A stretch of DNA of 64,000 nt from a virus. Under the pieces are notes generated by a model. The model worked only from the letters and a program-made list of their open reading frames with translations. It was not told the origin of the DNA and made no database searches. Where the stretch lies: positions 25,774 through 89,773 of IMG/VR virus record IMGVR_UViG_3300045141_000199; one strand, written 5' to 3'. Positions 1 to 64,000 of the stretch are shown here, piece by piece (position 1 is the stretch's first letter; every line of letters starts with the position of its first letter). Both the position numbers and the translations under genes were made by a program.

Positions 1-836
1 CTGCTAGGACTACTGCTGGCGTCGTAGAGATTCCGGCTGGGTCGGGCGCGTACTACGTAAAAGTCCTAGCTCCAAACAAACCGGGTAGCTATGCCGTAGT
101 TTGGGACACTGGAGAAATCTCACCGGAAACGTCTGCGACGGACGTGCTGGTTGTCAACTCGACTGGTGTGGTGCCGCCGACTGTATCTGGCACTGGCAAT
201 CTAATCAGCCTTGAACAGCTTAGGATCGCCCATGGCATCCCAGCATCCACGATCGATCCCGAGCTAGATGCCAAATACGAACAGGCAATACGAGGCGCGA
301 GCGCGGCAATCCGAAGCTACACCGATCGTTCATTTGGTGTACCAACCAAAACTTCCACCAAGCTCTTCGAATATGACTCATCCGGCTTCATCGATATCGA
401 TGACGCTATGGAAGTCAAAACCGTAGCCTTCCGTTTTGGGGCACTTACGCTACCCTTAGACGAATTCTACTGGCGTCCCGAGCCCCAGGATGGCCCGCCA
501 TATGAGTACATGACAATCCCGCATTGGGCCGGCATCTACTCGCCGCAAATGGGGTTCCGTTACAACCTCGATGTGATATCTAGAGAACGTGGCTGGCCTG
601 GACTGATCCCGCTAATCGCAATCGAAGCGGTTTGGGGATGGCCGGAAATCCCTGCCGACGTAGAAGAGGCTGCCATCCTAACTGCGGCCGCTTTTGCTCA
701 AAAGCCAGACGCTTTCGTTGGTGAGTCGATCGAGAACTACTCTTACACGATGGGTACACGTTCGAGCCTGAAATCTGAGGCGATCCCCGACCGAGCCCGC
801 GATCTGTTGAACACGTTCGTAAGGTTCCAAATCTAA
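1..836 (+). CDS. Head-tail connector protein with an N-terminal accessory domain, 5' partial
   Basis: The frame that ends at 836 is open from base 3 with no stop, so the gene begins upstream and at least 277 residues are visible. The first 50 residues are a beta-rich segment (YYVKVLAPNKPGSYAVVWDT) that resembles a small Ig-like or adhesion domain. The part after about base 200 has the helical pattern of gp6-like head-tail connectors (ISLEQLRIAHGIP, then AAIRSYTDRSF). Such proteins form a ring under the portal that seals the filled head. A GTG at 144 could be an internal start, but the open frame and sensible protein upstream of it argue for a longer protein. The stop overlaps the next ATG (TAATG). 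The family call rests on pattern and gene order. Confidence 0.75.
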   Translation, partial: ARTTAGVVEIPAGSGAYYVKVLAPNKPGSYAVVWDTGEISPETSATDVLVVNSTGVVPPTVSGTGNLISLEQLRIAHGIPASTIDPELDAKYEQAIRGASAAIRSYTDRSFGVPTKTSTKLFEYDSSGFIDIDDAMEVKTVAFRFGALTLPLDEFYWRPEPQDGPPYEYMTIPHWAGIYSPQMGFRYNLDVISRERGWPGLIPLIAIEAVWGWPEIPADVEEAAILTAAAFAQKPDAFVGESIENYSYTMGTRSSLKSEAIPDRARDLLNTFVRFQI

Positions 837-1279
837 TGAATGAGGGCAACGTAATCACGAAAATTACCACGCGCGACGAGTTCGGTCGCTTCACGGCGAT
901 GTGTAGTCATGCCGGCGAGGAGATGCTGAAGGAAATGGCCCATGATGGGGCCGAGCTATCGCGTGAGCTAGCACCAGTAAGCGGTAAGCCTGATCCACGT
1001 TCGGTAAGCGTGAAAGACGGCATTCGCTATTACGTTACTCACGACACGGCTAGCTGGACTAGCATAGCTCGCCATGCGATGGCTGTCGAGAAAGGCTCAA
1101 AAAGGCATCCACAGAGTGGTAATGTGGGCTTCTTTTGGGAGAAGGAAGGCCGCCGTTGGGGGCCAGGCGATAACATCATCGACCACCCTGCTACCGAGGC
1201 TAAACCGTATCTACGGCCGGCGTGGGAGATTATCATGGATCGTTGGGATGAGTATGCTCGGCGTCATTTCGGGGGCTAA
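836..1279 (+). CDS. HK97 gp10-like neck/tail-completion protein
   Basis: This 147-residue protein has features of the HK97-gp10 family: a central VEKGSKRHPQ segment and a C-terminal HPATEAKPYLRPAWE segment, where PxLRPA is the family hallmark. These proteins sit at the head-tail joint and help attach the tail. Its start overlaps the stop of the connector gene (TAATG), so translation is coupled, and its position between the connector and the tail terminator is the standard one. Confidence 0.75.
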   Translation: MNEGNVITKITTRDEFGRFTAMCSHAGEEMLKEMAHDGAELSRELAPVSGKPDPRSVSVKDGIRYYVTHDTASWTSIARHAMAVEKGSKRHPQSGNVGFFWEKEGRRWGPGDNIIDHPATEAKPYLRPAWEIIMDRWDEYARRHFGG

Positions 1280-1735
1280 ATGACTGTTACAGCCCCCGAG
1301 ACAGAAGCACGTCAGGCGCTAATTACGGCCGTCAAAGACGAGTTCACGCCCGAGAAACTGCCGGTGCTAGATGATCGTTTGCATGGTTCGCTGGGAGAAC
1401 AGGAACCTGTAGCCGGTTGTTTCCCCGATCATTCGACAGCGACGCGCGATCAAAAGCTAGTCAACGAGTATTTCATAACGGTTCAAGTCTTCTCTAGATG
1501 GGAGAAGATGGCAGACCGTGCTCAGACCGTTTCGCCCGCACTTATCGAGGAATGGGCCGAGCGTTTTCGTCGCTGCATACAGAAAGAAGGCGTTGATCCT
1601 CAAACCGGGCGTGTCTGGTACTTCGACCTTGAGATAATTCGTTATCGCCCTGATCCTACGGGCAATATTACGAGATTTGAAGCTACAGTTATCGCTCGGG
1701 GCAACAATAGTGCCTTAATTGAGACGATAGGCTAA
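1280..1735 (+). CDS. Tail terminator / tail completion protein
   Basis: The ATG follows the previous stop directly. The 151-residue protein has the profile of tail terminators: an N-terminal helix, then a beta-rich core (FITVQVFSRWEKMADRAQ, WYFDLEIIRYRPD, RFEATVIARG). Terminators cap the tail tube at its set length. The call depends mainly on order (between the gp10-like protein and the tail tube) and size, not on a diagnostic motif. Confidence 0.6.
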   Translation: MTVTAPETEARQALITAVKDEFTPEKLPVLDDRLHGSLGEQEPVAGCFPDHSTATRDQKLVNEYFITVQVFSRWEKMADRAQTVSPALIEEWAERFRRCIQKEGVDPQTGRVWYFDLEIIRYRPDPTGNITRFEATVIARGNNSALIETIG

Positions 1736-1768
1736 CTTTCTGTCGAGCCGCCGTCTAAAGTATATGGC

Positions 1769-2305
1769 ATGGCGAAGATTACTAAGTCTGCACATGCCCC
1801 TTCAGGCGACCTATTAGTTACAACGGCAGCGGGCGATTTCACAGTTTCAGATGGCGGTAGCTACGAAACTACCGATAAGGCTATTCTAGACAACGTTGGA
1901 GGCAATAACTTCCTCGTTGTCGAACTTGATAAAGCTGAAACTGCGCCAGCGGAAGAACTCAAAGGCGATCAGAATGACCCGCATGTAAACCCATCGGCTG
2001 ACCACCTTAGCTCTCTAGCTTCACCTGAGGCCGTAGCGGCCGCAGACGCTAACGAGAAAGCCATTAGGGACACGGTTTCCCCGGAAATTGAGGTTACACC
2101 AAACCCTACGGTAGCTGAAATTCAGGAAAGCTTCTTTGACAATGTGGGGATCAACGCCGATCCCGTAGCTCCAACAGAGAATGCTCCAGTTGAAGAAGCC
2201 CCTAAAGCCGAAGAACCACCAGTAGAAGAAGCCCCTAAAGCCGAAGAACCACCAGTAGAACCAGCGCCGGTAGTCCCGGCTGAACCTTCAGGAGAAGAAC
2301 ACTAA
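1769..2305 (+). CDS. Acidic Pro/Glu-rich structural-region protein with tandem repeats
   Basis: This 178-residue protein has a small folded N-terminal part (about residues 1-55, with VTTAAGDFTVSDGG) and a long disordered acidic tail. Residues about 140-162 contain an 11-residue unit (PVEEAPKAEEP) twice in tandem. It lies between the tail terminator and the tail tube gene. A second ATG five bases upstream (1764) is out of frame. Function is unknown; it might decorate the tail or be a spacer. A related Pro/Glu tail occurs in the protein at 16818-17348. Confidence 0.75.
   Translation: MAKITKSAHAPSGDLLVTTAAGDFTVSDGGSYETTDKAILDNVGGNNFLVVELDKAETAPAEELKGDQNDPHVNPSADHLSSLASPEAVAAADANEKAIRDTVSPEIEVTPNPTVAEIQESFFDNVGINADPVAPTENAPVEEAPKAEEPPVEEAPKAEEPPVEPAPVVPAEPSGEEH
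2186..2251 (+). repeat. Two tandem 33-bp repeats inside the Pro/Glu-rich gene
   Basis: Two 33-base units lie head to tail and differ at one base (GTT/GTA). They encode the duplicated PVEEAPKAEEP segment and look like a recent in-frame duplication that could expand or shrink by slippage. Confidence 0.85.
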
Positions 2306-3304
2306 ATGGCCGGAAAGCGCGGAAATACAGGTTGGATCATGTTCGGCCGCCAGTCGGCTAAGGGCACCCCCGCAACCCTCTCATTGATTGCGGAAGAAGA
2401 AAAACAGCCAGTTATTCGCTCGCCTTTCGCGGGCGGATCAATTGACCCTAGCCGTGAGTTCGGAGAGCTTGCGGAGACAGACTCCAACCGCGATAAAGGC
2501 CAGTCATACGTGAAAACAGGCGGCGTGGCTGGATCGCCTGAGATTTACGTGCGTGACGCGAGCATTGGAGCGCTCCTCTACTTCACCCTAGGTACCGACA
2601 CCGTTTCAGGTACAGCCGGCAAACGAGTTCATACGGTCACGCCAGCTAACAACATTCCTTACGTTACATTTTGGGATAACGTAGCCGACACTCTTTTCGA
2701 GCGTCACGTTGATTGCTTCATCGACTCTCTAAACATCAAAGCTACGGCTGGCTCACCTTTGACGGCAACGGCCGCGATCAAAGGTCTGACAACCACCCGC
2801 TCTGAAACAGACTTCAACGCTACAGCGAAAGTACCGCTTCAGGCCGGCTACGTTTATAACTACAACGATGCAACGGTCGAATTATCTGGTGGTGCTACAG
2901 CACTCATCGGAAGTTTCGAGATCGTAATCGAGAACAGCGTTACAGCGCAGCAGACTGACGATGTTCAGCCGATTGATGTTGTGGCTGGTAAACGAGCAGT
3001 TAGCCTGACGTTCGATATCATCTTCGAAACCCTAGCTGAGTACAACAAGTTCCACTATGGTGAAGCGGCCGGAACTACGATTTCTAACGCTCTTTACACC
3101 ACATCGGCTAACTTCTCATTCTCACATGGCGCTGATAACGGAGTCTCATTCGCACTGCCAAGCATTGCTTACGAGACATTCCCAATCACCCCCGACCCAG
3201 GCGGCGCACCGATCGTATCTAGCGTTCGTGCTGTTGCTCAGCGTCCGGCCGAAGGCTCGAATGTTCTGACTTCGGTAGTAAAAAATCAAGTAGAAAAATA
3301 CTAA
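2306..3304 (+). CDS. Major tail tube protein
   Basis: This 332-residue protein starts directly after the previous stop. The N-terminus (MAGKRGNTGWIMFGRQSAKGTPAT) is typical of siphovirus tail tube proteins, in which a Gly/Lys start is followed by a tube-lining beta sandwich. Other visible segments are SPEIYVRDASIGALLYFTLG and a second beta-rich half (AVSLTFDIIF, YTTSANFSFSHGA). Hexameric rings of such proteins stack to make the tail tube. Position before the chaperone and tape measure genes supports the call, and a terminator downstream fits a highly expressed gene. Confidence 0.8.
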   Translation: MAGKRGNTGWIMFGRQSAKGTPATLSLIAEEEKQPVIRSPFAGGSIDPSREFGELAETDSNRDKGQSYVKTGGVAGSPEIYVRDASIGALLYFTLGTDTVSGTAGKRVHTVTPANNIPYVTFWDNVADTLFERHVDCFIDSLNIKATAGSPLTATAAIKGLTTTRSETDFNATAKVPLQAGYVYNYNDATVELSGGATALIGSFEIVIENSVTAQQTDDVQPIDVVAGKRAVSLTFDIIFETLAEYNKFHYGEAAGTTISNALYTTSANFSFSHGADNGVSFALPSIAYETFPITPDPGGAPIVSSVRAVAQRPAEGSNVLTSVVKNQVEKY

Positions 3305-3334
3305 GACAGTTGTCTACAAAAAGGAAATTCTTTA

Positions 3335-3526
3335 ATGGCTAAGACTTCATACCAGACAAGCCCAGGCGCGATTCGTTCGCCCTCATTCAAAGCTAACCCG
3401 CTATCACCGCTAACTGTAGTGAGCCAGGGGAAGGTTTCTAAGCCTGTCCCTGTTCCAATCGGTAAGTACGGCCCTAAAGCCGTTCCGGGCACTGTAAAGG
3501 CCCCGGGCGCCAGCGGTACTATCTAA
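3335..3526 (+). CDS. Small basic protein, unknown function, between tail tube and chaperone
   Basis: This 63-residue protein is rich in Pro, Ser, Lys and Val (KPVPVPIGKYGPKAVPGTVK) and has no recognised domain. An AAGGA ribosome binding site lies 9-10 bases before the ATG. It shares a transcript with the tail tube gene and is followed by a strong terminator, so it may be a minor structural or assembly protein. Confidence 0.7.
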   Translation: MAKTSYQTSPGAIRSPSFKANPLSPLTVVSQGKVSKPVPVPIGKYGPKAVPGTVKAPGASGTI

Positions 3527-3547
3527 ACCACTCCCTAATCGACCCTT

Positions 3548-3583
3548 AGAAGCCTGCTAGGCCCCCCTAGCGGGCTTCTTTTA
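3548..3583 (+). terminator. Rho-independent terminator after the tail tube operon
   Basis: The two 14-base arms (AGAAGCCTGCTAGG and its partner) pair fully with one G-U, across a CCCC loop, and are followed by TTTTA. This ends, or attenuates, transcription behind the tail tube and the small protein. Confidence 0.9.
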
Positions 3584-3615
3584 TTTATGACGAGGGTTTC
3601 ACTAGGATTAATTGA

Positions 3616-3789
3616 ATGGAACCTGACCACGGCCTACAGGCGCAGGTCGATTTAGCGCTAGCAAACAGCAAGCGGGTCGCCCGCGAGGCGCGTATAGTAG
3701 TGAAAGACCTCGCGAGAATTCGCGACACAATCAACGAGCTACAGTCCAAGGAGGACATAAGCGATGACAGCACAGAACGACACAGCTAA
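3616..3789 (+). CDS. Small helical protein, unknown function
   Basis: This 57-residue frame (begins MEPDHGLQAQVDLALANS) fills an otherwise empty gap and overlaps the tail chaperone start by 26 bases. The protein is charged and probably helical. An AGGATT sequence 10 bases upstream is only a weak ribosome binding site, and the strong AAGGAGG inside this gene serves the next one. Confidence 0.5.
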   Translation: MEPDHGLQAQVDLALANSKRVAREARIVVKDLARIRDTINELQSKEDISDDSTERHS

Positions 3790-4222
3790 CAGTAAGGTCG
3801 CCTCCCTAGCGAAGTGGAAGGCCGCGAAGACCCACACGATTACATTACCGTCAAACACGGTAGTCGAGATCGAGATTCCCGATTTGCCTAACTTAGTGAA
3901 GACGGGAACGATTCCTAACGAGCTGATCGATGTAGCGATCGGCGTTGCTCAGGGTAAGCAGATTACCAAGCAGGATATCGAGCAGCAGGCCGATTTCTAT
4001 AACAAGCTATGTGCTATTACGGTGAAGGCGCCGGCCGTCTCAGAGGAGGATTTCGCCGCGGGCGCTATTCCGTTTGAGGATAAGGAGATGATCGTAGAGA
4101 TTGCTACACGCCAACGCGATCTCGATGCGGTCGGACACCACTTAGCAGGACTGGAGAAAGTGAAGGATTGGCGCACCTTTCGTGGCCTCTCCCTCGGCTA
4201 CCCGGATGATGAGAGTTTGTAA
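3764..4222 (+). CDS. Tail assembly chaperone (gpG-like, unshifted product)
   Basis: This 152-residue helical protein lies directly upstream of the tape measure gene, where tail chaperones are found in nearly all long-tailed phages. It has a short beta N-terminal part (THTITLPSNTVVEIEIPDLP) and a helical C-terminal half. AAGGAGG eight bases before the ATG is a near-perfect ribosome binding site. The chaperone coats the tape measure before the tube polymerises. A second frame overlaps its 3' end, as expected if a longer G-T type fusion is made by frameshifting. Confidence 0.75.
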   Translation: MTAQNDTANSKVASLAKWKAAKTHTITLPSNTVVEIEIPDLPNLVKTGTIPNELIDVAIGVAQGKQITKQDIEQQADFYNKLCAITVKAPAVSEEDFAAGAIPFEDKEMIVEIATRQRDLDAVGHHLAGLEKVKDWRTFRGLSLGYPDDESL

Positions 4223-4394
4223 GGAGTCCAAAAGACCATTTCCTCAGATGTCGGATGACGATGTAATCGATTATCTGATAACTGAGGCGGTAACCTTCAA
4301 GATGCTCAAAGAGCAACAGGAAGCCGAAAAGAAAGCAGAAGTTGACGAGTGGAAGCATGATATGGGTAGTTTAAGAGAGCGACTAGGACAGTAA
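4182..4394 (+). CDS. Tail assembly chaperone, downstream frame (gpT-like, probably reached by frameshift)
   Basis: The frame is open from 4164 to 4394 and overlaps the end of the first chaperone frame. The protein is a charged helix (MSDDDVIDYLITEAVTFKML, then EQQEAEKKAEVDEWK) like known T-type extensions. It is in the +1 (or -2) frame relative to the gene before it, not the commoner -1. TTT-C at 4178-4181 is a possible +1 slip site. Independent starts exist at ATG 4206 and 4248, but neither has a well-placed ribosome binding site. The tape measure ATG follows the stop with no gap. Confidence 0.6.
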   Translation: MASPSATRMMRVCKESKRPFPQMSDDDVIDYLITEAVTFKMLKEQQEAEKKAEVDEWKHDMGSLRERLGQ

Positions 4395-7300
4395 ATGCCA
4401 GAGAGGTTAGCGACCGGCGAGGTAGTAATCAACCTCAGAGATGAGGCGTTGATTGCTGGCCTCGACCGGGCGCAAGCCAAGTACCACGCCACGATGGCGG
4501 CCCTTGATCGCGAGGAGGCGAAGATCAGGGTCGATCTCGATAGCAAAGGCTTCGATGATGGAATCAAGAAGCTGCGCGCTGAAAAGAAGGCTATTGAGAG
4601 TGAACTCCTAAGCATCCACCCCGACCAGTCAGACTCCAAGAAAATATCGGCGTTGATGAAGGAAGACCTTCGGACGCTAGAGGCGGAGCTGAAAAACCTT
4701 GAGTCACAAAAGTTACAGAACGATCGCATTATTGGCGCTCGACGCGAATTGTTACAGATCGATGCCTTTCAGGCTAACCAGTCACAAAAGCGCTTCGAAA
4801 CTGATAACAAGCTCCTAACCGATCGGCTACGGCTAGAAAAGCAGCAGGCCGCGCAGCGCGCGAATGAACAACGCGAACTGTACCAACTAAAACTGCCGGG
4901 TGAACGCGCCGAGGAGGAGCGCCGCCGCCGCGAGGTAACGTCTGACCGTGACCACGCGGCCGCCCTACGCGAGGCGGCCAGGCTCCGCGATCAGTTTGCT
5001 AAAAAGACTGACGAGATCGAGAAACGCGAACGCACGAAAACAGGCTTTATAGATTTCCTAAGCCGTGAGGAGAAAGTCAAAGTCGATCTTGATACTGGCG
5101 CTGCCCGCGCTGATCTAAAGCTACTCGAAGAGGAGATGAAGCTAAAAGGCATCGATATCCCTGCACACATCAAGGTCGATGAACGTGACATCAAAGACTT
5201 CTTCCTGAACCTGCCTAACAAGCTGAAAGCAGCCACAGGCTCGGGCTTCCGGGTACCGCTGCCATTCACTAGCTTACGAGCGCCCGCAGGAGCCCTAGCC
5301 GCGGCCGCACCATTGCTAGCGTCCGTAGCTGGTGGGATTACGAGTCTCGCTGGGGTTACTGGTGCTGGTGCCCTTGGCGCAGGCGCGGTAGGTGGTGGCG
5401 TGCTAGGAGGGCTCGTAGGTAACTTTGCAGGAATAGCGGCCGCAATTGTTCCAGTCAAGAAAGAAATGGAACAGCTTACGAAATCGACTGAAAAGTACGA
5501 AAAAGCTGTCAAGGAATACGGGAAGGGCTCAAAACAGGCTGTCATTGCGCAGGCTGAGCTAAACGAAGTTCTTCGCCATACTCCTAAATTACTGGTTGAA
5601 GGTCAACGCCAGTGGGAGGAAGTAAGCGACAAATTTATCAAAGACACAAGCGGTATACGTGACGCACTCGGGCGAGTAATCTCTGATGCAGCCAAAGCCG
5701 GCAAGGAGCTTGAGCCAATCGCGGCCAAGAACTCAACGGCGACTGCGAATATCCTCGCCGCCGGCTTTGGTCGATTCAGCCGTAACCTCAGCTCTCCTAA
5801 GGAAGCTGAAGGTCTAGATCAGCTAGGCAAATCTGCCAACGACTTCCTAAAGCCAGCACTAGAAGGCGTTGAAGGGTTTACTAAAGCACTGCTTCACATC
5901 GGAGAGTCGGCCGCCAGGCTGTTTGGTGGCCCGCTAGGCAAATGGATACAAGACCTTGGCCAAGATTTCGAAAAAGCCACGAAGCCGGGCAATAAACTTG
6001 ATGAAAAAATCAGAATTCTCGGTAAAGACGCTCAGGATGTAGGCAAGTTCTTCATCGCGTTTGGCAAAGTCATTACGACCGCGCTTGGCCTAGCAGCCCC
6101 TCAGGGAGACAAGCTAGCCAACACCATGACCGGCGCGCTTACACGCTGGGATAGCAAGCTCAAAGACGATCAAGGGCGCAAAGGCTTCCAGACATTTATC
6201 CGCGAGTCAGATGAAGCACTTGAAAAATTAGGCCCCGTCCTTGAGGCCGTGCTGAAGCTGTTTGGCTCATGGGCTATTGGACTGTTGCCGGCCGTCAAGA
6301 CCGTAACTGAATTCTTCAAAGGCGTTACAGACGTAGTAAACGGGCTCGGCAAACTGCTCGGACTACAATCAGGCGTTCAGTCTCTAGGTGTGCTGATCGG
6401 GGTGCTATTCGCCGCTAACAAGGCTTTAGCATTCGCGGCCGCATTGAGCAAGGTATACGCGATTATGAAGGGCATGGCTGCTCTTGGCGCGGCAGGCGAT
6501 CTTACGGGCGCGCTGCAATTGCCGCTCGCTACCCGAGCCGGTGGCGCGGCCGCTAAAAAAGCTGAGGAAGACGCTGCTAAAGCTGTCGAGCAGAAAGGCG
6601 GCGGCAGTCTCCTAGCGAAGCTACTTGCCGGCGGCGCGGGCGCGGCTGGCGGAGGGATCGGAATCCGCGGCATCCTAGCGGCGCTTGGTAGCAGCGGCGC
6701 AGTCGTCGGTGGCGGTCTAGCACTAGGAGCGCTCGGGCTCCAACAGGTTACACATCTTGGCCCTAAAGGCATAGAGTTCGGCGCCGATACCGGCGGCTCT
6801 CCTCCTAGACATGCTGGGGAAGAACTTCACAAATTCCACGAAGCGTCGAAGTTGGCAGCTCAGGGTACCGGCGAACTCACCGGGCAGGTTCTCCAGTCTA
6901 ACCTTACCTTCCACCAGGCCGAGCTAAGCGTCTCACGCGCCCGCGAAGCAATACACCTAGCTAAGCCAGGAACGGTTGAATACAAGGAAGCGATCCTTGC
7001 TTACAAGTCGGCCGTGTTACAGGCTAACGAAGCCGAGCGCCAGCGCGCGACGATTATTAGGGAAATCAAGGCCGATAGTTCCGCTGGGGTTTCCGCAGTA
7101 AGAGCCCGTAAGAAGGTATTAGAAGAATCGATCGCTGCGTCTAAGAACGCCTTTGCTGATCCTGAAAAGGAAGACCCGACATTCAACAAACGAGAAAAGG
7201 AACGCGCCGAAGCTGCTAAAGAACTTGTTGAATTGCTCAACAAGCAGGAAGTGGCGATCCTGAACATCAAGCGGGCCTACAAAAACCTTGAACCAATTAC

Positions 7301-10300
7301 CGAACCTGAAGGAGTCAATGCGCTAGGTAGCTTGGCTCGTAAGCCTGGTGGTCAGCCTCTTGCGCAGAAAATCGCTCTTCAATTTCCTAACCCGGTCGAT
7401 GCTGTCAAGGTTGCAAAAGGTGCGTTAGACGCCATCAATAGAGGCACGCCGATGAAGGTCGTGGTCAAGGCGGTTGGTGACACCAAGTCAGCCCACGATG
7501 CCCTGGCACAACTAGCGAGCGCAGCAAAAACAAACACAGATAAGATTAATGATGTAGTACGTAATGCTCTGAAACTCACCAAAAAGCTGTTCCACGATGG
7601 AGCGGGCAACGCAGTAAGTGCGTTCATGGGAGGCTTCCAGGGCTTTGTAGGAGGCTACAAAGGTATCTGGACAGGCATGGAAAATGTCACCAGAACTGCA
7701 TTGAAGAACATCAATAAGGTTCTACTTCAAGAACTGAAGGTGCTCAATGGTGGTAAGGTTCCTACGCTCGCTGAAGGTGGCCCTCCTCTTGCTCCAGGAG
7801 TCGAGAAACAGCTTCAGAGTGAAAAGGGCCATGCAGCCAAAGGCTTGATTCAGTACGGACGTGCAGGAGATAAAGGCGGCGACAATATTGCTACTCGAAT
7901 GGTCGTTGGTTCGGGCGAGGTTGGCGCTGTATTTACCGGGCACCAGCAGAAGGTAGCTAACGAGTATCTAGCTCCTATCGGCGGACTGTCCGGGCTGTTC
8001 AAAAACGTCAACAAGCCGCACTACCAGATGGCGTCCGGCGGCCTGATCCACGCTGCTACCGGATATTCAGAATCCTACGGCGGCCGTAAATTCAGTAAAC
8101 CAGAGCTAGAACGCCTATGGGATCGAGCCGGCGGTAATCCTGGACAAGCACATCTTATGGCCGCGATTGCTCTAGCCGAGAGCAAAGGCTACTCAGGCGC
8201 TTCTAACACTGCGGGCGCGCATGGACTGTGGCAGATCAAAGGCAACCCATTCCCAGGCAATGAGTTCGACCCCTTAACCAATGCGCGTATGGCTGTAAGC
8301 AAGCTCAAGAGCCAAGGGCTAGGAGCATGGGAAGTTTATACCAACGGCTCGTATAGACAGTATCTCGATAGCAAGTCCGCCGCAGCAGTAGGGGCGGCTG
8401 CCGGTGGCCCAGGCGGAGCTGGACATCCATTCAAACCAATTCCTAAGCAGAAGATTCCGCTTCATGGTCTAGTGGGGGCGGTTGTTACGGCCGGCGTTGA
8501 AAGAGTACGTAAGGCTGCAAACAAGACGCTAAAGAAATTTGCCAATTCGCTTGGCGGGGAAGGCCCAGGTGGGCTGTTTAGCGGGCCTACACCAGCCGGC
8601 ACAAGCATCCCTAACACAGCTTGGAACCCTAGTCACAAGCCGATTGCTAACTGGATCGTGCCGATCCTGCGTTGGGCGGCCGCGCACGGTTGGCGAGGAT
8701 CGGTTTCCAGCGGTTACCGTAGTTTCGCAGAACAAGCGCAGATTAACGCCGAAGGTAAGTTCTCGGCGGCCGCAGGATCGTCTAACCATGAGTTTGCTAA
8801 CTACCCCGGTGGCGCCGTCGATGTCTCCGATGACTATGGTCTAGAACGGGTACTGAGCCGTTACCCTCGTTCGCCTAAGCTAATCGGTCATAAGCTAGGT
8901 GCTATCGATCCTGAGCACTTTAGCGCCACGGGTAAAGCCCGAGGCGGACTTGTCAAGCGTCCGGCCTTACTGGTCGGAGAGCATGAGCATGAGTGGGTAA
9001 TCAATCCTCATCGCGCAGATAACCACGCGTATCTCAAAGAAGCCGGCGAAGAAATGGGCTATCACGTTACGCCGGCTAAGAAGGGTAAGCCAAGCTTCTC
9101 CAAGACCTTCAAAGCCAAAGGCAAAATTCCTGATACAAGCTGGGCTAACCTGCGAGCTATCCCGGCCGAGTTGATTAAAAAGCCCCTTGAAGAAGTCGAA
9201 GCTAACCTCAAGGCCGAGAAGGCGGCCTATCACAAACTAGAGGTTAAACGCGATAAGGCAATCGACGCTCTAAAGGACAGCAAAGACTCGGCCGCAAGAT
9301 CACTAGCCAAGACACTAGCCAGCGGCAATGAAACCGTGCAGCACGCGAGGAGCCGTGCCGGCAAAGCGGAATCTAAAGCTACCGAATACTACGTTGCACC
9401 AGGCATGCCTAACCCAGCGAAAAAAACTGCCGAAGGCGCGGCTGAAGGTGTAAGCAGTGCAGAGCGAGCCCGTGATCGTAAAGTGCGCCAGGCAGAGGCG
9501 TCAGCTAAGGGCAAAATCGGCAAGGCTGAAAAGAAACTGAAGGAGATCGAGAAGGGACTTAAAGTCACCAAAGACGGTGGAGTGTTCGAACACACTCAGT
9601 ACATTCCTTGGCGCGTTCTTGAACGCCAGCAGCACAAGGGTCGCGAAGCTGTAGCTGCCTTGGAAGCTAAAGAAGCTCAAGTTACTAATCTCAACAAAAC
9701 GATCGGCTCAGAGACTCACTTGCTGAATATCCTTCAGGGCCGCTATGGACACAAGGGCTCAGACAAGAAAGCGATCGAAGGCGAATGGAACAAGACGTTC
9801 GGCGTCCGCCAAGGCAACATCGAAGAACTGAAGAAAATCATCAAAGACTCCGAAGGCAAGGCGAAGTCATTTGAGAAACTTCACCCATCCGCGGCCATCC
9901 ACGCCTTCCTTGAAGGAGTAGCGGGCGAACTCGAAGGCATTGAAGATAAAGAATCTGAAGCAGAGGGCCAACAGGAAGTATTTAGCGAAGCCTCTAAAAC
10001 AAAAACCGAAGCTCCGACTGGTGAACAATTTGCTGAATCGCAGGGCATGCTCGCCAGCATCAAGGAAGCAGAAGAGCGCTACGCGCTATCGCAGGCCGCC
10101 GCTCGACCAGACGACCCCAACACTCCTCAGAACGAGGAACTGCCGTACCTGAAGAAAGAGCTGGTGCCGGCCTCAGACATCAAGGGTCTATGGGAAGGCG
10201 CGCTCGAACAGGCTCAGCGCCTACAGGAGCCTGTAAGCACGATTACTGAACTTGCGAACACCGTAACAGGCGCTCGCAGCACAGTCTTTGGTCTAGAACA

Positions 10301-10610
10301 GACGATCCAAGGCGCTGAAAAAGATGTAACCACTGTGAAATATGCCGAAGCAAAAGAATTTGGTAACCAGCGCTACGAACTACTGAAAAACTTCGGTTCC
10401 AATTTTGCACCAATTGCTGTAGCTCCTGGAATATCTGCCGCCGCGTCCATTAGCGGCGCTCTTACCCCGACACGCTCTGGTACACTAAATAGTCAACCAC
10501 AAGTAGGGAAGACAGTGAATCTTGAAGTGAATAATCACTATCAGCAGCCACCAGCTAACCCGCATCATTGGAGCAAGGGCGTCGAGTGGGAGCTAGGAGC
10601 CATCATCTAA
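4395..10610 (+). CDS. Tape measure protein with embedded lysozyme-like and M15 peptidase domains
   Basis: This 2071-residue protein sets tail length and passes into the host with the DNA. In order: charged coiled coil (residues about 30-240); Gly/Ala-rich hydrophobic segments (about 295-350 and 660-790) that may enter membranes; a transglycosylase-like domain (about 1235-1325, with MAAIALAESKGYSGASNTAG and HGLWQIKG, where the E of AESKG is the likely catalytic acid); an M15 peptidase domain (about 1408-1517, with SSNHE, GGAVDVSD and DPEHFS as zinc and catalytic elements); then EHEWVINP and a long helical C-terminal region. The start follows the chaperone stop directly. Two wall-cutting domains suggest local digestion of peptidoglycan during DNA entry. 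The M15 domain closely resembles that of the endolysin at 15039. Confidence 0.93.
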   Translation: MPERLATGEVVINLRDEALIAGLDRAQAKYHATMAALDREEAKIRVDLDSKGFDDGIKKLRAEKKAIESELLSIHPDQSDSKKISALMKEDLRTLEAELKNLESQKLQNDRIIGARRELLQIDAFQANQSQKRFETDNKLLTDRLRLEKQQAAQRANEQRELYQLKLPGERAEEERRRREVTSDRDHAAALREAARLRDQFAKKTDEIEKRERTKTGFIDFLSREEKVKVDLDTGAARADLKLLEEEMKLKGIDIPAHIKVDERDIKDFFLNLPNKLKAATGSGFRVPLPFTSLRAPAGALAAAAPLLASVAGGITSLAGVTGAGALGAGAVGGGVLGGLVGNFAGIAAAIVPVKKEMEQLTKSTEKYEKAVKEYGKGSKQAVIAQAELNEVLRHTPKLLVEGQRQWEEVSDKFIKDTSGIRDALGRVISDAAKAGKELEPIAAKNSTATANILAAGFGRFSRNLSSPKEAEGLDQLGKSANDFLKPALEGVEGFTKALLHIGESAARLFGGPLGKWIQDLGQDFEKATKPGNKLDEKIRILGKDAQDVGKFFIAFGKVITTALGLAAPQGDKLANTMTGALTRWDSKLKDDQGRKGFQTFIRESDEALEKLGPVLEAVLKLFGSWAIGLLPAVKTVTEFFKGVTDVVNGLGKLLGLQSGVQSLGVLIGVLFAANKALAFAAALSKVYAIMKGMAALGAAGDLTGALQLPLATRAGGAAAKKAEEDAAKAVEQKGGGSLLAKLLAGGAGAAGGGIGIRGILAALGSSGAVVGGGLALGALGLQQVTHLGPKGIEFGADTGGSPPRHAGEELHKFHEASKLAAQGTGELTGQVLQSNLTFHQAELSVSRAREAIHLAKPGTVEYKEAILAYKSAVLQANEAERQRATIIREIKADSSAGVSAVRARKKVLEESIAASKNAFADPEKEDPTFNKREKERAEAAKELVELLNKQEVAILNIKRAYKNLEPITEPEGVNALGSLARKPGGQPLAQKIALQFPNPVDAVKVAKGALDAINRGTPMKVVVKAVGDTKSAHDALAQLASAAKTNTDKINDVVRNALKLTKKLFHDGAGNAVSAFMGGFQGFVGGYKGIWTGMENVTRTALKNINKVLLQELKVLNGGKVPTLAEGGPPLAPGVEKQLQSEKGHAAKGLIQYGRAGDKGGDNIATRMVVGSGEVGAVFTGHQQKVANEYLAPIGGLSGLFKNVNKPHYQMASGGLIHAATGYSESYGGRKFSKPELERLWDRAGGNPGQAHLMAAIALAESKGYSGASNTAGAHGLWQIKGNPFPGNEFDPLTNARMAVSKLKSQGLGAWEVYTNGSYRQYLDSKSAAAVGAAAGGPGGAGHPFKPIPKQKIPLHGLVGAVVTAGVERVRKAANKTLKKFANSLGGEGPGGLFSGPTPAGTSIPNTAWNPSHKPIANWIVPILRWAAAHGWRGSVSSGYRSFAEQAQINAEGKFSAAAGSSNHEFANYPGGAVDVSDDYGLERVLSRYPRSPKLIGHKLGAIDPEHFSATGKARGGLVKRPALLVGEHEHEWVINPHRADNHAYLKEAGEEMGYHVTPAKKGKPSFSKTFKAKGKIPDTSWANLRAIPAELIKKPLEEVEANLKAEKAAYHKLEVKRDKAIDALKDSKDSAARSLAKTLASGNETVQHARSRAGKAESKATEYYVAPGMPNPAKKTAEGAAEGVSSAERARDRKVRQAEASAKGKIGKAEKKLKEIEKGLKVTKDGGVFEHTQYIPWRVLERQQHKGREAVAALEAKEAQVTNLNKTIGSETHLLNILQGRYGHKGSDKKAIEGEWNKTFGVRQGNIEELKKIIKDSEGKAKSFEKLHPSAAIHAFLEGVAGELEGIEDKESEAEGQQEVFSEASKTKTEAPTGEQFAESQGMLASIKEAEERYALSQAAARPDDPNTPQNEELPYLKKELVPASDIKGLWEGALEQAQRLQEPVSTITELANTVTGARSTVFGLEQTIQGAEKDVTTVKYAEAKEFGNQRYELLKNFGSNFAPIAVAPGISAAASISGALTPTRSGTLNSQPQVGKTVNLEVNNHYQQPPANPHHWSKGVEWELGAII

Positions 10611-13600
10611 ATGGCCGTCAAACGTCATATAGTCCCGATCGTAGATGAATTTACCCGCGCTGATGGACCGCTGGGCGTCAACTGGACGGTTGTAAAAGGC
10701 TCACCGGCCGTAAGCTCTAATCAGCTCGGCCTCAAAAAAGGCGAAAAAACGATTGCCTACTGGAACGCGCAGAAACTTCCAAGTGGAGGGCATGAGTCGT
10801 TCTTCAGAATCCTCGCCGTACCAGGAGCAGGCGGAACCACCTTCCTACAGGGTGTCATGGTTCACTGGAACCCAGCAACCAAAAAGGGCTATGCCGGGCT
10901 GATCTATGGGGAATTCAATTGGGAGATTATCCGAATTGATTCCGAAACCGCCTTCACCATTTTGGCGAAAGGTTCGGCGGCCGCAAAATGGAAAGCTAAA
11001 GACCTGATTGGGCTAGAGTCCGTTGGCAGCGAACTAAGGCTATGGCGAGAAGGAGCTACTTCCAACGTACTCGTTGCGACTGTCAAAGACGAAACCGCTG
11101 GGCTCTTTAATGCTGAAGGGTATGCAGGAGTTTACGGCGAACCGGACGCCGTTGGAACCTACGCGCTGTTCGATGATTTCGGCGCGGGGATTCTCGTCAA
11201 TATCACAAAACCAGAAGACCAAAGTAACTCTACTGGCGAACCTGTAAACGTAAAAGTAAAATCTGAAGGCGCTACAGAATATGAAGCTACAGGATTGCCG
11301 CCAGGTATTAGCATTACAGGCGAAGGGCTAAACGGCTTTAACTTTACAGGTGAAGCTACCTCTGGCGCGGGCTCTCCCTACACAGTAAAAATTACAATCA
11401 AAGCTCCCAATCTCGGGACAGCCAAAACTGAATTCAAATGGACGATCGCAGCGCCAACGGCGCCATCGTGGTCTGCTAAACCAGCCGATAGGACCGACAC
11501 GGCTGGCGGCGGCCCGATTGCCTTTAATGTGGCCGCTACTTCAGGCACGAAACCAATTACATATACGATGGAAAACGCGCCTAGCGGCGTAGTCATCGAC
11601 GCTGAAGCTGGCGAAGAAGGAGAGATTTCTGGAACACCAGCGCCAACCGCAGTAAAAACAGTAACGATCAAAGCCACGAACGCTGCGGGCACTGCTTCTA
11701 CCACCTTCAAATGGACCGTAAACTCGGGGCCGCCGCCAGTAATTACTAAACCGGCGAATCAGAACACACGTCAGGGTAAATACGCAGAACTTGTCGTAGT
11801 GTCAGAAGAAGCCGTTAGTTTCACAGCTACAGGACTACCGCCGGGCCTTATTCTCAACACTAAAAACGGGGGCATTTCGGGGATTCCTGAAACTACGGTT
11901 GGCTCCCCTTTCACGATCAAACTAACGGCGACGAACCTAAGTGGCTCAGACACAAAGGAATTTACCTGGACGGTAAAACCTGCCCTACCGCCGTTGATTA
12001 CACCTATTGCGGATCAGACGGGCCATGAAGGCGATAGCGTAAGTATCCAAGTAGAAGCAGAAGAAACGTATCGTTACGAAGCAACCGGACTGCCGCCTGG
12101 TGTAGAAATTGATGAAGTTTCAGGATTGATTTCGGGAAAACTAGGCTTTGCTGGCGTCACAAATGTAGTAGTCAAAGTAACCGGCTATGGTGGAACCGAA
12201 ACTGAGCCTTTCAAATGGACAATCCTTGGTTCTACAATCGTGCCAAGTGGACCTCAGATTGGTGCCGTCTATACGCTGACTGGCCCGGACGGCACGCAGG
12301 CTGTGTTCAATGATTCCACTGACCCCAGCTTTGTTGGCTATATTAGCGAAGCTTCAGGACTTGATTCTCCTGAAGTCAGGGAAAATGCTGAAAATCTAAC
12401 CGGGCTCGACGGCGGTATCCATGGTAGCTTCTTCTACGGCCGCCGCCAGATCACACTCTCGGGGATTATCCCCAACGTACATTCCCCCAAAGATCGTAAC
12501 CAGAAAATGACAAAACTTCTGCATGCATGTAACGCGATGCGCGCGGACGCCACATTAGAATGGACCCCCGAAGGGGGAGAAGCACAATTTCTCAATGTAC
12601 GCCGAGCCCAGCCGGTTAGAATTACGGGCAATTGGGTGAAGGAATTCCAGGTTCCTTTGGTAGCGGCCGATCCACGCATTTATAGCACTCTGGTTCAGAC
12701 AGCCGCTACAACCGGCGAAACTCTTTCGGTCGAAAATCGAGGCGACCACAATACATACCCTGTGATCTCGATTGAAGGTGAACCTGCCGCAATGACGTTG
12801 GAAAACGAAACCACCAAAGAAAAATTCTCCTTCAACTTCCTAGGCAGCGCTTCTGCTAACAACTATTGGTATGGGCTGCAAAACGTGCAAGCTGTAATCG
12901 CCGGCACGGTCCTTGTCGCTGTTAGATTTATTCCGGTGTTCGGCAGCACGGCTCTAGTAGCTAGTGTAATTACTACAGAAAAAGCTACTCTCAAAGCCGA
13001 ATATGGAATAAATCCAGCCGCAGGAGAGGCTTTTGTAGCTCTATCGACTGCGGAGCTTACCTCGACAGAAGTGGTAATAGTTACAGCAAGCTCAAACGGT
13101 AAAGGACGATTCTGGTCCCTGAACATTACAAACGGCGCCACAAGCGAAATGTTCAGCTTTACAGGCTATCCCTTTGGAGCCGTAAAGGGCAGCGGAAGCT
13201 CTTACTTCTGGTCCGATCTTGTAACTAAATGTATTGGCCGTCGCCCGACAGCGGGAAGCCCCGAACCAAGCTGGACTAGCGTGGCAAAAACTCCTAGAGG
13301 GCTCGCAATACAGGGCGGCAATCTTTATTGGGGCTACTCGGGGGCTACTGGAATTGGCAAAATGACCGAAGCTGCCGGGTCTAAAAACGAAGCGTTCATC
13401 GCTACGACTTCTCCTGTTCTCGATGTCACGGCCGACTCCACCTACATTTACTGGACGATGGAAAACAACAAGATCGGCCGAGCGCTGCTTGCCGGCACAA
13501 GCGTCAACAACGAATACTCTGAAACTGCTCTGTTCCCTGCGCACATTACCAACAACGGATTACAAGTATATTGGGCCAATCAAAACTCATGGTCGATCGG

Positions 13601-13814
13601 CCGACTGCTTAAATACGGCAGCGCTTACACTCTAGACTTCGACTTCCGGAATAGGTCTGTAACCTCAGCTAGCGAGAACTTGTACCGCATAGTAAATGCT
13701 GCTTCTGAATGGTTCCCCTTGGAGCCAGGTGTCAATAACATCAAAATTACTTACGCTAACAAAGCAGGGGAAGCCGCCAAAACTACCTTTGAATGGCGAA
13801 ATGCGTGGATATAG
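10611..13814 (+). CDS. Distal tail protein (Dit) with added lectin-like, Ig-like and propeller-like parts
   Basis: This 1067-residue protein follows the tape measure with no gap. Residues 1-195 look like a concanavalin/LamG-type beta sandwich. Residues about 196-540 contain four putative-Ig (He_PIG type) repeats marked by TGLPPG and ending in FKWT[IV]. Residues about 540-700 match the Dit core (HGSFFYGRRQITLSGIIP). Residues about 735-1010 have blades with YW and IG motifs (LYWGYSG, YIYWTMENNKIGRAL, VYWANQNSWSIGRL), as in beta propellers. The last 55 residues (SEWFPLEPGVNNIKITYANK) look like the end of the Dit C-terminal domain, so the propeller seems inserted into it. Dit forms the hub ring at the tail tip; the extra domains are likely carbohydrate binding. 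Confidence 0.8.
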   Translation: MAVKRHIVPIVDEFTRADGPLGVNWTVVKGSPAVSSNQLGLKKGEKTIAYWNAQKLPSGGHESFFRILAVPGAGGTTFLQGVMVHWNPATKKGYAGLIYGEFNWEIIRIDSETAFTILAKGSAAAKWKAKDLIGLESVGSELRLWREGATSNVLVATVKDETAGLFNAEGYAGVYGEPDAVGTYALFDDFGAGILVNITKPEDQSNSTGEPVNVKVKSEGATEYEATGLPPGISITGEGLNGFNFTGEATSGAGSPYTVKITIKAPNLGTAKTEFKWTIAAPTAPSWSAKPADRTDTAGGGPIAFNVAATSGTKPITYTMENAPSGVVIDAEAGEEGEISGTPAPTAVKTVTIKATNAAGTASTTFKWTVNSGPPPVITKPANQNTRQGKYAELVVVSEEAVSFTATGLPPGLILNTKNGGISGIPETTVGSPFTIKLTATNLSGSDTKEFTWTVKPALPPLITPIADQTGHEGDSVSIQVEAEETYRYEATGLPPGVEIDEVSGLISGKLGFAGVTNVVVKVTGYGGTETEPFKWTILGSTIVPSGPQIGAVYTLTGPDGTQAVFNDSTDPSFVGYISEASGLDSPEVRENAENLTGLDGGIHGSFFYGRRQITLSGIIPNVHSPKDRNQKMTKLLHACNAMRADATLEWTPEGGEAQFLNVRRAQPVRITGNWVKEFQVPLVAADPRIYSTLVQTAATTGETLSVENRGDHNTYPVISIEGEPAAMTLENETTKEKFSFNFLGSASANNYWYGLQNVQAVIAGTVLVAVRFIPVFGSTALVASVITTEKATLKAEYGINPAAGEAFVALSTAELTSTEVVIVTASSNGKGRFWSLNITNGATSEMFSFTGYPFGAVKGSGSSYFWSDLVTKCIGRRPTAGSPEPSWTSVAKTPRGLAIQGGNLYWGYSGATGIGKMTEAAGSKNEAFIATTSPVLDVTADSTYIYWTMENNKIGRALLAGTSVNNEYSETALFPAHITNNGLQVYWANQNSWSIGRLLKYGSAYTLDFDFRNRSVTSASENLYRIVNAASEWFPLEPGVNNIKITYANKAGEAAKTTFEWRNAWI

Positions 13815-14915
13815 ATGTTTGACTGGACGTGGCAAGTCACAGACCTTGCGTTTCACCCTGTAGGGGAAGTCAAAAACGCTAGGTCGATGAAACTCAATCT
13901 GGCCCTTAATAAGGTAAACACGGCTAGTTTCCAGATCAGGCTAGACGATCCACTAGGTGAACCTGTCATGGCAACCCTAGGATATCTAAAGATTTACTTC
14001 AACAAAGTGCTGATATTCTTCGGGCCGATAATCACTGCCACTGAAGTCGGCGAAGGTGACGTAGAGAACGCCAGTGTTCAAGTTAACGCCTCCGGTCCAG
14101 AATGGATTTTCGCTCAGCGCCTAGCGGCTCGAACCAAAGCGGCCGCGGTAAAAAGCGAACCAGCTCCCGAACTATCGGACATCTTCGCAGAATACATCGT
14201 GGCCTGCGACGCAGAAAACGACACTCACATCTGGTTCCCTTCCGAAGCTATATCGGGAGGTTCCACATTCGGGTACGAAACTCCTCTATACCGCCAGCCA
14301 TCTGAAATCCTCAATGACATGGTGAACACGACGGATGGTTTCGATTGGCGCGTTACCCCAATCGAGAACTACTTTGCAGGCGGCGTATCTAGCTCCAAGA
14401 TCGGTAAGTTCGAAGCGGCTAAGGTCTTGAACACGTTCCAGCCGGGAACCATCTTCGAGTGGGGCACTGGCCTGCATAACGTCACAGCCTATTCACGCGC
14501 GGTTGATCGTTCTACGTTGCTAAACCGCGCATATCACATCCTTAGCGAAGGCCCGGAAGTTGAACATGGCTTGATTACCTCTGATCCTACGTTAGGCAAA
14601 GAAAGCATCGAACGCTGGGGGTTACAAGAGGGAGTGATCTCTGCTTCGCTTCTAAACGAAAGCATGCGCCAAGAGCTTGTGAACGAGCATGTTACAGTGC
14701 GCCGCAACCCACGCCAGACAATTACCTTCCAACCTAACGCCGATCCTGTTACTCCTAGCCTTGGTCGTGATTTTAACCTTGGTGATTCAGTAACCGCTAG
14801 AATTGGTTACCAGGGCTCCCTACGTTATCAGTCTATGGTGAGGGTATGGGCGGCCGAATTCACGCTGGATGAGAACTTAAAGGAAACGCATACCCTAGTC
14901 CTATCGGACACATAA
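13815..14915 (+). CDS. Tail tip hub protein (Gp37/Tal-like minor tail protein)
   Basis: This 366-residue protein starts with MFDWTWQVTDLAFHPVGEVK and continues with beta-rich segments typical of the hub proteins (gp27 fold) that follow Dit in siphoviruses (NTASFQIRLDDPLGEP, then YGLITSDPT-like and GDSVTARIGY segments). It closes the tube and connects to the receptor-binding parts. The ATG comes straight after the Dit stop, and its own stop overlaps the next ATG. No enzyme motif was seen. Confidence 0.7.
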   Translation: MFDWTWQVTDLAFHPVGEVKNARSMKLNLALNKVNTASFQIRLDDPLGEPVMATLGYLKIYFNKVLIFFGPIITATEVGEGDVENASVQVNASGPEWIFAQRLAARTKAAAVKSEPAPELSDIFAEYIVACDAENDTHIWFPSEAISGGSTFGYETPLYRQPSEILNDMVNTTDGFDWRVTPIENYFAGGVSSSKIGKFEAAKVLNTFQPGTIFEWGTGLHNVTAYSRAVDRSTLLNRAYHILSEGPEVEHGLITSDPTLGKESIERWGLQEGVISASLLNESMRQELVNEHVTVRRNPRQTITFQPNADPVTPSLGRDFNLGDSVTARIGYQGSLRYQSMVRVWAAEFTLDENLKETHTLVLSDT

Positions 14916-15034
14916 TGGCACCACCAATCAGAGTCCCACAGCCAACTAATCCCCAGCAGGCCCTCGCCCAGCGTTTAGCTGAGATCGAAGCGCGCCTACG
15001 TGCGATCGAGACTGCACTCCGCGAAGTAACATAG
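14915..15034 (+). CDS. 39-residue helical protein in the tail cluster
   Basis: The ATG overlaps the stop of the hub gene (TAATG). The protein has a Pro-rich start (MAPPIRVPQPTNPQQ) and a helical end with regular Leu/Ile spacing (RLAEIEARLRAIETALREV), which could form a small coiled coil. Similar tiny genes occur after hub genes in other phages; function unknown. Confidence 0.65.
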   Translation: MAPPIRVPQPTNPQQALAQRLAEIEARLRAIETALREVT

Positions 15035-15038
15035 AGAT

Positions 15039-15689
15039 ATGGGTAACAAAGCAAAGCTGAAGATGTTAGAAGCTCGTCTTGCGTGGCACCGCGGTAAATA
15101 CAACTACCGCAAACGCAAGATGGAAGGCTGGCAGCAGTCCGAGAAACGCGGAGAATACTGGCTAGATCAGCACCGTAAAAAGCACAATGCTAAGGGGGCT
15201 GAGAGCGCTAACGCTAGTATCATACGTGCGCGAGCGGGGGTATACAAGTGGGGCAAGCTTGTTAGTGAAGAGGCTAAGGAAATCAACAAGCTCAAGCCTG
15301 CAATTGCCAAGCTCAAGCCAAAGCCGGTAAAAAAAGCTGAAGGCTTCTCAACTCCTAGAGCCCGTTGGAACCCCAGCGAACGCCCGATCGCCAACTGGAT
15401 CATCCCTGAATTAGAATGGGCGGCCGCCCATGGCTGGACTGGTTATGTAACGAGTGGTTATCGCTCTTATCAGAAGCAGAAAGAACTTTACGAACTCTAC
15501 CAGCGCGGAGGAAACATCGCAGCTAGGCCGGGGCAGTCTAACCATGAGGGTTACGAATTCCCTAAGGGAGCCGTTGATGTGACGAATTACAACCAGTTCA
15601 ACGCCGTGCTGTCGAAAAAGCCAGGCCACAAACTGCGCTGGGGTATCGTCATCGCAGATTACGTGCATTTCAGTGGTACCGGGCGCTAA
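15039..15689 (+). CDS. Endolysin, M15 family peptidase
   Basis: This 216-residue protein has a basic helical N-terminal part (1-100) and a VanY/M15-type zinc peptidase domain (about 108-216). Visible elements are TSGYRS, QSNHEG (zinc His), GAVDVT (zinc Asp) and DYVHFSGTG (final His). The family cuts D-Ala-D-Ala or L-Ala-D-Glu bonds in peptidoglycan. The domain is about 60 percent identical by eye to the M15 domain in the tape measure protein (WNPSxxPIANWI, WAAAHGW). No signal peptide is present, so release should depend on a holin. Confidence 0.88.
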   Translation: MGNKAKLKMLEARLAWHRGKYNYRKRKMEGWQQSEKRGEYWLDQHRKKHNAKGAESANASIIRARAGVYKWGKLVSEEAKEINKLKPAIAKLKPKPVKKAEGFSTPRARWNPSERPIANWIIPELEWAAAHGWTGYVTSGYRSYQKQKELYELYQRGGNIAARPGQSNHEGYEFPKGAVDVTNYNQFNAVLSKKPGHKLRWGIVIADYVHFSGTGR

Positions 15690-16423
15690 TGTTTGAACCT
15701 AACGAACGTTATCGTTACGCTTATAAGATAGGCATGTCCGGAGCCGACGTTTGGTGCATCCAAGTAGCCTTAAACGCCGCGGCCGTATCTCCTCAGCTTG
15801 TAACCGATGGCTCTTTCGGCCCGCATACCAAAGTAGCGGTTGAGCAGGTTCAGACGCGCTTAGGGATCACGGTCGATGGCGTATGTGGGCCTGAAACTCA
15901 GCACAAGCTTTGCGCCCGCGAAGCCAGCATCATCCAGAAAGGACGTTGCCCTAAAGGCTTGCTGTTAGGCATCTGCGATGGCGAGTCAGGATCGATAATC
16001 CCTGCTACGTCCGGGCGCTACGGCAACGGCAGTCGCGACTATGGGCCTTACCAGGACAACAAAACTAACCCTAATGAAGCTGAATTGAAGGTAGCCTATG
16101 CCGTTAACCAGCAAACGCGCAAAACGGCTGACAAGATCAGCGGTATCTATGCGAAATATCGCACGATGCCCGGCGGATCGACCGACGAAAAAGCCTGGAG
16201 GCTAGCAGTTCTTTACCACAACTGGCCGGCCGCGGCCGAAAAGATCGCTAAAGGTGAAGGTAACACCTGGACATACCAGGCAGACGGTCGTAGTTACAAA
16301 ATGAGCGATCCAGCGCAATGGGTGAAAAACATCGGCGTCGCAGGGGTTTCCACCGGATGGCAGTGGGCGGAATTTTACATAGACTCAAAGGTGATTTACG
16401 TAAGTAGCTGGACTGTGGTATGA
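15689..16423 (+). CDS. Endolysin, peptidoglycan-binding plus lysozyme-fold domain
   Basis: This 244-residue protein starts in the stop of the M15 lysin (TAATG). Residues about 10-75 form a PG_binding_1 repeat (GADVWCIQVALNAA, GSFGPHTKVAVEQVQ, DGVCGPET). Residues about 85-225 look like a lysozyme/transglycosylase fold with GICDGESGS (likely catalytic Glu) and DYGPYQDN. It would cut glycan strands while its neighbour cuts peptides. Two separate lysins in tandem is less common than one bifunctional enzyme. Confidence 0.8.
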   Translation: MFEPNERYRYAYKIGMSGADVWCIQVALNAAAVSPQLVTDGSFGPHTKVAVEQVQTRLGITVDGVCGPETQHKLCAREASIIQKGRCPKGLLLGICDGESGSIIPATSGRYGNGSRDYGPYQDNKTNPNEAELKVAYAVNQQTRKTADKISGIYAKYRTMPGGSTDEKAWRLAVLYHNWPAAAEKIAKGEGNTWTYQADGRSYKMSDPAQWVKNIGVAGVSTGWQWAEFYIDSKVIYVSSWTVV

Positions 16424-16461
16424 TTTTACTAACTGCAAATTTCTAAGGAGTACACTCAATA

Positions 16462-16818
16462 ATGGCACCAGAAGAAAACACTCACACACTAGTACCGGAC
16501 GCTGAAGAGCTTCTTGCGGAAGGTAAAGGAGTTGCTGGTAAGCCCAGCCTCGCAGGGGTTGCAGGGTTAGCTAGTTCGGCTAAGGCTTTCTCGGCTACAC
16601 CTGACGTGCAGGAGTTAATCAAGGACGCATCGCCGCTCCTAAAAGAGACGAAGACGGGATACAAGACTACCGAGTTTTGGGGGGCAATCGCAGCAGTGAT
16701 CGCCGATCTCGGGACTGACATCTCTAGCAAAAACAAGCTCATCGTGTCAGGCATTGCGGCGCTTTACGCGCTAGCACGCGGCCTAGCAAAGTCGGGCGTA
16801 CCAACGTTTGAACGCTAA
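16462..16818 (+). CDS. Holin-like membrane protein
   Basis: This 118-residue protein has a soluble N-terminal half and a C-terminal region with two modest hydrophobic segments around KTTEFWGAIAAVIADLG and LIVSGIAALYALARGLAKS. That arrangement, KTxEFW followed by YALARGLAKS, is common in putative phage holins beside lysin genes. AAGGAG lies about 11 bases before the ATG. Hydrophobicity is low for a classical holin, so the role is an inference from position. Confidence 0.6.
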   Translation: MAPEENTHTLVPDAEELLAEGKGVAGKPSLAGVAGLASSAKAFSATPDVQELIKDASPLLKETKTGYKTTEFWGAIAAVIADLGTDISSKNKLIVSGIAALYALARGLAKSGVPTFER

Positions 16819-17348
16819 TGCACGATGATATCGACGTAATCCTTGTTATCGAGGATGACGATGATTGCAGCGATTTCGCACGTTTGGCTAGAGGACTAAA
16901 GCATCTATCAAGGAAAGTAGACCGAATTATGACCGACCTAACAGACCTACGAAAGGCAGTAGCCGACGTACAGGCTACAGACACAGCAGCAGTTGAAGAG
17001 ATCACATCGCTAGCGGCTAAGGTAGAAGAACTTACCGCAGGCAATGTAACTCAGCCAGAAATCGACGCTATCGCATCTGACCTTGAGTCAGCAGCGACAG
17101 CATTAGCGGCCGCAGGGCCTAAACCACCGGCTCCGCCAGTGGAAGAACCTGCGCCTCCAGCGGAAGAACCAGCACCGCCCGCTGAAGAACCCGCGCCACC
17201 AGTTGAAACCCCAACTGAAACTCCAGCAGAACCTCCGGTTGAACCGCCAGTCGAAACTCCCGGTGAAGCGCCAGCTACACCGCCGACTGAAGGTCAGGTA
17301 CCTAGCGGCACGGTACCAGCCGACGAAGCTGGTGAACCTAGCGAATAA
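16818..17348 (+). CDS. Coiled-coil protein with Pro/Glu-rich tail, end of the late operon
   Basis: This 176-residue protein has a helical part with heptad spacing (DLRKAVADVQATDTAAVEEI and following) and a disordered tail with repeats of PPAEEPA. The first ATG overlaps the holin-like stop (TAATG). A second in-frame ATG at 16930 has AAGGAAAG 11 bases upstream and begins MTDLTDLRKAV, a start seen in related coiled-coil phage proteins, so the shorter form is possible. It may be a tail fibre or lysis accessory protein. A terminator follows. Confidence 0.65.
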   Translation: MHDDIDVILVIEDDDDCSDFARLARGLKHLSRKVDRIMTDLTDLRKAVADVQATDTAAVEEITSLAAKVEELTAGNVTQPEIDAIASDLESAATALAAAGPKPPAPPVEEPAPPAEEPAPPAEEPAPPVETPTETPAEPPVEPPVETPGEAPATPPTEGQVPSGTVPADEAGEPSE

Positions 17349-17406
17349 GACTTTGTAAAGCTTCCTTGTCAAGTACGGCAGAAAGGAGGCGATCCATATC
17401 TCGGAG

Positions 17407-17432
17407 AAGGCCCGCTATTAGCGGGCCTTTTT
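17407..17432 (+). terminator. Rho-independent terminator of the structural operon
   Basis: Ten-base arms (AAGGCCCGCT and its complement) enclose an ATT loop and are followed by TTTT. Only the + strand has the U tract. It separates the late genes from the convergent terminase operon. Confidence 0.9.
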
Positions 17433-17490
17433 CGTGCGTCAATTATGATGCTTTAACGCCATTTAGCGCCCTAATGCATCATAAATGATG

Positions 17491-18963
17491 CTAAATGCGG
17501 CCCATCTCAGAGCCAGTCCAAGCCTGTCGGCGCCCCATGAGCATTGCTGTAGTGTCGGCCTCGATCGTGGTATGAGTGGGAAGGCCGGTATCAAGCTGTT
17601 CCTCATAGATATCTACGAAATCTTCCGTTTCAGTTTCCTTGCGTTCTTCGGCCTGACTTACGGCATCGTCAGCCGCGATAGCTGTAATGTTCGGAGCGCC
17701 CTCTTTGACGATCCCCCAATGCTGAAGCATCTTGGCCGACACAGCATCGTCATGCTGGCCTTCTGGTGCTCCATACGTCCAGCGGCCGGCGTCAGTGATT
17801 TTGTAGGTATAATTTTCAAACTCATGCAGGGGTTCCTCGTAGTCCAACCGGACTACTCCCTGTTCCATATCCTTTGAGAGCTGCACCACCATGTGTTGCT
17901 TAGTTTTGGTAAAGTTGATAGGCACAACATCGTAGCCGTCTGCTTCCATCTCCTCCACGATCGGATCGCCAAGCCCGGTCGAGTCAATTACTAACGTGAC
18001 ATGGGTAGCGCCTTCAGCTAGCAATTGTTTTACAAAGTTCCGCAGCCTTGCGCGCTGCATTTTCCAGGCAATCTCGTTGAAGCGATCGTAGCCACACGGC
18101 ATCATGTCGTCACAGCTAGCGGCCGAGAACACAGTGAAGTCATTTGACTTAGCAAGATCAACACCAATTATCACGCGGCCTTTAGGTTTTGTTTTTGAGA
18201 CGACTATATCGTCATGGAATCTAAAAACAGCCCCAGCGCTTGAGATGAAGTCAGCCTCGACCTCCTGCTGATAGGTAAGTAGAGGCATGGAATCGGCCAT
18301 CTCTCGAACCTCCTCATCTGGAATGAAGGGGTTAGAGCTGGTGGGAAATTTCCATGATCGATAGAGAGGCTTAGCGTCGTCCTGGCCGCGGAGCCACAGG
18401 TAGTAGAACCAGTTACGGCCGCGAGGAGTCGAGATCATTAGTGCCGAGCCTTCACGATCCATAAGCGTCGGACGGACAATCGTCTCCCATACACCCTTTG
18501 GCATCGTGGCAGCCTCATCGAGCACTACGAAATCGACTCCCTCTCCAAGCATGGCCTCCGGGCGCTCGGCTGAATAGAACTCCATGCGCGAGCCATTCTT
18601 GAACTTCAGGATCACGCTTCGGCCAGCATCAAAAGCCGAGTCTAGCTGGGGCGGGTGCGTTAATACGTCGTCGGGAAGCTGGCGAAGTACCTCTCGATAA
18701 CCACGCTTTACAACCTTGTAGGTCGGGGCGCACCACCACACCATTTGCTTCGGGCGACGGCAGCGTAACAGCGCCTTCTTGGCGCCTATTACTGTCTTAC
18801 CGAATCGTCGGCCGCAGCAAACGATCTGGAAACGTGCATGGTTTTCCATGATCTCCCGCTGGCCGCCGTCATGCGGAATGACAACCTTTTCTTGCAGCTC
18901 TAAGAGAAGTTTGGCGGCCGCGTCTGGATCAGATTCAACTAATTGCTGAAGCTTACTGTCCAT
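17491..18963 (-). CDS. terL: Terminase large subunit
   Basis: This 490-residue packaging motor has Walker A GRRFGKT at residues 51-57, Walker B VVLDE at 146-150, a coupling STPRG at 178-182, and an RNase H-type nuclease domain with GVDLAKSND (D269), VIDSTGLGD and a final HDDAVSA. It pumps DNA into the prohead and cuts concatemers. The gene is on the strand opposite to the head and tail genes and convergent with them, far from where terL usually sits. Its ATG overlaps the stop of the small-subunit-like gene. Confidence 0.93.
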   Translation of the reverse strand: MDSKLQQLVESDPDAAAKLLLELQEKVVIPHDGGQREIMENHARFQIVCCGRRFGKTVIGAKKALLRCRRPKQMVWWCAPTYKVVKRGYREVLRQLPDDVLTHPPQLDSAFDAGRSVILKFKNGSRMEFYSAERPEAMLGEGVDFVVLDEAATMPKGVWETIVRPTLMDREGSALMISTPRGRNWFYYLWLRGQDDAKPLYRSWKFPTSSNPFIPDEEVREMADSMPLLTYQQEVEADFISSAGAVFRFHDDIVVSKTKPKGRVIIGVDLAKSNDFTVFSAASCDDMMPCGYDRFNEIAWKMQRARLRNFVKQLLAEGATHVTLVIDSTGLGDPIVEEMEADGYDVVPINFTKTKQHMVVQLSKDMEQGVVRLDYEEPLHEFENYTYKITDAGRWTYGAPEGQHDDAVSAKMLQHWGIVKEGAPNITAIAADDAVSQAEERKETETEDFVDIYEEQLDTGLPTHTTIEADTTAMLMGRRQAWTGSEMGRI

Positions 18964-19424
18964 TATTTCTTAGAGTTTTTCGCTAGGAGTTCTTGCAGCT
19001 CTTTAGCAAAGCCGGCGTCAGATTCGATGGCGTCCATTGCCTCATTGATTGTGGAAACGTCCTTGGCACTGCCTTGAGTCTGAAGGCGTAGTGCTCCACC
19101 TAGATACTCCTTGCGAATCTTCAATAACGTATCAGTGTCAAGTTCATCGGCGTTTAGCAAGCGTTGCTCCATAACCGAGTCCACCTTACGCGCCACTCGA
19201 ATAACACGATCCTCTACAAACTTGAGTACAACTGCCTTAACGATCGGGTTGCGCTTTTCTTCGCCGATCTTCGCTGTTGAGCATCCAAACAAGGACGCCA
19301 TTTCCTTGTTGGTCATGCCGTTGGCAATCGCCATTGCCAGCAGCTCAATTTCCTCGTCGTTCGCAAAAATGCGTTTGACGGCTCCGTTTATCGGATGGCG
19401 ATGCGGAACAATGTCGTTACTCAT
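18963..19424 (-). CDS. Putative terminase small subunit
   Basis: This 153-residue protein has an N-terminal helix-turn-helix of the kind seen in small terminase subunits (EEIELLAMAIANGMTNKEMA, then SLFGCSTAKIGEEKR) and a helical C-terminal region for oligomerisation. The small subunit recognises the packaging site and loads TerL. The call depends on the HTH plus its place directly before terL with a one-base overlap. Confidence 0.7.
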   Translation of the reverse strand: MSNDIVPHRHPINGAVKRIFANDEEIELLAMAIANGMTNKEMASLFGCSTAKIGEEKRNPIVKAVVLKFVEDRVIRVARKVDSVMEQRLLNADELDTDTLLKIRKEYLGGALRLQTQGSAKDVSTINEAMDAIESDAGFAKELQELLAKNSKK

Positions 19425-19771
19425 CTCAATATCATCCCATTTAGTCCGTCAAAATAGGGGGTAATCGACCCGTCAGGCCAAGATAGCCGGCAGGCCGCTA
19501 AGTGTGAATCCGCCGCTAGACAAAGCCGATCAGCCAGGTCAAGACTGATTGTGGGCGTGGACTCACTGAGAACTCGATACACCGTTCGAGTGCTGGTGTT
19601 AGCCTTCTCGGCTATCAGAGAGACGCTTGAGCCGGCGTCCTCATCGTCCGGGCGGACGATCTCCTTCAACACTGTGGCGACATCGATGGTGCAAATGCGT
19701 GGCTCAACTTCCTTGGAATTCTTTTCCTGTTTAGCCGGCTCGTATCCTTCGAGCAGGTATTTCTCTTCCAT
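19421..19771 (-). CDS. Helix-turn-helix DNA-binding protein
   Basis: This 116-residue protein has a Cro/XRE-like HTH in its centre (SVSLIAEKANTSTRTVYRVL) followed by DLADRLCLAADSHL, as in small regulators of actinobacterial phages. The start has AGGAGG seven bases upstream. That ribosome binding site and the start codon are complementary to sequences just upstream (see 19768-19827), so translation may be controlled by RNA folding. It overlaps the terminase small subunit gene by four bases. Confidence 0.75.
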   Translation of the reverse strand: MEEKYLLEGYEPAKQEKNSKEVEPRICTIDVATVLKEIVRPDDEDAGSSVSLIAEKANTSTRTVYRVLSESTPTISLDLADRLCLAADSHLAACRLSWPDGSITPYFDGLNGMILR

Positions 19772-19827
19772 GCTGGCCTCCTAAATTAGCGTGATATTTC
19801 AGCATGGTCACGCTCTCCTTAGGAGGC
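19768..19827 (-). promoter_or_regulatory. Hairpin/pseudoknot able to hide the ribosome binding site of the HTH gene
   Basis: On the - strand, GCCTCCTAA (the end of the Pth2 gene, 19819-19827) is complementary to TTAGGAGGC (19776-19784), which contains the AGGAGG of the HTH gene. Inside this, AGCGTGA and TCACGCT (19808-19814 and 19788-19794) pair. The remaining loop contains CCATGCTG (19800-19807), complementary to CAGCATGG (19768-19775), which includes the start codon. A ribosome finishing the Pth2 gene would open the outer stem. Confidence 0.6.
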
Positions 19828-20325
19828 TTTGTTGTTGACAATTTTCCATTTGGTAGGCGGCCGGCGCCAGATGTTTTCTTCTGTCGTTACAGGTTCGCCG
19901 TATGGAATAGGTGGCGCGATATAAGGCGCCGCTGTTTCTGGATTAAAGTAAGGCGGAGCTTCCTCTTTGTAAAGCTCAAACGCCTCGAAGATGCCGGCAA
20001 TATGAGGATCGTGCTTATCCACCAGCTCACAGCCGATTGCTGTAAGCGATAGACTTTCGATCTCCGTTCGACCCTCGTCAATGATCTTGGCGGCCGCAAT
20101 GTCCCGATCGGTAACATAATCATACGCATTGCGCATATGGCTCTCATTTTTACCGAGCAGGACAATCTTCTTGTAATGACCTGAGCGGTACCAGAGACGC
20201 AGCAGATTAGAGTCTGGAGGGGTCAGCCTGAAGCCCTCCACAGCCGCGTGAGCGGCCTGTGCGGCGATCTTTCCAGGAGACATACCCAAACCCCTGTTTA
20301 CTATTAAATACATGCAAGGGTCCAT
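19819..20325 (-). CDS. Peptidyl-tRNA hydrolase, Pth2 (archaeal/eukaryotic) type
   Basis: This 168-residue protein matches Pth2 in its N-terminal 115 residues: MYLIVNRGLGMSPGKIAAQA with AHAAV, then the central KKIVLLGKNES, then DEGRTEI and LTAIG. The conserved Lys of GKIAAQ and Asp of DEGRTEI are present. Pth2 enzymes free peptides from peptidyl-tRNA left by ribosome drop-off. Most bacteria use the unrelated Pth1. The C-terminal 50 residues (Pro-rich, PPYFNPETAAPYIAPPIPYG) are an extension. The phage's other link to tRNA biology is the set of T-arm-like hairpins at 58.6-63.6 kb. Confidence 0.85.
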   Translation of the reverse strand: MDPCMYLIVNRGLGMSPGKIAAQAAHAAVEGFRLTPPDSNLLRLWYRSGHYKKIVLLGKNESHMRNAYDYVTDRDIAAAKIIDEGRTEIESLSLTAIGCELVDKHDPHIAGIFEAFELYKEEAPPYFNPETAAPYIAPPIPYGEPVTTEENIWRRPPTKWKIVNNKAS

Positions 20326-20534
20326 TAGGCGGCCGCTATTCTATCGACTGCACAATCTATCGCTTTGCGCAATTCGGTCAGCTCTTTCAAAGATACCGTT
20401 CTAGTAGCTGTCATTCCGCTCTCTTCATCTTCAAAGATGATGCGCGCCTTATCCATGCCCGGTAAACACCACACCAGCACTGAATATCTATCCTCCGTGG
20501 GATGATGGACTGTCGATTCTCCTAAGGTAGGCAC
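20325..20534 (-). CDS. Small protein, unknown function
   Basis: This 69-residue protein starts at GTG with AGGAG seven bases upstream, and its stop overlaps the Pth2 ATG. It has a beta-rich first half (RYSVLVWCLPGMDKARIIFE) and a helical end (LKELTELRKAIDCAVDRIA). No family recognised. Confidence 0.7.
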   Translation of the reverse strand: MPTLGESTVHHPTEDRYSVLVWCLPGMDKARIIFEDEESGMTATRTVSLKELTELRKAIDCAVDRIAAA

Positions 20535-21019
20535 AGTGTTGCTCCTTTTATCTCGACTTGACGGTAGAAAAACCCATGCATGATGCTGTCATTGCAGTGA
20601 CGGTTTTCATGCTGAGGAGTAACGAACAGCTCCTTAGCTCCGCCCGCTAAAGCGCGGTCCTTGATCTTTGCTGGCTGCGAGTAGAACTCGATGGCGTTGA
20701 GAGCAGCGATCAGCTTTAGCGCCCCGATTAGCTGGACTGTTCGGAATTCATCGAACGCTAGCTCTTTAGCCTTCCAGGGATAGAGCGCGAAAATCTCACA
20801 TACAATAAGGCTAATGGGGCCTACGTTCTGGTCGGCTCCAATGCCTGATCTGAGTAAGTCCGTCTCACCTTCAGCCAACGGACCTACATTATCCTCGATC
20901 GCGTCATGCACATCATGGGCGAACGGCCAGAGCTTAGTCTGGCCGCCGCCCAATAGCACATCTTCATTCCAAAGTGACCATCCGGTTTCCTCACCCGGGT
21001 CTACGCATAGCATTCGCAT
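20522..21019 (-). CDS. RuvC-like Holliday junction resolvase
   Basis: This 165-residue protein has the RNase H fold pattern of phage RuvC-like enzymes: CVDPGEETGWSLW (first Asp), IVCEIF (Glu) and a C-terminal HENRHCNDSIMHGFFY with the final acidic residue. Such enzymes resolve recombination branches before packaging. It lies in the DNA-processing block near the terminase and overlaps the next gene by 13 bases. Confidence 0.75.
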   Translation of the reverse strand: MRMLCVDPGEETGWSLWNEDVLLGGGQTKLWPFAHDVHDAIEDNVGPLAEGETDLLRSGIGADQNVGPISLIVCEIFALYPWKAKELAFDEFRTVQLIGALKLIAALNAIEFYSQPAKIKDRALAGGAKELFVTPQHENRHCNDSIMHGFFYRQVEIKGATLCLP

Positions 21020-21039
21020 ATATGAAGTTTACCACAAAT

Positions 21040-21486
21040 TCAATATGCTATCTGCCATTCCACTGTTCCAGTCCAAGAACAGCTAGCATGTGCTATATAG
21101 TGAGCGGCCGGGGCATACAAATCGATTGCGCGCGTGTGACCGTTAACCGATCCTCCGCCTCCGCCGATGTCGTTCTTCTCTAGCTTATGCTTACGGTGAC
21201 TGCGGGGGTCACGGACGATGATTTTTGCCTTGTTAGGCAAACCGCCCATATTCGTTCCCATGCCTAACTCGGCGAATGAGTAAGGATGGTTAGGGAGATA
21301 CGCTTCGCGATAGCCGGTGACCAATGCTGGCTCACAATCGCCCCCATAAATCGAGGCGCCCACAGTGTGCCAAGGTCGATGGTGCTTGGCCCACGCCCGG
21401 CTAACGTTTACGTCACAGCGATGTGAATGGCAACCTTTGACATGCGCCGATGCTGGGGATGAAGCTGCAAACATTGCTATTAGCAT
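21040..21486 (-). CDS. Secreted double-psi beta-barrel (RlpA/3D-like) protein
   Basis: This 148-residue protein has a short signal peptide (MLIAMFAASSPASA) and a C-terminal part with KIIVRDPR, then DIGGGGGSVNGHTRAIDLYA, and PAAHYI, the layout of RlpA/3D domains that bind or cleave peptidoglycan. No alternative upstream start exists in frame before a stop. Secreted DPBB proteins are unusual among replication genes; it could act in wall remodelling during infection. No strong ribosome binding site is visible. Confidence 0.65.
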   Translation of the reverse strand: MLIAMFAASSPASAHVKGCHSHRCDVNVSRAWAKHHRPWHTVGASIYGGDCEPALVTGYREAYLPNHPYSFAELGMGTNMGGLPNKAKIIVRDPRSHRKHKLEKNDIGGGGGSVNGHTRAIDLYAPAAHYIAHASCSWTGTVEWQIAY

Positions 21487-21491
21487 TACTG

Positions 21492-21758
21492 TTAGGAAGC
21501 GTCCGATACACCTTCACCATCCTTTAGTTTGAGGGTTGGCCTAATTGATGCTGGCACATAGCGCATGCGCAATGTGTGAGACTCTGATTGCACACGGCCG
21601 TTGTAAATGAGCGACAAGGCTTGTCCTGTTGTGTGAGCGTGGCCGTGATCTTCTAACCACTGCACAAGATCAATGGAAGCTGGTAAACGTCCCTTACGCA
21701 AGACTCGTTCGAGCTTGCGTATCTTTTTGTTGTCCCTTCGATTTTTGGCGCTCACCAT
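21492..21758 (-). CDS. Small basic protein with an S4-like RNA-binding segment
   Basis: The chosen ATG (21758) has GAAAGG four bases upstream; a TTG 12 bases earlier is less likely. The 88-residue protein begins with a basic helix and continues with a segment resembling the S4 RNA-binding fold (IDLVQWLEDHGHAHTTGQAL, then SLIYNGRVQSES). The S4 match is by pattern only. Confidence 0.6.
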   Translation of the reverse strand: MVSAKNRRDNKKIRKLERVLRKGRLPASIDLVQWLEDHGHAHTTGQALSLIYNGRVQSESHTLRMRYVPASIRPTLKLKDGEGVSDAS

Positions 21759-21960
21759 GCAACCTTTCAATAAATTTTTTCCAATTGGCTACGCCCTCCT
21801 CAAGCCTTTTAGTATGGCGTTCGAGTCGGACGGCCTTTTCCTCAGGAGTACGTCGTGCTATCCGTGCCTGCCGGCGAGCGTGCTTGGTTCGTTTGATAGG
21901 GCGGCCGTACAGCCGTTGACGCTGCTCGGACTTATTGAAACGGGGCGGAACTTTAGACAA
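21694..21960 (-). CDS. Small highly basic protein
   Basis: This 88-residue protein is rich in Arg and Lys (RPIKRTKHARRQARIARR) and helical. It overlaps the next gene by 65 bases in another frame, an unusually long overlap here, so one of the two ends may be misjudged. It could bind nucleic acid. Confidence 0.55.
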   Translation of the reverse strand: MSKVPPRFNKSEQRQRLYGRPIKRTKHARRQARIARRTPEEKAVRLERHTKRLEEGVANWKKFIERLHGERQKSKGQQKDTQARTSLA

Positions 21961-22327
21961 GCGGCGTCTCTTCCCGCTTCTCGCTTTGCGGACGCATGTC
22001 CTCAGCTCTGAATATATCCTCCGGAGAAGGACCGGGCTTCACCCGCGTAACTGTGAGGTTGAGATCGGGCTCATCGGGAGTGCTTACAACCTCGTAATCG
22101 CGCTCTAACTCGCGCTCGGGACGATCAAGTACCTCGCCAAACGTAGTCGGTTTGATCGAGATATTGTCACCACCCTGGTCGCCCCACTCCGCGCTACGCA
22201 CGTTAGTCTGTACAGGGCTAGGGCCAATTACTTCAACCTCGTTGTACGCGCGCATATCCACGGCGCCAGTCTTCGGCTCCTTGAATAGGTTCTTACGCTT
22301 TAGGATTGTTCCTCTTTGGTAGCTCAC
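21953..22327 (-). CDS. Conserved phage protein, unknown function
   Basis: This 124-residue protein contains NEVEVIGPSPVQTN, EWGDQGGDNISIKPTTFGEV and LDRPERELERDYEV, a combination I associate with a family found near DNA polymerase genes of actinophages. No catalytic motif. The start overlaps the next gene by four bases (ATGA type). Confidence 0.75.
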   Translation of the reverse strand: MSYQRGTILKRKNLFKEPKTGAVDMRAYNEVEVIGPSPVQTNVRSAEWGDQGGDNISIKPTTFGEVLDRPERELERDYEVVSTPDEPDLNLTVTRVKPGPSPEDIFRAEDMRPQSEKREETPLV

Positions 22328-22524
22328 TTAGTGCTCGCTTTCTTCTTGATTAGGTTTGAGCGTCGGAAGGCCAAAACAGTGCGATGGTTCACCAATTCCG
22401 CCGCGATGCTCGGATGATAGTTCTCATCGATTCCATTTATAGCCTGTGTTAGCTGTTCTATGCGAATCGAAATTCTATCGATTCGTTTTTGACGCCATTT
22501 ATTCAAGCGTTTATCGTACCACAT
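22324..22524 (-). CDS. Small basic helical protein
   Basis: This 66-residue protein is basic and helical (KWRQKRIDRISIRIEQLTQA) without a known family. Its ATG overlaps the stop of the HExxH protein by one base, and its own stop overlaps the next start. Confidence 0.65.
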   Translation of the reverse strand: MWYDKRLNKWRQKRIDRISIRIEQLTQAINGIDENYHPSIAAELVNHRTVLAFRRSNLIKKKASTK

Positions 22525-22922
22525 TATGCAGGCCCCATCTCGTTTACAAAGGCAACTGCTAACACATCCACAGCTTTCTCAAGCTCATGTGAAATGCGAT
22601 TCTGGTAAAGCGTTCGGGCTTCTCGGGACATGAATTCGCCACACGATAAAGCGGCTACTTGAATGTTGTGAAAGTGTAGGTGCATAAGCTCATGGCAGAT
22701 AACCTCGTTGAGCTTAGTTATCGACCAGTTGGGCCATTCCGCATTGATCGCAAATTTGGCCGTCTCATAGTCTTTCGGCGTGTGTATTTCGGCATCGTTG
22801 TCTTCTTCAACCGTGTGTGACCAGTCTAATTCGATTGACCAGTGCGGCAGATTCAGTCGATCGATCCATACGTCGGTGATTCTCTCGACTTGTTTTTGGG
22901 TTAGCTTTTTAGCGGCCGTCAT
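22524..22922 (-). CDS. HExxH metalloprotease-like protein
   Basis: The ATG at 22922 overlaps the polymerase stop (ATGA), the normal arrangement here, so it is preferred over the GTG 12 bases upstream. The 132-residue protein has VICHELMHLHF in the centre (HExxH zinc motif) preceded by WSITKLNE, as in SprT-like or minimal gluzincin proteins, and a C-terminal helix with HELEKAVDVLA. It may be a peptidase acting on DNA-bound proteins; the substrate is unknown. Confidence 0.7.
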   Translation of the reverse strand: MTAAKKLTQKQVERITDVWIDRLNLPHWSIELDWSHTVEEDNDAEIHTPKDYETAKFAINAEWPNWSITKLNEVICHELMHLHFHNIQVAALSCGEFMSREARTLYQNRISHELEKAVDVLAVAFVNEMGPA

Positions 22923-24763
22923 GCGGTCACCCACTCAGGTACAAACAGGCTGCCATCTTTCATGGGCTTGGCATCCGACCAACGATCGTAGATTCCTCCG
23001 TCAGCTTCAAGTGGCACGATTGGTTTATCTCCTTGCCACAGGCGCCCACCGGGCTCCGCCTGTTGGGTTAGACGTTTTATGATTAGCTGTTCGACTTCCT
23101 TGGCATCCTCGGCCGGCACATGAGCTACAACCTCGTCATGAATGAGTGCCACTACCGGGACGCCATCCTTGTGCAAGCTCACGACCGCATCCTTGAGAAT
23201 TTGGGCGGCCGTGCCCTGAATTAGGTAGTTCACGAATTTGTAGGCTTCCTTATCGGCGTTCCAACAACGATAACGTCGGCCCCACATGTCTTCGATGTAG
23301 CCCTGATCCTGAAGGCGATACTCGATACGGTTCTGAAGATTCTCAACCTCAGGGTAAGCTTCGAAATAACGGCGCCGCAGTAGCCTGGCCTCTGCCTGAT
23401 CTACTTTGAGCTGCCGTCTAACAGTTCTCAGCCCACCGCCATAGATAATTGAGAAGTTGTACTTCTTGCCTCGTTGCCGGGCAGATTCAATTCCCATGCC
23501 CGTGCGCTTCAAATCTTTGATCCCAATTAGCTCCGCGGTCATGATGTGCTGATCGGCGCCTTCTCTAACCGCATCCAGCATCCGGCCTTCACCAGCGTAA
23601 CCAGCGAAAACGCGCATCTCAATGTTCGAAAGATCGCAAGCTACGAGCTTGTAACCTGGCTCGGCGCGAATGTTGTAGCGCAGCCGTAGGTCATCGCGCG
23701 GCTGGTTCTGCATGTTGGGGCCGCTGCATGACATGCGTCCGGTTTTAGCTCCGCTCTGACGGTAACTAGCGTGAATGCGGTCGTCGGGAGCAATGAACGG
23801 CTCGTTCCATGATCGCATTGCTTTGTCATACGAGCGGCCGATCATCGGCCGAACATACGTCGAAAGCGTCTTGTATTCTGCTCTGAAATCCAGGACCGCA
23901 CGCGCAAGCTCATCGTCGCAGGCTTCGAGGTTATCTTTGTCGGCTGATTTTACCTTGCCATCGTTGGTTTCCATGAAGCGCATATCTGCTCCGCGCTGTT
24001 CGAGCGCAGCAATGACCTGTGCTGAAGACTTCGGATTGAACTCCGTAAGCTCCGTATTATCGGTAGCTAGGCTGTGACAGCGATCCTCAAGCTCATCAAG
24101 GTTGTTGATAACTTCATTCTCCAGCTTCCGATAAGCCTGTTCATCGGCTGGCAGCCCACGCTTCTCCATTGCATAAAGCGCGTCCATAACATCGCGTTCA
24201 AACTCGTACAATCCAGCAAGCTTTGGCTGTTGGGCCAGCACTTTGTCGTATTCATCGCAGATTGCGCGCGTCAGGTACACATCTTCTAATCCGTACGGGA
24301 TCATTAGCTCGCGTGGTACGTCCGAGTAGTTAGGCTCAACTAATTCTTCACCTTTCTCGGTGGCCTCTTTCTTGCGCGTGGCGCGCTCGGCGATCAGCCA
24401 AGCCTTGACGGCCTTCTGGTGGTCCTTAGCGCTCTCTCCTTGTAATTCCTCCGCTACGTTCTTTAGTGCGACCGACCGGCGCTCATTTATGATGTGCGCA
24501 ACCAGCATCCCATCGTGCCACGAACCATCGCCTGGTAACTTAAATTTATTGGCCGCATCTGCAAATGCTCGGTCGAACTTGGTGTTCCAAGCACGTATGC
24601 CCTCAATCGCGCCCCGACCAAACCATTCTTGAATACGACCGTCGTCTTTCCCCGGGAACAAAGCCTCGCCCTCGCCCGTACCATCCCAAAATTGCATCAT
24701 GAAGGCGCGCTGCTTTTGTGACCATGGCTGAAATCCTGTGGACTCTACATCAAACTCTATCAC
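22919..24763 (-). CDS. DNA polymerase, family A, with 3'-5' exonuclease
   Basis: This 614-residue replicative polymerase begins with a DEDD exonuclease domain (FDVESTG at residues 4-10, WNTKFDRAFADAA, WHDGMLVAH). The polymerase domain has GRMSCSGPNMQNQPR, motif A ACDLSNIEMRVF near 378, motif B RQRGKKYNFSIIYGG near 428 and motif C HDEVVAH near 541. No 5' nuclease domain. It overlaps genes on both sides by four bases, so it is part of a coupled replication operon. Confidence 0.93.
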   Translation of the reverse strand: MIEFDVESTGFQPWSQKQRAFMMQFWDGTGEGEALFPGKDDGRIQEWFGRGAIEGIRAWNTKFDRAFADAANKFKLPGDGSWHDGMLVAHIINERRSVALKNVAEELQGESAKDHQKAVKAWLIAERATRKKEATEKGEELVEPNYSDVPRELMIPYGLEDVYLTRAICDEYDKVLAQQPKLAGLYEFERDVMDALYAMEKRGLPADEQAYRKLENEVINNLDELEDRCHSLATDNTELTEFNPKSSAQVIAALEQRGADMRFMETNDGKVKSADKDNLEACDDELARAVLDFRAEYKTLSTYVRPMIGRSYDKAMRSWNEPFIAPDDRIHASYRQSGAKTGRMSCSGPNMQNQPRDDLRLRYNIRAEPGYKLVACDLSNIEMRVFAGYAGEGRMLDAVREGADQHIMTAELIGIKDLKRTGMGIESARQRGKKYNFSIIYGGGLRTVRRQLKVDQAEARLLRRRYFEAYPEVENLQNRIEYRLQDQGYIEDMWGRRYRCWNADKEAYKFVNYLIQGTAAQILKDAVVSLHKDGVPVVALIHDEVVAHVPAEDAKEVEQLIIKRLTQQAEPGGRLWQGDKPIVPLEADGGIYDRWSDAKPMKDGSLFVPEWVTA

Positions 24764-25398
24764 TTGCTTACCTCAAACTCATTGATGATGGCAGGCCCCT
24801 TCATGAACCACTCGCCAACCATCCAAGCCATGTGGTAGGGCATAAACTTGCAGTGCAGTTCTCGCTCCTTTGCCTTGCCGCCGGGCATCGTTGCAATTAC
24901 TTCTAGCTTGCGGGGGTTACCGGCCTGGTACTGACCTAAACGGCGGGGGATATTGGTAGAGTGGCCGATCTTGACAGCCGAGTTATCACCCTCCATGCCA
25001 ACCAAATAGCACAGGTCCGGCTTGCCTTCCTCGCGTTCGCGTCGTTCCTGTAACTCTACTTTTGCTAATGGGGATAGCGGCGTAGAGTTGCCGTTACCGC
25101 GATGCCCTGCCCTATGAAAACTAGCGCCAGCATAGTCAGAGACATCGCCGCCAAGCGCTTCTCGAACCTCTTGATGCGAAGGATTTCGCTTGTTAGGCCC
25201 GTATCTTATTCGGAGTCCTTCCCTCGTCTTTGTGCAGCGGACGCAGAACGACTGGTAATAAGCATTGATCGTCTTTTTAGCCCTGCTCTTCTGTAAGTAG
25301 AAATCATTGGTTGGTTTCCAGTCCCTACAAATAGAGCATTGAAGTTCAGCTCCGGGAATAGCATCAACCTTCTCCTTTACCCTAGTCTCGACTCTCAT
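24760..25398 (-). CDS. Zinc-finger plus T5orf172 (GIY-YIG-related) protein
   Basis: This 212-residue protein has an N-terminal zinc finger (CSICRDW, FCVRCTK) and a C-terminal T5orf172/MUG113 domain (VKIGHSTNIPRRLGQYQAGN, then HCKFMPYHMAWMVGEWF). The domain is related to GIY-YIG nucleases and often found in mobile or accessory phage genes. A second protein (38365-39102) has the same two elements in the opposite order. Confidence 0.75.
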   Translation of the reverse strand: MRVETRVKEKVDAIPGAELQCSICRDWKPTNDFYLQKSRAKKTINAYYQSFCVRCTKTREGLRIRYGPNKRNPSHQEVREALGGDVSDYAGASFHRAGHRGNGNSTPLSPLAKVELQERREREEGKPDLCYLVGMEGDNSAVKIGHSTNIPRRLGQYQAGNPRKLEVIATMPGGKAKERELHCKFMPYHMAWMVGEWFMKGPAIINEFEVSK

Positions 25399-25973
25399 AT
25401 TGAGAACTCAACCTTGCGCCGCAAGTCATCTAGTGAGCCATCATTCACGATCGTCTTGGTGACTAACGATCTATCTAACTGAACCTCCGAAGCGTGGCCA
25501 TCGGACTCAAGCCCCGGCCGCGTGATCTCCCACACCTTGCCGCCGAGATTCAGAACTCGCTCGGCCTCATTGGGGTAGCGAACGTCCGTAACTACGAGCA
25601 GCTTCGCTCCGGGGTAGCGGCGCTTAAGCATGCCGTCAGCCGGCAATACCTGATCGATCCAGAACGTATCTCCAAAGACTTCACGGGCTCCCTGTCCGAA
25701 CCATTGCAGATACTCACGGCCGGTGATCCAGTATTCAATTTCAGGCCATTCGGGTGCCTGGATTCTGAAATCCCAACCCTCCTTGCATTTATTCATTAGC
25801 GGGATGAGCCGCTGATCGTCTTCGGGCGCAAAGCCAAGGGCCTTAGCAGCCATTTCCTTGAGCTTATCGGCAAAGGCCACGCGCTGTACGGGCTCGGGCG
25901 TCAGCTCTTTTATGAACTCGGCTGCCGTGTCCTTACCGGATGTCTTGTAACCGTTGATGCCTATCAGTCGCAT
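25395..25973 (-). CDS. Deoxynucleoside monophosphate kinase
   Basis: This 192-residue P-loop kinase starts MRLIGINGYKTSGKDTAAEF, where GYKTSGKDT is the Walker A loop. It continues with FADKLKEMAAKALG, EYLQWFGQGAREVFG and VVTDVRYPNEAE, all typical of phage dNMP kinases that raise dNTP supply for replication. Neighbouring genes overlap by four bases. Confidence 0.85.
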   Translation of the reverse strand: MRLIGINGYKTSGKDTAAEFIKELTPEPVQRVAFADKLKEMAAKALGFAPEDDQRLIPLMNKCKEGWDFRIQAPEWPEIEYWITGREYLQWFGQGAREVFGDTFWIDQVLPADGMLKRRYPGAKLLVVTDVRYPNEAERVLNLGGKVWEITRPGLESDGHASEVQLDRSLVTKTIVNDGSLDDLRRKVEFSI

Positions 25974-25985
25974 CGCTAAACCTTA

Positions 25986-26414
25986 TCAAAAATCGCTAAG
26001 TTCAGCATTTGAAACCGATATATCGTCTGCGGTTAGCAGGCATAATATCGGGCTCCCGTCAAAATCTTCGTCGTATTCGAAGACCTGCTTTTCGAGGAAG
26101 CTCAGCACGTACGCCTCAGCACGCGCTCCGCGGCTCTCTCGCCAGTCCTCTAAAAAGATGCCACCGATGCAGGCCGGATCAGCGCATATCGTTATATCGC
26201 GTGCTAGGAAGCTCATATACGGCCGCTCAACCGAATCGGGGGAACCAGTTTCCGATTCCATAGCTTCGCGCTCAACATGCTCATCGTCTAGCTCGGCCGG
26301 ACTTACTATTGTATAGCCGCTAGCCCGTAACTTGTCCGCTACTTCCCGGAACCGCGGGAAATTGAAGCAAGGGATGCCAGTCATAGGGCCGCCCTCGTAA
26401 AAGTAGGGTTTCAT
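25986..26414 (-). CDS. DUF4406 / nucleoside deoxyribosyltransferase-like protein
   Basis: The ATG at 26414 overlaps the helicase stop (ATGA) and has GGAGG nine bases upstream. The 142-residue protein begins KPYFYEGGPMTGIPCFNFPR and continues with LRASGYTIVSPAEL, the pattern of DUF4406 proteins, which share the deoxyribosyltransferase fold. It may act on nucleotides; an acidic C-terminus follows. Confidence 0.75.
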   Translation of the reverse strand: MKPYFYEGGPMTGIPCFNFPRFREVADKLRASGYTIVSPAELDDEHVEREAMESETGSPDSVERPYMSFLARDITICADPACIGGIFLEDWRESRGARAEAYVLSFLEKQVFEYDEDFDGSPILCLLTADDISVSNAELSDF

Positions 26415-27580
26415 AGTGCTAAACCTCCATGGTCTGTGTTGTCGCCTGACGGGATTCTGTAACGGATGCCAGTGCTGCCAGCACCATCGCTTACTGATTT
26501 CATCTTCTTCAAACGATCTTCTGTGCAAAGCCGCGTCATAATCGGCCGCAGCTTAGCCTCCTTCTCTTGCAATTCTTCCGCGAGCTGCTTGAGAGTCATT
26601 GGGTCTTCCTGATTATCAGCCAGCACGCGCATGACGTTTTGCTCGATCTCATCCATTGAGACATGGCGATACCAGAGTGCGTCCGGGTCGTACTCAAGCC
26701 TGGCGGGTGGCGGCGGCTGTAAATAACGCGCCTTGCTCCACGTCATTTCTTTGTAATCTCCCCCGACCACCTTTTGAAAGTTCTCCATGAGAGCCGCCAC
26801 GCCCTCTAGCACGGTTGATCCACGGCCGGCGCTCATTAACTCTCCATCTTCGCCCGCTCCGCTCTTGCGCTCATGATGGCTTAGGATTACGCCGCAGCCG
26901 TAATCGGTCGCTAAGGCCACAAGATTGTCGGTCACAACGGCCATGTCGGTAGCGGAGTTCTCCTCGCCTTTCCACAGCGATCGAAACGGCTCCACAAATA
27001 CAATGTCTGGCTCATGCTGCTCGACGCCCGTCCTGACTTGATTTAGCATCGCAGGGTCATCGATCTTCAGCCCGCTGTATCCGCCGTCGCCCCAAACTAG
27101 AACGTTCGCTCTAATTTCTTCGCGCTGCTCATCGGTGAACATGCGGCCGCTGTTGTTTAGCATGATGCCGATCTTCTGGTGAAACATGCCGGCGCTACCC
27201 TCGTTCTCCATTATCAAGATTCGCAGGGGCCTCTCAGGCTTCATATAAGCTTCCCCGTCTCCATTGGAAAACGTGTCAAACAGAGGCAGTCCAGCTCCCC
27301 AACGCAGAATACGGTTGAGGTTCATGGTCGTCTTCCCATAGCCGGCGCGGCCGAGGGTTACCGTTAGCTCGCCTCGAACCACGATCGTCGGCCAGACCAA
27401 CGACGGTGGAATCTCGATCGGCGCATCAAGGTATTCACCCAGCGTTTGAACGGGAGGCTCGAAAATTTCAGGCTCAACCTCGTTTAGCGCAAGCATTCGG
27501 GCTCGCTTAATTAGTTGCTCGCGCTTAGCGGGCTCCTCTGTCTCGGCTAACAGTCGAGCAAAATCGTCTACTACGCTCAT
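26411..27580 (-). CDS. RepA-like (AAA_25/RecA-fold) replicative helicase
   Basis: This 389-residue ATPase has Walker A GRAGYGKTT at about residues 77-85, a Walker B-like DIVFVEPF near 190, and LSHHERKSG, as in RepA/KaiC-fold hexameric helicases. The C-terminal 70 residues form a winged-helix-like part (MTLKQLAEELQEKEAKLRPI). It probably unwinds DNA ahead of the polymerase and lies between the HNH/primase genes and the nucleotide enzymes. Confidence 0.85.
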   Translation of the reverse strand: MSVVDDFARLLAETEEPAKREQLIKRARMLALNEVEPEIFEPPVQTLGEYLDAPIEIPPSLVWPTIVVRGELTVTLGRAGYGKTTMNLNRILRWGAGLPLFDTFSNGDGEAYMKPERPLRILIMENEGSAGMFHQKIGIMLNNSGRMFTDEQREEIRANVLVWGDGGYSGLKIDDPAMLNQVRTGVEQHEPDIVFVEPFRSLWKGEENSATDMAVVTDNLVALATDYGCGVILSHHERKSGAGEDGELMSAGRGSTVLEGVAALMENFQKVVGGDYKEMTWSKARYLQPPPPARLEYDPDALWYRHVSMDEIEQNVMRVLADNQEDPMTLKQLAEELQEKEAKLRPIMTRLCTEDRLKKMKSVSDGAGSTGIRYRIPSGDNTDHGGLAL

Positions 27581-28050
27581 AGCGGAATATTAATCAGATT
27601 TTCAGAACCACATTCAGCGCAAATTTTGCGATGACCACTACCATGGCGTGTATGTCTTATCTGTAGATTCTCGATTTGATTATCCTCCGTATTTCCGTTG
27701 ATGTGGTGAACTTCCTCAGTAGAGACTAGAGGGCGCCCTAAATGCCGCGCCATTATCAATCTGTGCTCAGCCACACGATTCGTTTGTCTATTAATAGTTT
27801 TTGCGGACATGATGTGCATAGGATCGTCTGGTGCAACCCAAACATACCAATACTTTCCCTGTTTTGTTCTTCCCCCTGTCCAGCAATGATGTTGAGATGC
27901 CTGTTTTGGGCCGCGGGGTTTTAATTGACGTATTTGAAGGTTTTGGTACAACGACCGATGAGTAAAACCGTACTCGTCTTCGAGATCGCAAACAGATTCC
28001 CCCTGAAAATAGCGTGGCAGTATCTCATCCCAGGGATAGCGAGCGTTCAT
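27577..28050 (-). CDS. HNH homing endonuclease
   Basis: This 157-residue protein has the HNH_3 pattern EHRLIMARHLGRPL and VHHINGNTEDNQIENL, ending in a CAECG zinc knuckle. It sits between helicase and primase genes, a typical homing position next to conserved replication targets. It is paralogous to the protein at 31715-32206. Confidence 0.85.
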   Translation of the reverse strand: MNARYPWDEILPRYFQGESVCDLEDEYGFTHRSLYQNLQIRQLKPRGPKQASQHHCWTGGRTKQGKYWYVWVAPDDPMHIMSAKTINRQTNRVAEHRLIMARHLGRPLVSTEEVHHINGNTEDNQIENLQIRHTRHGSGHRKICAECGSENLINIPL

Positions 28051-29039
28051 TTAGGATTACCAATAGGACAAGAAGCACTAATGAATGGAGCCATAAGAGG
28101 ATCGTCACAGCCTGTGCTCACAAATTTACCACGTTCAGCATTACTAAGAATACGCTTTAATTCTGAGTCAGTTACATGTGACACTCCCTGCTGGTCAGCA
28201 GAATCACGTACTAATTTCATCATATAAAGAGCTTCTTCTCGGTCGCAAGCTTCCCAATTAGCAAGCATCTTTGCTAAGCAGAAATACACCACATTGCGAT
28301 GTCCCTCACTAACGGGCACTTCATCACGGCGCGCAATAATTTCCTGGCCGCAGATATGTAAATCTGAAGCAGTTCCAAACTCAGCAGCCTCATGTTCGCG
28401 CTCCTCGGGCGGAGCGATCATTAACCAATCGGCGCGCTTACGCCACTCGATCGGACTATTAAGTTCCTTCATCGCTGCTCGTACGAACATCTCTAGGGTT
28501 ACTTCGCCTAGCGGCGTTGGAAGGCCGCTCGGACGCGGCAAGGTACCGCCGTCAAGAGTCGGGATTAGTATCGGACGGGCCTCGCCATGATATGGCAGGT
28601 TGATGTAGTTACCAAACATGCCGGCCAGTAAACGATTTTGCTTAGGAAAGCACTCAACCGTTGGTTTACCTATGCCGGCGATGGCCTCCCGCATGATTCC
28701 TCGCGGAATCCACGCATCAATAGGCTCTTCGAAGAAGGCCCAAATGTGCGCATTTCCAGACCTTGAGCGCTCAATGAACGTATGTCCGAATTTCAAGAAC
28801 TTTTGCAGCTCGCGAGCAGCATCAAAGTCAGGCTCATCTAAGTCGATCGCAGCAAACCACACCTTGCCGTTGTCGAGCAGCGGGGCTATGCCTAGACCGG
28901 GACCTATGCCTTGAAGGTGATTTTCATAGACATAGCGCCGCGGAGGCTTCTTTATCCACCGGCCTTCGCCAGTTCCATAAGCATCCTGGCGACCGCGGAA
29001 TAACCTCATATAAGTATCAACCATATTGTCGGTTATCAC
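28047..29039 (-). CDS. DNA primase, archaeo-eukaryotic (AEP) type
   Basis: This 330-residue protein has the AEP core of the TOTE/primase-polymerase kind: WFAAIDLDEPDFDAA (metal-binding DxD-like), FIERSRSGNAHIWAFF and ECFPKQNRLLAGMFGNYINLPY. The C-terminal 100 residues are helical (PriCT-like) and end with two Cys (STGCDD, SASCPIG). It would make primers for the family A polymerase. It overlaps its neighbours by four bases. Confidence 0.85.
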   Translation of the reverse strand: MITDNMVDTYMRLFRGRQDAYGTGEGRWIKKPPRRYVYENHLQGIGPGLGIAPLLDNGKVWFAAIDLDEPDFDAARELQKFLKFGHTFIERSRSGNAHIWAFFEEPIDAWIPRGIMREAIAGIGKPTVECFPKQNRLLAGMFGNYINLPYHGEARPILIPTLDGGTLPRPSGLPTPLGEVTLEMFVRAAMKELNSPIEWRKRADWLMIAPPEEREHEAAEFGTASDLHICGQEIIARRDEVPVSEGHRNVVYFCLAKMLANWEACDREEALYMMKLVRDSADQQGVSHVTDSELKRILSNAERGKFVSTGCDDPLMAPFISASCPIGNPK

Positions 29040-29320
29040 TTAACATCCAATTCGATCGCTATCAAGCGCCTGAATAACGCTCTGGTGAGCTTCTTGTCCA
29101 GCATCCAACGCCGAGGGCGTTGTCCCTCATCGAAGTTTGCTCGGTTTTTGATCGACCACATGATCCGCAGCTCGGCAGCATTGGCGAGAATGTAATCGAT
29201 CGCCCAAAGTACCTCTGCTTCTCGTAGTCCGATAATGAAACGCTGACTGCCGTCTGGCGGGAACCAGAGCAGATGTTGGTCAAGCATTTCAACTGGAAAT
29301 TCTATGGATTTATCGCTCAT
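29036..29320 (-). CDS. Small protein beside the primase, unknown function
   Basis: This 94-residue protein has a strong AGGAGG ribosome binding site and overlaps the primase start. The C-terminal half is basic (RPRRWMLDKKLTRALFRRLI). No domain recognised; co-translation suggests a role in replication. Confidence 0.75.
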   Translation of the reverse strand: MSDKSIEFPVEMLDQHLLWFPPDGSQRFIIGLREAEVLWAIDYILANAAELRIMWSIKNRANFDEGQRPRRWMLDKKLTRALFRRLIAIELDVK

Positions 29321-29369
29321 ATTTCCTCCTGGGCGTATTTAAGGCGCCTGCTAGGTACCAGCCCAACTG

Positions 29370-29594
29370 CTAGTCCTCGAACCAGTAGCGTCCGTGGGCG
29401 CCTTGGTTTGATTTGTGTACCGCACTCGTTGCACGGTGCAACTGACGGCCGTACTGATCCGTCTTGCTGTCGTCAGTTTCGACGTACACAACGTTTAGCG
29501 ACGGCGTATCGCCTCCGCCCCATACTTCCGTGACAAGCGCGTTATGGCCCTTGCCGTACTCATCAACGTAGACAACGTGGTTTCCAATCTCCAT
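29370..29594 (-). CDS. Small beta-rich protein (KOW/SH3-like), unknown function
   Basis: The ATG at 29594 follows AAAGGGGGTGAGA, an extended ribosome binding site like those of the 58-63 kb cassettes. The 74-residue protein (MEIGNHVVYVDEYGKGHNAL and on) has the look of a small SH3-like barrel as in other phage single-domain proteins. It is flanked upstream by the hairpin at 29622. Confidence 0.75.
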   Translation of the reverse strand: MEIGNHVVYVDEYGKGHNALVTEVWGGGDTPSLNVVYVETDDSKTDQYGRQLHRATSAVHKSNQGAHGRYWFED

Positions 29595-29621
29595 ATTCTC
29601 ACCCCCTTTCGGGATGCGTGA

Positions 29622-29660
29622 CACCGTTCGGTTTCAGAATCAACATGAAACCGAACGGTG
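29622..29660 (-). promoter_or_regulatory. Perfect 15-bp intergenic hairpin
   Basis: CACCGTTCGGTTTCA (29622-29636) and its exact complement (29646-29660) flank a 9-base loop. It lies after the stop of the 29671 gene and before the extended ribosome binding site of the next gene, the same place as the T-arm-like hairpins, but the loop is different. There is no U tract on the - strand. It may be a processing or mRNA-stabilising element. Confidence 0.85.
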
Positions 29661-29670
29661 CCTTTTAACA

Positions 29671-30492
29671 CTAGACTGCTAGTCCGCCTTTAGCGTCAGG
29701 CTCAGCAGCCTTGTCGTCCAGCGCATCCTCTGCGCCGGCCGAAACTGTGCGCCCCTGCATAACCGCAAACGCGAGCTGTGAGCCCATAGCCTTCTCTTCA
29801 GGCGAAGTCTCGCGGATGAACTTCAGGTTGCTAGGGTCGATTGTGTACGCTTGGTTCTTGCCGTAGGTTTCCTTCTTGGTCACCAAGCGAAGCACGCGAT
29901 CCCACGGTGGCTTGTTGCGCAACATAGCACGCTGTAACGTGCGAATCTTGCGATGCGCCGGCACGTCGATCCGCTTCAGCGATAAGCGCACAGGCTGATA
30001 ATCATCGTCTGCGACAACGAAACCTGTGTAGTTGTGAGTAGTGGAAACCTGGGGTCCCTTGCCCCACTCACGCTCCTTGCGGTTCACGGCGGCCTTGTAC
30101 TGCTCCTCCGCCTCGGGGTACTCCGAGAACGGCTCGCCTACCCACTCCGGCCCAACCAATTCTTCCCATCGCTCGGGAATTGTTGAGTCGAACGCGACAA
30201 AGGTTTTGTCTTTGTCCTGGTTTGTGGCAAAACGCCCGCGGTTATAGTACACGGCAATGAACTCAACCGCGGTTCCAACGCCCTCATTGGATAGCGTGTT
30301 GATAAATTCACCGGCTTCAGCGTCACCCTCCTGTACCTCGCGGGTAAGAGGCTGGCCGATCTTCAGGATTGGGGTATTCAGATATTCATCATCGTCATAC
30401 TCCTGCGCCTGGGCTGCTAATACTTCGGCGGCAATAGCGTCCTGGGCCTCTAACTCTGCGCTGTTTAGCTCTGCAATGTCTGTGGTGCTCAC
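29671..30492 (-). CDS. Conserved replication-region protein, possible single-strand DNA-binding role
   Basis: This 273-residue acidic protein (ILKIGQPLTREVQEGDAEAG, then FVVADDDYQPVRLSLKRIDV) belongs to a type often found between phage helicase and primase genes. Its acidic tail (EDALDDKAAEPDAKG) is like that of ssDNA-binding proteins, but no OB-fold motif is clear. GTG start with GAGGAG about seven bases upstream. A promoter lies 40 bases upstream, so it is probably the first gene of a replication transcript. Confidence 0.75.
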   Translation of the reverse strand: MSTTDIAELNSAELEAQDAIAAEVLAAQAQEYDDDEYLNTPILKIGQPLTREVQEGDAEAGEFINTLSNEGVGTAVEFIAVYYNRGRFATNQDKDKTFVAFDSTIPERWEELVGPEWVGEPFSEYPEAEEQYKAAVNRKEREWGKGPQVSTTHNYTGFVVADDDYQPVRLSLKRIDVPAHRKIRTLQRAMLRNKPPWDRVLRLVTKKETYGKNQAYTIDPSNLKFIRETSPEEKAMGSQLAFAVMQGRTVSAGAEDALDDKAAEPDAKGGLAV

Positions 30493-30531
30493 GTTCTTTT
30501 CTCCTCGTAGATTGTGTGCTGCTTACAGTGA

Positions 30532-30540
30532 ATTATAGCA
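30532..30540 (-). promoter_or_regulatory. Extended -10 promoter for the 29.0-30.5 kb genes
   Basis: The - strand reads TGCTATAAT, a perfect extended -10 (TGnTATAAT). No good -35 box lies 16-18 bases upstream, which extended -10 promoters can do without. Predicted start is about 33 bases before the GTG of the 30492 gene. Confidence 0.6.
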
Positions 30541-30541
30541 G

Positions 30542-30961
30542 CTAGTTCTTCTTCGAAATTGTTAATCCACGGTTCGAGTAGAAGTCAATACCGGGCGGCA
30601 TAGGGTCACCTTTGTCCAACAACTCTCTCACCAACTCATTCAGCCGGCGCTTCACAATGCTCGGCTTTGTCATGTCATCTATTCGGCCCCGCTCTTCGAA
30701 ATACTCAAGGGCGGCGTCCGCATCAATGATGCGGCCGAACTTGGTTTCGCGTGGCGTGAACGTTACGACTCCATGTGGGAATCCAAGATCAAAGCGGCGC
30801 GTTCCCTTCATCGGACTGTCTTCCAGCTCGTCAAACAATTCGGCCTCGTAAGCCCGGTACTCGCGCTCGGCAGTTTCGGCCGCTATTTTGGTCGAGTCAC
30901 GCTTCTCACGTAACTCGACCAGGCGCCGGAACCTACTCGCAATGATCTCTTCCTCACTCAT
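30542..30961 (-). CDS. Conserved phage protein, unknown function
   Basis: This 139-residue protein has an N-terminal coiled coil and a C-terminal region with VTFTPRETKFGRI and PPGIDFYSNRGLTISKK, a pattern I know from a family in actinophage replication regions. The role is not established. It overlaps the membrane protein gene by four bases. Confidence 0.75.
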   Translation of the reverse strand: MSEEEIIASRFRRLVELREKRDSTKIAAETAEREYRAYEAELFDELEDSPMKGTRRFDLGFPHGVVTFTPRETKFGRIIDADAALEYFEERGRIDDMTKPSIVKRRLNELVRELLDKGDPMPPGIDFYSNRGLTISKKN

Positions 30962-31203
30962 GAATCATTCTTTTTGGTGTAATTGGCCTTAGCAGCATCC
31001 CCTCGGATAATGCCTAAGGCGAAGGCGACCCACCACGCGGTTATGAATCCGATCTTGCCAACGTGCCCGCCACAAATCTTCACCACTTCAGTCACGCCGA
31101 AGTTCCACGCCCACATCGTTATCAGGGCGCTAAGCGCCGCTACCGCAACGATTAGGACGATAATGCCGAGCACCATCCAGACTGTCTTAGCTCCGTCACT
31201 CAT
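30958..31203 (-). CDS. Small membrane protein
   Basis: This 81-residue protein has two membrane segments (VWMVLGIIVLIVAVAALSAL and IGFITAWWVAFALGII). Its start and stop overlap both neighbours by four bases. Role unknown. Confidence 0.75.
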   Translation of the reverse strand: MSDGAKTVWMVLGIIVLIVAVAALSALITMWAWNFGVTEVVKICGGHVGKIGFITAWWVAFALGIIRGDAAKANYTKKNDS

Positions 31204-31718
31204 AGGATCAGCTCTCCTTTGTCATTTACGAAGTCCGCTTTAGCATAAGCTTCTTTTTCAGATGCATCGATGTATGGCCAGAATTCCTTCAGACGCTTGA
31301 GCTGGGCTGGGGCATTTTTCTTCAAGCGCATTACGTGGTCGCAACGTACAGGATCATAGCTTTGATCGATGGCCTCGTTCCACGCATCGAAATCGGCTGC
31401 TACCTTACCAATAGCGCCCGGAAGGACTACGCCGTATTCAATCTCCTCGCCGAACGTAACCTCATCGACCTTTTTCAGGCCGAGCTTATTAGCGATTCTG
31501 TCACGCGTAGCCTCGTCCGTCCACATCGCCCAGCGATCTTGACTGTCAGGATTGACAAAGCAATTGAAGTTGAGATTCTTCGCAATCAAACACTGCTGTG
31601 GGTCCGCGGGAATGGCCGGCATTAATGCGTCGAGCGGGTTACCGCCGCCGGCCTTACGGACCTGATTCGCAAACTTCTTTAGTTCCGCTAGGGAAGCACG
31701 TTTCGTAGCCACTTTCAT
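31200..31718 (-). CDS. Protein of unknown function
   Basis: This 172-residue protein has AAGGAGAT directly before its ATG. It has an N-terminal basic helix and beta-rich centre (EIEYGVVLPGAIGK). No family recognised. It lies between the HNH gene and the membrane protein gene. Confidence 0.75.
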   Translation of the reverse strand: MKVATKRASLAELKKFANQVRKAGGGNPLDALMPAIPADPQQCLIAKNLNFNCFVNPDSQDRWAMWTDEATRDRIANKLGLKKVDEVTFGEEIEYGVVLPGAIGKVAADFDAWNEAIDQSYDPVRCDHVMRLKKNAPAQLKRLKEFWPYIDASEKEAYAKADFVNDKGELIL

Positions 31719-32206
31719 ATCTCCTTGTATTCAATGTTTTGGTTGCCGCAATTGGCACAGACTGCTCGTTGATTTACGCCATGACGGCCTTTTCGTAGCT
31801 GCAAATTAGCTATTCGATTATCAGCCTTGTTACCGTTTAGGTGGTGGACCGTCTCATTTTCTAGTAATGGTCTACCGAGATGATGAGCCATTACCAATCT
31901 GTGCTCTAAGCAGTGATTCATCTTACCTAGCATAGCACGTCCGATAAGGTCGTTTAATGACACCCAAACGTAGTTATAGCCTTCTGTATGACCGCCTTTA
32001 CCTCCTGCCCAACGTGAAGCTTCAGGACCGAGGTTTAGTCCTTTTCGACTTCTCGTAGGTATGCCTCGTTCAGCTCTGAATCGCTGAAAACTATGAGGTT
32101 TTAGCTCTAACTCATTCAAAAACACTTTACACTGGCGGCCGCGTTCATACAGCTCAACGGCCTTCCAATAGTCATCTTCCCTAGGCCAACGTCTCATGAA
32201 CCTCAT
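31715..32206 (-). CDS. HNH homing endonuclease
   Basis: This 163-residue protein has EHRLVMAHHLGRPL and VHHLNGNKADNRIANL plus a C-terminal CANCG knuckle, and is clearly paralogous to the HNH protein at 27577. It overlaps the 3' end of the helicase gene by 26 bases, as expected for a homing gene inserted beside a conserved target. A second ATG at 32197 is an alternative start. Confidence 0.85.
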   Translation of the reverse strand: MRFMRRWPREDDYWKAVELYERGRQCKVFLNELELKPHSFQRFRAERGIPTRSRKGLNLGPEASRWAGGKGGHTEGYNYVWVSLNDLIGRAMLGKMNHCLEHRLVMAHHLGRPLLENETVHHLNGNKADNRIANLQLRKGRHGVNQRAVCANCGNQNIEYKEI

Positions 32207-34025
32207 CCTGCTTTATTACAGAGCGGGTTATCGATTCCTTGAGCTTATTTGTGGGGAGTATGCTGCCGTCATCCACCGTTCGGGATGCCTGATAGATATA
32301 AATCGTGGCTGAGCCTTTCATACCCATACGATGGATTCTGTCCTCGGCCTGGGCATTATTGGCTGGAACCCAATTCCTCTCAACGAAATGTGCAGTATCA
32401 GATGCAGTTAGCGTTAGCCCTTCTTTCATAGCACCGATCGTACCGACAATTACGTCGATCTCTCCACGCTGGAACGCCTCCTCTAGTTCGGATCGATCGC
32501 GCTGATCTGTCTCCCCGGTGTAAACCGCAACGTCAAGTGACTTACCGCGGAGACGGCCTGCAAGAATGTTGCAGGTATCCACAAACTCGCTAAAGACGAC
32601 GTGCTGTTTGTGGGGGTTATCTTCGATGGAGTCCGTAACGGCGTCGAGCTTTGCGCTTTCATCGGCGCCGCCCAGGAGGGCTGGCGTGGAGAGTATCTGA
32701 CGCAGGCGTACTGTTCTCGCCGCTCCATTCGGGATGGAATAGAGGCGCCGTCCGAGAACGGCGGCCTCAGCAAGCGCCTCAGCCGTTTTATCGCCTTCCT
32801 GTATCGCTGTTTCCACTTCAAGCCACAACTCCTTCTCCGCTTGTTCGTAAAGTTTGCGCTGCTTGGCACCTAGCTTTACCGGAATAGTGATCCTCATCTT
32901 CGGCGGAAGGTCAAGTACCTGAGCCTTGGTGCGCCGGTACAGCTTGCCTTTCAGCTCAAAGCGCAAAGCGTCGGGGTTCTTCACTCCTTCAATTACACGG
33001 CCGAAGTATCCTTCTGTGTAGTCCGTGTACTGCTCAAAGAAGCGCCAATAGGACGTGTACTCCTTTGGGTACAGCCAATGTAATAAAGCCCATAGCTCGG
33101 CTGGATTATTCATGATTGGCGTGCCGGTGGCCGCTAACTCAAGCTCACCTTTCGCTTTGAACAGCCCGCGGGTCTGTGCCGCCTTACGGTTCTTAGCACG
33201 ATGAGCCTCATCGGCGATGACTGACTGCCACTTGGTTTCAGCGAACAGCGGCTCCTTCATGATCTCTTTGGTCTTCTCGCCGCCGGCTTTGGTCTTCACC
33301 TTAATCTTCTTGGTGCGAAGCTGCTCATAATTGACGATCACCCAGGCTTCCTCCTGGATGCCATTTACGAGCTGAAACTTACGAGCTTTCGGCGTGGTGC
33401 CATCAACGATTACTGCCTCATCGTCGCCTAACCAAAGCTCGATCTCGCGCGCCCACACCCCCTTGACAGAGTTCGGACAGACCACTAAGTGGGGGCCACC
33501 CATGCTAAAGCCAGTGTTACTCCAGAGAGCCGTACCCTTACGGATCGCGATCTCGGCGGCCGTTGAAATGGCCGTGCCCGTCTTACCAAGGCCCATGTCG
33601 TCCGCGACGATCGCTCCACGATCGCCGGCCACCAGAGCGTCCACTAGCACGCGTTGGTGGGCCTTCAGGCCAGTGAATGGTTCGCCCCTAACGGCCTCGG
33701 GCTGCCAGGGAGCGCGCTCGTAGGCCCACGGGATTAGCAGACCAGAAGCGTCCTCGGGCAATGAGTTCACTAACTCCTGTTCGGCTTGTTGTTTGGAATC
33801 ACGAATCCACTGAACGATCTCGGACGCAACCTCAGGCTGCGTAGCGTAGACTAGGCGCTCGGCTATAGCCGGGTCGATAGGGAGCTGCCAGACTTTGCGC
33901 TTTCCTTCATAGCGTCTACCGGGTAAGTCCTTGACCTTCGCGAGCACATCCGAGAACTCGGAGCCGCGGCAGGTCGATAAGTCCAGCTCTAGGGCCTCGT
34001 CTGTTCTGGTTAACGTCGGAGGCAT
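32181..34025 (-). CDS. SNF2-like DEAH helicase
   Basis: This 614-residue protein has motif I DDMGLGKTGTA near residue 145, motif II DEAHR near 273, ATGTPIMN (motif III) and a C-terminal helicase half with VAVYTGETDQRDR and RIHRMGMKGSATIYI. The N-terminal 120 residues have a HARP-like region (GRRYEGKRKVWQLP), as in SMARCAL1-type annealing helicases. It may process forks or displaced strands. The ATG overlaps the stop of the small membrane protein gene (TAATG). Confidence 0.88.
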   Translation of the reverse strand: MPPTLTRTDEALELDLSTCRGSEFSDVLAKVKDLPGRRYEGKRKVWQLPIDPAIAERLVYATQPEVASEIVQWIRDSKQQAEQELVNSLPEDASGLLIPWAYERAPWQPEAVRGEPFTGLKAHQRVLVDALVAGDRGAIVADDMGLGKTGTAISTAAEIAIRKGTALWSNTGFSMGGPHLVVCPNSVKGVWAREIELWLGDDEAVIVDGTTPKARKFQLVNGIQEEAWVIVNYEQLRTKKIKVKTKAGGEKTKEIMKEPLFAETKWQSVIADEAHRAKNRKAAQTRGLFKAKGELELAATGTPIMNNPAELWALLHWLYPKEYTSYWRFFEQYTDYTEGYFGRVIEGVKNPDALRFELKGKLYRRTKAQVLDLPPKMRITIPVKLGAKQRKLYEQAEKELWLEVETAIQEGDKTAEALAEAAVLGRRLYSIPNGAARTVRLRQILSTPALLGGADESAKLDAVTDSIEDNPHKQHVVFSEFVDTCNILAGRLRGKSLDVAVYTGETDQRDRSELEEAFQRGEIDVIVGTIGAMKEGLTLTASDTAHFVERNWVPANNAQAEDRIHRMGMKGSATIYIYQASRTVDDGSILPTNKLKESITRSVIKQDEVHETLA

Positions 34026-34198
34026 TAGCCGCCTCTAATTAACCCGACGATTGACAGCCCGAAGCCACAAAGCCAGCAAAGGCTATAAGGTATAATCGCC
34101 GGCCAGATCGGGAGATTAATCACCGCAAAGAAAACTGCGAGCAGGATCATAAAGCATTGGATTCCAAAGCCGATCTCGACTTGTGTATCAGGATTCAT
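34025..34198 (-). CDS. 57-residue membrane protein
   Basis: This short frame fills the gap between helicase and MazG-like genes and overlaps both (TAATG at each end). It has two hydrophobic segments (CFMILLAVFFAVINLPIW and SLCWLCGFGLSIVGLI). Role unknown. Confidence 0.75.
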   Translation of the reverse strand: MNPDTQVEIGFGIQCFMILLAVFFAVINLPIWPAIIPYSLCWLCGFGLSIVGLIRGG

Positions 34199-34587
34199 TA
34201 CTCACTACCTCCGTAACTAAGAAGGGGCTCCAACACTGGCTCTTCATAGTGTGGGCCTTTGATTATCTTTCCATCCGGCTGGCGCTCGATGCCGCCCTTG
34301 AGCTTGCTCATGTTGCTGGCATGGACCGCCTCGATAACACGGTCGAGTGGGATACCGTAGGCTCTGGCCGTACCGTAAAGCACGTAAACCAGGTCGGCTA
34401 GCTCCTTTGCAAGATTGATGTATGCCTCGCCGGTTACGGGCTCACTACCCATCGCCTCCATTACCTCTAGGTACTCCTCAGTAATCAGCGTGCGCCGTAG
34501 CGAATGAACCTCAAAGCCACCAGATAGGACGCTGGGCTCTCCGATGGTGTCATGCCACTCATCTAGCATCGCACCCACGTCAGTCAT
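34198..34587 (-). CDS. MazG-like nucleotide pyrophosphohydrolase
   Basis: This 129-residue all-helical protein has the MazG/PRA-PH pattern: EEYLEVMEAM, then NLAKELADLVYVLYGTARAY and IEAVHASNMSKL. Such enzymes hydrolyse NTPs or alarmones and occur in many phages. The metal-binding Glu/Asp residues are present. Its ATG overlaps the next gene's stop. Confidence 0.85.
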   Translation of the reverse strand: MTDVGAMLDEWHDTIGEPSVLSGGFEVHSLRRTLITEEYLEVMEAMGSEPVTGEAYINLAKELADLVYVLYGTARAYGIPLDRVIEAVHASNMSKLKGGIERQPDGKIIKGPHYEEPVLEPLLSYGGSE

Positions 34588-34759
34588 AATGCACCGCTAA
34601 GCACGCGATCCGAGACGGGTTTACAAACAGCACGTTTTCTCGGCCTTCCTCCACCAGTGTGCCTGACTTGCCATAGGTTTCATCGTTGATGAAGACCACG
34701 GAATCTACTTTAGGGAAACGCTTTTCCGTTAAGTCCGGGCCTAATAATTCTACTTCCAT
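34580..34759 (-). CDS. 59-residue protein, unknown function
   Basis: The start (MEVELLGPDLTEKRFPKV) has AGGAGA seven bases upstream. The protein is beta-rich and acidic. It is the first gene of the MazG-helicase group; upstream of it is the sequence TATAAGTCACTATAAC (34772-34787), similar to the palindrome at the window end. Confidence 0.7.
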   Translation of the reverse strand: MEVELLGPDLTEKRFPKVDSVVFINDETYGKSGTLVEEGRENVLFVNPSRIACLAVHYD

Positions 34760-34771
34760 ATCTTCTCCTAA

Positions 34772-34787
34772 GTTATAGTGACTTATA
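34772..34787 (-). promoter_or_regulatory. Possible operator or -10 region, related to the 63,976 palindrome
   Basis: The - strand reads TATAAGTCACTATAAC; at 63973-63988 the + strand reads TATTAGTCACTGTTAC, identical at 13 of 16 bases. TATAAC could be a -10 box. Two copies only, so the assignment is tentative. Confidence 0.3.
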
Positions 34788-34798
34788 GTTTATCAAAA

Positions 34799-35008
34799 TT
34801 AGACAAAGCCCATCCACGCTTCGACATCCTCGTCCCACTCCCAACCGAGTGCGTCGAGAACAAAAAGATCAACATCGGTCATGGCTCCAGGGTCTTGAGT
34901 TGAGCCATAGAGCACGTCGTGCTCAGCAGCAACAAGAAAGCCCTGTTCGCCTAACTTGTCGTACTTAGCGAATATCTTTAGGCCCTCAATCGCGTGAGAT
35001 ATCTTCAT
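34799..35008 (-). CDS. Small protein, unknown function
   Basis: ATG at 35008 lies inside the end of the upstream gene with GGAG ten bases before it. The 69-residue protein (AAEHDVLYG, LDALGWEWDEDVEAW) resembles small proteins common in actinophage genomes; no function known. Confidence 0.7.
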   Translation of the reverse strand: MKISHAIEGLKIFAKYDKLGEQGFLVAAEHDVLYGSTQDPGAMTDVDLFVLDALGWEWDEDVEAWMGFV

Positions 35009-35321
35009 AATCAGGCTCCGGTGCATTGGGATCGTATTCGGCCGATTGAGCTAACTGCCTCAGCTTCACGCGCATGCCATGCGCGGCGTGTTCGAGCGCA
35101 ATCAGTTTCTTACCTTGCGGGCTCTCGGTGAAGCCAATACCATCCGGCTCTTGTTCAGCGATAAGTTGGCGCTCCATCTCGGCTACGCGAGCCATCTTGA
35201 AGGCGTCCACGATCGCTGTTTTCAGAAGGACGGCCGTGGCTTCAGCTTGGCGGCACGCGGCGCCGGCAACCTCAAAGCATGTTCCATCTAGCTCGCGCGG
35301 GTCTGTGTAGATGAACTTCAC
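34986..35321 (-). CDS. Small helical protein, unknown function
   Basis: This 111-residue protein is mainly helical and acidic at its end (PNAPEPDYEDISRD). It overlaps genes on both sides. No family recognised. Confidence 0.7.
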   Translation of the reverse strand: MKFIYTDPRELDGTCFEVAGAACRQAEATAVLLKTAIVDAFKMARVAEMERQLIAEQEPDGIGFTESPQGKKLIALEHAAHGMRVKLRQLAQSAEYDPNAPEPDYEDISRD

Positions 35322-35515
35322 TCGCGCTCCTTCTTTTCGTTATTGCGGTTCCAACGGTGGTATGTCCACTCGGCTGGCGTGTAGATCGTTTCCGAGCCGT
35401 TACCAGGTAACCGTAAGTGCAAACAATTGCGGCCGTTGGTCTTGCCGAACTTCACAATGCATTTGCTCTGCTTGGCAACCTGGCGGGCGAGCAGACGCGC
35501 CTCCTTGTCAGACAT
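35318..35515 (-). CDS. Small protein, unknown function
   Basis: ATG at 35515 (MSDKEARLLARQVAKQSK) is preferred because it just follows the end of the upstream gene. The 65-residue protein has a basic helix and beta strands. Unknown family. Confidence 0.65.
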   Translation of the reverse strand: MSDKEARLLARQVAKQSKCIVKFGKTNGRNCLHLRLPGNGSETIYTPAEWTYHRWNRNNEKKERE

Positions 35516-35636
35516 CTCTAAGCATCTCAAAGAGATAGCGAACCTCTTCAATGATCTCTGCTTCGGTAGCGCCTAACTCCGTCCAACGGACTACCGCGCC
35601 CTCAAAGGCTATTCTGGCTCTTTCCTTATCGTCCAC
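35508..35636 (-). CDS. 42-residue helical protein
   Basis: GTG start with AAAGGAA about six bases upstream. The acidic helical protein (MDDKERARIAFEGAVVRWTE) fills the gap between two genes and overlaps both. Confidence 0.6.
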   Translation of the reverse strand: MDDKERARIAFEGAVVRWTELGATEAEIIEEVRYLFEMLRDV

Positions 35637-35775
35637 GCCATTCCTTTCGTAATGCTGCACGTTCGTTCACACGGCCGCGGCGCTTTTCCTGCGGGCGGTC
35701 TTTCTTAGTCGCGCCCTTTCGCCGATGCTCGGCTTCTGAGATGTGTTTGCGCCTGTAACGTCGCTTAGTTAGCAA
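35626..35775 (-). CDS. 49-residue very basic protein
   Basis: A TTG at 35775 has GGAGG five bases upstream; an in-frame ATG at 35796 has none. The protein is almost all charged (KRRYRRKHISEAEHRRKGAT) and could bind nucleic acid. Overlaps the genes on each side. Confidence 0.55.
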   Translation of the reverse strand: MLTKRRYRRKHISEAEHRRKGATKKDRPQEKRRGRVNERAALRKEWRGR

Positions 35776-35986
35776 AGTATCCTCCAGTTTCACCATAGAT
35801 TGTGTTGCCCGAGCGACCGGCTTTGGCGAAGTCGCTGTAGATGCGGCGCACGTCAACCTCGACCATGCCGAAGTAGAGAGCCGCGTGAGCAAAGGCTTCA
35901 TCCGGTGACTTGCCCTGTTCGATCAGGCCCTCGATGTAATGCACGATGCGCTCGATCGACTCTTTAGCCTTAGCGAAATCAGTCAC
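35765..35986 (-). CDS. Small helical protein, unknown function
   Basis: GTG at 35986 overlaps the upstream stop (GTGA). The 73-residue protein has two helices (ESIERIVHYIEGLIEQGKSP) and a Gly/Tyr-rich end. Unknown family. Confidence 0.65.
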   Translation of the reverse strand: MTDFAKAKESIERIVHYIEGLIEQGKSPDEAFAHAALYFGMVEVDVRRIYSDFAKAGRSGNTIYGETGGYFAN

Positions 35987-36456
35987 GGGCTGACCCACGT
36001 CGCACCCTGCCTCTCAATGGTTAGAGCTTTAATGCGGTTGCCTAGCTCTAGGATCGCGTCGAGACTCACGTACATCTCATGGGCGCCCCTGAAGACGGCC
36101 GCGCTAATTAGGTCAGTGAGCGGATACGCACCGCTCTTGATCCCGTAGAACGCCGGAAGAACCTGCTGCATTGCGTTCTCTCTTTGCGTGCGCTGCTTTG
36201 CTTGTTCCGCCTGCTTTATCTTTTCTTCAGCAACTTCATCAAGACGTGCAACACGTTTCAGCTCACGTTCTGCTGCCTCCTCCGCCCAGGTGGCTGTGAA
36301 GGCTTGCCGGTTCACTAACAGCGGCGACCCGCTAACTGAACCGTAGAAATCTAACGGCTGTGCCATGACTGAGATGTCGCCGGCCTCTTCAATAATGCGA
36401 TAGCGGCTGCGAAAGCCCGGCACGCTGCCGGCGGCATACTCCTCGCCCACCTTCAT
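35983..36456 (-). CDS. Protein of unknown function
   Basis: This 157-residue protein has a beta-rich N-terminal part (SRYRIIEEAGDISVMAQPLD) and a long charged helix (EEAAERELKRVARLDEVAEE). ATGA overlap with the coiled-coil gene upstream. Confidence 0.7.
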   Translation of the reverse strand: MKVGEEYAAGSVPGFRSRYRIIEEAGDISVMAQPLDFYGSVSGSPLLVNRQAFTATWAEEAAERELKRVARLDEVAEEKIKQAEQAKQRTQRENAMQQVLPAFYGIKSGAYPLTDLISAAVFRGAHEMYVSLDAILELGNRIKALTIERQGATWVSP

Positions 36457-36722
36457 AGCAAGCCTTTCAGATGGCGCTTTATCGTGTGGATTTCGGCTTG
36501 CTTAGACTCAATCTGTTCGCGCGCCACTAAGAGCTGGCCCTCAAGAATCGATACAGCGTTCTCAAGATTTTCGATCTGCTCTTCATCTTCACGCGATCCG
36601 GCGCGTAAATTCTGGATTTCGAGGATGTAATCTTTGTTCCTCGACTCAACTAACTCGATCTCTTCTGTAAATCGCTTAGCAAACGATGCCTTCTCGGCGG
36701 TATAGCGCTCAACGATCCCCAT
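36453..36722 (-). CDS. Coiled-coil protein
   Basis: ATG at 36722 has GAGGAGGAAG seven bases upstream, better than earlier in-frame starts. The 89-residue protein is one long coiled coil (ENLENAVSILEGQLLVAREQ). Confidence 0.7.
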   Translation of the reverse strand: MGIVERYTAEKASFAKRFTEEIELVESRNKDYILEIQNLRAGSREDEEQIENLENAVSILEGQLLVAREQIESKQAEIHTIKRHLKGLL

Positions 36723-36843
36723 CGCGCTCTTCCTCCTCGTCTTTCTTCTTGTTTTCAAGGTCTAAGTTGTTTAAGGCTTGTGCAAAGCCGAACGTGTAGA
36801 TTTCGCGGGCGCTCTTAGCGTCCCTGATCTTGATAATCGCCAT
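36709..36843 (-). CDS. 44-residue acidic protein
   Basis: AAGGAGCGG precedes the ATG by seven to nine bases. The protein has a short folded start (MAIIKIRDAKSAREIYTFGF) and ends in a run of Lys then Glu. It is the first gene of the leftward run and lies 82 bases from the divergent + strand island. Confidence 0.65.
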   Translation of the reverse strand: MAIIKIRDAKSAREIYTFGFAQALNNLDLENKKKDEEEERDGDR

Positions 36844-36911
36844 AATCTAGCCGCTCCTTATCGATTGATGCCGGTAGCTTAGCACATTTAGCAATCGGCC
36901 GCAGCGCGCTC

Positions 36912-36917
36912 TAAAAT
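36912..36917 (+). promoter_or_regulatory. Candidate -10 box for a leaderless + strand transcript
   Basis: TAAAAT ends seven bases before the ATG at 36925, so transcription would begin at the start codon. The stretch CGCGCTCTAAAATGGG is repeated with small changes before the next + strand unit (37645-37660). No clear -35 box. Confidence 0.4.
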
Positions 36918-36924
36918 GGGGGTT

Positions 36925-37638
36925 ATGGACTCCGATGCGGCCCTTTCACCACTAGACGCTCAAACAGCTAATACCCGCGTTGGCTCGGTAGAAAACAGGC
37001 TATCCGACAGCGACCGCCTAGCCAAAATCGAGGCGGCGTTGGCCGCCCATGCCGCCATCTTCGCCGAGCGCGAAAAGGCCGAGCAGCAGGCTCAAACTGA
37101 GCGCCAGTTGGCGGCCGCGGCCGTCCAGCAGGCCCTTCAAGAGGCTGCGAGCGCTAGCGCTAAGGCCCTGGAAGCAGCGCTAAAAAACGCTAACGAGCTG
37201 GAGCTTGAGCGTGTTGCCCGCGTCCGCGATGAGGTAAAGGAGGTCAAGGACGCCTCGACAAAGCTGGTCAACGAGCGCCAAACAGCCCAGCAGAAGTTCG
37301 AGGAAAACGTCAAAGAGCGCTTCGCTCAGGTCAACGAGTTTCGTGGTTCTCTGGATGACTTAGGCAAATCTATGGGTACCCGCCGCGAACTAGAACAAGC
37401 CGTGGACGCCCAAAGATTATCGGCCGCTACCCTGGCTAAGGAAATCTCCGCGCTGCGCAGCCGAATAGATGTAGGCCCGGAGGACTTACGAGCCTTACAG
37501 TCAAAGTCAGACGAATCGTCCGGGAAGGATGCCGGCGAGGCCAGCCGCCGGGCTCTGCGAGCAGTTTCTGTGGCTATTGTCTCTGCGGGGGTCGCTGGGG
37601 TCGCAGTCATTGTGGCGATCGTCCAAGCGCTTCACTAG
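36925..37638 (+). CDS. Coiled-coil protein with C-terminal membrane anchor
   Basis: Start chosen at ATG 36925, which aligns with the start of the second unit; ATG 36916 is in frame nine bases earlier. The 237-residue protein is a long Ala/Glu-rich coiled coil with one membrane segment at its end (VSVAIVSAGVAGVAVIVAIV). It could span from membrane to cytoplasm or periplasm and might be a lysis or exclusion factor. It begins the only + strand group in the right half. Confidence 0.75.
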   Translation: MDSDAALSPLDAQTANTRVGSVENRLSDSDRLAKIEAALAAHAAIFAEREKAEQQAQTERQLAAAAVQQALQEAASASAKALEAALKNANELELERVARVRDEVKEVKDASTKLVNERQTAQQKFEENVKERFAQVNEFRGSLDDLGKSMGTRRELEQAVDAQRLSAATLAKEISALRSRIDVGPEDLRALQSKSDESSGKDAGEASRRALRAVSVAIVSAGVAGVAVIVAIVQALH

Positions 37639-37651
37639 CCGCATCGCGCTT

Positions 37652-37657
37652 TAGAAT
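37652..37657 (+). promoter_or_regulatory. Second copy of the candidate leaderless -10 box
   Basis: TAGAAT lies seven bases before the ATG at 37665. The 26 bases from 37645 match those from 36905 at about 20 positions with the same spacing to ATG. Confidence 0.4.
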
Positions 37658-37664
37658 GGGAAAT

Positions 37665-37694
37665 ATGACCTATCGAACACTGTCTAATGAATGA
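37665..37694 (+). CDS. Nine-residue leader peptide
   Basis: ATG follows the duplicated leader motif and encodes MTYRTLSNE, ending in TGA that overlaps the next ATG (ATGA). It may couple translation of the membrane protein gene to a leaderless start. Confidence 0.35.
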   Translation: MTYRTLSNE

Positions 37695-37870
37695 ACTTCC
37701 AATGGTATTGGTTCACCCGCAGCATCGGCGCTGTAACAGTGCTCTACGAGCTGGTGCTCGACAAGGGCGGCGCCGAACGTGGCGTTATCATCGCGGCCGC
37801 CTTGAGCTTCATAGGGGTCGAGTGGGTAGCCAAGAAAGATCAGCGCAAAGGTGACGATGCTCAAGCCTAA
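37691..37870 (+). CDS. 59-residue membrane protein
   Basis: The protein (MNFQWYWFTRSIGAVTVLYE) has one or two membrane segments (RGVIIAAALSFIGVEWVA) and a charged end. It overlaps both the leader peptide and the next gene. Confidence 0.7.
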   Translation: MNFQWYWFTRSIGAVTVLYELVLDKGGAERGVIIAAALSFIGVEWVAKKDQRKGDDAQA

Positions 37871-37964
37871 GACCGTCATCCACGACTACCCGCTCACGAC
37901 GATCTACGTCGCGATTGCGGCCACGCTCAACACGACTCTCTTCTTGCTGGTGAAGTTCGTATGA
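37857..37964 (+). CDS. 35-residue membrane peptide
   Basis: ATG lies within the end of the previous gene; the protein has one hydrophobic segment (IYVAIAATLNTTLFLLVKFV). Its TGA overlaps the next ATG. Confidence 0.65.
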   Translation: MLKPKTVIHDYPLTTIYVAIAATLNTTLFLLVKFV

Positions 37965-38296
37965 ACAAAGTTAAGTTCCACGTCTCCAAGGCCCTGATTG
38001 GCTATGTCATCCTAGGGGCCAGCTTTGGCGTCGCCGGCACAGAACTCGCGCATAACGCCAACCACGCGAAAGTCAAAGCGACCGAAACCTGCCGCATCCA
38101 GCGCCGCGGCCTCGAAGCTACCAGGTATCTCGTAGGGTTCACCGAAGGCGTCCGCGCCCTCCTTACCCCGCAGCCTGGCCAGCCGCAGAAACCTGTGCCA
38201 AAGGTGTACAAAGACATCATCGATCGCACGAACTACAATCTGGATCATTACATCGCGATCCAGTCTACGCTACCGAAAAAGCGCGACTGTTCCTAA
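37961..38296 (+). CDS. Membrane-anchored protein, unknown function
   Basis: This 111-residue protein has an N-terminal membrane segment (ALIGYVILGASFGVAGTEL) and a helical domain with a Cys near each end (CRIQRR, KRDCS). It ends the + strand island. No terminator was found in the 69 bases before the convergent gene. Confidence 0.7.
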   Translation: MNKVKFHVSKALIGYVILGASFGVAGTELAHNANHAKVKATETCRIQRRGLEATRYLVGFTEGVRALLTPQPGQPQKPVPKVYKDIIDRTNYNLDHYIAIQSTLPKKRDCS

Positions 38297-38364
38297 GTCG
38301 TTTTCGATTTGGGGGAGTGAAAGGCTTTTTCCCACCAAGAAGCTAAAACTGTAATGGTACGAAG

Positions 38365-39102
38365 CTATGTATCCAATTGTCTGATCGCTATCTTGCCTTC
38401 TGACAATTCACGCTCATAGCGGCGTTTTGCTATCTCGGCCCGACTACGCAATTTCTTCCCTTGTGGCCGGCGGCCTTTGTACTCTCGGCGGGTCTTCAAT
38501 TCGCGCGCTTCTTGTTCCTGACGGGCTGTTGTTTTGCGGCGCTTTCGTTTCGGCTTAGCCTTTTTAGGCATCGGCTCCCAATCGTCATTGCAAGTCTTGT
38601 GTATCTTTTCTAGGCCAGGGAACACGACTCCTCCGCAACCTGAGCATTTACGGTGAATTTGCAGCGGTTCGTCCGGGCAATCAGCGCATGCCAAGTGAAC
38701 CCACACATTGGTTACCCGGACAATGTACTGGCCTAGAACGATATCCTTAGTGCATGCCGGGCATACACCCGTACGCTCGGCAATCTTGTCCTCTGACCAG
38801 GCCATCTCATACTCCTGCTCACTAGGCGGCAGACGCAGGACTTCGCCTATAGTTGAGCATTGCGAGGCTTCTTCAAGCGTTCGATTCGGGTGATACCACT
38901 CGCCCTTTTTCCATGATGATCGAAAGCGCCAATGCAACCGTTTCTCATCTAGCAAGGTGGCGCTATTTATTGTTCCGATAAGCTCAATGTCGTCGTCATT
39001 TCCGGTCTGTAGCGATCGAAACCGGCCGGCTAGCGAATCAGCGTCCCTAGTGTAGCCGATCTTGATAGTTCGGCGGGGGATGCAACGAATGAAGTAAACC
39101 AT
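38365..39102 (-). CDS. T5orf172 (GIY-YIG-related) protein with zinc-ribbon centre
   Basis: This 245-residue protein begins with a T5orf172/MUG113 domain (MVYFIRCIPRRTIKIGYTRD, then LHWRFRSSWKKGEWYHPN). A Cys-rich centre follows (CPACTKD, HLACADC, CSGCGG), then a very basic tail (KKAKPKRKRRKTTARQ). The order of domains is the reverse of the protein at 24760. The -10 box lies six bases before the ATG, so the message is probably leaderless. Confidence 0.8.
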   Translation of the reverse strand: MVYFIRCIPRRTIKIGYTRDADSLAGRFRSLQTGNDDDIELIGTINSATLLDEKRLHWRFRSSWKKGEWYHPNRTLEEASQCSTIGEVLRLPPSEQEYEMAWSEDKIAERTGVCPACTKDIVLGQYIVRVTNVWVHLACADCPDEPLQIHRKCSGCGGVVFPGLEKIHKTCNDDWEPMPKKAKPKRKRRKTTARQEQEARELKTRREYKGRRPQGKKLRSRAEIAKRRYERELSEGKIAIRQLDT

Positions 39103-39108
39103 TACTGA

Positions 39109-39117
39109 ATTATAGCA
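39109..39117 (-). promoter_or_regulatory. Extended -10 promoter, leaderless start
   Basis: The - strand reads TGCTATAAT followed by TCAGTA and then ATG. With a normal six- or seven-base discriminator, transcription starts at the A of the start codon. The same nonamer occurs at 30532. Confidence 0.6.
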
Positions 39118-39236
39118 TAGTAATCTACTATTGAAAGTGGTAAAGAAGTGGGTTAGAACCAGCGAAGTGAAACGCCTACAGCCGGCGCTAATCCAGCCCC
39201 AAAGCCAAATTATTGCCCGGACAATTTATATGCTAT

Positions 39237-39321
39237 GCTTTACGCTAGACCGAATCGGGCGTTGCCGGATACGGCCCAGCTCCCAAAAAGGAGTTGGGGA
39301 AAGTGGCCGCAAGGGTAAAGC
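39237..39321 (+). ncRNA. Structured non-coding RNA candidate
   Basis: GCTTTAC (39237-39243) and GTAAAGC (39315-39321) are exact complements and would close an 85-base multi-branch fold. Inside are GCCG-GATA-CGGC (39264-39275) and a 9-bp hairpin (39275-39283 with 39290-39298, one G-U, loop CAAAAA). A TATGCT with TGC before it (39231-39239) could be an extended -10, though it overlaps the 5' arm. It does not fit tRNA, and I recognise no known RNA family. No gene covers 39120-39379. Confidence 0.4.
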
Positions 39322-39379
39322 TCTATCCTCATCGTAAAACTAACTACGGATGAAGAGGAATGAAGCTCGGGCGCTTGAG

Positions 39380-39606
39380 CTAAGGTTTGCTGGGGTTACT
39401 GTTAGCGGCCGTATGCCCTACCCAAAACGCGAACATCATGAGCCCCATCATGACCTGCAGGTCATCGTAATCGCGATCGACCGGGAGAAAGCGGGCGAGT
39501 TCGTCTGCCGTTTCCAGGATGTTGACATCTGTGCCAGCTGCTTGGCGGTAACTCCTCCCGCGGCCGCCTTTTCTTGAACCTGGTTAACCGCGTCTTTTAT
39601 GAGCAT
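39380..39606 (-). pseudogene. Small gene appar­ently split by a one-base frame change
   Basis: From ATG 39606 (overlapping the upstream stop by eight bases) the frame encodes MLIKDAVNQVQEKAAAGGVT and AKQLAQ, then turns unlikely and stops at 39448. The -1 frame continues with good protein (VNILETADELARFLPVDRDY, then QVMMGLMMFAFWVGHTA) to a TAG at 39380. One inserted base near 39530 would give a single protein of about 75 residues. It could be a real indel, a sequencing error or a frameshift. Confidence 0.4.
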
Positions 39607-39875
39607 GGTTTCTCCCATTCATGAGGGTCGATGTTTAGCTTGGTGGCGATTTCTTCTGCCAGGCCCCGGCCGATCGTCGTCTTGGCTGCTTTGCGGCCGT
39701 CCCGGCGGTTGTTAACGGCCAACCCGACCTGCCGGCGCAGCCGCTCTACATCGGGCCGAACGATTGTATAGCCCACGTCCCTAGCCATGTTACACAGGCT
39801 TTCACCCCCAGCGAGCTTGGCCTTCACGGCATCCCTAAGCCCGTCTATGGGTATCTGCGGTTCCCCCACGCTCAC
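39597..39875 (-). CDS. HTH-like protein, unknown function
   Basis: This 92-residue protein starts at GTG overlapping the upstream stop (GTGA). LRDAVKAKLAGGESLCNMAR and DVGYTIVRPDVERLRRQVGL resemble a helix-turn-helix used by small DNA-binding proteins. Weak assignment. Confidence 0.65.
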   Translation of the reverse strand: MSVGEPQIPIDGLRDAVKAKLAGGESLCNMARDVGYTIVRPDVERLRRQVGLAVNNRRDGRKAAKTTIGRGLAEEIATKLNIDPHEWEKPCS

Positions 39876-40621
39876 GGGAACACCACCCGCATGAGCATGA
39901 AACCGGCGCCTATCCCGACGGCTACCGGCCGCCCTTCGTAAATGCCATAGGTTCCCATGATCGTCCCCAGCGAGGTAAACGTCCTTCGGAAAAAGCGGTC
40001 TACCCCGGCCGTGATCGAATCAGGGCTCGCAGGGGTCACTTGGCCCCGCTCGATCGCGCCGTATTCTGCCTCCAGTTCCGCGGCCGCCAGCTCGGTCGCA
40101 ACCGCCTCCACCCGCTCCAGGTCCAGCGGGGCAACTCCGCCTCCCGTCAGCCTGGCCAGTTCGGCTTTTAGCTCAGTAACCCCCGCGATGCGCGGCTGGC
40201 GTGGGACGTTCGGCTCCGTGAGAAATAGCCCCGTGTATTCGTCGTAAAGTTTGTCGCTAATCATCCTATACCGCATGGGGCAGTCGGCGGAGTGGCCGTG
40301 AGTATGACCGCAGGTACACCCATCGCCTTTGTCGCGTACGGCCGCCAGCGTTTTGCTTTTGCCTTGGTATCGCTTTTGCCTAGCTAGGCAATCAGCCGCG
40401 TGGTAGCCGTGGAAGTAACCACATTTGGGACAGGCTGATCGCGGCTCCAGCTTGGCGGGCATCGCAGGGGTTACTAGGGCCTTCTTCTCCGCATTGTGCT
40501 CCTTGGCCGCTATTTTCTGGCATTCTTCTCGGAGCTTTCGTTTGCGATATTCTTCGTCTTTTTTCTTTAGGTACTTCTTCTCATACTCCATGTAAAGCGC
40601 TCGCTCTTCGTCTTCATTCAT
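39872..40621 (-). CDS. Protein with two Cys/His clusters and a hydrophobic end
   Basis: This 249-residue protein has a charged N-terminal helix, then two similar clusters: CPKCGYFHGYHAADC and CTCGHTHGHSADC, likely two zinc sites from duplication. A helical middle follows, and the C-terminus is hydrophobic (IYEGRPVAVGIGAGFMLMRV) and may touch the membrane. Function unknown. Confidence 0.7.
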   Translation of the reverse strand: MNEDEERALYMEYEKKYLKKKDEEYRKRKLREECQKIAAKEHNAEKKALVTPAMPAKLEPRSACPKCGYFHGYHAADCLARQKRYQGKSKTLAAVRDKGDGCTCGHTHGHSADCPMRYRMISDKLYDEYTGLFLTEPNVPRQPRIAGVTELKAELARLTGGGVAPLDLERVEAVATELAAAELEAEYGAIERGQVTPASPDSITAGVDRFFRRTFTSLGTIMGTYGIYEGRPVAVGIGAGFMLMRVVFP

Positions 40622-41106
40622 CGTTTCACCACCTTGTCAAAACACCATCTAAACCAAAACGTTGACTCACAGTCCCAGCCATACATGCTGAGCGGGCGCG
40701 TCATTCGCGTCTCCCATTGGCCCTCTTCGGTCAGGTGGATGCCATCGTAAGCTCGGGCCACAGCCTTGAAGTTGATCGTCGGCTGGATAGGGCCGCTGGG
40801 GCCGTATGGCCGGTTTGTCCCTTTATGGCACTTATGCAGCGTCGCCAAGTCCTCGTAGTTGCCGATCGTGTAAACAGTCGCATCGGGCGAGGGGAACAGC
40901 ACCCAGCCCGGCTTAAGGTCGGCCCGATCGTAATCTTCTGCTTCGCACCATTCCTGCCAAGCGGACTTGCCCTCGCCGTTGAAGGTGGATGTCCACAGGC
41001 CGCCATCGCGCGGCTTGCAGAAAATCTGCTCGTCATTTGTGACGGGCTTGAGCTTCCCCGCCTCGGGCGCCCGCTTGCCTAGCCAGAGTTGTTGGTCAAC
41101 GCTCAT
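40618..41106 (-). CDS. Protein of unknown function
   Basis: ATG at 41106 (MSVDQQLWLGKRAPEAGKLK) follows the upstream overlap. The 162-residue protein has GIHLTEEGQWETR and LSMYGWDCESTFWFRW, the latter a motif I have seen in actinobacterial hypothetical proteins. No enzyme motif. Confidence 0.7.
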   Translation of the reverse strand: MSVDQQLWLGKRAPEAGKLKPVTNDEQIFCKPRDGGLWTSTFNGEGKSAWQEWCEAEDYDRADLKPGWVLFPSPDATVYTIGNYEDLATLHKCHKGTNRPYGPSGPIQPTINFKAVARAYDGIHLTEEGQWETRMTRPLSMYGWDCESTFWFRWCFDKVVKR

Positions 41107-41243
41107 CTGGCCTGCGCCTGCCGGGCGCCGCATTGTTCACACCATCGAACGCGATACTGCGACCCTAGGATATTTTCCCAAATGCGGTCGTCCCATGGCC
41201 CCCAGGAATGGCCGTGCAGCCAACAGGCGAGTCGGCTGCTCAT
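41103..41243 (-). CDS. 46-residue zinc-binding protein (DUF1660-like)
   Basis: ATGA overlap with the next gene. The sequence CWLHGHSWGPWDDRIW and WCEQCGARQ resembles DUF1660-type mini-proteins (CxxH, then CxxC). Confidence 0.65.
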   Translation of the reverse strand: MSSRLACWLHGHSWGPWDDRIWENILGSQYRVRWCEQCGARQAQAR

Positions 41244-41491
41244 TGGGGGTCCACGGGATGGTTAGGACAGTACCCTGCGGGTGTCAAGTGAGCAGGCGTT
41301 CCGCAGATCGCGCAGTCGCCCGTCTCGATGCGCTCCTCCAGCATAGCGCTGCCCTCGGGGGTAATCCACACATCAACTTTCACCAGGCCCGCACAGGCGA
41401 GATCACACAACGCGAGATAGTCAACTTGTTCCTGCTCGGCGCCGCTGCCTGTCTGTTCGAGAATCTTCCAATGCTTCTCTGACAACTTCAC
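41240..41491 (-). CDS. Small protein with zinc ribbon
   Basis: GTG start overlaps the upstream TGA. The 83-residue protein has a winged-helix-like start (KHWKILEQTG, LVKVDVWITPEG) and a C-terminal CAICGTPAHLTPAGYC cluster. Confidence 0.7.
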   Translation of the reverse strand: MKLSEKHWKILEQTGSGAEQEQVDYLALCDLACAGLVKVDVWITPEGSAMLEERIETGDCAICGTPAHLTPAGYCPNHPVDPQ

Positions 41492-41664
41492 AGCAACCGC
41501 TCCTGGAGCTGAGCCACCACCGGCTGGTATTTGGCGAGGATCACCCGCAGAGCTTCAGGCACATCGTGCTCTCGCTCCTCGCAGAATGTGTAGATCGCGC
41601 TTAGTGCCTCCTGACAGTCTTTCAGCAGCGCTGTGTCGTTACGCGTTGGCCATTCAACTGTCAT
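41488..41664 (-). CDS. 58-residue helical protein
   Basis: ATG overlaps the upstream stop (TCATGA arrangement). The protein (MTVEWPTRNDTALLKDCQEA) is helical and acidic; unknown function. Confidence 0.7.
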   Translation of the reverse strand: MTVEWPTRNDTALLKDCQEALSAIYTFCEEREHDVPEALRVILAKYQPVVAQLQERLL

Positions 41665-41861
41665 GATTCAACCGCCACATCTGGCTCCCCTGTGGAGAAC
41701 GTGTCGATCGCGGCCGGAACATCCTCCAGAACCATGTTCTCGGCGAGTTCGCAGGCTAGCCGGAACGAGGCATCGCTATCGATCGGCCGCCCTATTAGCT
41801 CTTCGAGCGTGCTTTCGGGGATGTCGATCGGGATTTTGATGCTGCCTAGTGCGTTTGTCAT
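41661..41861 (-). CDS. 66-residue acidic protein
   Basis: The protein (SIKIPIDIPESTLEELIGRP, ELAENMVLEDVPAAIDTF) is acidic. AAAGGAACC lies before the ATG. No family recognised. Confidence 0.7.
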   Translation of the reverse strand: MTNALGSIKIPIDIPESTLEELIGRPIDSDASFRLACELAENMVLEDVPAAIDTFSTGEPDVAVES

Positions 41862-41872
41862 TGGTTCCTTTC

Positions 41873-42346
41873 TTAATGGCTAGAGCCTTCTTTGTTGCGT
41901 ACCGCTGCTTCGAAGCCCTGCTTGTATGACTCGCGGTCCCATGGCCCGTATTTCTCTCGCTCCCTGCGCAGATCATTGAGAGTGGCTACGGGTATCAAGA
42001 CAGACTCCTTGTCGGGCATCATGCTTAGCAGCCGTTGGGTTTCCCTTCTTAGGGAATCGCGTTGCTTACGCAGCGCTGTGATTCGTTGAGCGATCGTTTC
42101 GTTGCGCTTGCCCCGATCGCGGCCAAGGGCGCGGGCTGCCTCGCTTAGTGCCCGCTGAAATCGGTCGATCTCAGCGTTCAGGGCCGAACGTATCTCCTTT
42201 AGGCCAGCTTCACCCATGCGCAGACCGCGGATAAAAGCCTCATACTCTGGCCCGCTGTGCGCCGTTGGGCTCATTGCCTCCTGCGCGGGTGGTGCGTCGC
42301 TTGTCGGCTGTGGAGCGATGAAATCTCCGCGCGGTTCGAGCATCAT
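41873..42346 (-). CDS. Coiled-coil protein
   Basis: This 157-residue protein has a Pro-rich start and a long coiled coil (ALNAEIDRFQRALSEAARAL) with basic stretches. ATGA overlap with the upstream coiled-coil gene. Confidence 0.7.
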   Translation of the reverse strand: MMLEPRGDFIAPQPTSDAPPAQEAMSPTAHSGPEYEAFIRGLRMGEAGLKEIRSALNAEIDRFQRALSEAARALGRDRGKRNETIAQRITALRKQRDSLRRETQRLLSMMPDKESVLIPVATLNDLRREREKYGPWDRESYKQGFEAAVRNKEGSSH

Positions 42347-42531
42347 CGCCGCTCATGGTCGCGTATCTTGCGGCGCAGGGCCTTCGCTTCGTTCCCCAGC
42401 GCCGCCAGCTCACGCCGGGCTACCTCCCGGTCGCGCTTTAGCTCCTCCACTTCGCGCTCGGCGTTCTTTAGCTGATCGCGTGTCTCTTTGAGTTGATGCA
42501 ACGTCTCATAGTATTGCCCTTCCCAACTCAT
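42343..42531 (-). CDS. Short coiled-coil protein
   Basis: This 62-residue protein is a continuous charged coiled coil (ETRDQLKNAEREVEELKRDR). Start overlaps the upstream stop (TAATG). It may pair with the next coiled-coil protein. Confidence 0.7.
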   Translation of the reverse strand: MSWEGQYYETLHQLKETRDQLKNAEREVEELKRDREVARRELAALGNEAKALRRKIRDHERR

Positions 42532-42707
42532 TAAAGCTCCTGTCTTAGTTCGTCAATTTCATGCTGTAGGCGCCGGTTGTCAAGCTTTAGCCGGCTGCGG
42601 TCTTCCGCCGAGACGCGCCATCGCCACAGCATCGTCCGTAGGACCATAGAACGGGCTCCAGAATTGATCCGACGCAACAAACGTACTTGGAGCCATTCTC
42701 TATTCAT
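42531..42707 (-). CDS. 58-residue basic helical protein
   Basis: The protein (MNREWLQVRLLRRINSGARS) is basic with a coiled-coil end (LKLDNRRLQHEIDELRQEL). It overlaps both neighbours and completes a run of three coiled-coil genes. Confidence 0.65.
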   Translation of the reverse strand: MNREWLQVRLLRRINSGARSMVLRTMLWRWRVSAEDRSRLKLDNRRLQHEIDELRQEL

Positions 42708-42997
42708 AGCGATTTCCTAGGGCCTTGCCGATGCTCGAAAAAGCCGTTCTGCACCATCATGCATCCGCCCACGTCCAGGTACCCGCTGCCTACTTCTGAG
42801 AAGCGCGACAGGCTGTGCGCGAGCAGGCCCATCCGGTCGTCGGCCTCGATGAGGTTCGAGCAGGGATCGCAGGCAGCCCACCATTCGCGGCTGCCCCAGG
42901 TGGTGCCGTCTGGCAGCTTCAGAGTGAAATCCTCACACGGGTAATCCCAGGCGATCTCGGGCGAGTTACAGAAATCGCAGATCGGCGGTTTAAACAT
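42704..42997 (-). CDS. Zinc-ribbon protein, paralogue of 55648-55953
   Basis: ATG at 42997 (MFKPPICDFCNSPEIAW) lies in the end of the upstream gene. Shared with the protein at 55648: CDFC, W-x-x-PC-x-x-F, W-x-ACD-x-C-x-x-LIEA-x-DR-x-GLL and VQ-x-GF. Four Cys form a probable zinc site. Confidence 0.75.
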   Translation of the reverse strand: MFKPPICDFCNSPEIAWDYPCEDFTLKLPDGTTWGSREWWAACDPCSNLIEADDRMGLLAHSLSRFSEVGSGYLDVGGCMMVQNGFFEHRQGPRKSL

Positions 42998-43211
42998 CGC
43001 TGTAGTAAATTCTCTCAAAGTCGAACTGCTCCCAGCCAGGCATACGATCGTAGGCGGTCGCTTCCGGCCAGTCGGCCAGAAGGTCGGGCGGTACGCGCAT
43101 AAACCTGCTCGGCCCAGGAACCGGCAACACCCAAATCCGAGGAGGAGGCTCGATCAGCGTCTCATAGCGCCAATTGTTGGCCGGGCCGCCTTGGCACCAA
43201 ACGCTAAGCAT
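42990..43211 (-). CDS. Small protein, unknown function
   Basis: ATG at 43211 (MLSVWCQGGPANNWRYETLI) lies within the upstream gene's end. The 73-residue protein is Pro/Trp rich. Unknown. Confidence 0.65.
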   Translation of the reverse strand: MLSVWCQGGPANNWRYETLIEPPPRIWVLPVPGPSRFMRVPPDLLADWPEATAYDRMPGWEQFDFERIYYSDV

Positions 43212-43440
43212 CGGACTTCCCAATCCTGATTTTCTGATCGATTACCTCGAAATCGTCAGGGCCGATCCCTTCTTTCTGGAGCACGCGGGCGAGCAGGGCG
43301 TTGCCAAACTCAAGTCCCTCGGGCGAATACTCAGTGAACCGGCCGGCGTTGGGCTCTGAGTAAAGGACTCGGCCTCCGCGCACAACCTCAATCGCCTCGG
43401 GTGAGAAGTGAACTTCGATATCCATTATCTCGTCAGGCAT
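43204..43440 (-). CDS. Small beta-rich protein
   Basis: This 78-residue protein (MDIEVHFSPEAIEVVRGGRV) is acidic. A second in-frame ATG lies six codons in. No family recognised. Confidence 0.65.
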   Translation of the reverse strand: MPDEIMDIEVHFSPEAIEVVRGGRVLYSEPNAGRFTEYSPEGLEFGNALLARVLQKEGIGPDDFEVIDQKIRIGKSDA

Positions 43441-43702
43441 CGATGGCCTCCACTATTTTGATTGCGATCTCACGGTATGTTGGCCGCGGATTGGCCAGAA
43501 ACAACGCCTCAATGATAATGTCTTCGATTCGGTTAACTGCTGACCACTTTGCCTTTTGGTTCTCTTCGAACTCCACGGCCCCATCGTAAAAGCCTTCTTC
43601 GCGCAACCGGGCAGCTAGCTCTTTTGGGTGCTCGGTCTGCATGTGTGCTACTTGCGAGTGGGCGTCGTCTGCCTCGAAATCACAAACTGGACATTTGTTC
43701 AT
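43433..43702 (-). CDS. C2H2 zinc-finger mini-protein
   Basis: AAAGGAGAGAGA precedes the ATG at 43702. The 89-residue protein begins CPVCDFEADDAHSQVAHMQT-EH, a CX2CX12HX4H zinc finger, followed by a helical domain. C2H2 fingers are uncommon in phages; it may bind DNA or protein. Confidence 0.75.
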   Translation of the reverse strand: MNKCPVCDFEADDAHSQVAHMQTEHPKELAARLREEGFYDGAVEFEENQKAKWSAVNRIEDIIIEALFLANPRPTYREIAIKIVEAIDA

Positions 43703-43832
43703 TCTCTCTCCTTTGAGCGCACGCCAAGCACAGAAAGCCAAGGTCCGTGTAAAACCTACACAGCTTAATTAGTGCGCAGTCGAGGCACGTCACTTCTATC
43801 GGCGGTCCTGTGACGTAATATCTCTTAGGCAT
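43680..43832 (-). CDS. 50-residue zinc-ribbon protein
   Basis: ATG 43832 overlaps the upstream stop. The protein has TCLDCALIKLC and LCLACAQRR (two CxxC pairs). Overlaps the C2H2 gene by 23 bases. Confidence 0.65.
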   Translation of the reverse strand: MPKRYYVTGPPIEVTCLDCALIKLCRFYTDLGFLCLACAQRRENEQMSSL

Positions 43833-44181
43833 CTTCCACCAACTGATATTCAGCCCCGCGCATAACGTGGTCGTTCGAATCGTCCGCCAATTCACTCTGC
43901 CGTACCTTGCTATATGTAACAACGTTTGGCGAGTTGACGATCTCGGGCGGCAGATCGGGGTTCTCGGTCGCATCCCAAATCGCCGCGTTGTCACTCAAGC
44001 CCGGGTGCGCGAGTATCTTCAGGCGATCGGGCAGCGGCCAGCCGAACATGTCTTTCTCTATCACAAACGAGCCCGGCTGAGCGCCCGCTCCGGCGAGCTT
44101 GCTCGCCATCGTCTCGATGTTGCCGATATGCGACATCGGCCCGTCTTTGAAGCGCATGAGATAGCCGTCAGGAGGAGCCAC
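43825..44181 (-). CDS. Protein of unknown function
   Basis: This 118-residue protein (MAPPDGYLMRFKDGPMSHIG; WPLPDRLKILAHPG) has no recognised motif. Start lies in the end of the upstream gene. Confidence 0.65.
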   Translation of the reverse strand: MAPPDGYLMRFKDGPMSHIGNIETMASKLAGAGAQPGSFVIEKDMFGWPLPDRLKILAHPGLSDNAAIWDATENPDLPPEIVNSPNVVTYSKVRQSELADDSNDHVMRGAEYQLVEDA

Positions 44182-44707
44182 GGACGGCCTCCTTCACAGC
44201 CGATGCTATACGGCCGCCGATCTCTTCAGGCTCTTGCGTCTCCCACTCCGCCACAACCGGCCTGTCACCATCGCGAACGATGTAAGCGCGGTCTAGGCGC
44301 TCGGCTTTCTTGTCAGCCGTGTGAACCATGACGATCTCCCGGCGGATGTCCAGCATGTCAGCCGGCATGAGTTCACCTTTTTCTGCTTGCTCTCGGCGGG
44401 GGTCGCCGTCCTTCAACACAACTTGCCAGGCCGTCGAGAGGGTTCCCCCCAGGTCCAGGGCGCCCGGCTTAAGCAACTCAAACGTGCGCGCGAGGTAGCG
44501 CCCGGGTTCGTCATCCTCGCTGAGGAACATGCCGAGTTCGAGCACGGCCAGGTCGCCGTTGTGGCCCAGGAAGGCGGTCGGGTTGATGTCCTCCTCGGCT
44601 CCCAGGGCATAAGCGTCCACGCGGCCCTTGATGAACCCTGCCAGCGCGTCGGCCGAGTCGATCTCAACGTCAGTAATGACGGTTACGGGGTCATCCACGG
44701 GGAACAC
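44168..44707 (-). CDS. Protein of unknown function
   Basis: This 179-residue acidic protein (DPVTVITDVEIDSADALAGF; ALDLGGTLSTAWQVVLKDGD) shows alternating strands and helices. No family recognised. Confidence 0.65.
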   Translation of the reverse strand: MFPVDDPVTVITDVEIDSADALAGFIKGRVDAYALGAEEDINPTAFLGHNGDLAVLELGMFLSEDDEPGRYLARTFELLKPGALDLGGTLSTAWQVVLKDGDPRREQAEKGELMPADMLDIRREIVMVHTADKKAERLDRAYIVRDGDRPVVAEWETQEPEEIGGRIASAVKEAVRGSS

Positions 44708-44954
44708 TCCTCTGTGGCCCGCCAGGCGACTTGTCGGCCGGCTCGATGTCTTCTAGGCGCGTTTCATCGAATGCCAGGACGGTCGGCGCCTCTATGCCGT
44801 CCTTGGCCTCTGATTCGAGGCTGATCTGCGTGCAGCCCGTTAGGAAGAAGTGAACCCCTACGGCCTTCCCTGTGTAGCCCGTTACCCGGTCGCGGTACTC
44901 ATCCTCTAGCTCGATCGATGTCTGAAATTTTGTTCCCTTGTTCTTTTTTGCCAT
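44691..44954 (-). CDS. Conserved small phage protein
   Basis: This 87-residue protein has YRDRVTGYTGKAVGVHFFLT and a small beta-barrel look (LTGCTQISLESEAKDG), a pattern seen in many phage accessory regions. Function unknown. Confidence 0.65.
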   Translation of the reverse strand: MAKKNKGTKFQTSIELEDEYRDRVTGYTGKAVGVHFFLTGCTQISLESEAKDGIEAPTVLAFDETRLEDIEPADKSPGGPQRSVPRG

Positions 44955-45057
44955 TGATCTTTCTCACTTTCGGTTTTGCTTTCTCAAGGCCGACTAGCGG
45001 CCGTTTTACCTTTTTAGCTTTGTTGCGGGCGTTGTCGGGGTCTGACGTTCCTCTCAT
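44899..45057 (-). CDS. 52-residue basic protein
   Basis: ATGA overlap with the upstream gene supports the start. The protein (MRGTSDPDNARNKAKKVKRP) is very basic. It overlaps the next gene by 56 bases, longer than usual, which lowers confidence. Confidence 0.5.
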   Translation of the reverse strand: MRGTSDPDNARNKAKKVKRPLVGLEKAKPKVRKINGKKEQGNKISDIDRARG

Positions 45058-45347
45058 CCGAACCATTTCTTTGTGGTAGGCATGCCGTTCTCGCTGTCTG
45101 CCTCAAATTCGTCAATCGCTGCTTGAGCCTGTTCAATTCCGTAGTCGTTACTCTTCCACCACTCGACCGCGCGCCACACGTCTCTCAGGTCTTGCGGAAT
45201 CTCAAGATCATTGGCGAGCTTACGAGTCTCCCTCGCCGCGGCCGAATCACCCACAGCCTCATCGATCGCGTCCGCCATCGAAAGCAAGCGTTGGTGCGTG
45301 CCATCAAAGCTGAGATAGCAGAGATAGTCAAACGATCCTCCGCTCAT
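45054..45347 (-). CDS. Conserved small phage protein (MSGGSFDYLC type)
   Basis: This 97-residue protein begins MSGGSFDYLCYLSFDGTHQR and has DLRDVWRAVEWWKSNDYG; this start and the Trp-rich helix are typical of a widespread phage family of unknown role. Confidence 0.75.
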   Translation of the reverse strand: MSGGSFDYLCYLSFDGTHQRLLSMADAIDEAVGDSAAARETRKLANDLEIPQDLRDVWRAVEWWKSNDYGIEQAQAAIDEFEADSENGMPTTKKWFG

Positions 45348-45628
45348 GCGTTCTCCCCAAACTGGACAGGCAGCGGCGGCAGATCGCCGTTGGTCATCTG
45401 CTCATCGAACGTGGCGGGCCTGCCCTCCTTCTCCCAGCGTTCATGTGCGGCGGAATGGTCGATCAGGCCGAGTACGGCCACGGACGGGCACAACGGGCAG
45501 CACATGACCTGCGTGAAGTGCGGCGGGGCGTCCCAGCCGGCCTCGAATGCCTCCTCGGCGCCCATCGAATCCTCGATGCCGTAGCACTGGCACTTCAGGG
45601 CGATCGGAGGATCAGATAGCGGAGGCAT
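45344..45628 (-). CDS. Zinc-binding small protein
   Basis: ATG at 45628 lies in the upstream gene's end; longer starts give an implausible Arg-rich extension. The 94-residue protein has KCQCYG and CCPLCPSVAVL, a likely zinc site. Confidence 0.7.
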   Translation of the reverse strand: MPPLSDPPIALKCQCYGIEDSMGAEEAFEAGWDAPPHFTQVMCCPLCPSVAVLGLIDHSAAHERWEKEGRPATFDEQMTNGDLPPLPVQFGENA

Positions 45629-45839
45629 CGAACTCCCCCGGCCCGGCCGGCTGCGGGCGCTCTCTGACCTTCTCGGCTGCCTCAAGGGCCAGACGCGCCC
45701 AAACGCGCTGGTCTGCCTTGCCCTCCTCGGGCAGCTTCTCCCAGGGCAGCCTAGGGAGCGGCCTCGCTTGGCTAGTGCGCGTGTCAACGTAGTTCCAGCC
45801 AGCCTCGGCCGCTACCTCAATTTCCTCAGTCGTCGCCAT
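45612..45839 (-). CDS. Small helical protein
   Basis: This 75-residue protein (MATTEEIEVAAEAGWNYVDT; VWARLALEAAEKVRERP) is helical; unknown role. Overlaps both neighbours. Confidence 0.7.
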   Translation of the reverse strand: MATTEEIEVAAEAGWNYVDTRTSQARPLPRLPWEKLPEEGKADQRVWARLALEAAEKVRERPQPAGPGEFDASAI

Positions 45840-46002
45840 TTTGGGCCTCTTCCATGTCGATTAGAAACTCCTCGCACTCCGCGCAACGTTCCTCGCGGTC
45901 AGGCTTTGGAGTCAAATGTGTTTTGTGCGTGTGCCCGCACACAGCTACATGCGGGCTACCCGGCAGGTAGTAATGCAGTACGGCTACATCCTCAACAATC
46001 AT
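45826..46002 (-). CDS. 58-residue Cys/His protein
   Basis: The protein (MIVEDVAVLHYYLPGSPHVA) has CGHTHKTHL and CAEC, a small zinc ribbon similar to the CGH...CxxC type at 46214. ATGA overlap upstream. Confidence 0.7.
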   Translation of the reverse strand: MIVEDVAVLHYYLPGSPHVAVCGHTHKTHLTPKPDREERCAECEEFLIDMEEAQNGDD

Positions 46003-46217
46003 CTGTCCAACTCCTCCAATCTGTGCAGTGCAGTTTCGATCTTGCGAAAGGCGGCCGTGAGTGAACCTGTACCCGGCACTAGTGAGAAAATCTTACGTCG
46101 GGTGCGATCGAAGTCCCGGATGTTTTGAGCCGCCCGTTCCAGGGTTTCCTTGTTCGCCTGAATGGTGGATTCGCGAGCAAGTGTGGCTACCTCCTCGGCC
46201 AGTAGATGGTCGCTCAT
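45999..46217 (-). CDS. Small helical protein
   Basis: This 72-residue protein (MSDHLLAEEVATLARESTIQ) is a pair of helices. ATGA overlaps at both ends. Unknown role. Confidence 0.7.
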   Translation of the reverse strand: MSDHLLAEEVATLARESTIQANKETLERAAQNIRDFDRTRRKIFSLVPGTGSLTAAFRKIETALHRLEELDR

Positions 46218-46423
46218 ATAAGCCCCATCGCCTGTCCCAGCTCAATGCAGACCACACACTTGTCTTCGCCCTCGTATCCGGCGGACTCTTTGACGTGGCC
46301 GCACACAGCCTTTGAGCCGGGCGGGACCGCCGCTAGAGCATAAGCAAGCGGCAAGACGTAAAGGTGACACATGCCGGTGTAGTCCGTTGGCGTCTCAGTG
46401 CGCTCTAGCTCAGTCGTTGTCAT
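46214..46423 (-). CDS. Zinc-ribbon mini-protein
   Basis: This 69-residue protein has AVCGHVKESAGYEGEDKCVV-CIEL, a CGH plus CxxC zinc site, similar to the protein at 45826. Unknown function. Confidence 0.7.
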   Translation of the reverse strand: MTTTELERTETPTDYTGMCHLYVLPLAYALAAVPPGSKAVCGHVKESAGYEGEDKCVVCIELGQAMGLI

Positions 46424-46634
46424 GGGTAACCCTATACGCGTTAGCTCCTGCCAAAAACCCCAGCGTCACCAGAAATGCCGCGTCCTCATGTTTCGGTGCG
46501 ATCGTGGCGATTTCGTCTGCGAGTTCTCCCAGCTCAACATGTGTAATTCCTAGCCTCTCACTGACTGTGAGCACTTCATCGTCATTCAGAGCATTGAGGG
46601 CGTCCGCTAGCTTTTCCTTTTGCCTCTTACTCAT
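46410..46634 (-). CDS. Member 1 of the GFxAG mini-protein family
   Basis: This 74-residue helical protein ends VTLGFLAGANAYRVTH. Four other genes (46627, 47524, 53020, 53242) have the same size, helical body and a G-x-x-AG-x-x-x-G end, so it belongs to an expanded family of unknown role. Confidence 0.7.
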   Translation of the reverse strand: MSKRQKEKLADALNALNDDEVLTVSERLGITHVELGELADEIATIAPKHEDAAFLVTLGFLAGANAYRVTHDND

Positions 46635-46839
46635 CGCCTTCTCCTATGAGCATCCCGGCCATGATTCCAAACGAGACTAGTTCGGGTGGCCCATCATCCT
46701 TGGAGCAATCGGCAAGGGCGGTCGCGATCATCCTCAGCTCCTCCTTGGACATTCCAGCCTTCTTGAGCGCCCCTTCAAAATCCTCGTTAGTGCGGTTATC
46801 GAGACGGTCGAGAATCTTATGCATTTTCGCTTCGTTCAT
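46627..46839 (-). CDS. Member 2 of the GFxAG mini-protein family
   Basis: This 70-residue protein ends ELVSFGIMAGMLIGEGDE. Neighbouring position to member 1 suggests tandem duplication with strong divergence. Confidence 0.7.
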   Translation of the reverse strand: MNEAKMHKILDRLDNRTNEDFEGALKKAGMSKEELRMIATALADCSKDDGPPELVSFGIMAGMLIGEGDE

Positions 46840-47042
46840 ATCTCTTTTACCGCCGCTCGTTTCTTACGGTCGATCCGCCGGTCGTCAGCCTTGAGCCGGC
46901 GGATGATGTTCTTGGCCCCTGCCTCGGTAATGGCTGTGGTAAGTCCCTGCCATTCGAGGCTGCCGGGCACTTTGGTTGTTACCTCCCAGCGTGCGAACCT
47001 GCGGCCGCTTCTACGGTAGCCATAGCGGTATGGAAAAGGCAT
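46836..47042 (-). CDS. Small basic protein
   Basis: This 68-residue protein (MPFPYRYGYRRSGRRFARWE; AGAKNIIRRLKADDRRIDRK) is strongly basic. It overlaps member 2 by four bases. Unknown role. Confidence 0.7.
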   Translation of the reverse strand: MPFPYRYGYRRSGRRFARWEVTTKVPGSLEWQGLTTAITEAGAKNIIRRLKADDRRIDRKKRAAVKEI

Positions 47043-47043
47043 G

Positions 47044-47112
47044 TCATCCTTTCAGTGCTCGGGCGGCATAACCAACGATGCCGCCTATTAGGATTGCCTC
47101 TATAAATCCCAT
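47044..47112 (-). CDS. 22-residue membrane peptide
   Basis: AAGGAG lies eight bases before ATG. The peptide (MGFIEAILIGGIVGYAARAL-KG) is one membrane segment with a basic end. Strong ribosome binding site makes it likely real despite its size. Confidence 0.5.
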   Translation of the reverse strand: MGFIEAILIGGIVGYAARALKG

Positions 47113-47123
47113 GCTTTGTCTCC

Positions 47124-47300
47124 TTAGATAATGATTGGCGTGACCTTGTGTATTGTCGCCTCGCCAAACTCTCCTCGGCCTTCTCGGAGGAAGTTCGTCA
47201 CGATGGCTTGACTGAGTTCTACGTAATCTTCGGAATCCTCTACATCGACAGTCATCTCAAACTGCTCACCTTTTATGCTGGCGTCGATTAGAACGTTCAC
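47124..47300 (-). CDS. 58-residue protein
   Basis: GTG at 47300 overlaps the upstream TAG and has GGCGGAG four bases before it; a longer form from 47351 would overlap the upstream gene by 52 bases. The protein (VNVLIDASIKGEQFEMTVDV) is acidic. Unknown. Confidence 0.6.
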   Translation of the reverse strand: MNVLIDASIKGEQFEMTVDVEDSEDYVELSQAIVTNFLREGRGEFGEATIHKVTPIII

Positions 47301-47527
47301 TAGCTCCGCCTTTTTTGCTTGAAGCTGTCTTTGTCCATGATCCATTCCCACTCACTGGTCGAGCGGTTCTTTCTGAAAAATCCCTCAAAGCCAAACAGCC
47401 ACAACACCAGAGCAAGCGGCAGCGAAAACAGAAACAACAGCCCCATACAAACCATGATGATGATAATCAGGATCGGCTTTTCGATCCGGTGGCGCTCGCC
47501 TTCTCGGGTGTAGTAGTAATTCTTCAT
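47300..47527 (-). CDS. Small membrane protein
   Basis: This 75-residue protein has one or two membrane segments (PILIIIIMVCMGLLFLFSLP, LALVLWLFGFEGFF) and charged ends. ATGA overlap with the next gene. Confidence 0.7.
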   Translation of the reverse strand: MKNYYYTREGERHRIEKPILIIIIMVCMGLLFLFSLPLALVLWLFGFEGFFRKNRSTSEWEWIMDKDSFKQKRRS

Positions 47528-47727
47528 TTCTTTGCTCTCCCGACTGCCAGGCCGGCCATGAAGCCAAAGGCGGCCAGCTCGTCCGGGCTAGAAGGATCAG
47601 CAGCCGCGGCCGCCAGCACTCCCGATATCGCTTTGATGTCTACCTTCCTCAGGCCGTAGTAATCGGCGATCTCGTCAAGTTCCTTGCAGAAGCTTTGGAG
47701 CACGTCGTTGATTTCATCTGAGTTCAT
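47524..47727 (-). CDS. Member 3 of the GFxAG mini-protein family
   Basis: This 67-residue helical protein ends ELAAFGFMAGLAVGRAKK, the clearest form of the family motif. Overlaps neighbours by four bases. Confidence 0.7.
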   Translation of the reverse strand: MNSDEINDVLQSFCKELDEIADYYGLRKVDIKAISGVLAAAAADPSSPDELAAFGFMAGLAVGRAKK

Positions 47728-47984
47728 TTCAGGTACTCCTTGATTTTGACCGCAAAGTCCTCGTCTTCGATGTAGTAAGGATCGTTCCCGGGCGCGTTGG
47801 CGATGTTCGCGATGAGCTGGCCTAGGCGTTGACTGGAGTTGTTGATCCAGGCCGTGCAGAGTTCATCGGTAATCTCAGCCTTGCGCGTAGGTGACATGCG
47901 CTCCGGTGGTGGTCCCGGCGGCATGACCATCTTTGCGATCTCGCGGATGTGAGCGTGGCGTGGGTCTTCAGTCACTCTTTCCAC
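47724..47984 (-). CDS. Small protein, unknown function
   Basis: This 86-residue protein has a Pro-rich stretch (MVMPPGPPPERMSPTRKAEI) and helices. Unknown. Confidence 0.65.
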   Translation of the reverse strand: MERVTEDPRHAHIREIAKMVMPPGPPPERMSPTRKAEITDELCTAWINNSSQRLGQLIANIANAPGNDPYYIEDEDFAVKIKEYLK

Positions 47985-48148
47985 CTAACCTTGAGTACAC
48001 TCGATTGCTCATCAAGGTTAACGAGTTCCATCGTTACCTTGTCTTCAACGGCGAGCTGGTTGACGATCCGGTAGATGTCAGAAGTTCGGTCGTAAACGGT
48101 GAGCGTTTTGCCGTCTACCAGCCCGCCAATTATTTCCAGCCGATTCAC
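47972..48148 (-). CDS. 58-residue beta-rich protein
   Basis: GTG start overlaps the upstream stop (GTGA). The protein (MNRLEIIGGLVDGKTLTVYD; DKVTMELVNLDEQSSVLKV) fills the gap between two genes. Unknown. Confidence 0.65.
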   Translation of the reverse strand: MNRLEIIGGLVDGKTLTVYDRTSDIYRIVNQLAVEDKVTMELVNLDEQSSVLKVRWKE

Positions 48149-48495
48149 CGGCCGCTTTCCTCCAAGAGCCGTGTGGCGTCCTCTGCGCAGCTCTGCGCCC
48201 CAGGATCGTCGGCGCCTTCCGCGAACGGCAGTAGGCCGGCGATGATGTCCAACGTCGGCTCAGCCTCAAGCACGGTCGTGCCATCGTAGTTCTCAAGCTG
48301 CGGCCCTGCGACGGCAACTGCTACCTCCACGACCGCCTTACCTGGCGGCATGAGGTTCCACATCTTAGGCATCTCTTCACTCCTTTTGATTGCGTCTTGA
48401 ACGCGGGGATCGGGGTTGCCGCGGTTGCTATCGGCGTAGGCCCCATAGCCAAAAACCTTGTCAGTAATACGGCGCGCTATGTCGAAACCATTCAT
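48145..48495 (-). CDS. Protein of unknown function
   Basis: This 116-residue acidic protein (VVEVAVAVAGPQLENYDG; TLDIIAGLLPFAEGADDP) overlaps its neighbours by four bases. No family recognised. Confidence 0.65.
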   Translation of the reverse strand: MNGFDIARRITDKVFGYGAYADSNRGNPDPRVQDAIKRSEEMPKMWNLMPPGKAVVEVAVAVAGPQLENYDGTTVLEAEPTLDIIAGLLPFAEGADDPGAQSCAEDATRLLEESGR

Positions 48496-48794
48496 GCTTC
48501 AGCCCCCAGGAAGATTTCGATCTCATCGCCGTTCTTTTTCATGCGCATGCCACGCGTGAGCGGATCATCGAGCAACTGTTGCCAGATCGTGTCGAGCGCG
48601 TTCTCGGCGGCTTGTGGCCCGGCCGAGATCACGATCGCGTCCTTGACTGCTCCCTCGATGCGGTCGAGATAGTTCAGGGCCAATGTGACGGCCTTCTCAA
48701 GCAATTCGCAGGCTACGATCGGTTCATCGCGCTCGGTCGCTTGAACCGCTTCCTTGACTAGTCGTCGTGAGCTAAGAAGAGCTAGCGCTGTCAT
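48492..48794 (-). CDS. Small helical protein
   Basis: This 100-residue protein (LVKEAVQATERDEPIVACEL; IWQQLLDDPLTRGMRMKKNG) is helical. Unknown. Confidence 0.65.
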   Translation of the reverse strand: MTALALLSSRRLVKEAVQATERDEPIVACELLEKAVTLALNYLDRIEGAVKDAIVISAGPQAAENALDTIWQQLLDDPLTRGMRMKKNGDEIEIFLGAEA

Positions 48795-48969
48795 GCTCTA
48801 CTGCCTTTATGACACATGTTGCCTCCTCGCGGTATTCACGTTTGCAGGGCTCACACAGCCACTTCCAGGGCGTTGATTGATGCATCATGCTTTTCTCACG
48901 CCGACGCTCATAGAGCGCGGCGGCGCCCCGCTCGACTGCATCCGGTATCGGGCGGGGCGCGTTGGTCAT
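48772..48969 (-). CDS. Small protein with CxxC
   Basis: ATG at 48969 overlaps the upstream TGA. The 65-residue protein (RGAAALYERRREKSMMHQST; CEPCKREYR) resembles small proteins common in actinophages. Confidence 0.65.
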   Translation of the reverse strand: MTNAPRPIPDAVERGAAALYERRREKSMMHQSTPWKWLCEPCKREYREEATCVIKAVEHDSASSS

Positions 48970-49448
48970 GCCGCTACTGGCTCCTTCTCCTCGACCGTCC
49001 ACTCCTCGGGTACGGTGAGAGGAGGATCAAGCGGTGGCATAGCCTCGCCTGTTACGAACTTGGCGGGACTCAGCCGGGGCGCGACCAAGTGCGCGGGAGC
49101 AGCGTTCCTAATTGCCTCATCCATGACGCGCAGAACATCCTTGTAGGAAAGTGCAATCCTGTCATTCCAGTTGATGATCTTGTACAAATCCCTTTGAACC
49201 TGACTGATGCTCAACGGGACCGATTCTGAGTCCGGGAGGAGTTCGGCTACGCGCCTTATAGCCATTGTTTCTCCATGATGTAGCTCGCGGTGTCCGCCGC
49301 TCGATACCGTGAGGGCGTTATGCGTTGCGGCGGCGTTGAAGATTGCCTCGCGTATGCAAACGTTTCCGCCTTTGCCGCCGCCCGAACCTTTCACCCAGCC
49401 GTTGGCTAGGGCCTCTCTTGCGTCTTCGAGTATTTGCTGCGCTGCCAA
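48966..49448 (-). CDS. DUF6197-like protein
   Basis: This 160-residue protein starts with a helix and GWVKGSGGGKGGNVCIREAI, and later has IINWNDRIALSYKDVLRVMD, the two conserved blocks of DUF6197 proteins found in actinobacteria and their phages. Function unknown. Confidence 0.7.
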   Translation of the reverse strand: MAAQQILEDAREALANGWVKGSGGGKGGNVCIREAIFNAAATHNALTVSSGGHRELHHGETMAIRRVAELLPDSESVPLSISQVQRDLYKIINWNDRIALSYKDVLRVMDEAIRNAAPAHLVAPRLSPAKFVTGEAMPPLDPPLTVPEEWTVEEKEPVAA

Positions 49449-49458
49449 CTTGACTCCT

Positions 49459-49908
49459 TTAGTCGTGTATTTCCTTCAGTTTGTCTGCCACGTCACACCA
49501 TGAAGTGACGTGCGTGTAGCTGGGTGCCGTTCGAGGATACCCCGGCGGCCCTACCAATTTCGCTTCGAAGAAATTGTGCTGCCGCCGGTTGTAGTCGATG
49601 CGGACGCGCCGGTAGTTTTGTGCATAGGCGGCCGCTGGCTTCCCCCCGATGAACATCGGTGAGTTTTCGTCTGTCGTTGCTCCTTTCTCTGCTTCACATG
49701 CGTTTTCTGCGTTGGTAATCATCCCCTGCCAGTCTTCGATCACAGTGTGAAACTGCGCTTCGACGTTTGGCGGTGAGACGATTTTCTTGACGGAGCCGCC
49801 CCAGGCTCCCACAAAGCTGAGGATGCCAATAACGATCCACAGCACTACAAAAACGCCGATGGCCCATAGCCCCCATTTGATGAGTGTTGACTTGGTTGGT
49901 TCATTCAT
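49459..49908 (-). CDS. Membrane-anchored protein, unknown function
   Basis: ATG at 49908 (MNEPTKSTLIKWGLWAIGV) is preferred over an Arg-rich longer form. The 149-residue protein has one membrane segment near its start and an outside domain with DWQGMITNAENACEAEKGAT and RIDYNRRQHNFFEAK. It may act at the cell surface. Confidence 0.7.
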   Translation of the reverse strand: MNEPTKSTLIKWGLWAIGVFVVLWIVIGILSFVGAWGGSVKKIVSPPNVEAQFHTVIEDWQGMITNAENACEAEKGATTDENSPMFIGGKPAAAYAQNYRRVRIDYNRRQHNFFEAKLVGPPGYPRTAPSYTHVTSWCDVADKLKEIHD

Positions 49909-50059
49909 AGCGCGGCCTGACTTCGAAGCGGAAGGGAATCTTGCCGGTCGGGAACACGTCATAGTCCGATCGCAGACTCTTCTTCTCATTTCGTCTCGCG
50001 GCGCGCTTGTGCGCCTGGCGCTTGAAGACGTGTTTGCTCTTCTTGTGGTCGTGTGACAT
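49901..50059 (-). CDS. 52-residue basic protein
   Basis: The protein (MSHDHKKSKHVFKRQAHKRA) is rich in His, Lys and Arg. It lies between the lipoprotein and membrane protein genes. AAGGAATG precedes the ATG. Confidence 0.6.
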   Translation of the reverse strand: MSHDHKKSKHVFKRQAHKRAARRNEKKSLRSDYDVFPTGKIPFRFEVRPRYE

Positions 50060-50062
50060 TCC

Positions 50063-50734
50063 TTAGCCTCCTACAGCTTCTTCTAGGGCCTTCTGAGCGG
50101 CTGCCTTGCTGGCCGGGGCTGTCTTGGTCGCGCCGTTGGGTTCGACCTTCTGGCCGGCTTCAAGAGCCGCTTCTGCCTTCTTCTGGCCCTTCAGCGCGGC
50201 TTGATCGACTGTGAGGCTGATCTGCGTGGACTTGCGTTGGAATGAGTTCAGCGCGGTCGTGCAGAAGGTCGGCATGGCGTTGTTGAATTCGGCGTACTGA
50301 CCGCCGGGCGTGAATCCGTAACGGTACGGCGGCGGCGAGCCGTGGTACATACCATCAACCGATGTGAGTTCGGGGTAGTAGGCGCCGTTGTCATCGCTGG
50401 CGTAAAAGCGTTCAACTTTGTTGGGGAAGAAACTCACACTGCTCGACGTGAGCTTGCCTGCGATCGGCACGGTGAACAGCGGCGAGTTCGGAATCGGGAA
50501 CGCCGACGTACACCATATGATCGTGCTCGGGCTGTCGTAGAGTTCCTGTGCCTTGTTGTAGTTGGAGAACTCCACGCCGTTTTTCGGTATGAACGGCTTG
50601 AAGCCTGCACGGTTGGTTTCGGATTCGGCGTATTGCGATTGATGAGCGCCGGCGTTTTGGGTGCGGTCTTCGCCGCATGCGGCTAGCCCTATCGCGGTCA
50701 AGCCTACGGCCGCGGCCGCTAGTAGTTTCTTCAT
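50063..50734 (-). CDS. Lipoprotein
   Basis: AAAAGGAG lies six bases before the ATG at 50734. The 223-residue protein has a lipoprotein signal (MKKLLAAAAVGLTAIGLAAC, lipidated Cys at 20), an outer domain with PYRYGFTPGGQYAEFNN, and an Ala/Lys-rich end. Phage lipoproteins often block superinfection or DNA injection by related phages; that role is an inference. Confidence 0.8.
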   Translation of the reverse strand: MKKLLAAAAVGLTAIGLAACGEDRTQNAGAHQSQYAESETNRAGFKPFIPKNGVEFSNYNKAQELYDSPSTIIWCTSAFPIPNSPLFTVPIAGKLTSSSVSFFPNKVERFYASDDNGAYYPELTSVDGMYHGSPPPYRYGFTPGGQYAEFNNAMPTFCTTALNSFQRKSTQISLTVDQAALKGQKKAEAALEAGQKVEPNGATKTAPASKAAAQKALEEAVGG

Positions 50735-50913
50735 CGGTTCTCCTTTTCGAGACTGATTATTTTGCGTATGGTTTTGAACGTCCAAACCCAGCAGCCCATG
50801 AAAATCATGTCGGCTATGAAATAGAACAGCTCGCCTGTCTCGATAAAAACCCAGGACTCCAAGATCAAGCCGAGAGTCAACGCTGCCAGCACTAGAATGC
50901 CTAGAGCTTTCAT
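50731..50913 (-). CDS. 60-residue membrane protein
   Basis: Two hydrophobic segments (LGILVLAALTLGLILESWVF, YFIADMIFMGCWVWTF) and a basic end. It overlaps the lipoprotein gene start by four bases and may work with it. Confidence 0.7.
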   Translation of the reverse strand: MKALGILVLAALTLGLILESWVFIETGELFYFIADMIFMGCWVWTFKTIRKIISLEKENR

Positions 50914-51212
50914 TTCAACCCTTTCTTCGCAGCTTCGCGGGCGCGCTTCATCGCGTCTTTGTACTGCTTGTATTTGCGGTCGTCACCAATAGTCAAAGTC
51001 ATCGCGCGTTTCAGCCATTTCACGGCGTCCTCCAGCGCGTTCCTGAGCAGCCGGATATCGCCTTGGTAGTGACACCGGGCCGCTTCCCAGCCAACGTCGT
51101 AGGCCAAGGTCGCCCGGCCGCGCGAGGGGCCTTTGTTGATCTCATCCTTGGCCCACTCTCGATAGGCAAGCTCGCGGGCGTCCTCATCCTCCTGAGTGAC
51201 ATCCTCTAGCAT
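50910..51212 (-). CDS. Small helical protein
   Basis: This 100-residue protein is helical and basic at its end (YKDAMKRAREAAKKGLK). Unknown. Confidence 0.7.
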   Translation of the reverse strand: MLEDVTQEDEDARELAYREWAKDEINKGPSRGRATLAYDVGWEAARCHYQGDIRLLRNALEDAVKWLKRAMTLTIGDDRKYKQYKDAMKRAREAAKKGLK

Positions 51213-51562
51213 TTGCGCTCCTCCAACGTTCCATCGTCGTTTAGGTATGCGGGCGGGTGCGGCTCATTGATCGTTGTGTTTGGCTCTGCGTCGGTTGTCA
51301 TCTGCTTGCGCCGCAAGTACATTGCGTGAATCTCGTTGGGCGGCATTTTCTCGGGCACCCCACCGAGATACCTGCTCGCCTCCCGCACGGCCCCGACGCG
51401 CTCACCAATCACCGTTATGATCGGATAGTTAAGCGGCTCGACCATCGCGAGGTAGAAGCTCACCCCGTACCCTTCCTTTTGTGTGCGCGCCAAAGCCTCC
51501 TCATATTGGTGGTGCGCGTCGGTCAGCGACTCGAACTTGCGCGCGATGTAGTGAAGGCTCAT
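51206..51562 (-). CDS. Protein of unknown function
   Basis: This 118-residue protein (YGVSFYLAMVEPLNYPIITV; MPPNEIHAMYLRRKQMTT) shows no known motif. Confidence 0.65.
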   Translation of the reverse strand: MSLHYIARKFESLTDAHHQYEEALARTQKEGYGVSFYLAMVEPLNYPIITVIGERVGAVREASRYLGGVPEKMPPNEIHAMYLRRKQMTTDAEPNTTINEPHPPAYLNDDGTLEERKC

Positions 51563-51930
51563 CCTGTCGGCAGCTCTACGTATCGCGGTAGGCTGCGGAT
51601 GTCACCTTTACCATTGCCAAGATGCTGCATATACAGCCAGCACAGGAATGGCTCATACATGGGGCAGACCCATATTTTGTGCTCGTTGAGATCGTAGGTG
51701 GCGCTCCCGTTGCCGTCGAGCGAGAACGCGGCGCCCTCGCCAGTCTGTAGGTCCACGACGAGCGTTGTGTTCGGGTTCATCGTGCGCTGGCCGCCGGTCC
51801 TGAATATGTTGCCTTTGAAGCCTGGCAGCATCGACTCGATTTCGCCCTCAGCTTCGTCAAAGCGCGCTAGCAGGAACTTCCCCCAATTGACGTGCTCCGG
51901 CTGCGATGCCTCTATGAATTGTGTAATCAT
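51559..51930 (-). CDS. Protein of unknown function
   Basis: This 123-residue protein (NTTLVVDLQTGEGAAFSLDG; KIWVCPMYEPFLCWLY) is beta-rich in its centre. No family recognised. Confidence 0.65.
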   Translation of the reverse strand: MITQFIEASQPEHVNWGKFLLARFDEAEGEIESMLPGFKGNIFRTGGQRTMNPNTTLVVDLQTGEGAAFSLDGNGSATYDLNEHKIWVCPMYEPFLCWLYMQHLGNGKGDIRSLPRYVELPTG

Positions 51931-52241
51931 GCTTGCCTCCTTGGCTGTAGAAATGGATCGTCTTCGACTGATCCGTCTACAAGAGTTCGATACACGGCGC
52001 CAGTCTCCTTCCAGATCGCGAACTCTTCTCCGTCAAGCCAGACGCGCATCCAGGGACCTTTGTCGCGGAAGGCCACGCCATCGGCCGCATCGCGCATAAA
52101 CACTTCAGATTGGCCATCTATGCCGTCGATCTGCGCGTTCGGGTAGAGCGCCAAGAGCAGGTCGAGGCCCAGCCGTGCCGGCGGCGGCGCTTCGCGTTCT
52201 AGCTCTCTCGGGCTCATGCCGTTGAAATACTCGACTGTCAC
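51927..52241 (-). CDS. Protein of unknown function
   Basis: This 104-residue protein (PPARLGLDLLLALYPNAQID; WLDGEEFAIWKETGAVY) shows a typical small-phage-protein mix of strands and helices. Overlaps neighbours by four bases. Confidence 0.65.
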   Translation of the reverse strand: MTVEYFNGMSPRELEREAPPPARLGLDLLLALYPNAQIDGIDGQSEVFMRDAADGVAFRDKGPWMRVWLDGEEFAIWKETGAVYRTLVDGSVEDDPFLQPRRQA

Positions 52242-52549
52242 TCGTCGCTCGGGGGATCGAATCTGTATGCAAGATCGCCAGACTTGCGGCTCTCCAGATC
52301 GGCTTTGATTTCGTCTATTGTTCCCGGCGGAATCAGGTCAGACCGTTCGAGCCGTTCCACCATTGCCAGCTCAGTCGAGCCGTAGAAGATGAACAGCTCG
52401 GCGTGCCCCAGGCCCAATGACTCACAGTGATCGGCCTGCATTACCATCGGGTCGCCCGAGAGTGTCATTTTTTCGATGTCCTCTTGGCTAAGCCCAATCA
52501 CGGCCGCGTTCTTGTTGCCGTCCTTCGTGGACGCTCCCATTGCGATCAT
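52238..52549 (-). CDS. Protein of unknown function
   Basis: This 103-residue protein (AVIGLSQEDIEKMTLSGDPM; AELFIFYGSTELAMVERL) has GAGG seven bases before its ATG. Unknown. Confidence 0.65.
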   Translation of the reverse strand: MIAMGASTKDGNKNAAVIGLSQEDIEKMTLSGDPMVMQADHCESLGLGHAELFIFYGSTELAMVERLERSDLIPPGTIDEIKADLESRKSGDLAYRFDPPSDE

Positions 52550-52551
52550 GT

Positions 52552-52839
52552 CTAACCTCTTCCTAGCGGCGCGAACAGCATGTCTTTGCCATTCACCTTG
52601 AAGATTGCCTTGAGATGAATCAGTAGGTCAACAGCGGCTTCCATGTCAGACTCGTAGCCGCAGATCGCGATCCCGCATCTTTCGTTCTTCTCGTCAGTGA
52701 GAAAAACTGAGCACTGCAAGCCCTCGTCGGGGTATTTCTCATGGATGAACTCAGCCATTTCGGCGCCGAGCTGAGTCAGCTCGTCATGCGGCTCAGTTGT
52801 GCGTTTCTCATCCACGTCATCGCCCCCTCGGGTGCTCAT
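52552..52839 (-). CDS. Small protein, unknown function
   Basis: This 95-residue protein (ELTQLGAEMAEFIHEKYPDE; ESDMEAAVDLLIHLKAIFKV) has two helices around a small sheet. Unknown. Confidence 0.65.
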   Translation of the reverse strand: MSTRGGDDVDEKRTTEPHDELTQLGAEMAEFIHEKYPDEGLQCSVFLTDEKNERCGIAICGYESDMEAAVDLLIHLKAIFKVNGKDMLFAPLGRG

Positions 52840-53023
52840 GTGCGCTCTCGATGTGGTTGTGGCACTCTTGCTCGGTTCCGAACAAGCGATCCGTCTCTGA
52901 GCCTTTGATGCCTTTCTCGCCGATGCAGTGCCGGCAGAGATAGCCTTTCTTACCCGCCATGTTCGCCGGCATCGGCTTATCCCACTCTATGTAAGGGAAT
53001 GCTTTCTTGTGCTCCTCGCTCAT
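52817..53023 (-). CDS. C2H2-like zinc mini-protein
   Basis: This 68-residue protein has GYLCRHCIGEKG and ECHNHIESAHEH; two Cys, then Cys/His, suggest a zinc finger. Related in layout to 43433. Confidence 0.65.
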   Translation of the reverse strand: MSEEHKKAFPYIEWDKPMPANMAGKKGYLCRHCIGEKGIKGSETDRLFGTEQECHNHIESAHEHPRGR

Positions 53024-53241
53024 TTCTCCTCCTTCTCCGCGTCGGCTAGGACTAGGCCAGCAACTATGCCATGTGAGATATCGACAATACGTTGGACTGA
53101 GATTTGTCCTTTTGCTTTTTGGGAGAGAAGCATGCTGAGATCGATTGCGTCACGGAAGCCTATGCCGTGTTCCTCCAAGATGTCAGCCGGGTTCTCCTTG
53201 ATCCTCTCAAAAATTAGCTCTTTCATTTCCTCGACGGTCAT
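53020..53241 (-). CDS. Member 4 of the GFxAG mini-protein family
   Basis: This 73-residue helical protein ends VDISHGIVAGLVLADAEK; it follows the family layout but the last Gly is replaced. Confidence 0.65.
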   Translation of the reverse strand: MTVEEMKELIFERIKENPADILEEHGIGFRDAIDLSMLLSQKAKGQISVQRIVDISHGIVAGLVLADAEKEEK

Positions 53242-53454
53242 TTACTCGACCGCTTTCCCGATAGCCAGCCCTGCGATGAAGCAAACTCCGGCCGCGTGGC
53301 TTACGCTGCCACCCTTGTTGAGCACTTCACCCATAAGAGTCTTCACAAGCGGCTCAACATAGCCATCCGGGAGCCCTGCCTCCCTCAGTACCTCATAGCC
53401 ACCCGCATCTTTGGCCTTCTCCATGATGTTCTCTATCTGATCTGGTGTCAGCAT
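53242..53454 (-). CDS. Member 5 of the GFxAG mini-protein family
   Basis: This 70-residue protein ends AAGVCFIAGLAIGKAVE and abuts member 4 exactly (stop then ATG), a second tandem pair. Confidence 0.65.
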   Translation of the reverse strand: MLTPDQIENIMEKAKDAGGYEVLREAGLPDGYVEPLVKTLMGEVLNKGGSVSHAAGVCFIAGLAIGKAVE

Positions 53455-53682
53455 TTAGCCCTCGATCTCGTTGCCAGGCAGCCCCGGCAGTTTGTTGATC
53501 TCTAGCAGCGCCAGCTCGTCTTGAAGTTCACTGAGAATGTCTTCGTGAATCCGATGGCCGGTGGCGATGCCGTGTTTGCCGTAGCTCACCGTTACCGTTC
53601 GAAACTCGTTGTGCTGATCGTGGATGAGAAACCGCAATGGCCCGACGCGCCATATGGTTCCTCGCGGAACGTCAGTCGTCAT
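53455..53682 (-). CDS. Small beta-rich protein
   Basis: This 75-residue protein (TIWRVGPLRFLIHDQHNEFR) abuts member 5. Unknown. Confidence 0.65.
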   Translation of the reverse strand: MTTDVPRGTIWRVGPLRFLIHDQHNEFRTVTVSYGKHGIATGHRIHEDILSELQDELALLEINKLPGLPGNEIEG

Positions 53683-53920
53683 CGTATTCGATTGTCTCTA
53701 TGAGTTCACGATTGGTGAAACGGACAAGCCGTATGACTGCGCCGGACTGCTTAGCCGCTTCCTCGGCGATCGGACGCAGGCCCTCGACGTTCTCCATGTC
53801 GGCCGACACCATCGGCATGTTCCCCAGCCCACCAAAGAAGGAAACGATGCCCTCAGTGTTGTCGTCGGGATCGACCGCGACATAGGCATACATCTCATCG
53901 ATTTTCTTCACCTTTTTCAC
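53672..53920 (-). CDS. Small protein, unknown function
   Basis: This 82-residue protein (EMYAYVAVDPDDNTEGIVSF; GAVIRLVRFTNRELIETI) may be a ferredoxin-like fold. Unknown. Confidence 0.65.
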   Translation of the reverse strand: MKKVKKIDEMYAYVAVDPDDNTEGIVSFFGGLGNMPMVSADMENVEGLRPIAEEAAKQSGAVIRLVRFTNRELIETIEYDDD

Positions 53921-54297
53921 TCCATCAACTCCTCTGCGATGCCCTCAGGGTCAGTCATCGTGATTGTGCCCGGTTCGTCATGGCCTTGGCGCCGTTCGCA
54001 CGCGCCCTCTGTGTGCTGGCAGTTACACACCGGCTGCTCGGGATCGACACCATGCTCAACGGCCGAGTTGAACTCCTCGGCCTGCTCGACCGTTACCAGG
54101 ACGATGTACGTGCCTGAGGGGCGCCTGACGCGAATGCGATTGGTGTAGTCACGGCCGCCATTAGCCATGATTGGTTCGTACTCGGTCGGCACGATGTCTT
54201 GCAGGTTCTCCTTTACATATTGCAACGCGCCCATGATGTTGCCAACGAGCAGTGCGTGATTGTCGTTTACTATTCCCGTGTCCATCGTCAGTCGCAT
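53917..54297 (-). CDS. Small protein with CxC cluster
   Basis: This 126-residue protein has a beta-rich centre (RIRVRRPSGTYIVLVTVEQA) and CNCQHTEGACERR, a possible zinc site. Unknown. Confidence 0.65.
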   Translation of the reverse strand: MRLTMDTGIVNDNHALLVGNIMGALQYVKENLQDIVPTEYEPIMANGGRDYTNRIRVRRPSGTYIVLVTVEQAEEFNSAVEHGVDPEQPVCNCQHTEGACERRQGHDEPGTITMTDPEGIAEELME

Positions 54298-54572
54298 TCA
54301 GGCAATACCTCAAAGATGTGCCAGACCAGCACGCCGTCGAGCTGTTGGCACGAATCGATGTAGCTCAGCGGTTGATTAGGCAAGTCCTCGCCAGTCGGCG
54401 CCACAAGGAATGTGCGCTCTTCGCTTTCCTCGATCTCAGGGTTCACGCGCGCCCATATGCACACGTCCTCACCCTGAGCTTGTGCGCATAGCACGTCAGT
54501 CTCGGCCGGCATGTTGTCGATGATCGTCTCTGTGTTCGCTACTAGCTCATACTTGTAAATCCGAGTTGACAT
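54288..54572 (-). CDS. DUF7352-like conserved phage protein
   Basis: This 94-residue protein starts MSTRIYKYELVANTETIIDN and has VLCAQAQGEDVCIWARVNPE and LVWHIFEV, the conserved blocks of a family common in actinophages. Role unknown. Confidence 0.75.
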   Translation of the reverse strand: MSTRIYKYELVANTETIIDNMPAETDVLCAQAQGEDVCIWARVNPEIEESEERTFLVAPTGEDLPNQPLSYIDSCQQLDGVLVWHIFEVLPECD

Positions 54573-54827
54573 CTATGGCCCCTTTACTATTTGGTTGAAA
54601 GCGTCGTCTACTTCCTTTTTGATCTTGCGACCAGTTTTAATGCCAGCTTCAAAGCCGATCATGTGCCCCCATCGAAATGCGAGGTACGTCGGCACGATCG
54701 CGAACTCCACGTACACCAGAGCATGAACACTCCAAACGATCGAAATGGTGGCGAGGACGACGATCGTCAGGAGGTAGATCGTGGCGGCCTTGATGACGGC
54801 GCCGCCGTTTTTCCATGCGCGGATCAT
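54573..54827 (-). CDS. Membrane protein, unknown function
   Basis: This 84-residue protein has two or three membrane segments (IYLLTIVVLATISIVWSVHA) and a charged C-terminal helix (GIKTGRKIKKEVDDAF). Overlaps the larger membrane protein gene. Confidence 0.7.
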   Translation of the reverse strand: MIRAWKNGGAVIKAATIYLLTIVVLATISIVWSVHALVYVEFAIVPTYLAFRWGHMIGFEAGIKTGRKIKKEVDDAFNQIVKGP

Positions 54828-55492
54828 GGCTCTTTCACGATCTCAACTTTGGGGCAGGTGTTTGACTTCACGGCGTGGTAGCCGAGCCCCATGACGTGAA
54901 AGAACTCCTTGATGCCCCTAAAGAATCCTCGGCCGGGTTCCCGTTGAGCAAGCCAAGTGCCAAAGCCGATCCGGTCGAGCACGTTCACCATGAGGAATGA
55001 GATCAAGATGATTGCGAGCAAGCCGACTCCGCCCAGCAATATCCAGCGCGTGGTTGTCCACCACAGCACCAGGAAGTAGAAGAACGCGATGACCGCGCCG
55101 ACGCCAAAGGCCACCATGAGCGCCATGCCGGCGATGCCTAGCAGCCGTTTCGTGGCCTCGTTCGGAGTGAAGCGCATGATGAGCCTGCTTGCGACATCGC
55201 CGATCCAATTGAGATAGCGCTGCATTGCTCCAGGGCCGCGCGGCTCAGGCTCGGGCGCATCTTCCGCTTCTGTCTTGGCGAGGGCGCGCTTAGTGCGGCC
55301 GTCCTCCCCGATTTTCGCCAGCCGTTCGCCGGCCTCCAACAGCCCATGGAGAATCAGCCCAGGGATCACAAAGATGTAAGCCCAAAACAGCTTGCAGAAG
55401 TTTACCTCGCTCGGATTGGCCACCCAAAGCCATAGGTAAAAGCGGACGTACCAAGCGTCCTCGCGGAGCTGCCATGTGAACCTAGGCTCCAT
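54824..55492 (-). CDS. Multi-pass membrane protein, unknown function
   Basis: This 222-residue protein has about four membrane segments (FWAYIFVIPGLILHGLLEAG, LGIAGMALMVAFGVGAVIAF, LLGGVGLLAIILISFLMVNV) with a charged loop between the first two. It may work with the small membrane protein beside it. Confidence 0.75.
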   Translation of the reverse strand: MEPRFTWQLREDAWYVRFYLWLWVANPSEVNFCKLFWAYIFVIPGLILHGLLEAGERLAKIGEDGRTKRALAKTEAEDAPEPEPRGPGAMQRYLNWIGDVASRLIMRFTPNEATKRLLGIAGMALMVAFGVGAVIAFFYFLVLWWTTTRWILLGGVGLLAIILISFLMVNVLDRIGFGTWLAQREPGRGFFRGIKEFFHVMGLGYHAVKSNTCPKVEIVKEP

Positions 55493-55676
55493 TCTTCTTC
55501 CTTCCCTCGCTCAGAATCTCTTTGGCTTTTTTCGCGTGCGTGCGAAGTTTGCCCGGCGGCGGCTCGGGGTTCTCATCGACCCATTGCGACGCCACGCCCG
55601 GTCCCTCTTTCAGATACGTGGCGTAGAATTCACTGTAATACCGGATGTTAGTCTTCACGACGTTTCGGCTCCCCAT
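55482..55676 (-). CDS. Small basic protein
   Basis: ATG at 55676 (MGSRNVVKTNIRYYSEFYAT) lies within the end of the upstream gene. The 64-residue protein has a basic end. Unknown. Confidence 0.6.
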   Translation of the reverse strand: MGSRNVVKTNIRYYSEFYATYLKEGPGVASQWVDENPEPPPGKLRTHAKKAKEILSEGRKKNGA

Positions 55677-55953
55677 GATTTGCTTGCCAGAATCCATCTT
55701 GGACGATCGCAACCGCGAGCGTTCCACTGCTTTCCGCACTTTGCGGTGTTTTCCTGCTTTCGTGTCTCAAGACGCAGTATTCGAGCAGCCCGTGCCGATC
55801 TCCTGCTTCGATCAGAGACTTGCATCGATCGCAGGCCATCCATTCGCCCTGAAAGTCGAAGCTGAGCCCGGGCGCTACATCAATCTGGAAGTTGCTGCAA
55901 GGAATCTCCCAGCCGGGGTCATCGTCTCCGCAGAAGTCGCACTCGTAGGTCAT
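55648..55953 (-). CDS. Zinc-ribbon protein, paralogue of 42704-42997
   Basis: This 101-residue protein has CDFCGDDDPGWEIPCSNF and WMACDRCKSLIEAGDRHGLL, matching the paralogue at 42704 across its whole length. It directly follows the Fic gene with a four-base overlap. Confidence 0.75.
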   Translation of the reverse strand: MTYECDFCGDDDPGWEIPCSNFQIDVAPGLSFDFQGEWMACDRCKSLIEAGDRHGLLEYCVLRHESRKTPQSAESSGTLAVAIVQDGFWQANHGEPKRRED

Positions 55954-56396
55954 TCGCGGGCGCCTTGAAGTGACTGGTAGTAGAAGCGGTGCAGGAACGG
56001 CAGCGTAAACGGATCAGCTCCGAGCTTGCGCATGCACCAGACCCACAGCGCCCGTCCTGAGCGGCCGTTGCCATCGATGAACGGATGCAGCGTCTCATAC
56101 TCGACATGCGTGCGAAAGGCGCTATGGCGGTATGCGTTATCGAGAATAGCCTCAAGCGCCGGTCGAATTAGCGGGCCTCCCGGGGGCGGTATGTGCGCGC
56201 CCACGTAAACATCATCGCCGACGCTATCGCGTAGATGTGTGCCCGCAATCATCCCGACGAATACAACCAGGTCGTTAACGGAAATCTCACTCAGACCTAG
56301 GAGTTCTTCGTGCGCTTCTTTCTCTACCTTGCGCGTTGGCCGGACGATTCCCTCGATGCGATTTGATTCAGCTATGAAGTCATCTAGTGTCAGCAT
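55950..56396 (-). CDS. Fic domain protein with N-terminal inhibitory motif
   Basis: This 148-residue protein has the canonical Fic active loop HPFIDGNGRSGR (catalytic His, metal-binding Asp, phosphate-binding Gly/Arg) near residues 104-115. At residues 10-15 SNRIEG matches the [S/T]xxxE[G/N] inhibitory helix, which in this family blocks the nucleotide site until released. Fic enzymes usually AMPylate protein hydroxyls. All visible active-site residues are intact. It could modify a host protein during infection or serve defence; the target is unknown. Confidence 0.88.
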   Translation of the reverse strand: MLTLDDFIAESNRIEGIVRPTRKVEKEAHEELLGLSEISVNDLVVFVGMIAGTHLRDSVGDDVYVGAHIPPPGGPLIRPALEAILDNAYRHSAFRTHVEYETLHPFIDGNGRSGRALWVWCMRKLGADPFTLPFLHRFYYQSLQGARE

Positions 56397-56416
56397 CTAT
56401 CCCCTTAGCCCATGGA

Positions 56417-56460
56417 GAGTGGACCGCCGGCCGATGTCGGGAGCCGGCGGTCTACCACTC
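56417..56460 (-). promoter_or_regulatory. Strong intergenic hairpin before the Fic gene
   Basis: GAGTGGACCGCCGGC (56417-56431) pairs with 56443-56460 apart from a three-base bulge; the loop has 11 bases. It lies between a stop codon and the Fic start, like the T-arm-like hairpins, but has another loop and no U tract. Confidence 0.8.
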
Positions 56461-56472
56461 TTATCGTCCTTG

Positions 56473-56691
56473 CTACCAGGCTTCCTCGCCTGATTCGGGG
56501 AACAGGTCTTCGAGCGTGTCGATGCTCGGGTCCTGTTCCGCGAGTTCGAGTACGCGATTGATGTTCTCGCTCGCGGCGTCGAATGAGGGCGCCGCAACCT
56601 TTGCGTGCCCTTTGCGGCCCTTGATCTTGCGGCTCGCGTTGGTGAGCGTGTCACGCGCACCTTCGAGCTGCTGCTGGGTGGACTGATCCAT
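56473..56691 (-). CDS. Small helical protein
   Basis: AAAGGGGGTGA lies six bases before ATG. The 72-residue protein (DTLTNASRKIKGRKGHAKVA) is helical with a basic part. The 117 bases upstream are non-coding and can form a small hairpin around 56769-56791. Confidence 0.7.
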   Translation of the reverse strand: MDQSTQQQLEGARDTLTNASRKIKGRKGHAKVAAPSFDAASENINRVLELAEQDPSIDTLEDLFPESGEEAW

Positions 56692-56808
56692 GTGTCACCC
56701 CCTTTCCGATGGTTGCCGTGGACAGTACGGGCAGGACCCTAGCAAAGATCGATTCGACGTGCGAGCTGATCCCCGCAAATAGCGGGATTTGCAAGCGATC
56801 GTGCAGTC

Positions 56809-57033
56809 CTAGGCCGCTAGCGACCATCGGTACTCGCCGTCGGTTGCTACGCCCGCGACGCAAACGGTGCCCTTCGCGCGCATCGCCAATAGCGCGTCCT
56901 CGCAGACCAGCGCTCTTAGCTGTTCCTGAAACTCTGAGTGAAATGATTCCGAACTACCAGCTCGCTCGACTGCGCGGTTGAATGCAATTAGCAGTCGAGC
57001 GGTACTTACGCCGTCTATGTCTACCTTGACCAA
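56809..57033 (-). CDS. Small protein, unknown function
   Basis: Best start is TTG at 57033 (AAGG 11 bases upstream); no ATG or GTG fits. The 74-residue protein (DIDGVSTARLLIAFNRAVER) is helical then beta. The 108 bases upstream are non-coding, with GCGGCGAG/CTCGCCGC arms that could pair across 31 bases. Confidence 0.6.
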   Translation of the reverse strand: MVKVDIDGVSTARLLIAFNRAVERAGSSESFHSEFQEQLRALVCEDALLAMRAKGTVCVAGVATDGEYRWSLAA

Positions 57034-57141
57034 GCTTCTTCTACCTTATATCGCGATTATCCTCCTAAGATTCAGCGGCGAGACAAGGCCGAAAGAGTGG
57101 TAACAACCTCGCCTCGCCGCGTTGTTCCTTGCGCGCAAGTT

Positions 57142-57597
57142 CTATGCAGCGGCCGCCTTCTTTCTGACAACCGTCCACTCGTAGCTGCCGTCCACCTTCT
57201 CGGCGGAGCGCTCGACTAGGCCCTCGGCCTCCAAGCGGCGCAGTGCGTTGGAAACGCTCCCGCTGTTGAAATCGAGGCTTTTGGCGATCGATGACTGCCG
57301 GGCGCGACGGTGTTTGCGCAGGTACTTGTGTACCGCCTCTTCGCGCTCGGGGGAGACGCTGAGCGTCATCGGGTCGATCTCGGCCGGCTTGCCGTTGTTA
57401 TGGCCGTTGCTGCTCCCGTTCCCGGCTGGGGCCGGGCTGGCGCCTAGGGCTTCCTCGACCAGTGTGCGGCGATGTGCTAGGTCGGCCGCCCTCTGCTCGT
57501 ACTCCTGACGGATGAAGCCTTGTTCGGCGTCAAACGCCGCGATAGCCACCCTCAGCGGGCTTGTAATCGCGTCGGATACTGCGGTGTTGGTGTCCAT
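57142..57597 (-). CDS. Winged-helix (MarR/GntR-like) regulator
   Basis: This 151-residue protein has an N-terminal coiled coil, a Gly/Asn-rich linker and a C-terminal winged helix (ARQSSIAKSLDFNSGSVSNA, then LRRLEAEGLVERSAEK). It has AAAGGAAGC before its ATG and its own strong promoter, which fits an early regulator. Confidence 0.8.
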   Translation of the reverse strand: MDTNTAVSDAITSPLRVAIAAFDAEQGFIRQEYEQRAADLAHRRTLVEEALGASPAPAGNGSSNGHNNGKPAEIDPMTLSVSPEREEAVHKYLRKHRRARQSSIAKSLDFNSGSVSNALRRLEAEGLVERSAEKVDGSYEWTVVRKKAAAA

Positions 57598-57629
57598 GAT
57601 GCTTCCTTTCGATTTGATTTATGAGCTGC

Positions 57630-57658
57630 ACTTTAGCAGCCGAACTACGGTACGTCAA
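57630..57658 (-). promoter_or_regulatory. Sigma-70-type promoter for the regulator gene
   Basis: The - strand has TTGACG (57653-57658), a 17-base spacer and TAAAGT (57630-57635) preceded by TGC. This is the best promoter match found in the window. The -35 box overlaps the TGA stop of the upstream gene. Confidence 0.8.
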
Positions 57659-58002
57659 GCGGTGTATTTGCTGGTCGTGGTCGAGAAGCTTTCCTTCCAG
57701 CCCCAATCGTCCATAACGTACTGGCGGTACTCGCTCAACGTGAGCGTTATCGTCTCATCGATGCTCATTGCCAGCATCGATAGAACCACGTCGTAATCGT
57801 CTGTATGGTCTTCCGGCATCGGCTCATGTAGGTAGGTCACGAACGGCATCCCGTTCTGAGCTTTATCGAGCTGTTCGTTGAACCAGTCGATTACAACCTT
57901 GCGGTAGCCATCCATGGCCGTGAGGTACACGTCGCGGTGTGCGTCTCGGTTGAGCTGAACTTTGGCTTTCAGCTCCTCAGTGTGGACACGTACCTCCTTC
58001 AT
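57655..58002 (-). CDS. Conserved phage protein, unknown function
   Basis: This 115-residue protein has VQLNRDAHRDVYLTAMDGYR, DHTDDYDVVLSMLAMSIDET and YRQYVMDDWGWKESF, blocks of a family common to phages of many hosts (often 100-140 residues). The role is unknown. Confidence 0.8.
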   Translation of the reverse strand: MKEVRVHTEELKAKVQLNRDAHRDVYLTAMDGYRKVVIDWFNEQLDKAQNGMPFVTYLHEPMPEDHTDDYDVVLSMLAMSIDETITLTLSEYRQYVMDDWGWKESFSTTTSKYTA

Positions 58003-58172
58003 ACGACTTCATCCATGGGAGCCACGTTGTTGAAACCGCGGACCCAATCGAGGGAATCGAGGGCGCTACGGACGCCCTGCTCATAGGTCATGCTGGGCCA
58101 TTTCGTCTGGCCCTTGTTCTCTTGCGTGATCGCCGCGTTGACCTGCACGTCGATCTCATGTTCTGTTCTCAT
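57999..58172 (-). CDS. 57-residue protein
   Basis: GAAGGAGTGAAC precedes the ATG at 58172. The protein (MRTEHEIDVQVNAAITQENK) has a C-terminal helix (YEQGVRSALDSLDWVRG). Unknown. Confidence 0.7.
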   Translation of the reverse strand: MRTEHEIDVQVNAAITQENKGQTKWPSMTYEQGVRSALDSLDWVRGFNNVAPMDEVV

Positions 58173-58174
58173 GT

Positions 58175-58579
58175 TCACTCCTTCGGTTTGTAGTAAATGC
58201 CATAGACGCATCGCGTGCCGTCTCGGCTAGGATCGAACGTATCGTACACGACTCCATCGATTACCGCGCAGAGATGCTTGCTCACTTTGCAAATGATGCG
58301 GCCGCTAGGCAGCTCCTCTGCGTTGAGATGCACCGTGCAGCCGGTGCCAACCTGCATCGTTGGCTTCCAGCGAAAGCCCATCTTGAGCACAAACGGCTCG
58401 AAGTCCTTACGCATAACTCCGTCGCGTGGCGTCGCGCCCACGAACTTTTTCAGCGCTTTGTAGACTGTCTCGTAATCTAGCTCGGCTGCGATTGCTACCG
58501 CTCGCACGATGCAGTCGCCAGCTTCACCCTTATACCCAGCCGCAGCCCGGCCGCCGTCATCGTACTTGAAGCCGATCAT
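58175..58579 (-). CDS. Papain/C39-like conserved phage protein
   Basis: This 134-residue protein has GDCIVRA (Cys at about 22), SKHLCAVIDG (His) and YDTFD (Asp), the order of a cysteine peptidase-like triad, in a family widespread in phages (AGYKGEAGDCIVRAVAIA). Activity unproven. Confidence 0.75.
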   Translation of the reverse strand: MIGFKYDDGGRAAAGYKGEAGDCIVRAVAIAAELDYETVYKALKKFVGATPRDGVMRKDFEPFVLKMGFRWKPTMQVGTGCTVHLNAEELPSGRIICKVSKHLCAVIDGVVYDTFDPSRDGTRCVYGIYYKPKE

Positions 58580-58616
58580 GTCATGTTTCCCCTTTCGTTT
58601 ACCAAAACAAAAGAGC

Positions 58617-58639
58617 CACGCCGGAATCGAACCGGCGTG
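58617..58639 (-). promoter_or_regulatory. T-arm-like hairpin 1 of 11
   Basis: Stem CACGCCGG/CCGGCGTG (8 bp), coding-strand loop TTCGATT. It is 37 bases before the ATG of the 58579 gene. A full tRNA does not fit the 53 non-coding bases upstream. Confidence 0.85.
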
Positions 58640-58692
58640 ACCCTATCTGCGCTTCAGAACTGCGAATATGAAGGAACTAGCACCTACCAGTA

Positions 58693-58994
58693 TTAGTTGT
58701 GAACTAGTAAATATTTCGTATCACCTTTTTGATTCGGATTCTTGTCCTTTTCATCCAATTCGTGGATTTTTCGAAAATAGGCAACCCACCGAGAAGCAGT
58801 GAGGTTGAGAATGCAAGCTCCTCGCCACATGCCATTGCCAACATGACCTTCCAGGCCACGATGATTCGAGCGGTGCATGATGCTAGATCGCGAGCAAACT
58901 CTGCAACATCCTTTGCAAAGTCGATTAGGTATACCTTTCGTGTCTCGTTCCTTTCTATTACCTCGTTGGGCTGTACCAGCCTCAGGTGGCTCAT
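58693..58994 (-). pseudogene. Gene with apparent frame change in an A run
   Basis: From ATG 58994 (GGGAG upstream) the protein reads MSHLRLVQPNEVIERNETRK, VYLIDFAKDVAEFARDLASC and so on to LLLGGLPIFEK. At the GAAAAATCC run near 58758 the -1 frame gives IHELDEKDKNPNQKGDTKYL-LVHN and stops at 58693, while the zero frame becomes implausibly basic. One missing A, or slippage on AAAAA, would join them into one protein of about 101 residues. Confidence 0.5.
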
Positions 58995-59032
58995 GGCCTA
59001 CTCCCATGAGGTCGTTGGTCATTGCGCGCGAG

Positions 59033-59062
59033 AGCTTAGCAGCTTTAGGACATCCTCGTCAC
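59033..59062 (-). promoter_or_regulatory. Possible promoter
   Basis: The - strand has GTGACG, an 18-base spacer and TAAGCT preceded by TGC, similar to the promoter at 57630. It overlaps the end of the 59045 gene and would serve the genes to its left. Confidence 0.35.
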
Positions 59063-59260
59063 GTCGATGATCGTCTCGAACTTTTCTGAGGCTGTGTAGC
59101 CGCCAACTTCTAGCTTCTCGGCCGCCTCGGGAAACTCCTTAACGATCTCATCCGCCGCTATCTCAAGGTACTCATGCACCAGCGGATCGTCGCTCTTTGT
59201 TGTTACGGCCGCTCTGCCTAGCGCCTGTGCAATGCGCTGCAAGTCTCGCTTAGTAACCAT
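59045..59260 (-). CDS. Small helical protein
   Basis: This 71-residue protein (KRDLQRIAQALGRAAVTTKS; YLEIAADEIVKEFPEAAEKL) is helical. Its ATG overlaps the upstream stop by one base. Confidence 0.7.
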   Translation of the reverse strand: MVTKRDLQRIAQALGRAAVTTKSDDPLVHEYLEIAADEIVKEFPEAAEKLEVGGYTASEKFETIIDVTRMS

Positions 59261-59454
59261 TAGGTTTCGTCATTCTCCTGCTGTCCTCGGCGCATCTCAT
59301 AGCCCATCATGAGCGTAGCCCGGACGTTCCGAAAGCAATCACGGACGCCCGCGCAGGCCGACTCGTAATCGCCGGGAACGGTCTTGAGAGCCTGTTGCAT
59401 GGCCTCATCGGCGTCTTCCATGGCCGCTACGAATCCATCCCATTCGTTACTCAT
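59260..59454 (-). CDS. Small helical protein
   Basis: ATG at 59454 (MSNEWDGFVAAMEDADEAMQ) lies in the end of the upstream gene. The 64-residue protein is helical. Unknown. Confidence 0.7.
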   Translation of the reverse strand: MSNEWDGFVAAMEDADEAMQQALKTVPGDYESACAGVRDCFRNVRATLMMGYEMRRGQQENDET

Positions 59455-59626
59455 CTGATTTCGCCGCCACAACATGCGTTTTACCGTCATCTTCGGCAGC
59501 CTTCTTTGTGAACATCGGCACTCCACCAAAGCCGCAGCTACACAGCGCTTGATAGATCGGCCGCCGGTCCTCTTCTCGCGGCTCAAACGTCGTGCCGTTG
59601 TGAATGGTGATCTTGTGTGGTTCCAT
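59447..59626 (-). CDS. 59-residue protein with CSCGF
   Basis: ATAGGAGTGAGA precedes the ATG. The protein (MEPHKITIHNGTTFEPREED; CSCGFGGVPMFTKKAAEDDG) looks like a small zinc-binding or beta protein common in phages. Confidence 0.7.
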   Translation of the reverse strand: MEPHKITIHNGTTFEPREEDRRPIYQALCSCGFGGVPMFTKKAAEDDGKTHVVAAKSDE

Positions 59627-59634
59627 TCTCACTC

Positions 59635-59781
59635 CTATCGTAGTCCTCTTGCAAAAAGATCGTCTGCCATGGCTTCCCATGCGTCTTTATCGATTTTGTC
59701 AAGCTCGGGCCAGTCATCAACATCGATTCCTGACTCGGCCATCTTTGCCCGCCACAACTCATACAACCTGCGTCCGTTCAT
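59635..59781 (-). CDS. 48-residue acidic helical protein
   Basis: AAAGGAGTAGGA precedes the ATG. The protein (MNGRRLYELWRAKMAESGID; WPELDKIDKDAWEAMADDL) matches a small family found in many actinophages (W..L...AW..LA). Unknown. Confidence 0.75.
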   Translation of the reverse strand: MNGRRLYELWRAKMAESGIDVDDWPELDKIDKDAWEAMADDLFARGLR

Positions 59782-59804
59782 TCCTACTCCTTTCGTTGGA
59801 AAAC

Positions 59805-59831
59805 TAACAAAACAATATTATTGTTTTGTTA
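59805..59831 (-). promoter_or_regulatory. AT-rich perfect hairpin
   Basis: Thirteen-base arms (TAACAAAACAATA and complement) around one T. It begins in the stop codon of the 59829 gene and occupies the place where neighbours have T-arm-like hairpins. Confidence 0.85.
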
Positions 59832-60086
59832 CTGCGTGGCCTCTCCCAGCCGACCAAACTTGTCAACTGAGAAGATAAAGGTACCTTGCTTTTGCGTGTC
59901 GATGAACACTCTTACGCCCTCATCGTCATAGCGCATTCTGACTGGACCTACGTCGCGGTTAGGTCCAAAGCGTTTGTCGAAATCATCGACGGCAACAAGA
60001 ATGTCTTGTATCGTACAAATGTCTAGCGTTGCTTCAACTTCAACCTCGCCTTGTGTATCGATGTTTACATTTATGTCAGATATCAT
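59829..60086 (-). CDS. Small beta-rich protein
   Basis: The ATG follows the GAAAGGGTGAGA box. The 85-residue protein (MISDINVNIDTQGEVEVEAT; VRVFIDTQKQGTFIFSVDKF) has alternating strands. Unknown. Confidence 0.7.
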   Translation of the reverse strand: MISDINVNIDTQGEVEVEATLDICTIQDILVAVDDFDKRFGPNRDVGPVRMRYDDEGVRVFIDTQKQGTFIFSVDKFGRLGEATQ

Positions 60087-60118
60087 GTCTCACCCTTTCT
60101 GTTGTTTGCGAATGACTA

Positions 60119-60139
60119 CGCCCGGGATCGAACCGGGCG
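60119..60139 (-). promoter_or_regulatory. T-arm-like hairpin 2 of 11
   Basis: Stem CGCCCGG/CCGGGCG (7 bp), coding-strand loop TTCGATC. Five bases after a stop, 32 before the next ATG. Confidence 0.9.
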
Positions 60140-60144
60140 CAGCT

Positions 60145-60291
60145 CTATGCTATTCCAATCGGCCGGCCGTTGCGCCACAGCTTGATCGTGGCGTGTGGGT
60201 TGGCTGATTTGCAGGCTTCCAACAGCTTCATTGGATCGCCGTTAGTCCATCCATAGACAGTGTTCAGCTCGCCAAACGTAATCACTACCAT
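60145..60291 (-). CDS. 48-residue protein
   Basis: The protein (MVVITFGELNTVYGWTNGDP; HATIKLWRNGRPIGIA) overlaps the upstream stop by seven bases. Unknown. Confidence 0.65.
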   Translation of the reverse strand: MVVITFGELNTVYGWTNGDPMKLLEACKSANPHATIKLWRNGRPIGIA

Positions 60292-60407
60292 TTACGCTCG
60301 GCGGCTTTCTGTGCTTTGCGTTCTGCGGTTAGCCGACGCTCGCGCTCTTCTTGCCGGAAGTACGCGCGGGCGTGCAGCTCGGCCAATGCTTCTGTTCTAT
60401 TGGTCAT
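60285..60407 (-). CDS. 40-residue basic helical protein
   Basis: ATGA overlap with the upstream membrane peptide gene supports ATG 60407. The protein (MTNRTEALAELHARAYFRQE) is charged and helical. Confidence 0.6.
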   Translation of the reverse strand: MTNRTEALAELHARAYFRQEERERRLTAERKAQKAAERKW

Positions 60408-60508
60408 AGGTAATACCCATCCGATATGTAGTTGAGGAGGGCCAGCCCGCCCATGATAACGATCGCGCATCCTAGCGCGGTCATCCATTGGTTAAATGTC
60501 GGCCTCAA
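60404..60508 (-). CDS. 34-residue membrane peptide
   Basis: TTG at 60508 has AAGGA six bases upstream; ATG at 60484 is an alternative. One membrane segment (MTALGCAIVIMGGLALLNYI). Confidence 0.5.
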   Translation of the reverse strand: MRPTFNQWMTALGCAIVIMGGLALLNYISDGYYL

Positions 60509-60510
60509 CT

Positions 60511-60681
60511 TTAGTCCTTGCTCTGGAGATGGCGCCGAGCTTCCTTGATAGCTGTGGCTTGCTGCTCAATCTGCGCCTCGCTGAGTTGATCTTCGTAGGG
60601 CAGATTGCTCTCTAGGAGATCGAGCCCTTCGAGCAGCGTTTGACTAATTGCGTCGGTAAGTTCGACTGCGTAGACCTTCAT
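60511..60681 (-). CDS. 56-residue acidic helical protein
   Basis: The ATG follows GAAAGGGTGAAAAG. The protein (MKVYAVELTDAISQTLLEGL; SEAQIEQQATAIKEARRHLQ) is helical. Unknown. Confidence 0.7.
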   Translation of the reverse strand: MKVYAVELTDAISQTLLEGLDLLESNLPYEDQLSEAQIEQQATAIKEARRHLQSKD

Positions 60682-60719
60682 CTTTTCACCCTTTCTGTTT
60701 GCGCGTTATTGCGCAAGGC

Positions 60720-60745
60720 TACGCCCGGTATCGAAACCGGACGTA
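60720..60745 (-). promoter_or_regulatory. T-arm-like hairpin 3 of 11 (divergent)
   Basis: Stem TACG-x-CCGG(T) with one mismatch and a TTCGAT loop. It is the least regular copy and is 20 bases from the upstream stop. Confidence 0.7.
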
Positions 60746-60765
60746 ACCACGATAGCCTAGACGGA

Positions 60766-60876
60766 CTACCTGCCTGCGATCATGTCAATGATTGCAAACA
60801 AGATTGTGGCGACCGTGACAGCCGCAAAAATGAGCGAAGCTCCGAGTATGAATCCTGAAACGAAATCAATCAGCAC
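60766..60876 (-). CDS. 36-residue membrane peptide
   Basis: GTG start with AGGAG eight bases upstream, overlapping the upstream stop by 11 bases. One long hydrophobic stretch (GFILGASLIFAAVTVATILF). Confidence 0.6.
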   Translation of the reverse strand: MLIDFVSGFILGASLIFAAVTVATILFAIIDMIAGR

Positions 60877-61096
60877 TTGGCTTCTCCTCGCGTTTCCACG
60901 GTTTCTCCTCGTTTAGTGCGTTGACAATTCCCCGCGCGTTATCCTCTCCGATCGCGTAGGCGATAATGCCTCCTTGATCGTCATCAACTATTGCTTGCAG
61001 CCTTCCTCTATGCTTTTCTAGAGCAATTATCTCTCGCCGCAGGTCTTCTAGATTTGCGTCGTAAATGTCCATCTCATAGAAACGTGGCTCATCCAT
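60866..61096 (-). CDS. Small acidic protein
   Basis: This 76-residue protein (YEMDIYDANLEDLRREIIAL; GGIIAYAIGEDNARGIVNAL) follows a GAAAGGGTGAGA box. Unknown. Confidence 0.7.
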   Translation of the reverse strand: MDEPRFYEMDIYDANLEDLRREIIALEKHRGRLQAIVDDDQGGIIAYAIGEDNARGIVNALNEEKPWKREEKPSAD

Positions 61097-61127
61097 TATT
61101 TCTCACCCTTTCTGTTGGTTACCGCAA

Positions 61128-61158
61128 GGCCGTGCCCGGGATCGAACCGGGCGCGGCT
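61128..61158 (-). promoter_or_regulatory. T-arm-like hairpin 4 of 11
   Basis: Stem of up to 12 bp around CCCGG/CCGGG with G-U pairs, loop TTCGATC. One base after a stop, 31 before the next ATG. Confidence 0.9.
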
Positions 61159-61159
61159 G

Positions 61160-61519
61160 CTACATGTCGTAAGCATACCTCGTTTTGCTGTGGAAATCCT
61201 CGGCATTCTTATACGGGCCGACTATAGCCTCTGGATCGACCTTATAAAGCTCGGCAATCCACTTGCCATGCTCGTCATACGTGGCGGCCTTCTGGTAAGT
61301 GCCATCCTCGGCGCCATAGCTTCCACTGTTTCGCGGCCGCCTAGCCGTGCCTTTATAGTCCCTGCCAGCCTCGGCGGCGAGCCTAACCTCATAGCCTCTC
61401 GAACGCTTGCGCGAGCCATGCTGCGAGAAATCCTCAACCCAAACATCGGGAGACAGCTTTGCTGCCTTTGTGGCACCGTAGAAGTTCGCCATAATCAAAA
61501 CATCGCTATGAATCCTCAT
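61160..61519 (-). CDS. Small protein, unknown function
   Basis: This 119-residue protein (MANFYGATKAAKLSPDVWVE; YKVDPEAIVGPYKNAEDFHS) follows the cassette box. An in-frame ATG nine codons in is an alternative start. Confidence 0.7.
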   Translation of the reverse strand: MRIHSDVLIMANFYGATKAAKLSPDVWVEDFSQHGSRKRSRGYEVRLAAEAGRDYKGTARRPRNSGSYGAEDGTYQKAATYDEHGKWIAELYKVDPEAIVGPYKNAEDFHSKTRYAYDM

Positions 61520-61561
61520 CTTCTCACCCTTTCTGTTTAACGCCCGCTTTTGCGTGCGTAG

Positions 61562-61592
61562 GACTGCGCTAGGGATCGAACCTAGCGCGGTC
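61562..61592 (-). promoter_or_regulatory. T-arm-like hairpin 5 of 11
   Basis: Stem GACTGCGCTAGG with its partner (12 bp, one G-U), loop TTCGATC. The length equals a tRNA acceptor stem (7) plus T stem (5). Confidence 0.92.
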
Positions 61593-61593
61593 G

Positions 61594-61851
61594 TTATTCT
61601 TGACTAGCGGTTAGTCCGCCTGCGTTCAAGTAATCTATAACGAGCTTATACAGGCCATGCTCGCCCATCTTCCGCAGATATCTACGGCAGTCGTCATGGC
61701 TTGCCATATAACCCTTGCGGCGCTCGACGTTCAAGACCCATTGACCATCGATCATATCGCCATCGTATTCCCATGCGATGGCTCGACGGTCAGTGTCCGT
61801 TACTTCCACTGTGCCGATCGCTACCTTGATTTGTGCGCGTGCCTTTGGCAT
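61594..61851 (-). CDS. Small protein, unknown function
   Basis: This 85-residue protein (RAIAWEYDGDMIDGQWVLNV; HDDCRRYLRKMGEHGLYKLV) follows the cassette box. Unknown. Confidence 0.7.
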   Translation of the reverse strand: MPKARAQIKVAIGTVEVTDTDRRAIAWEYDGDMIDGQWVLNVERRKGYMASHDDCRRYLRKMGEHGLYKLVIDYLNAGGLTASQE

Positions 61852-61881
61852 TTCTCACCCTTTCTGTTTGGTAGTGCAGGA

Positions 61882-61908
61882 CTGCGCTAGGGATCGAACC
61901 TAGCGCAG
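61882..61908 (-). promoter_or_regulatory. T-arm-like hairpin 6 of 11
   Basis: Perfect 10-bp stem CTGCGCTAGG/CCTAGCGCAG, loop TTCGATC. Two bases after a stop, 30 before the next ATG. Confidence 0.93.
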
Positions 61909-61910
61909 CT

Positions 61911-62300
61911 CTAAAGATACAGCTTTCCATCGTCTCCCACGTAAAGCTCTGCTTCATTAAACATTTGTGCCTTGCGGCTTAGTTCATCGCCTACGGCGCC
62001 CGTGCCACGATCCCAAAATCCGGCGCCATGATAATTACGAGTCAACCAGAAATCATGGCCTGCGCGTTCCATATCGGCGAACTCGGGGTTAAGTCCCAAA
62101 TCCGCGCAAAAGCGCTCTAGCGCTGACTCATTCTCGGCCATAAATTGAAGACAGTCATTAGCCATTGCTTGCGCAGTATCGGATGCTAGATCGCGCGCGC
62201 TGTAATTCTGATCCAGTGGCGTTTCATCATCGGTTGACGCCCAAATAGCACATTCAGCATAGCCACTAATGAACTCTGCTATTTCCTCTGCGATATACAT
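61911..62300 (-). CDS. Conserved phage/plasmid protein, unknown function
   Basis: ATG at 62300 directly follows the box. The 129-residue acidic protein has HDFWLTRNYHGAGFWDRG and ELYVGDDGKLYL, a pattern known from a family spread over phages and plasmids. Function unknown. Confidence 0.8.
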   Translation of the reverse strand: MYIAEEIAEFISGYAECAIWASTDDETPLDQNYSARDLASDTAQAMANDCLQFMAENESALERFCADLGLNPEFADMERAGHDFWLTRNYHGAGFWDRGTGAVGDELSRKAQMFNEAELYVGDDGKLYL

Positions 62301-62329
62301 TCTCACCCTTTCTGTTTGGTAATGCAGGA

Positions 62330-62356
62330 CTGCGCTAGGGATCGAACCTAGCGCAG
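62330..62356 (-). promoter_or_regulatory. T-arm-like hairpin 7 of 11
   Basis: Perfect 10-bp stem identical to hairpin 6, loop TTCGATC. Four bases after a stop, 29 before ATG. Confidence 0.93.
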
Positions 62357-62360
62357 CTTG

Positions 62361-62450
62361 TCACATTCCGATCGCTCGGCGGACGTATGCGCGCACGACT
62401 AGCCGATAGAAAACATCGGCGCTGATTATGGAAACGGCCGCGATTCGCAT
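62361..62450 (-). CDS. 29-residue peptide
   Basis: TAATG overlap with the upstream gene. The peptide (MRIAAVSIISADVFYRLVVR) is hydrophobic and basic. Unknown. Confidence 0.5.
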   Translation of the reverse strand: MRIAAVSIISADVFYRLVVRAYVRRAIGM

Positions 62451-62569
62451 TAGCGCGTACTCGGAATGCGGAGCAGCTTCCCGCCCGTGGCCTCGGCGCG
62501 TTCGATGGCGCGTGCGATGTCGAGGGTTTCGAGCACCTTGCGCCCGTTCACTCTTACGATAAACCGCAT
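62450..62569 (-). CDS. 39-residue basic protein
   Basis: The ATG follows the box. The protein (MRFIVRVNGRKVLETLDIAR; AIERAEATGGKLLRIPSTR) resembles a tiny RNA- or DNA-binding fold. Confidence 0.65.
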   Translation of the reverse strand: MRFIVRVNGRKVLETLDIARAIERAEATGGKLLRIPSTR

Positions 62570-62593
62570 TGTTTCTCACCCTTTCTGTTTTAC

Positions 62594-62640
62594 TGCGCCA
62601 AGTGGCGCAAGGCTGCGCTAGGGATCGAACCTAGCGCAGC
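62594..62640 (-). promoter_or_regulatory. T-arm-like hairpin 8 of 11, with a second small hairpin
   Basis: Stem CTGCGCTAGG/CCTAGCGCAG plus flanking pairs (62612-62640), loop TTCGATC. A second hairpin TGCGCC-AAGT-GGCGCA (62594-62609) lies between it and the box. Confidence 0.9.
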
Positions 62641-62644
62641 TTTT

Positions 62645-62980
62645 TTAGATCGCGTCCTCTATGCGGCTTTTTGCGATCTCATTCCAATCAACCTCGGATA
62701 GTGCAGCGCCAAGCAAGTCTCCAACGATTCCGCTAGTAAGCGAATCGTCACAGAGGATTTCCGCTTCAACGTTAGCCTTCAAGTTCTCTGCTAGCGAATA
62801 AATCGCATTATCCGTCGCTTCCTCGGCGGTAATGCCCTCCTCGATTTCCTCTCGCACGTCCTCGACTGCGCTCGCCACCATCGATTCATAATGACGGCAC
62901 GTACCTTCTCCAGTGTAGTTTCCGTCAAGATACATGCTCATTACCCATGTTTCATAATTTGCGTGGCCGTTGTATGACAT
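62645..62980 (-). CDS. DUF7249-like conserved protein
   Basis: This 111-residue acidic protein starts MSYNGHANYETWVMSMYLDG, the NYETW start of a family common in phages, plasmids and archaea. The rest is helical. Function unknown. Confidence 0.8.
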   Translation of the reverse strand: MSYNGHANYETWVMSMYLDGNYTGEGTCRHYESMVASAVEDVREEIEEGITAEEATDNAIYSLAENLKANVEAEILCDDSLTSGIVGDLLGAALSEVDWNEIAKSRIEDAI

Positions 62981-63007
62981 CTCACCCTTTCTGTTGGTTT
63001 TGCAGGA

Positions 63008-63034
63008 CTGCGCTAGGGATCGAACCTAGCGCGG
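63008..63034 (-). promoter_or_regulatory. T-arm-like hairpin 9 of 11
   Basis: Stem GCGCTAGG/CCTAGCGC plus G-U and C-G, loop TTCGATC. Four bases after the octapeptide stop, 27 before ATG. Confidence 0.92.
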
Positions 63035-63038
63035 CCGT

Positions 63039-63065
63039 TTAGCTCCAGAAGTCTGTCTGACTCAT
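63039..63065 (-). CDS. Octapeptide MSQTDFWS in its own cassette
   Basis: ATG follows a GAAAGGGTGAGAA box; eight codons and TAA follow. Full cassette elements flank it: hairpin 10 upstream and hairpin 9 downstream. It could be a decayed gene, a leader, or a functional mini-peptide. Confidence 0.5.
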   Translation of the reverse strand: MSQTDFWS

Positions 63066-63095
63066 TTTCTCACCCTTTCGATTGGTTTACTAAGA

Positions 63096-63122
63096 CTGCG
63101 CTAGGGATCGAACCTAGCGCGG
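63096..63122 (-). promoter_or_regulatory. T-arm-like hairpin 10 of 11
   Basis: Stem GCGCTAGG/CCTAGCGC plus two more pairs, loop TTCGATC. Five bases after a stop, 30 before the octapeptide ATG. Confidence 0.92.
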
Positions 63123-63127
63123 CCGTT

Positions 63128-63511
63128 TTACTTGACCCTTTCCCGGGCAATCTGCTCGGAAGTGTCTGCAAGTTTTTGCTTGCGGGCACGAATATGCGCC
63201 ATTTGGCATTCATACTCAGCATCGGTAAGGGCGCCGTCCGATAGACCGTTCTCTATTCCGCCTTCCTCGTAACAGTCCGAACATTGACCCTCGCAGCCGA
63301 CGCTATCCCGGTCATACTCAGTGACCGGGAGGTTACGGCCGCAATACGGACATACGTAGGACAGCGCCCTGCATGCCTGCCATAGCTCGGCGCCCGTGAA
63401 CGGCGCCCGGCCGATTAGCTCTATCTGCGCGCCACTTGGTGTCATGGCCATAGTCAACGCTTCGTTGTGGTCCATGTTGCGGGCACAGGAAAACGCGATT
63501 TGGTTAAGCAT
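63128..63511 (-). CDS. Zinc-ribbon protein, first gene of the cassette array
   Basis: This 127-residue protein has CPYCGRNLPVTEYDRDSVGC and CSDCYEEGGIENGLSDG, a zinc ribbon with a Gly-rich turn known from many phage proteins, then a basic helix. It is the rightmost recognised gene of the leftward transcript. Confidence 0.8.
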   Translation of the reverse strand: MLNQIAFSCARNMDHNEALTMAMTPSGAQIELIGRAPFTGAELWQACRALSYVCPYCGRNLPVTEYDRDSVGCEGQCSDCYEEGGIENGLSDGALTDAEYECQMAHIRARKQKLADTSEQIARERVK

Positions 63512-63545
63512 TGCTCACCCTTTCTGTTTGGTTACTGCCATGCAC

Positions 63546-63567
63546 TGCCTAGGGATCGAACCTAGCA
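63546..63567 (-). promoter_or_regulatory. T-arm-like hairpin 11 of 11
   Basis: T stem CTAGG/CCTAG, loop TTCGATC. Local outer pairing is poor, but the next seven bases (63542-63548) pair with 63596-63602, giving a tRNA-like acceptor. It lies in the 5' leader 34 bases before the ATG. Confidence 0.85.
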
Positions 63568-64000
63568 TCACTCCCGATGGCGCCCGACTGCGCGCGCAGT
63601 ACGTATGAAAGGTATGAGTGAGATTTCCGCTTGGACTGGCCCTGTGCGCCCTTCTCTTCTATGTCCGCGCACCTTGACCCCTTGGTCGGCGGGTGATTCG
63701 TGCTGCTCACCCTTGCGACGGTCGGTCTATGGACTCCATCGCTGCCATGCAGCCTACCACGGATTTGACCCGTTCTCGGGCCAATTATCGCTATTTGCGG
63801 GAAATCTTTCGTGATCCGCGCTAAGGCCCCGTAATCGGGCGCTAAGCGCATCGGACTGCCTAGCGCTACCCATAGAGCGCCCGGCCATCGATGGCGGTTA
63901 GCGGCCGTTCTATGGCGCTCTAATGCGATGCCCGGCCGATGGTGCCTACGTTGCCAGGGTGCCCGGGCCAGATATTAGTCACTGTTACAGTGACTATTAC
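63568..64000. other. Non-coding right end
   Basis: No frame here has both a convincing protein and a ribosome binding site. Visible content: the probable 5' leader and promoter area of the cassette transcript (no clear -35/-10 pair found), short GC-rich inverted repeats, and a palindrome at the end. Confidence 0.6.
63976..63996. promoter_or_regulatory. Perfect 9-bp palindrome, possible operator
   Basis: TAGTCACTG-TTA-CAGTGACTA, flanked by further A/T. Symmetry suits a dimeric repressor; a related sequence lies before the 34759 gene. Confidence 0.5.

Follow-up and report, generated by a model that had tools for sequence, protein, structure and literature searches.

Background

It has been observed in mycobacteriophages that stem-loops combined with start-associated repeats precede many small genes, and such arrangements have been described since 2011 without a known function. 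In cluster K phages the start-associated sequence (SAS), a 13-bp repeat GGGATAGGAGCCC, is located at the start codons of a subset of small genes, and about half of the copies have an inverted repeat just upstream (extended SAS, ESAS), whose arms are 17-bp conserved sequences separated by a 4-13 bp spacer (PMC3203893). Cluster M phages (Rey, Bongo, PegLeg, Estes, Aziz) are 80-kb siphophages with more than 20 tRNA genes, in which a stem-loop and a conserved purine-rich leader (the CR3/CR4 repeats) lie before many genes of the right-end leftward operon (PMC7953290). Hairpins made of the acceptor stem, T-stem and T-loop of a tRNA are model substrates of RNase P. Replacing the T-loop with a tetraloop lowers and shifts cleavage, the 12-bp length is thought to act as a measuring device, and an mRNA (T4 gene 32) and phage M3 RNA are also substrates (PMC11143913); C4 RNA is another natural non-tRNA substrate. 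In mitochondria, whole tRNAs located directly behind stop codons punctuate polycistronic messages, whereas tmRNA contains a tRNA-like domain with an acceptor stem, a D-loop-like GG without anticodon arm, and a T-arm.

Here we describe an array of short hairpins resembling the T-arm of tRNA between small genes of an uncultured 89.8-kb siphophage (IMG/VR record IMGVR_UViG_3300045141_000199). The analysed stretch, referred to as the window, comprises 64,000 nucleotides (positions 25,774 to 89,773 of the record). The layout of the array is similar to that of the cluster K and M repeats, whereas the T-arm is new.

Results

A first-pass annotation made from the sequence alone had reported eleven T-arm-like hairpins between genes of the - strand. 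The observation was confirmed: all eleven were found where they had been placed, between positions 58613 and 63572, all on the - strand. Nine loops are TTCGATC. The hairpin with loop start at 58631 has TTCGATT, and the loop of the variant at 60736 reads TTTCGATA or, with a T-A pair, TTCGAT. To test whether such structures could be expected by chance, both strands of the whole window were searched for GTTCRANNC loops on stems of at least 5 bp. Ten hairpins fitted this consensus (all but the variant at 60736), compared with a mean of 0.27 and a maximum of 2 in 60 dinucleotide shuffles. Counted outward from the loop, pairing was found in 10/10 hairpins at pairs 1-5, in 9/10 at pair 11, in 4/10 at pair 12 and in 3/10 at pair 13, which defines a ruler of 11-12 bp, as in the acceptor plus T stem. 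Eight of the 12 pairs change on both sides, with a covariation score of 0.449 against 0.198 for shuffled sequences (none of 500 reached the observed value) and at most 0.128 for slid pairings.

Hairpin 1 (63542-63572, loop TTCGATC, only 5 continuous bp) lies ahead of the first gene of the putative operon and has no upstream gene. Hairpin 2 (63094-63124, TTCGATC, 8 bp, a C.A mismatch and 3 bp) follows the stop codon of the first gene by 3 nt, and hairpin 3 (63006-63036, TTCGATC) follows an 8-codon ORF. Hairpins 4 (62611-62641), 5 (62328-62358) and 6 (61880-61910, 0 nt after a stop codon) have 11 bp and the loop TTCGATC. Hairpins 7 (61562-61592, TTCGATC) and 8 (61128-61158, TTCGATC, stem CCCGG/CCGGG) each start 1 nt after a stop codon. 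The variant hairpin 9 (60717-60748) starts 17 nt after a stop codon, and hairpin 10 (60114-60144, 11 bp, TTCGATC) starts 0 nt after one. Hairpin 11 (58613-58643) has 13 bp with flanking A-T, and the nearest possible stop codon overlaps the base of its stem. In total, 8 of 11 hairpins start 0-3 nt after a stop codon, and the next ATG is 25-42 nt downstream of the stem. Several stems contain an internal C.A mismatch (those at 63112, 63024, 61580 and 61146).

The first-pass annotation stated that there was no U tract and that the hairpins were not intrinsic terminators. This holds for ten of the eleven. Hairpin 11 runs into the U-rich sequence CTTTTGTTTTGG and, alone among the eleven, scores as terminator-like on the - strand; as it also lacks the leader described below, it must be regarded as an outlier.

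A feature not stressed previously is a start-associated leader, AACAGAAAGGGTGA, which follows ten of the hairpins. It occurs at 10 sites in the window, all in the array, against 0.36 expected: 63515-63528, 63070-63083 (two mismatches), 62982-62995, 62576-62589, 62303-62316, 61855-61868, 61524-61537, 61103-61116, 60686-60699 and 60090-60103 (all - strand). At the sites 62576-62589, 61524-61537 and 60686-60699 a second small hairpin lies between the T-arm hairpin and the leader.

The genes of the array, all on the - strand, are small. The first (63128-63511) encodes 127 amino acids of unknown function and is followed by the 8-codon ORF MSQTDFWS (63039-63065) between hairpins 2 and 3, a 111-aa gene with a weak DUF7249 match (62645-62980), a 129-aa gene assigned to phrog_1915 (61911-62300), an 85-aa gene (61594-61851), a 119-aa gene assigned to phrog_18547 (61160-61519), a 76-aa gene (60866-61096), a 56-aa gene (60511-60681) and, after hairpin 10, an 85-aa gene (59829-60086).

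To test whether the hairpins are tRNA genes or derivatives of them, the sequence was examined with ARAGORN. No tRNA was found in the window, and the hairpins are only 31-32 nt long; the 31 intact tRNA genes of the phage lie elsewhere, at contig positions 8169-14064. The hairpins are not copies of the 3' ends of these tRNAs, as the best match had 9 of 12 identities and TTCGATC never occurs in the 31 tRNAs. The unpaired R73-C74-C75 end of an RNase P substrate is missing: the 3' ends are ATGG, TTAG, CTGC, TTGC, CTAC, ATTC and TTTT. However, the tRNAs of the phage also lack CCA, and N74 is T in 17 of 31, as it is in 10 of 10 hairpins. No Rfam family matched above its gathering score, and a permissive search gave only a chance miRNA match on the + strand.

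Absence of the TTCGATC loop from related phages had been set beforehand as an argument against the interpretation, and this was found in part. The nearest relatives (G001, G003 and G005) have no such hairpins, so the array is specific to this lineage. The phrog_1915 gene is the only array gene with a homologue in G001, where no hairpin flanks it. Repeats first seen in G001 and G003 proved to be tandem arrays at contig ends. Nucleotide and protein searches from the window and from four element-bearing contigs gave no close named relative. As to the same leader in other phages, 51 stretches share AACAGAAAGGGTGAG, and these 438 kb of DNA hold no T-arm element of 11 bp or more.

Comparison with the described systems showed that SAS and ESAS differ from the array in sequence: the leader is AACAGAAAGGGTGA rather than GGGATAGGAGCCC, and the inverted repeat is a T-arm. 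The genome of Rey, which was inspected directly, has, in the same kind of right-end leftward operon, the same layout of stem-loop and conserved purine-rich leader, with no evident sequence likeness; its stem-loops are longer, with other loops, and there are no T-arm hairpins outside the tRNA genes except one site inside the tRNA region.

To see whether similar elements occur elsewhere, pattern searches were extended beyond the window. A first pattern combining T-arm and leader found mostly tRNAs, and one loose pattern was uninformative. A fixed pattern gave 55 stretches in IMG/VR, about half of them true tRNAs, against 0 for a permuted loop. These searches revealed a wider class of bulged, anticodon-less tRNA-like elements (type II), consisting of an acceptor stem, a UGG linker interrupting the 5' strand, a T-arm and a purine-C end, at gene borders of unrelated phages and haloarchaea. 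One 109-kb phage without tRNAs has 11 of them (control 0.12). Among the haloarchaea, Halobacterium bonnevillei carries the element on contig 15, in the region 16720-21182. The elements have tRNA features that the search did not ask for: GG in the linker in 41/41, UGG in 29/41 (shuffled mean 14.7, maximum 25), purine-73 in 30/41 and C-74 in 31/41. In 84 elements not fetched by the 12-nt-spaced patterns the total stem length had its mode at 12 bp, whereas permuted loops fell off steadily from 10 bp. Genome hits of the type II pattern were mostly true tRNAs (60 of 82), and MAFFT did not align the acceptor strands of the elements. The class is absent from Rfam; its members are 45-55 nt long and, compared with the tRNA-like domain of tmRNA, have no tag reading frame and no CCA. 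The hairpins of the window have neither the linker nor R73-C74, but share with type II elements the T-loop, a stem of about 12 bp and the site at gene borders.

Discussion

The interpretation given in the first-pass annotation, that the hairpins copy the tRNA T-arm and might be cut by tRNA-processing enzymes, stabilise the mRNA, bind EF-Tu-like proteins or insulate translation, is partly supported. The T-arm mimicry, the position between genes and, for ten of eleven, the distinction from intrinsic terminators are supported, and independent arrays of T-arm elements at the same kind of place in unrelated phages, with tRNA-like variation of the loop, favour T-arm mimicry as such. The four proposed functions remain hypothetical.

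Taking these observations together, we tentatively prefer a model, less than an even chance in our view, in which each hairpin is a cis-acting RNA element of a polycistronic leftward transcript imitating the stacked acceptor/T-arm half of a tRNA (a 7-nt T-loop closed by G-C on an 11-12 bp helix) and is read by the tRNA-maturation machinery of the host. The most likely enzyme would be RNase P, which binds the T-loop and measures about 12 bp to cut at the 5' base of the stem, here 0-3 nt behind the stop codon of the upstream gene. This would split the operon into single-gene messages, each starting with a stable 5' hairpin followed by its own ribosome-binding leader, a small-scale counterpart, by analogy, of mitochondrial tRNA punctuation, although only the arm is present here. 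The structure, its covariation, its place, the leader and the existence of a wider class of tRNA-like gene-border elements rest on the present data, whereas transcription as one mRNA, recognition by tRNA enzymes, cleavage by RNase P and its effect are inferred from sequence alone. A generic stabiliser would not need a T-loop, and the fold and approximate length agree with the RNase P model hairpins (PMC11143913), although the natural non-tRNA substrates are single RNAs and not repeated gene-border elements. Several observations speak against the model. The RCCA contact, for which the window hairpins lack the sequence, is described as essential for RNase P catalysis in E. coli and B. subtilis (PMC11143913). 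Pair 12 is closed in only 4 of 10 hairpins, hairpin 1 has only 5 continuous pairs, hairpin 9 has an altered loop, and the hairpin ahead of the first gene has no gene to be separated from. In addition, the nearest relatives lack the hairpins, and the one shared gene does without.

A broader and rather doubtful possibility is that phages of many unrelated lineages, and haloarchaeal operons, carry a so far undescribed class of gene-border RNA elements imitating the tRNA elbow (acceptor stem, UGG linker in place of the D-arm, T-arm, no anticodon arm), of which the hairpins of the window are the simplest form, and that host tRNA-maturation enzymes cut polycistronic mRNA at these elements, i.e. tRNA punctuation without tRNAs in prokaryotic viruses. 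That the bulge-less hairpins (those of the window and of two further sequences, L102 and L098) and the bulged elements share one function is itself an inference. If host tRNA enzymes read these elements, mRNA processing by RNase P would be extended from single cases to a systematic viral strategy; the elements give a searchable RNA class that Rfam does not hold.

Of the alternatives, the one closest in weight to the preferred model, though still unlikely, is that hairpin and leader form one translation-initiation module like those of clusters K and M, the hairpin keeping the ribosome-binding leader free of structure and separating initiation from the ribosome ending the upstream gene, with the T-loop being only a stable fold or binding a host factor without cleavage. 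The association of ten of the 11 hairpins with the leader and with a start codon 25-42 nt further on, including that of the first gene, and the similar layout in Rey and in cluster K agree with this view, but it does not explain why the loop is held to the T-loop consensus while the stems vary, nor the tRNA-like linker and 3' end of the related elements in other phages. It is also conceivable, but improbable, that the hairpins bind host T-arm enzymes (the pseudouridine-55 synthase TruB, TrmA, or EF-Tu) as decoys, or to mark the mRNA with modified bases that stabilise it or hide it from host defence. The sequence GUUCNANNC in a hairpin is enough for pseudouridylation by TruB/Pus4, and all ten canonical hairpins fit it; however, modification may be a by-product, and a decoy need not sit between genes beside a leader.

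A role as 3' stabilisers or weak terminators of the upstream gene appears similarly improbable: it would agree with the closeness to stop codons in 8 of 11 cases and with the U-rich tail of the outlier, but ten of 11 hairpins lack a U tract, terminators ahead of every gene in the middle of an operon would silence it, and a T-loop is not needed. Equally unlikely is that the hairpin-leader units are repeated DNA through which small genes are gained, lost and shuffled by homologous recombination, the RNA fold being secondary, as recombination alone does not select for stems that change on both sides with pairing kept. Compatible with this view, several copies are near-identical, the gene content of the array is hardly shared with relatives, and the 8-codon ORF between hairpins 2 and 3 looks like a gene remnant.

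The T-arm-like hairpins and their position

The window (bases 25774-89773 of an 89,773-base virus record) encodes a tail tube protein, a 2071-aa tape measure protein, a Dit-like tail protein, terminase, family A DNA polymerase, an AEP-type primase and a SNF2 helicase, which identifies the virus as a siphophage. Eleven hairpins were found on the - strand between 58613 and 63572, and in this respect the observation of the first-pass annotation held. Nine of them have the loop TTCGATC, one has TTCGATT and one has an altered loop. In the whole window 10 hairpins fit GTTCRANNC on at least 5 bp, whereas 60 dinucleotide shuffles gave a mean of 0.27 and a maximum of 2. Eight of 12 stem pairs show changes on both sides with pairing kept, and the covariation score exceeded all 500 shuffles and all slid pairings, although, because the sequences are related, the shuffle number should not be taken as a probability. 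Counted outward from the loop, pairing is high up to pair 11, with one weaker place at pair 9 (6/10), and drops at pairs 12 (4/10) and 13 (3/10); a tRNA acceptor plus T stem has 12 pairs.

In 8 of 11 cases the stem begins 0-3 nt after a stop codon. Of the remaining three, the hairpin at 60736 lies 17 nt after the stop, hairpin 1 (63560) has no gene upstream, and at 58631 the stop assignment is unclear. The next ATG lies 25-42 nt beyond the stem (for hairpin 1 the ATG of the gene, at 63511, is 30 nt beyond). Ten hairpins are followed by AACAGAAAGGGTGA (one with two mismatches), a leader found nowhere else in the window (10 sites, 0.36 expected), whose AGAAAGG and GGTGA parts resemble, in our reading, the two halves of a Shine-Dalgarno sequence. 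Three units have a second, variable small hairpin between the T-arm and the leader. An 8-codon ORF (MSQTDFWS, 63039-63065) with its own hairpin-leader unit lies between hairpins 2 and 3, and is perhaps a gene remnant or a coding leader. Hairpin 11, at 58631, is different: it lacks this leader and has a U-rich tail (CTTTTGTTTTGG) that scores terminator-like. The claim of the first-pass annotation that the hairpins have no U tract is therefore right for ten. Upstream of the first hairpin, at the contig end, about 420 bases (63580-64000) contain no convincing gene, and no sigma-70-like promoter was found there. A winged-helix (MarR-like) gene lies in the same leftward stretch, at 57142-57597.

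Comparison with tRNA genes and with related phages

To test whether the hairpins are tRNAs or copies of tRNAs, they were compared with the tRNA genes of the phage. ARAGORN found no tRNA in the window but 31 on the + strand at contig positions 8169-14064 (loci L030:8169-12961 and L031:41-1064). None of these encodes CCA, none has the loop TTCGATC, and their 3' strands match the hairpins at no more than 9 of 12 bases. No match was found in Rfam.

DNA polymerase and terminase searches in IMG/VR yielded the relatives G001 (75% identical polymerase, 33 tRNA genes), G003 and G005 (56% and 51%, 15 and 29 tRNA genes). A covariance model of the hairpins found only tRNA-type matches in the stretches searched, and a T-arm scan over the whole contigs of these relatives found only sites inside the tRNA arrays. 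The only array gene with a homologue there (61911-62300, 48% in G001) has no hairpin before or after it in G001. The array is thus specific to this lineage. The contigs of G001 (start of locus L204, end of L033) and G003 (start of L034, end of L210) both end inside the same tandem repeat (24-bp and 12-bp units), so these genomes are probably circular or permuted and cut at the repeat.

A wider class of tRNA-like elements

Scanning IMG/VR for the extended T-arm yielded unrelated contigs with T-arm hairpins before genes. Some of these hairpins are bulge-less like those of the window: the locus L102 has four, each followed by CACCACAACGCCTGGAGGCA and ATG. Most have a second form, here called type II, which consists of a 5' acceptor strand, a linker of about 8-24 nt, the T-arm, and a 3' strand that completes the acceptor, with no anticodon arm. 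A fixed pattern, GCCCN{12,30}CGGTTCGATTCCGNNNNNGGGC, was then run in parallel with a control in which only the loop letters were permuted, and gave 55 stretches against 0. When every match in the retrieved loci was counted (some sites twice), 26 of 59 were in tRNAs and 17 of the rest passed the stricter structure test. In the record with most elements (G027, 109 kb, loci L283, L419 and L420), a phage with a tyrosine integrase and no tRNA genes, 11 anticodon-less elements stand in one operon, in one stretch of about 16 kb, against a control mean of 0.12, and their loops vary as T-loops do (TTCGATC, TTCGATT, TTCGACT, TTCGAAT, TTCGAGT, TTCAATT). In 438 kb of viral DNA retrieved for another reason there were none.

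Type-II elements also display tRNA features that had not been selected for. In 41 curated elements the linker always holds GG, and in 29 it holds UGG (shuffled linkers: mean 14.7, maximum 25 in 2000 rounds); several linkers form a small arm with the loop UGGU. The base after 12 nt of 3' strand is a purine in 30 and the next base is C in 31. These features match the D-loop GG that contacts the T-loop, and the discriminator base plus C74. As the curated set was chosen by us, these counts describe good examples and not a random sample. In 84 elements not retrieved by patterns that fix the spacing, total stem length has its mode at 12 bp (13, 17, 27, 17 and 5 elements for 10-14 bp), whereas the numbers for permuted loops fall steadily (71, 39, 30, 12 and 6).

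Haloarchaea have a form of the element too, CCCACRCTGGY..CGGCGGTTCGATYCCGCCGGTGGG, at gene borders (loci L307, L436, L437, L438, L439 and L440). Halobacterium bonnevillei has four at successive gene borders, and three more of 147 genomes of the order hold the same motif ahead of a gene. The genes there, which include those for VWA, beta-helix and camelysin-like proteins, are not evidently viral, so the class is not strictly a phage feature.

Possible function and relation to known systems

Known non-tRNA substrates of RNase P include phage M3 RNA, C4 RNA and T4 gene 32 mRNA (PMC11143913). The window hairpins have the fold of the model substrates of this enzyme, and are located at the end of one gene and before the next. 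Our first choice, which remains tentative, is therefore cleavage of the operon mRNA at the stem base, which would leave each gene with a 5' hairpin and its leader. The fold, the covariation, the position and the leader were shown by the sequence analysis, whereas transcription as one mRNA, recognition by tRNA enzymes, and cleavage and its effect are inferred, and so is any function common to the bulge-less and the type-II forms. Two observations speak against this choice: the hairpins lack the RCC end, a contact which the same review calls essential in E. coli and B. subtilis, and the first hairpin separates no two genes. The strongest, though likewise tentative, rival is a translation-initiation module, as suggested for SAS/ESAS and by the layout of CR3/CR4 (PMC3203893, PMC7953290). 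TruB or TrmA would probably modify such loops in either case. Of the interpretation offered by the first-pass annotation, mimicry of the T-arm is supported, whereas a role in processing, stabilisation, binding of EF-Tu-like proteins or insulation is conjecture.

The layout, a stem-loop plus a start-associated leader in a small-gene operon, is known from cluster K and M mycobacteriophages; inspection of the sequence of the phage Rey showed long stem-loops with other loops. The window array differs from these by its T-arm form, which is new as far as Rfam and literature searches, restricted to openly licensed papers, show. It is the wider tRNA-like class that we put forward as the novel case.

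Two further arrangements were observed. A third layout, AAGCCTAG..ctatccctttgggatag CTAGGTTCGATTCCTAG CTAGGCTT (acceptor-like stem, one inner hairpin, T-arm), is repeated in related contigs (loci L105, L109, L114, L115, L118, L145, L154, L159, L175, L180 and others), and a near-identical tRNA-like element with an inner hairpin, GCCCCGGACTGGCATCC..GGATGGCGGTTCGATTCCGCACCGGGGCACGACAGCA, is present on several contigs (loci L247, L259, L264 and L279).
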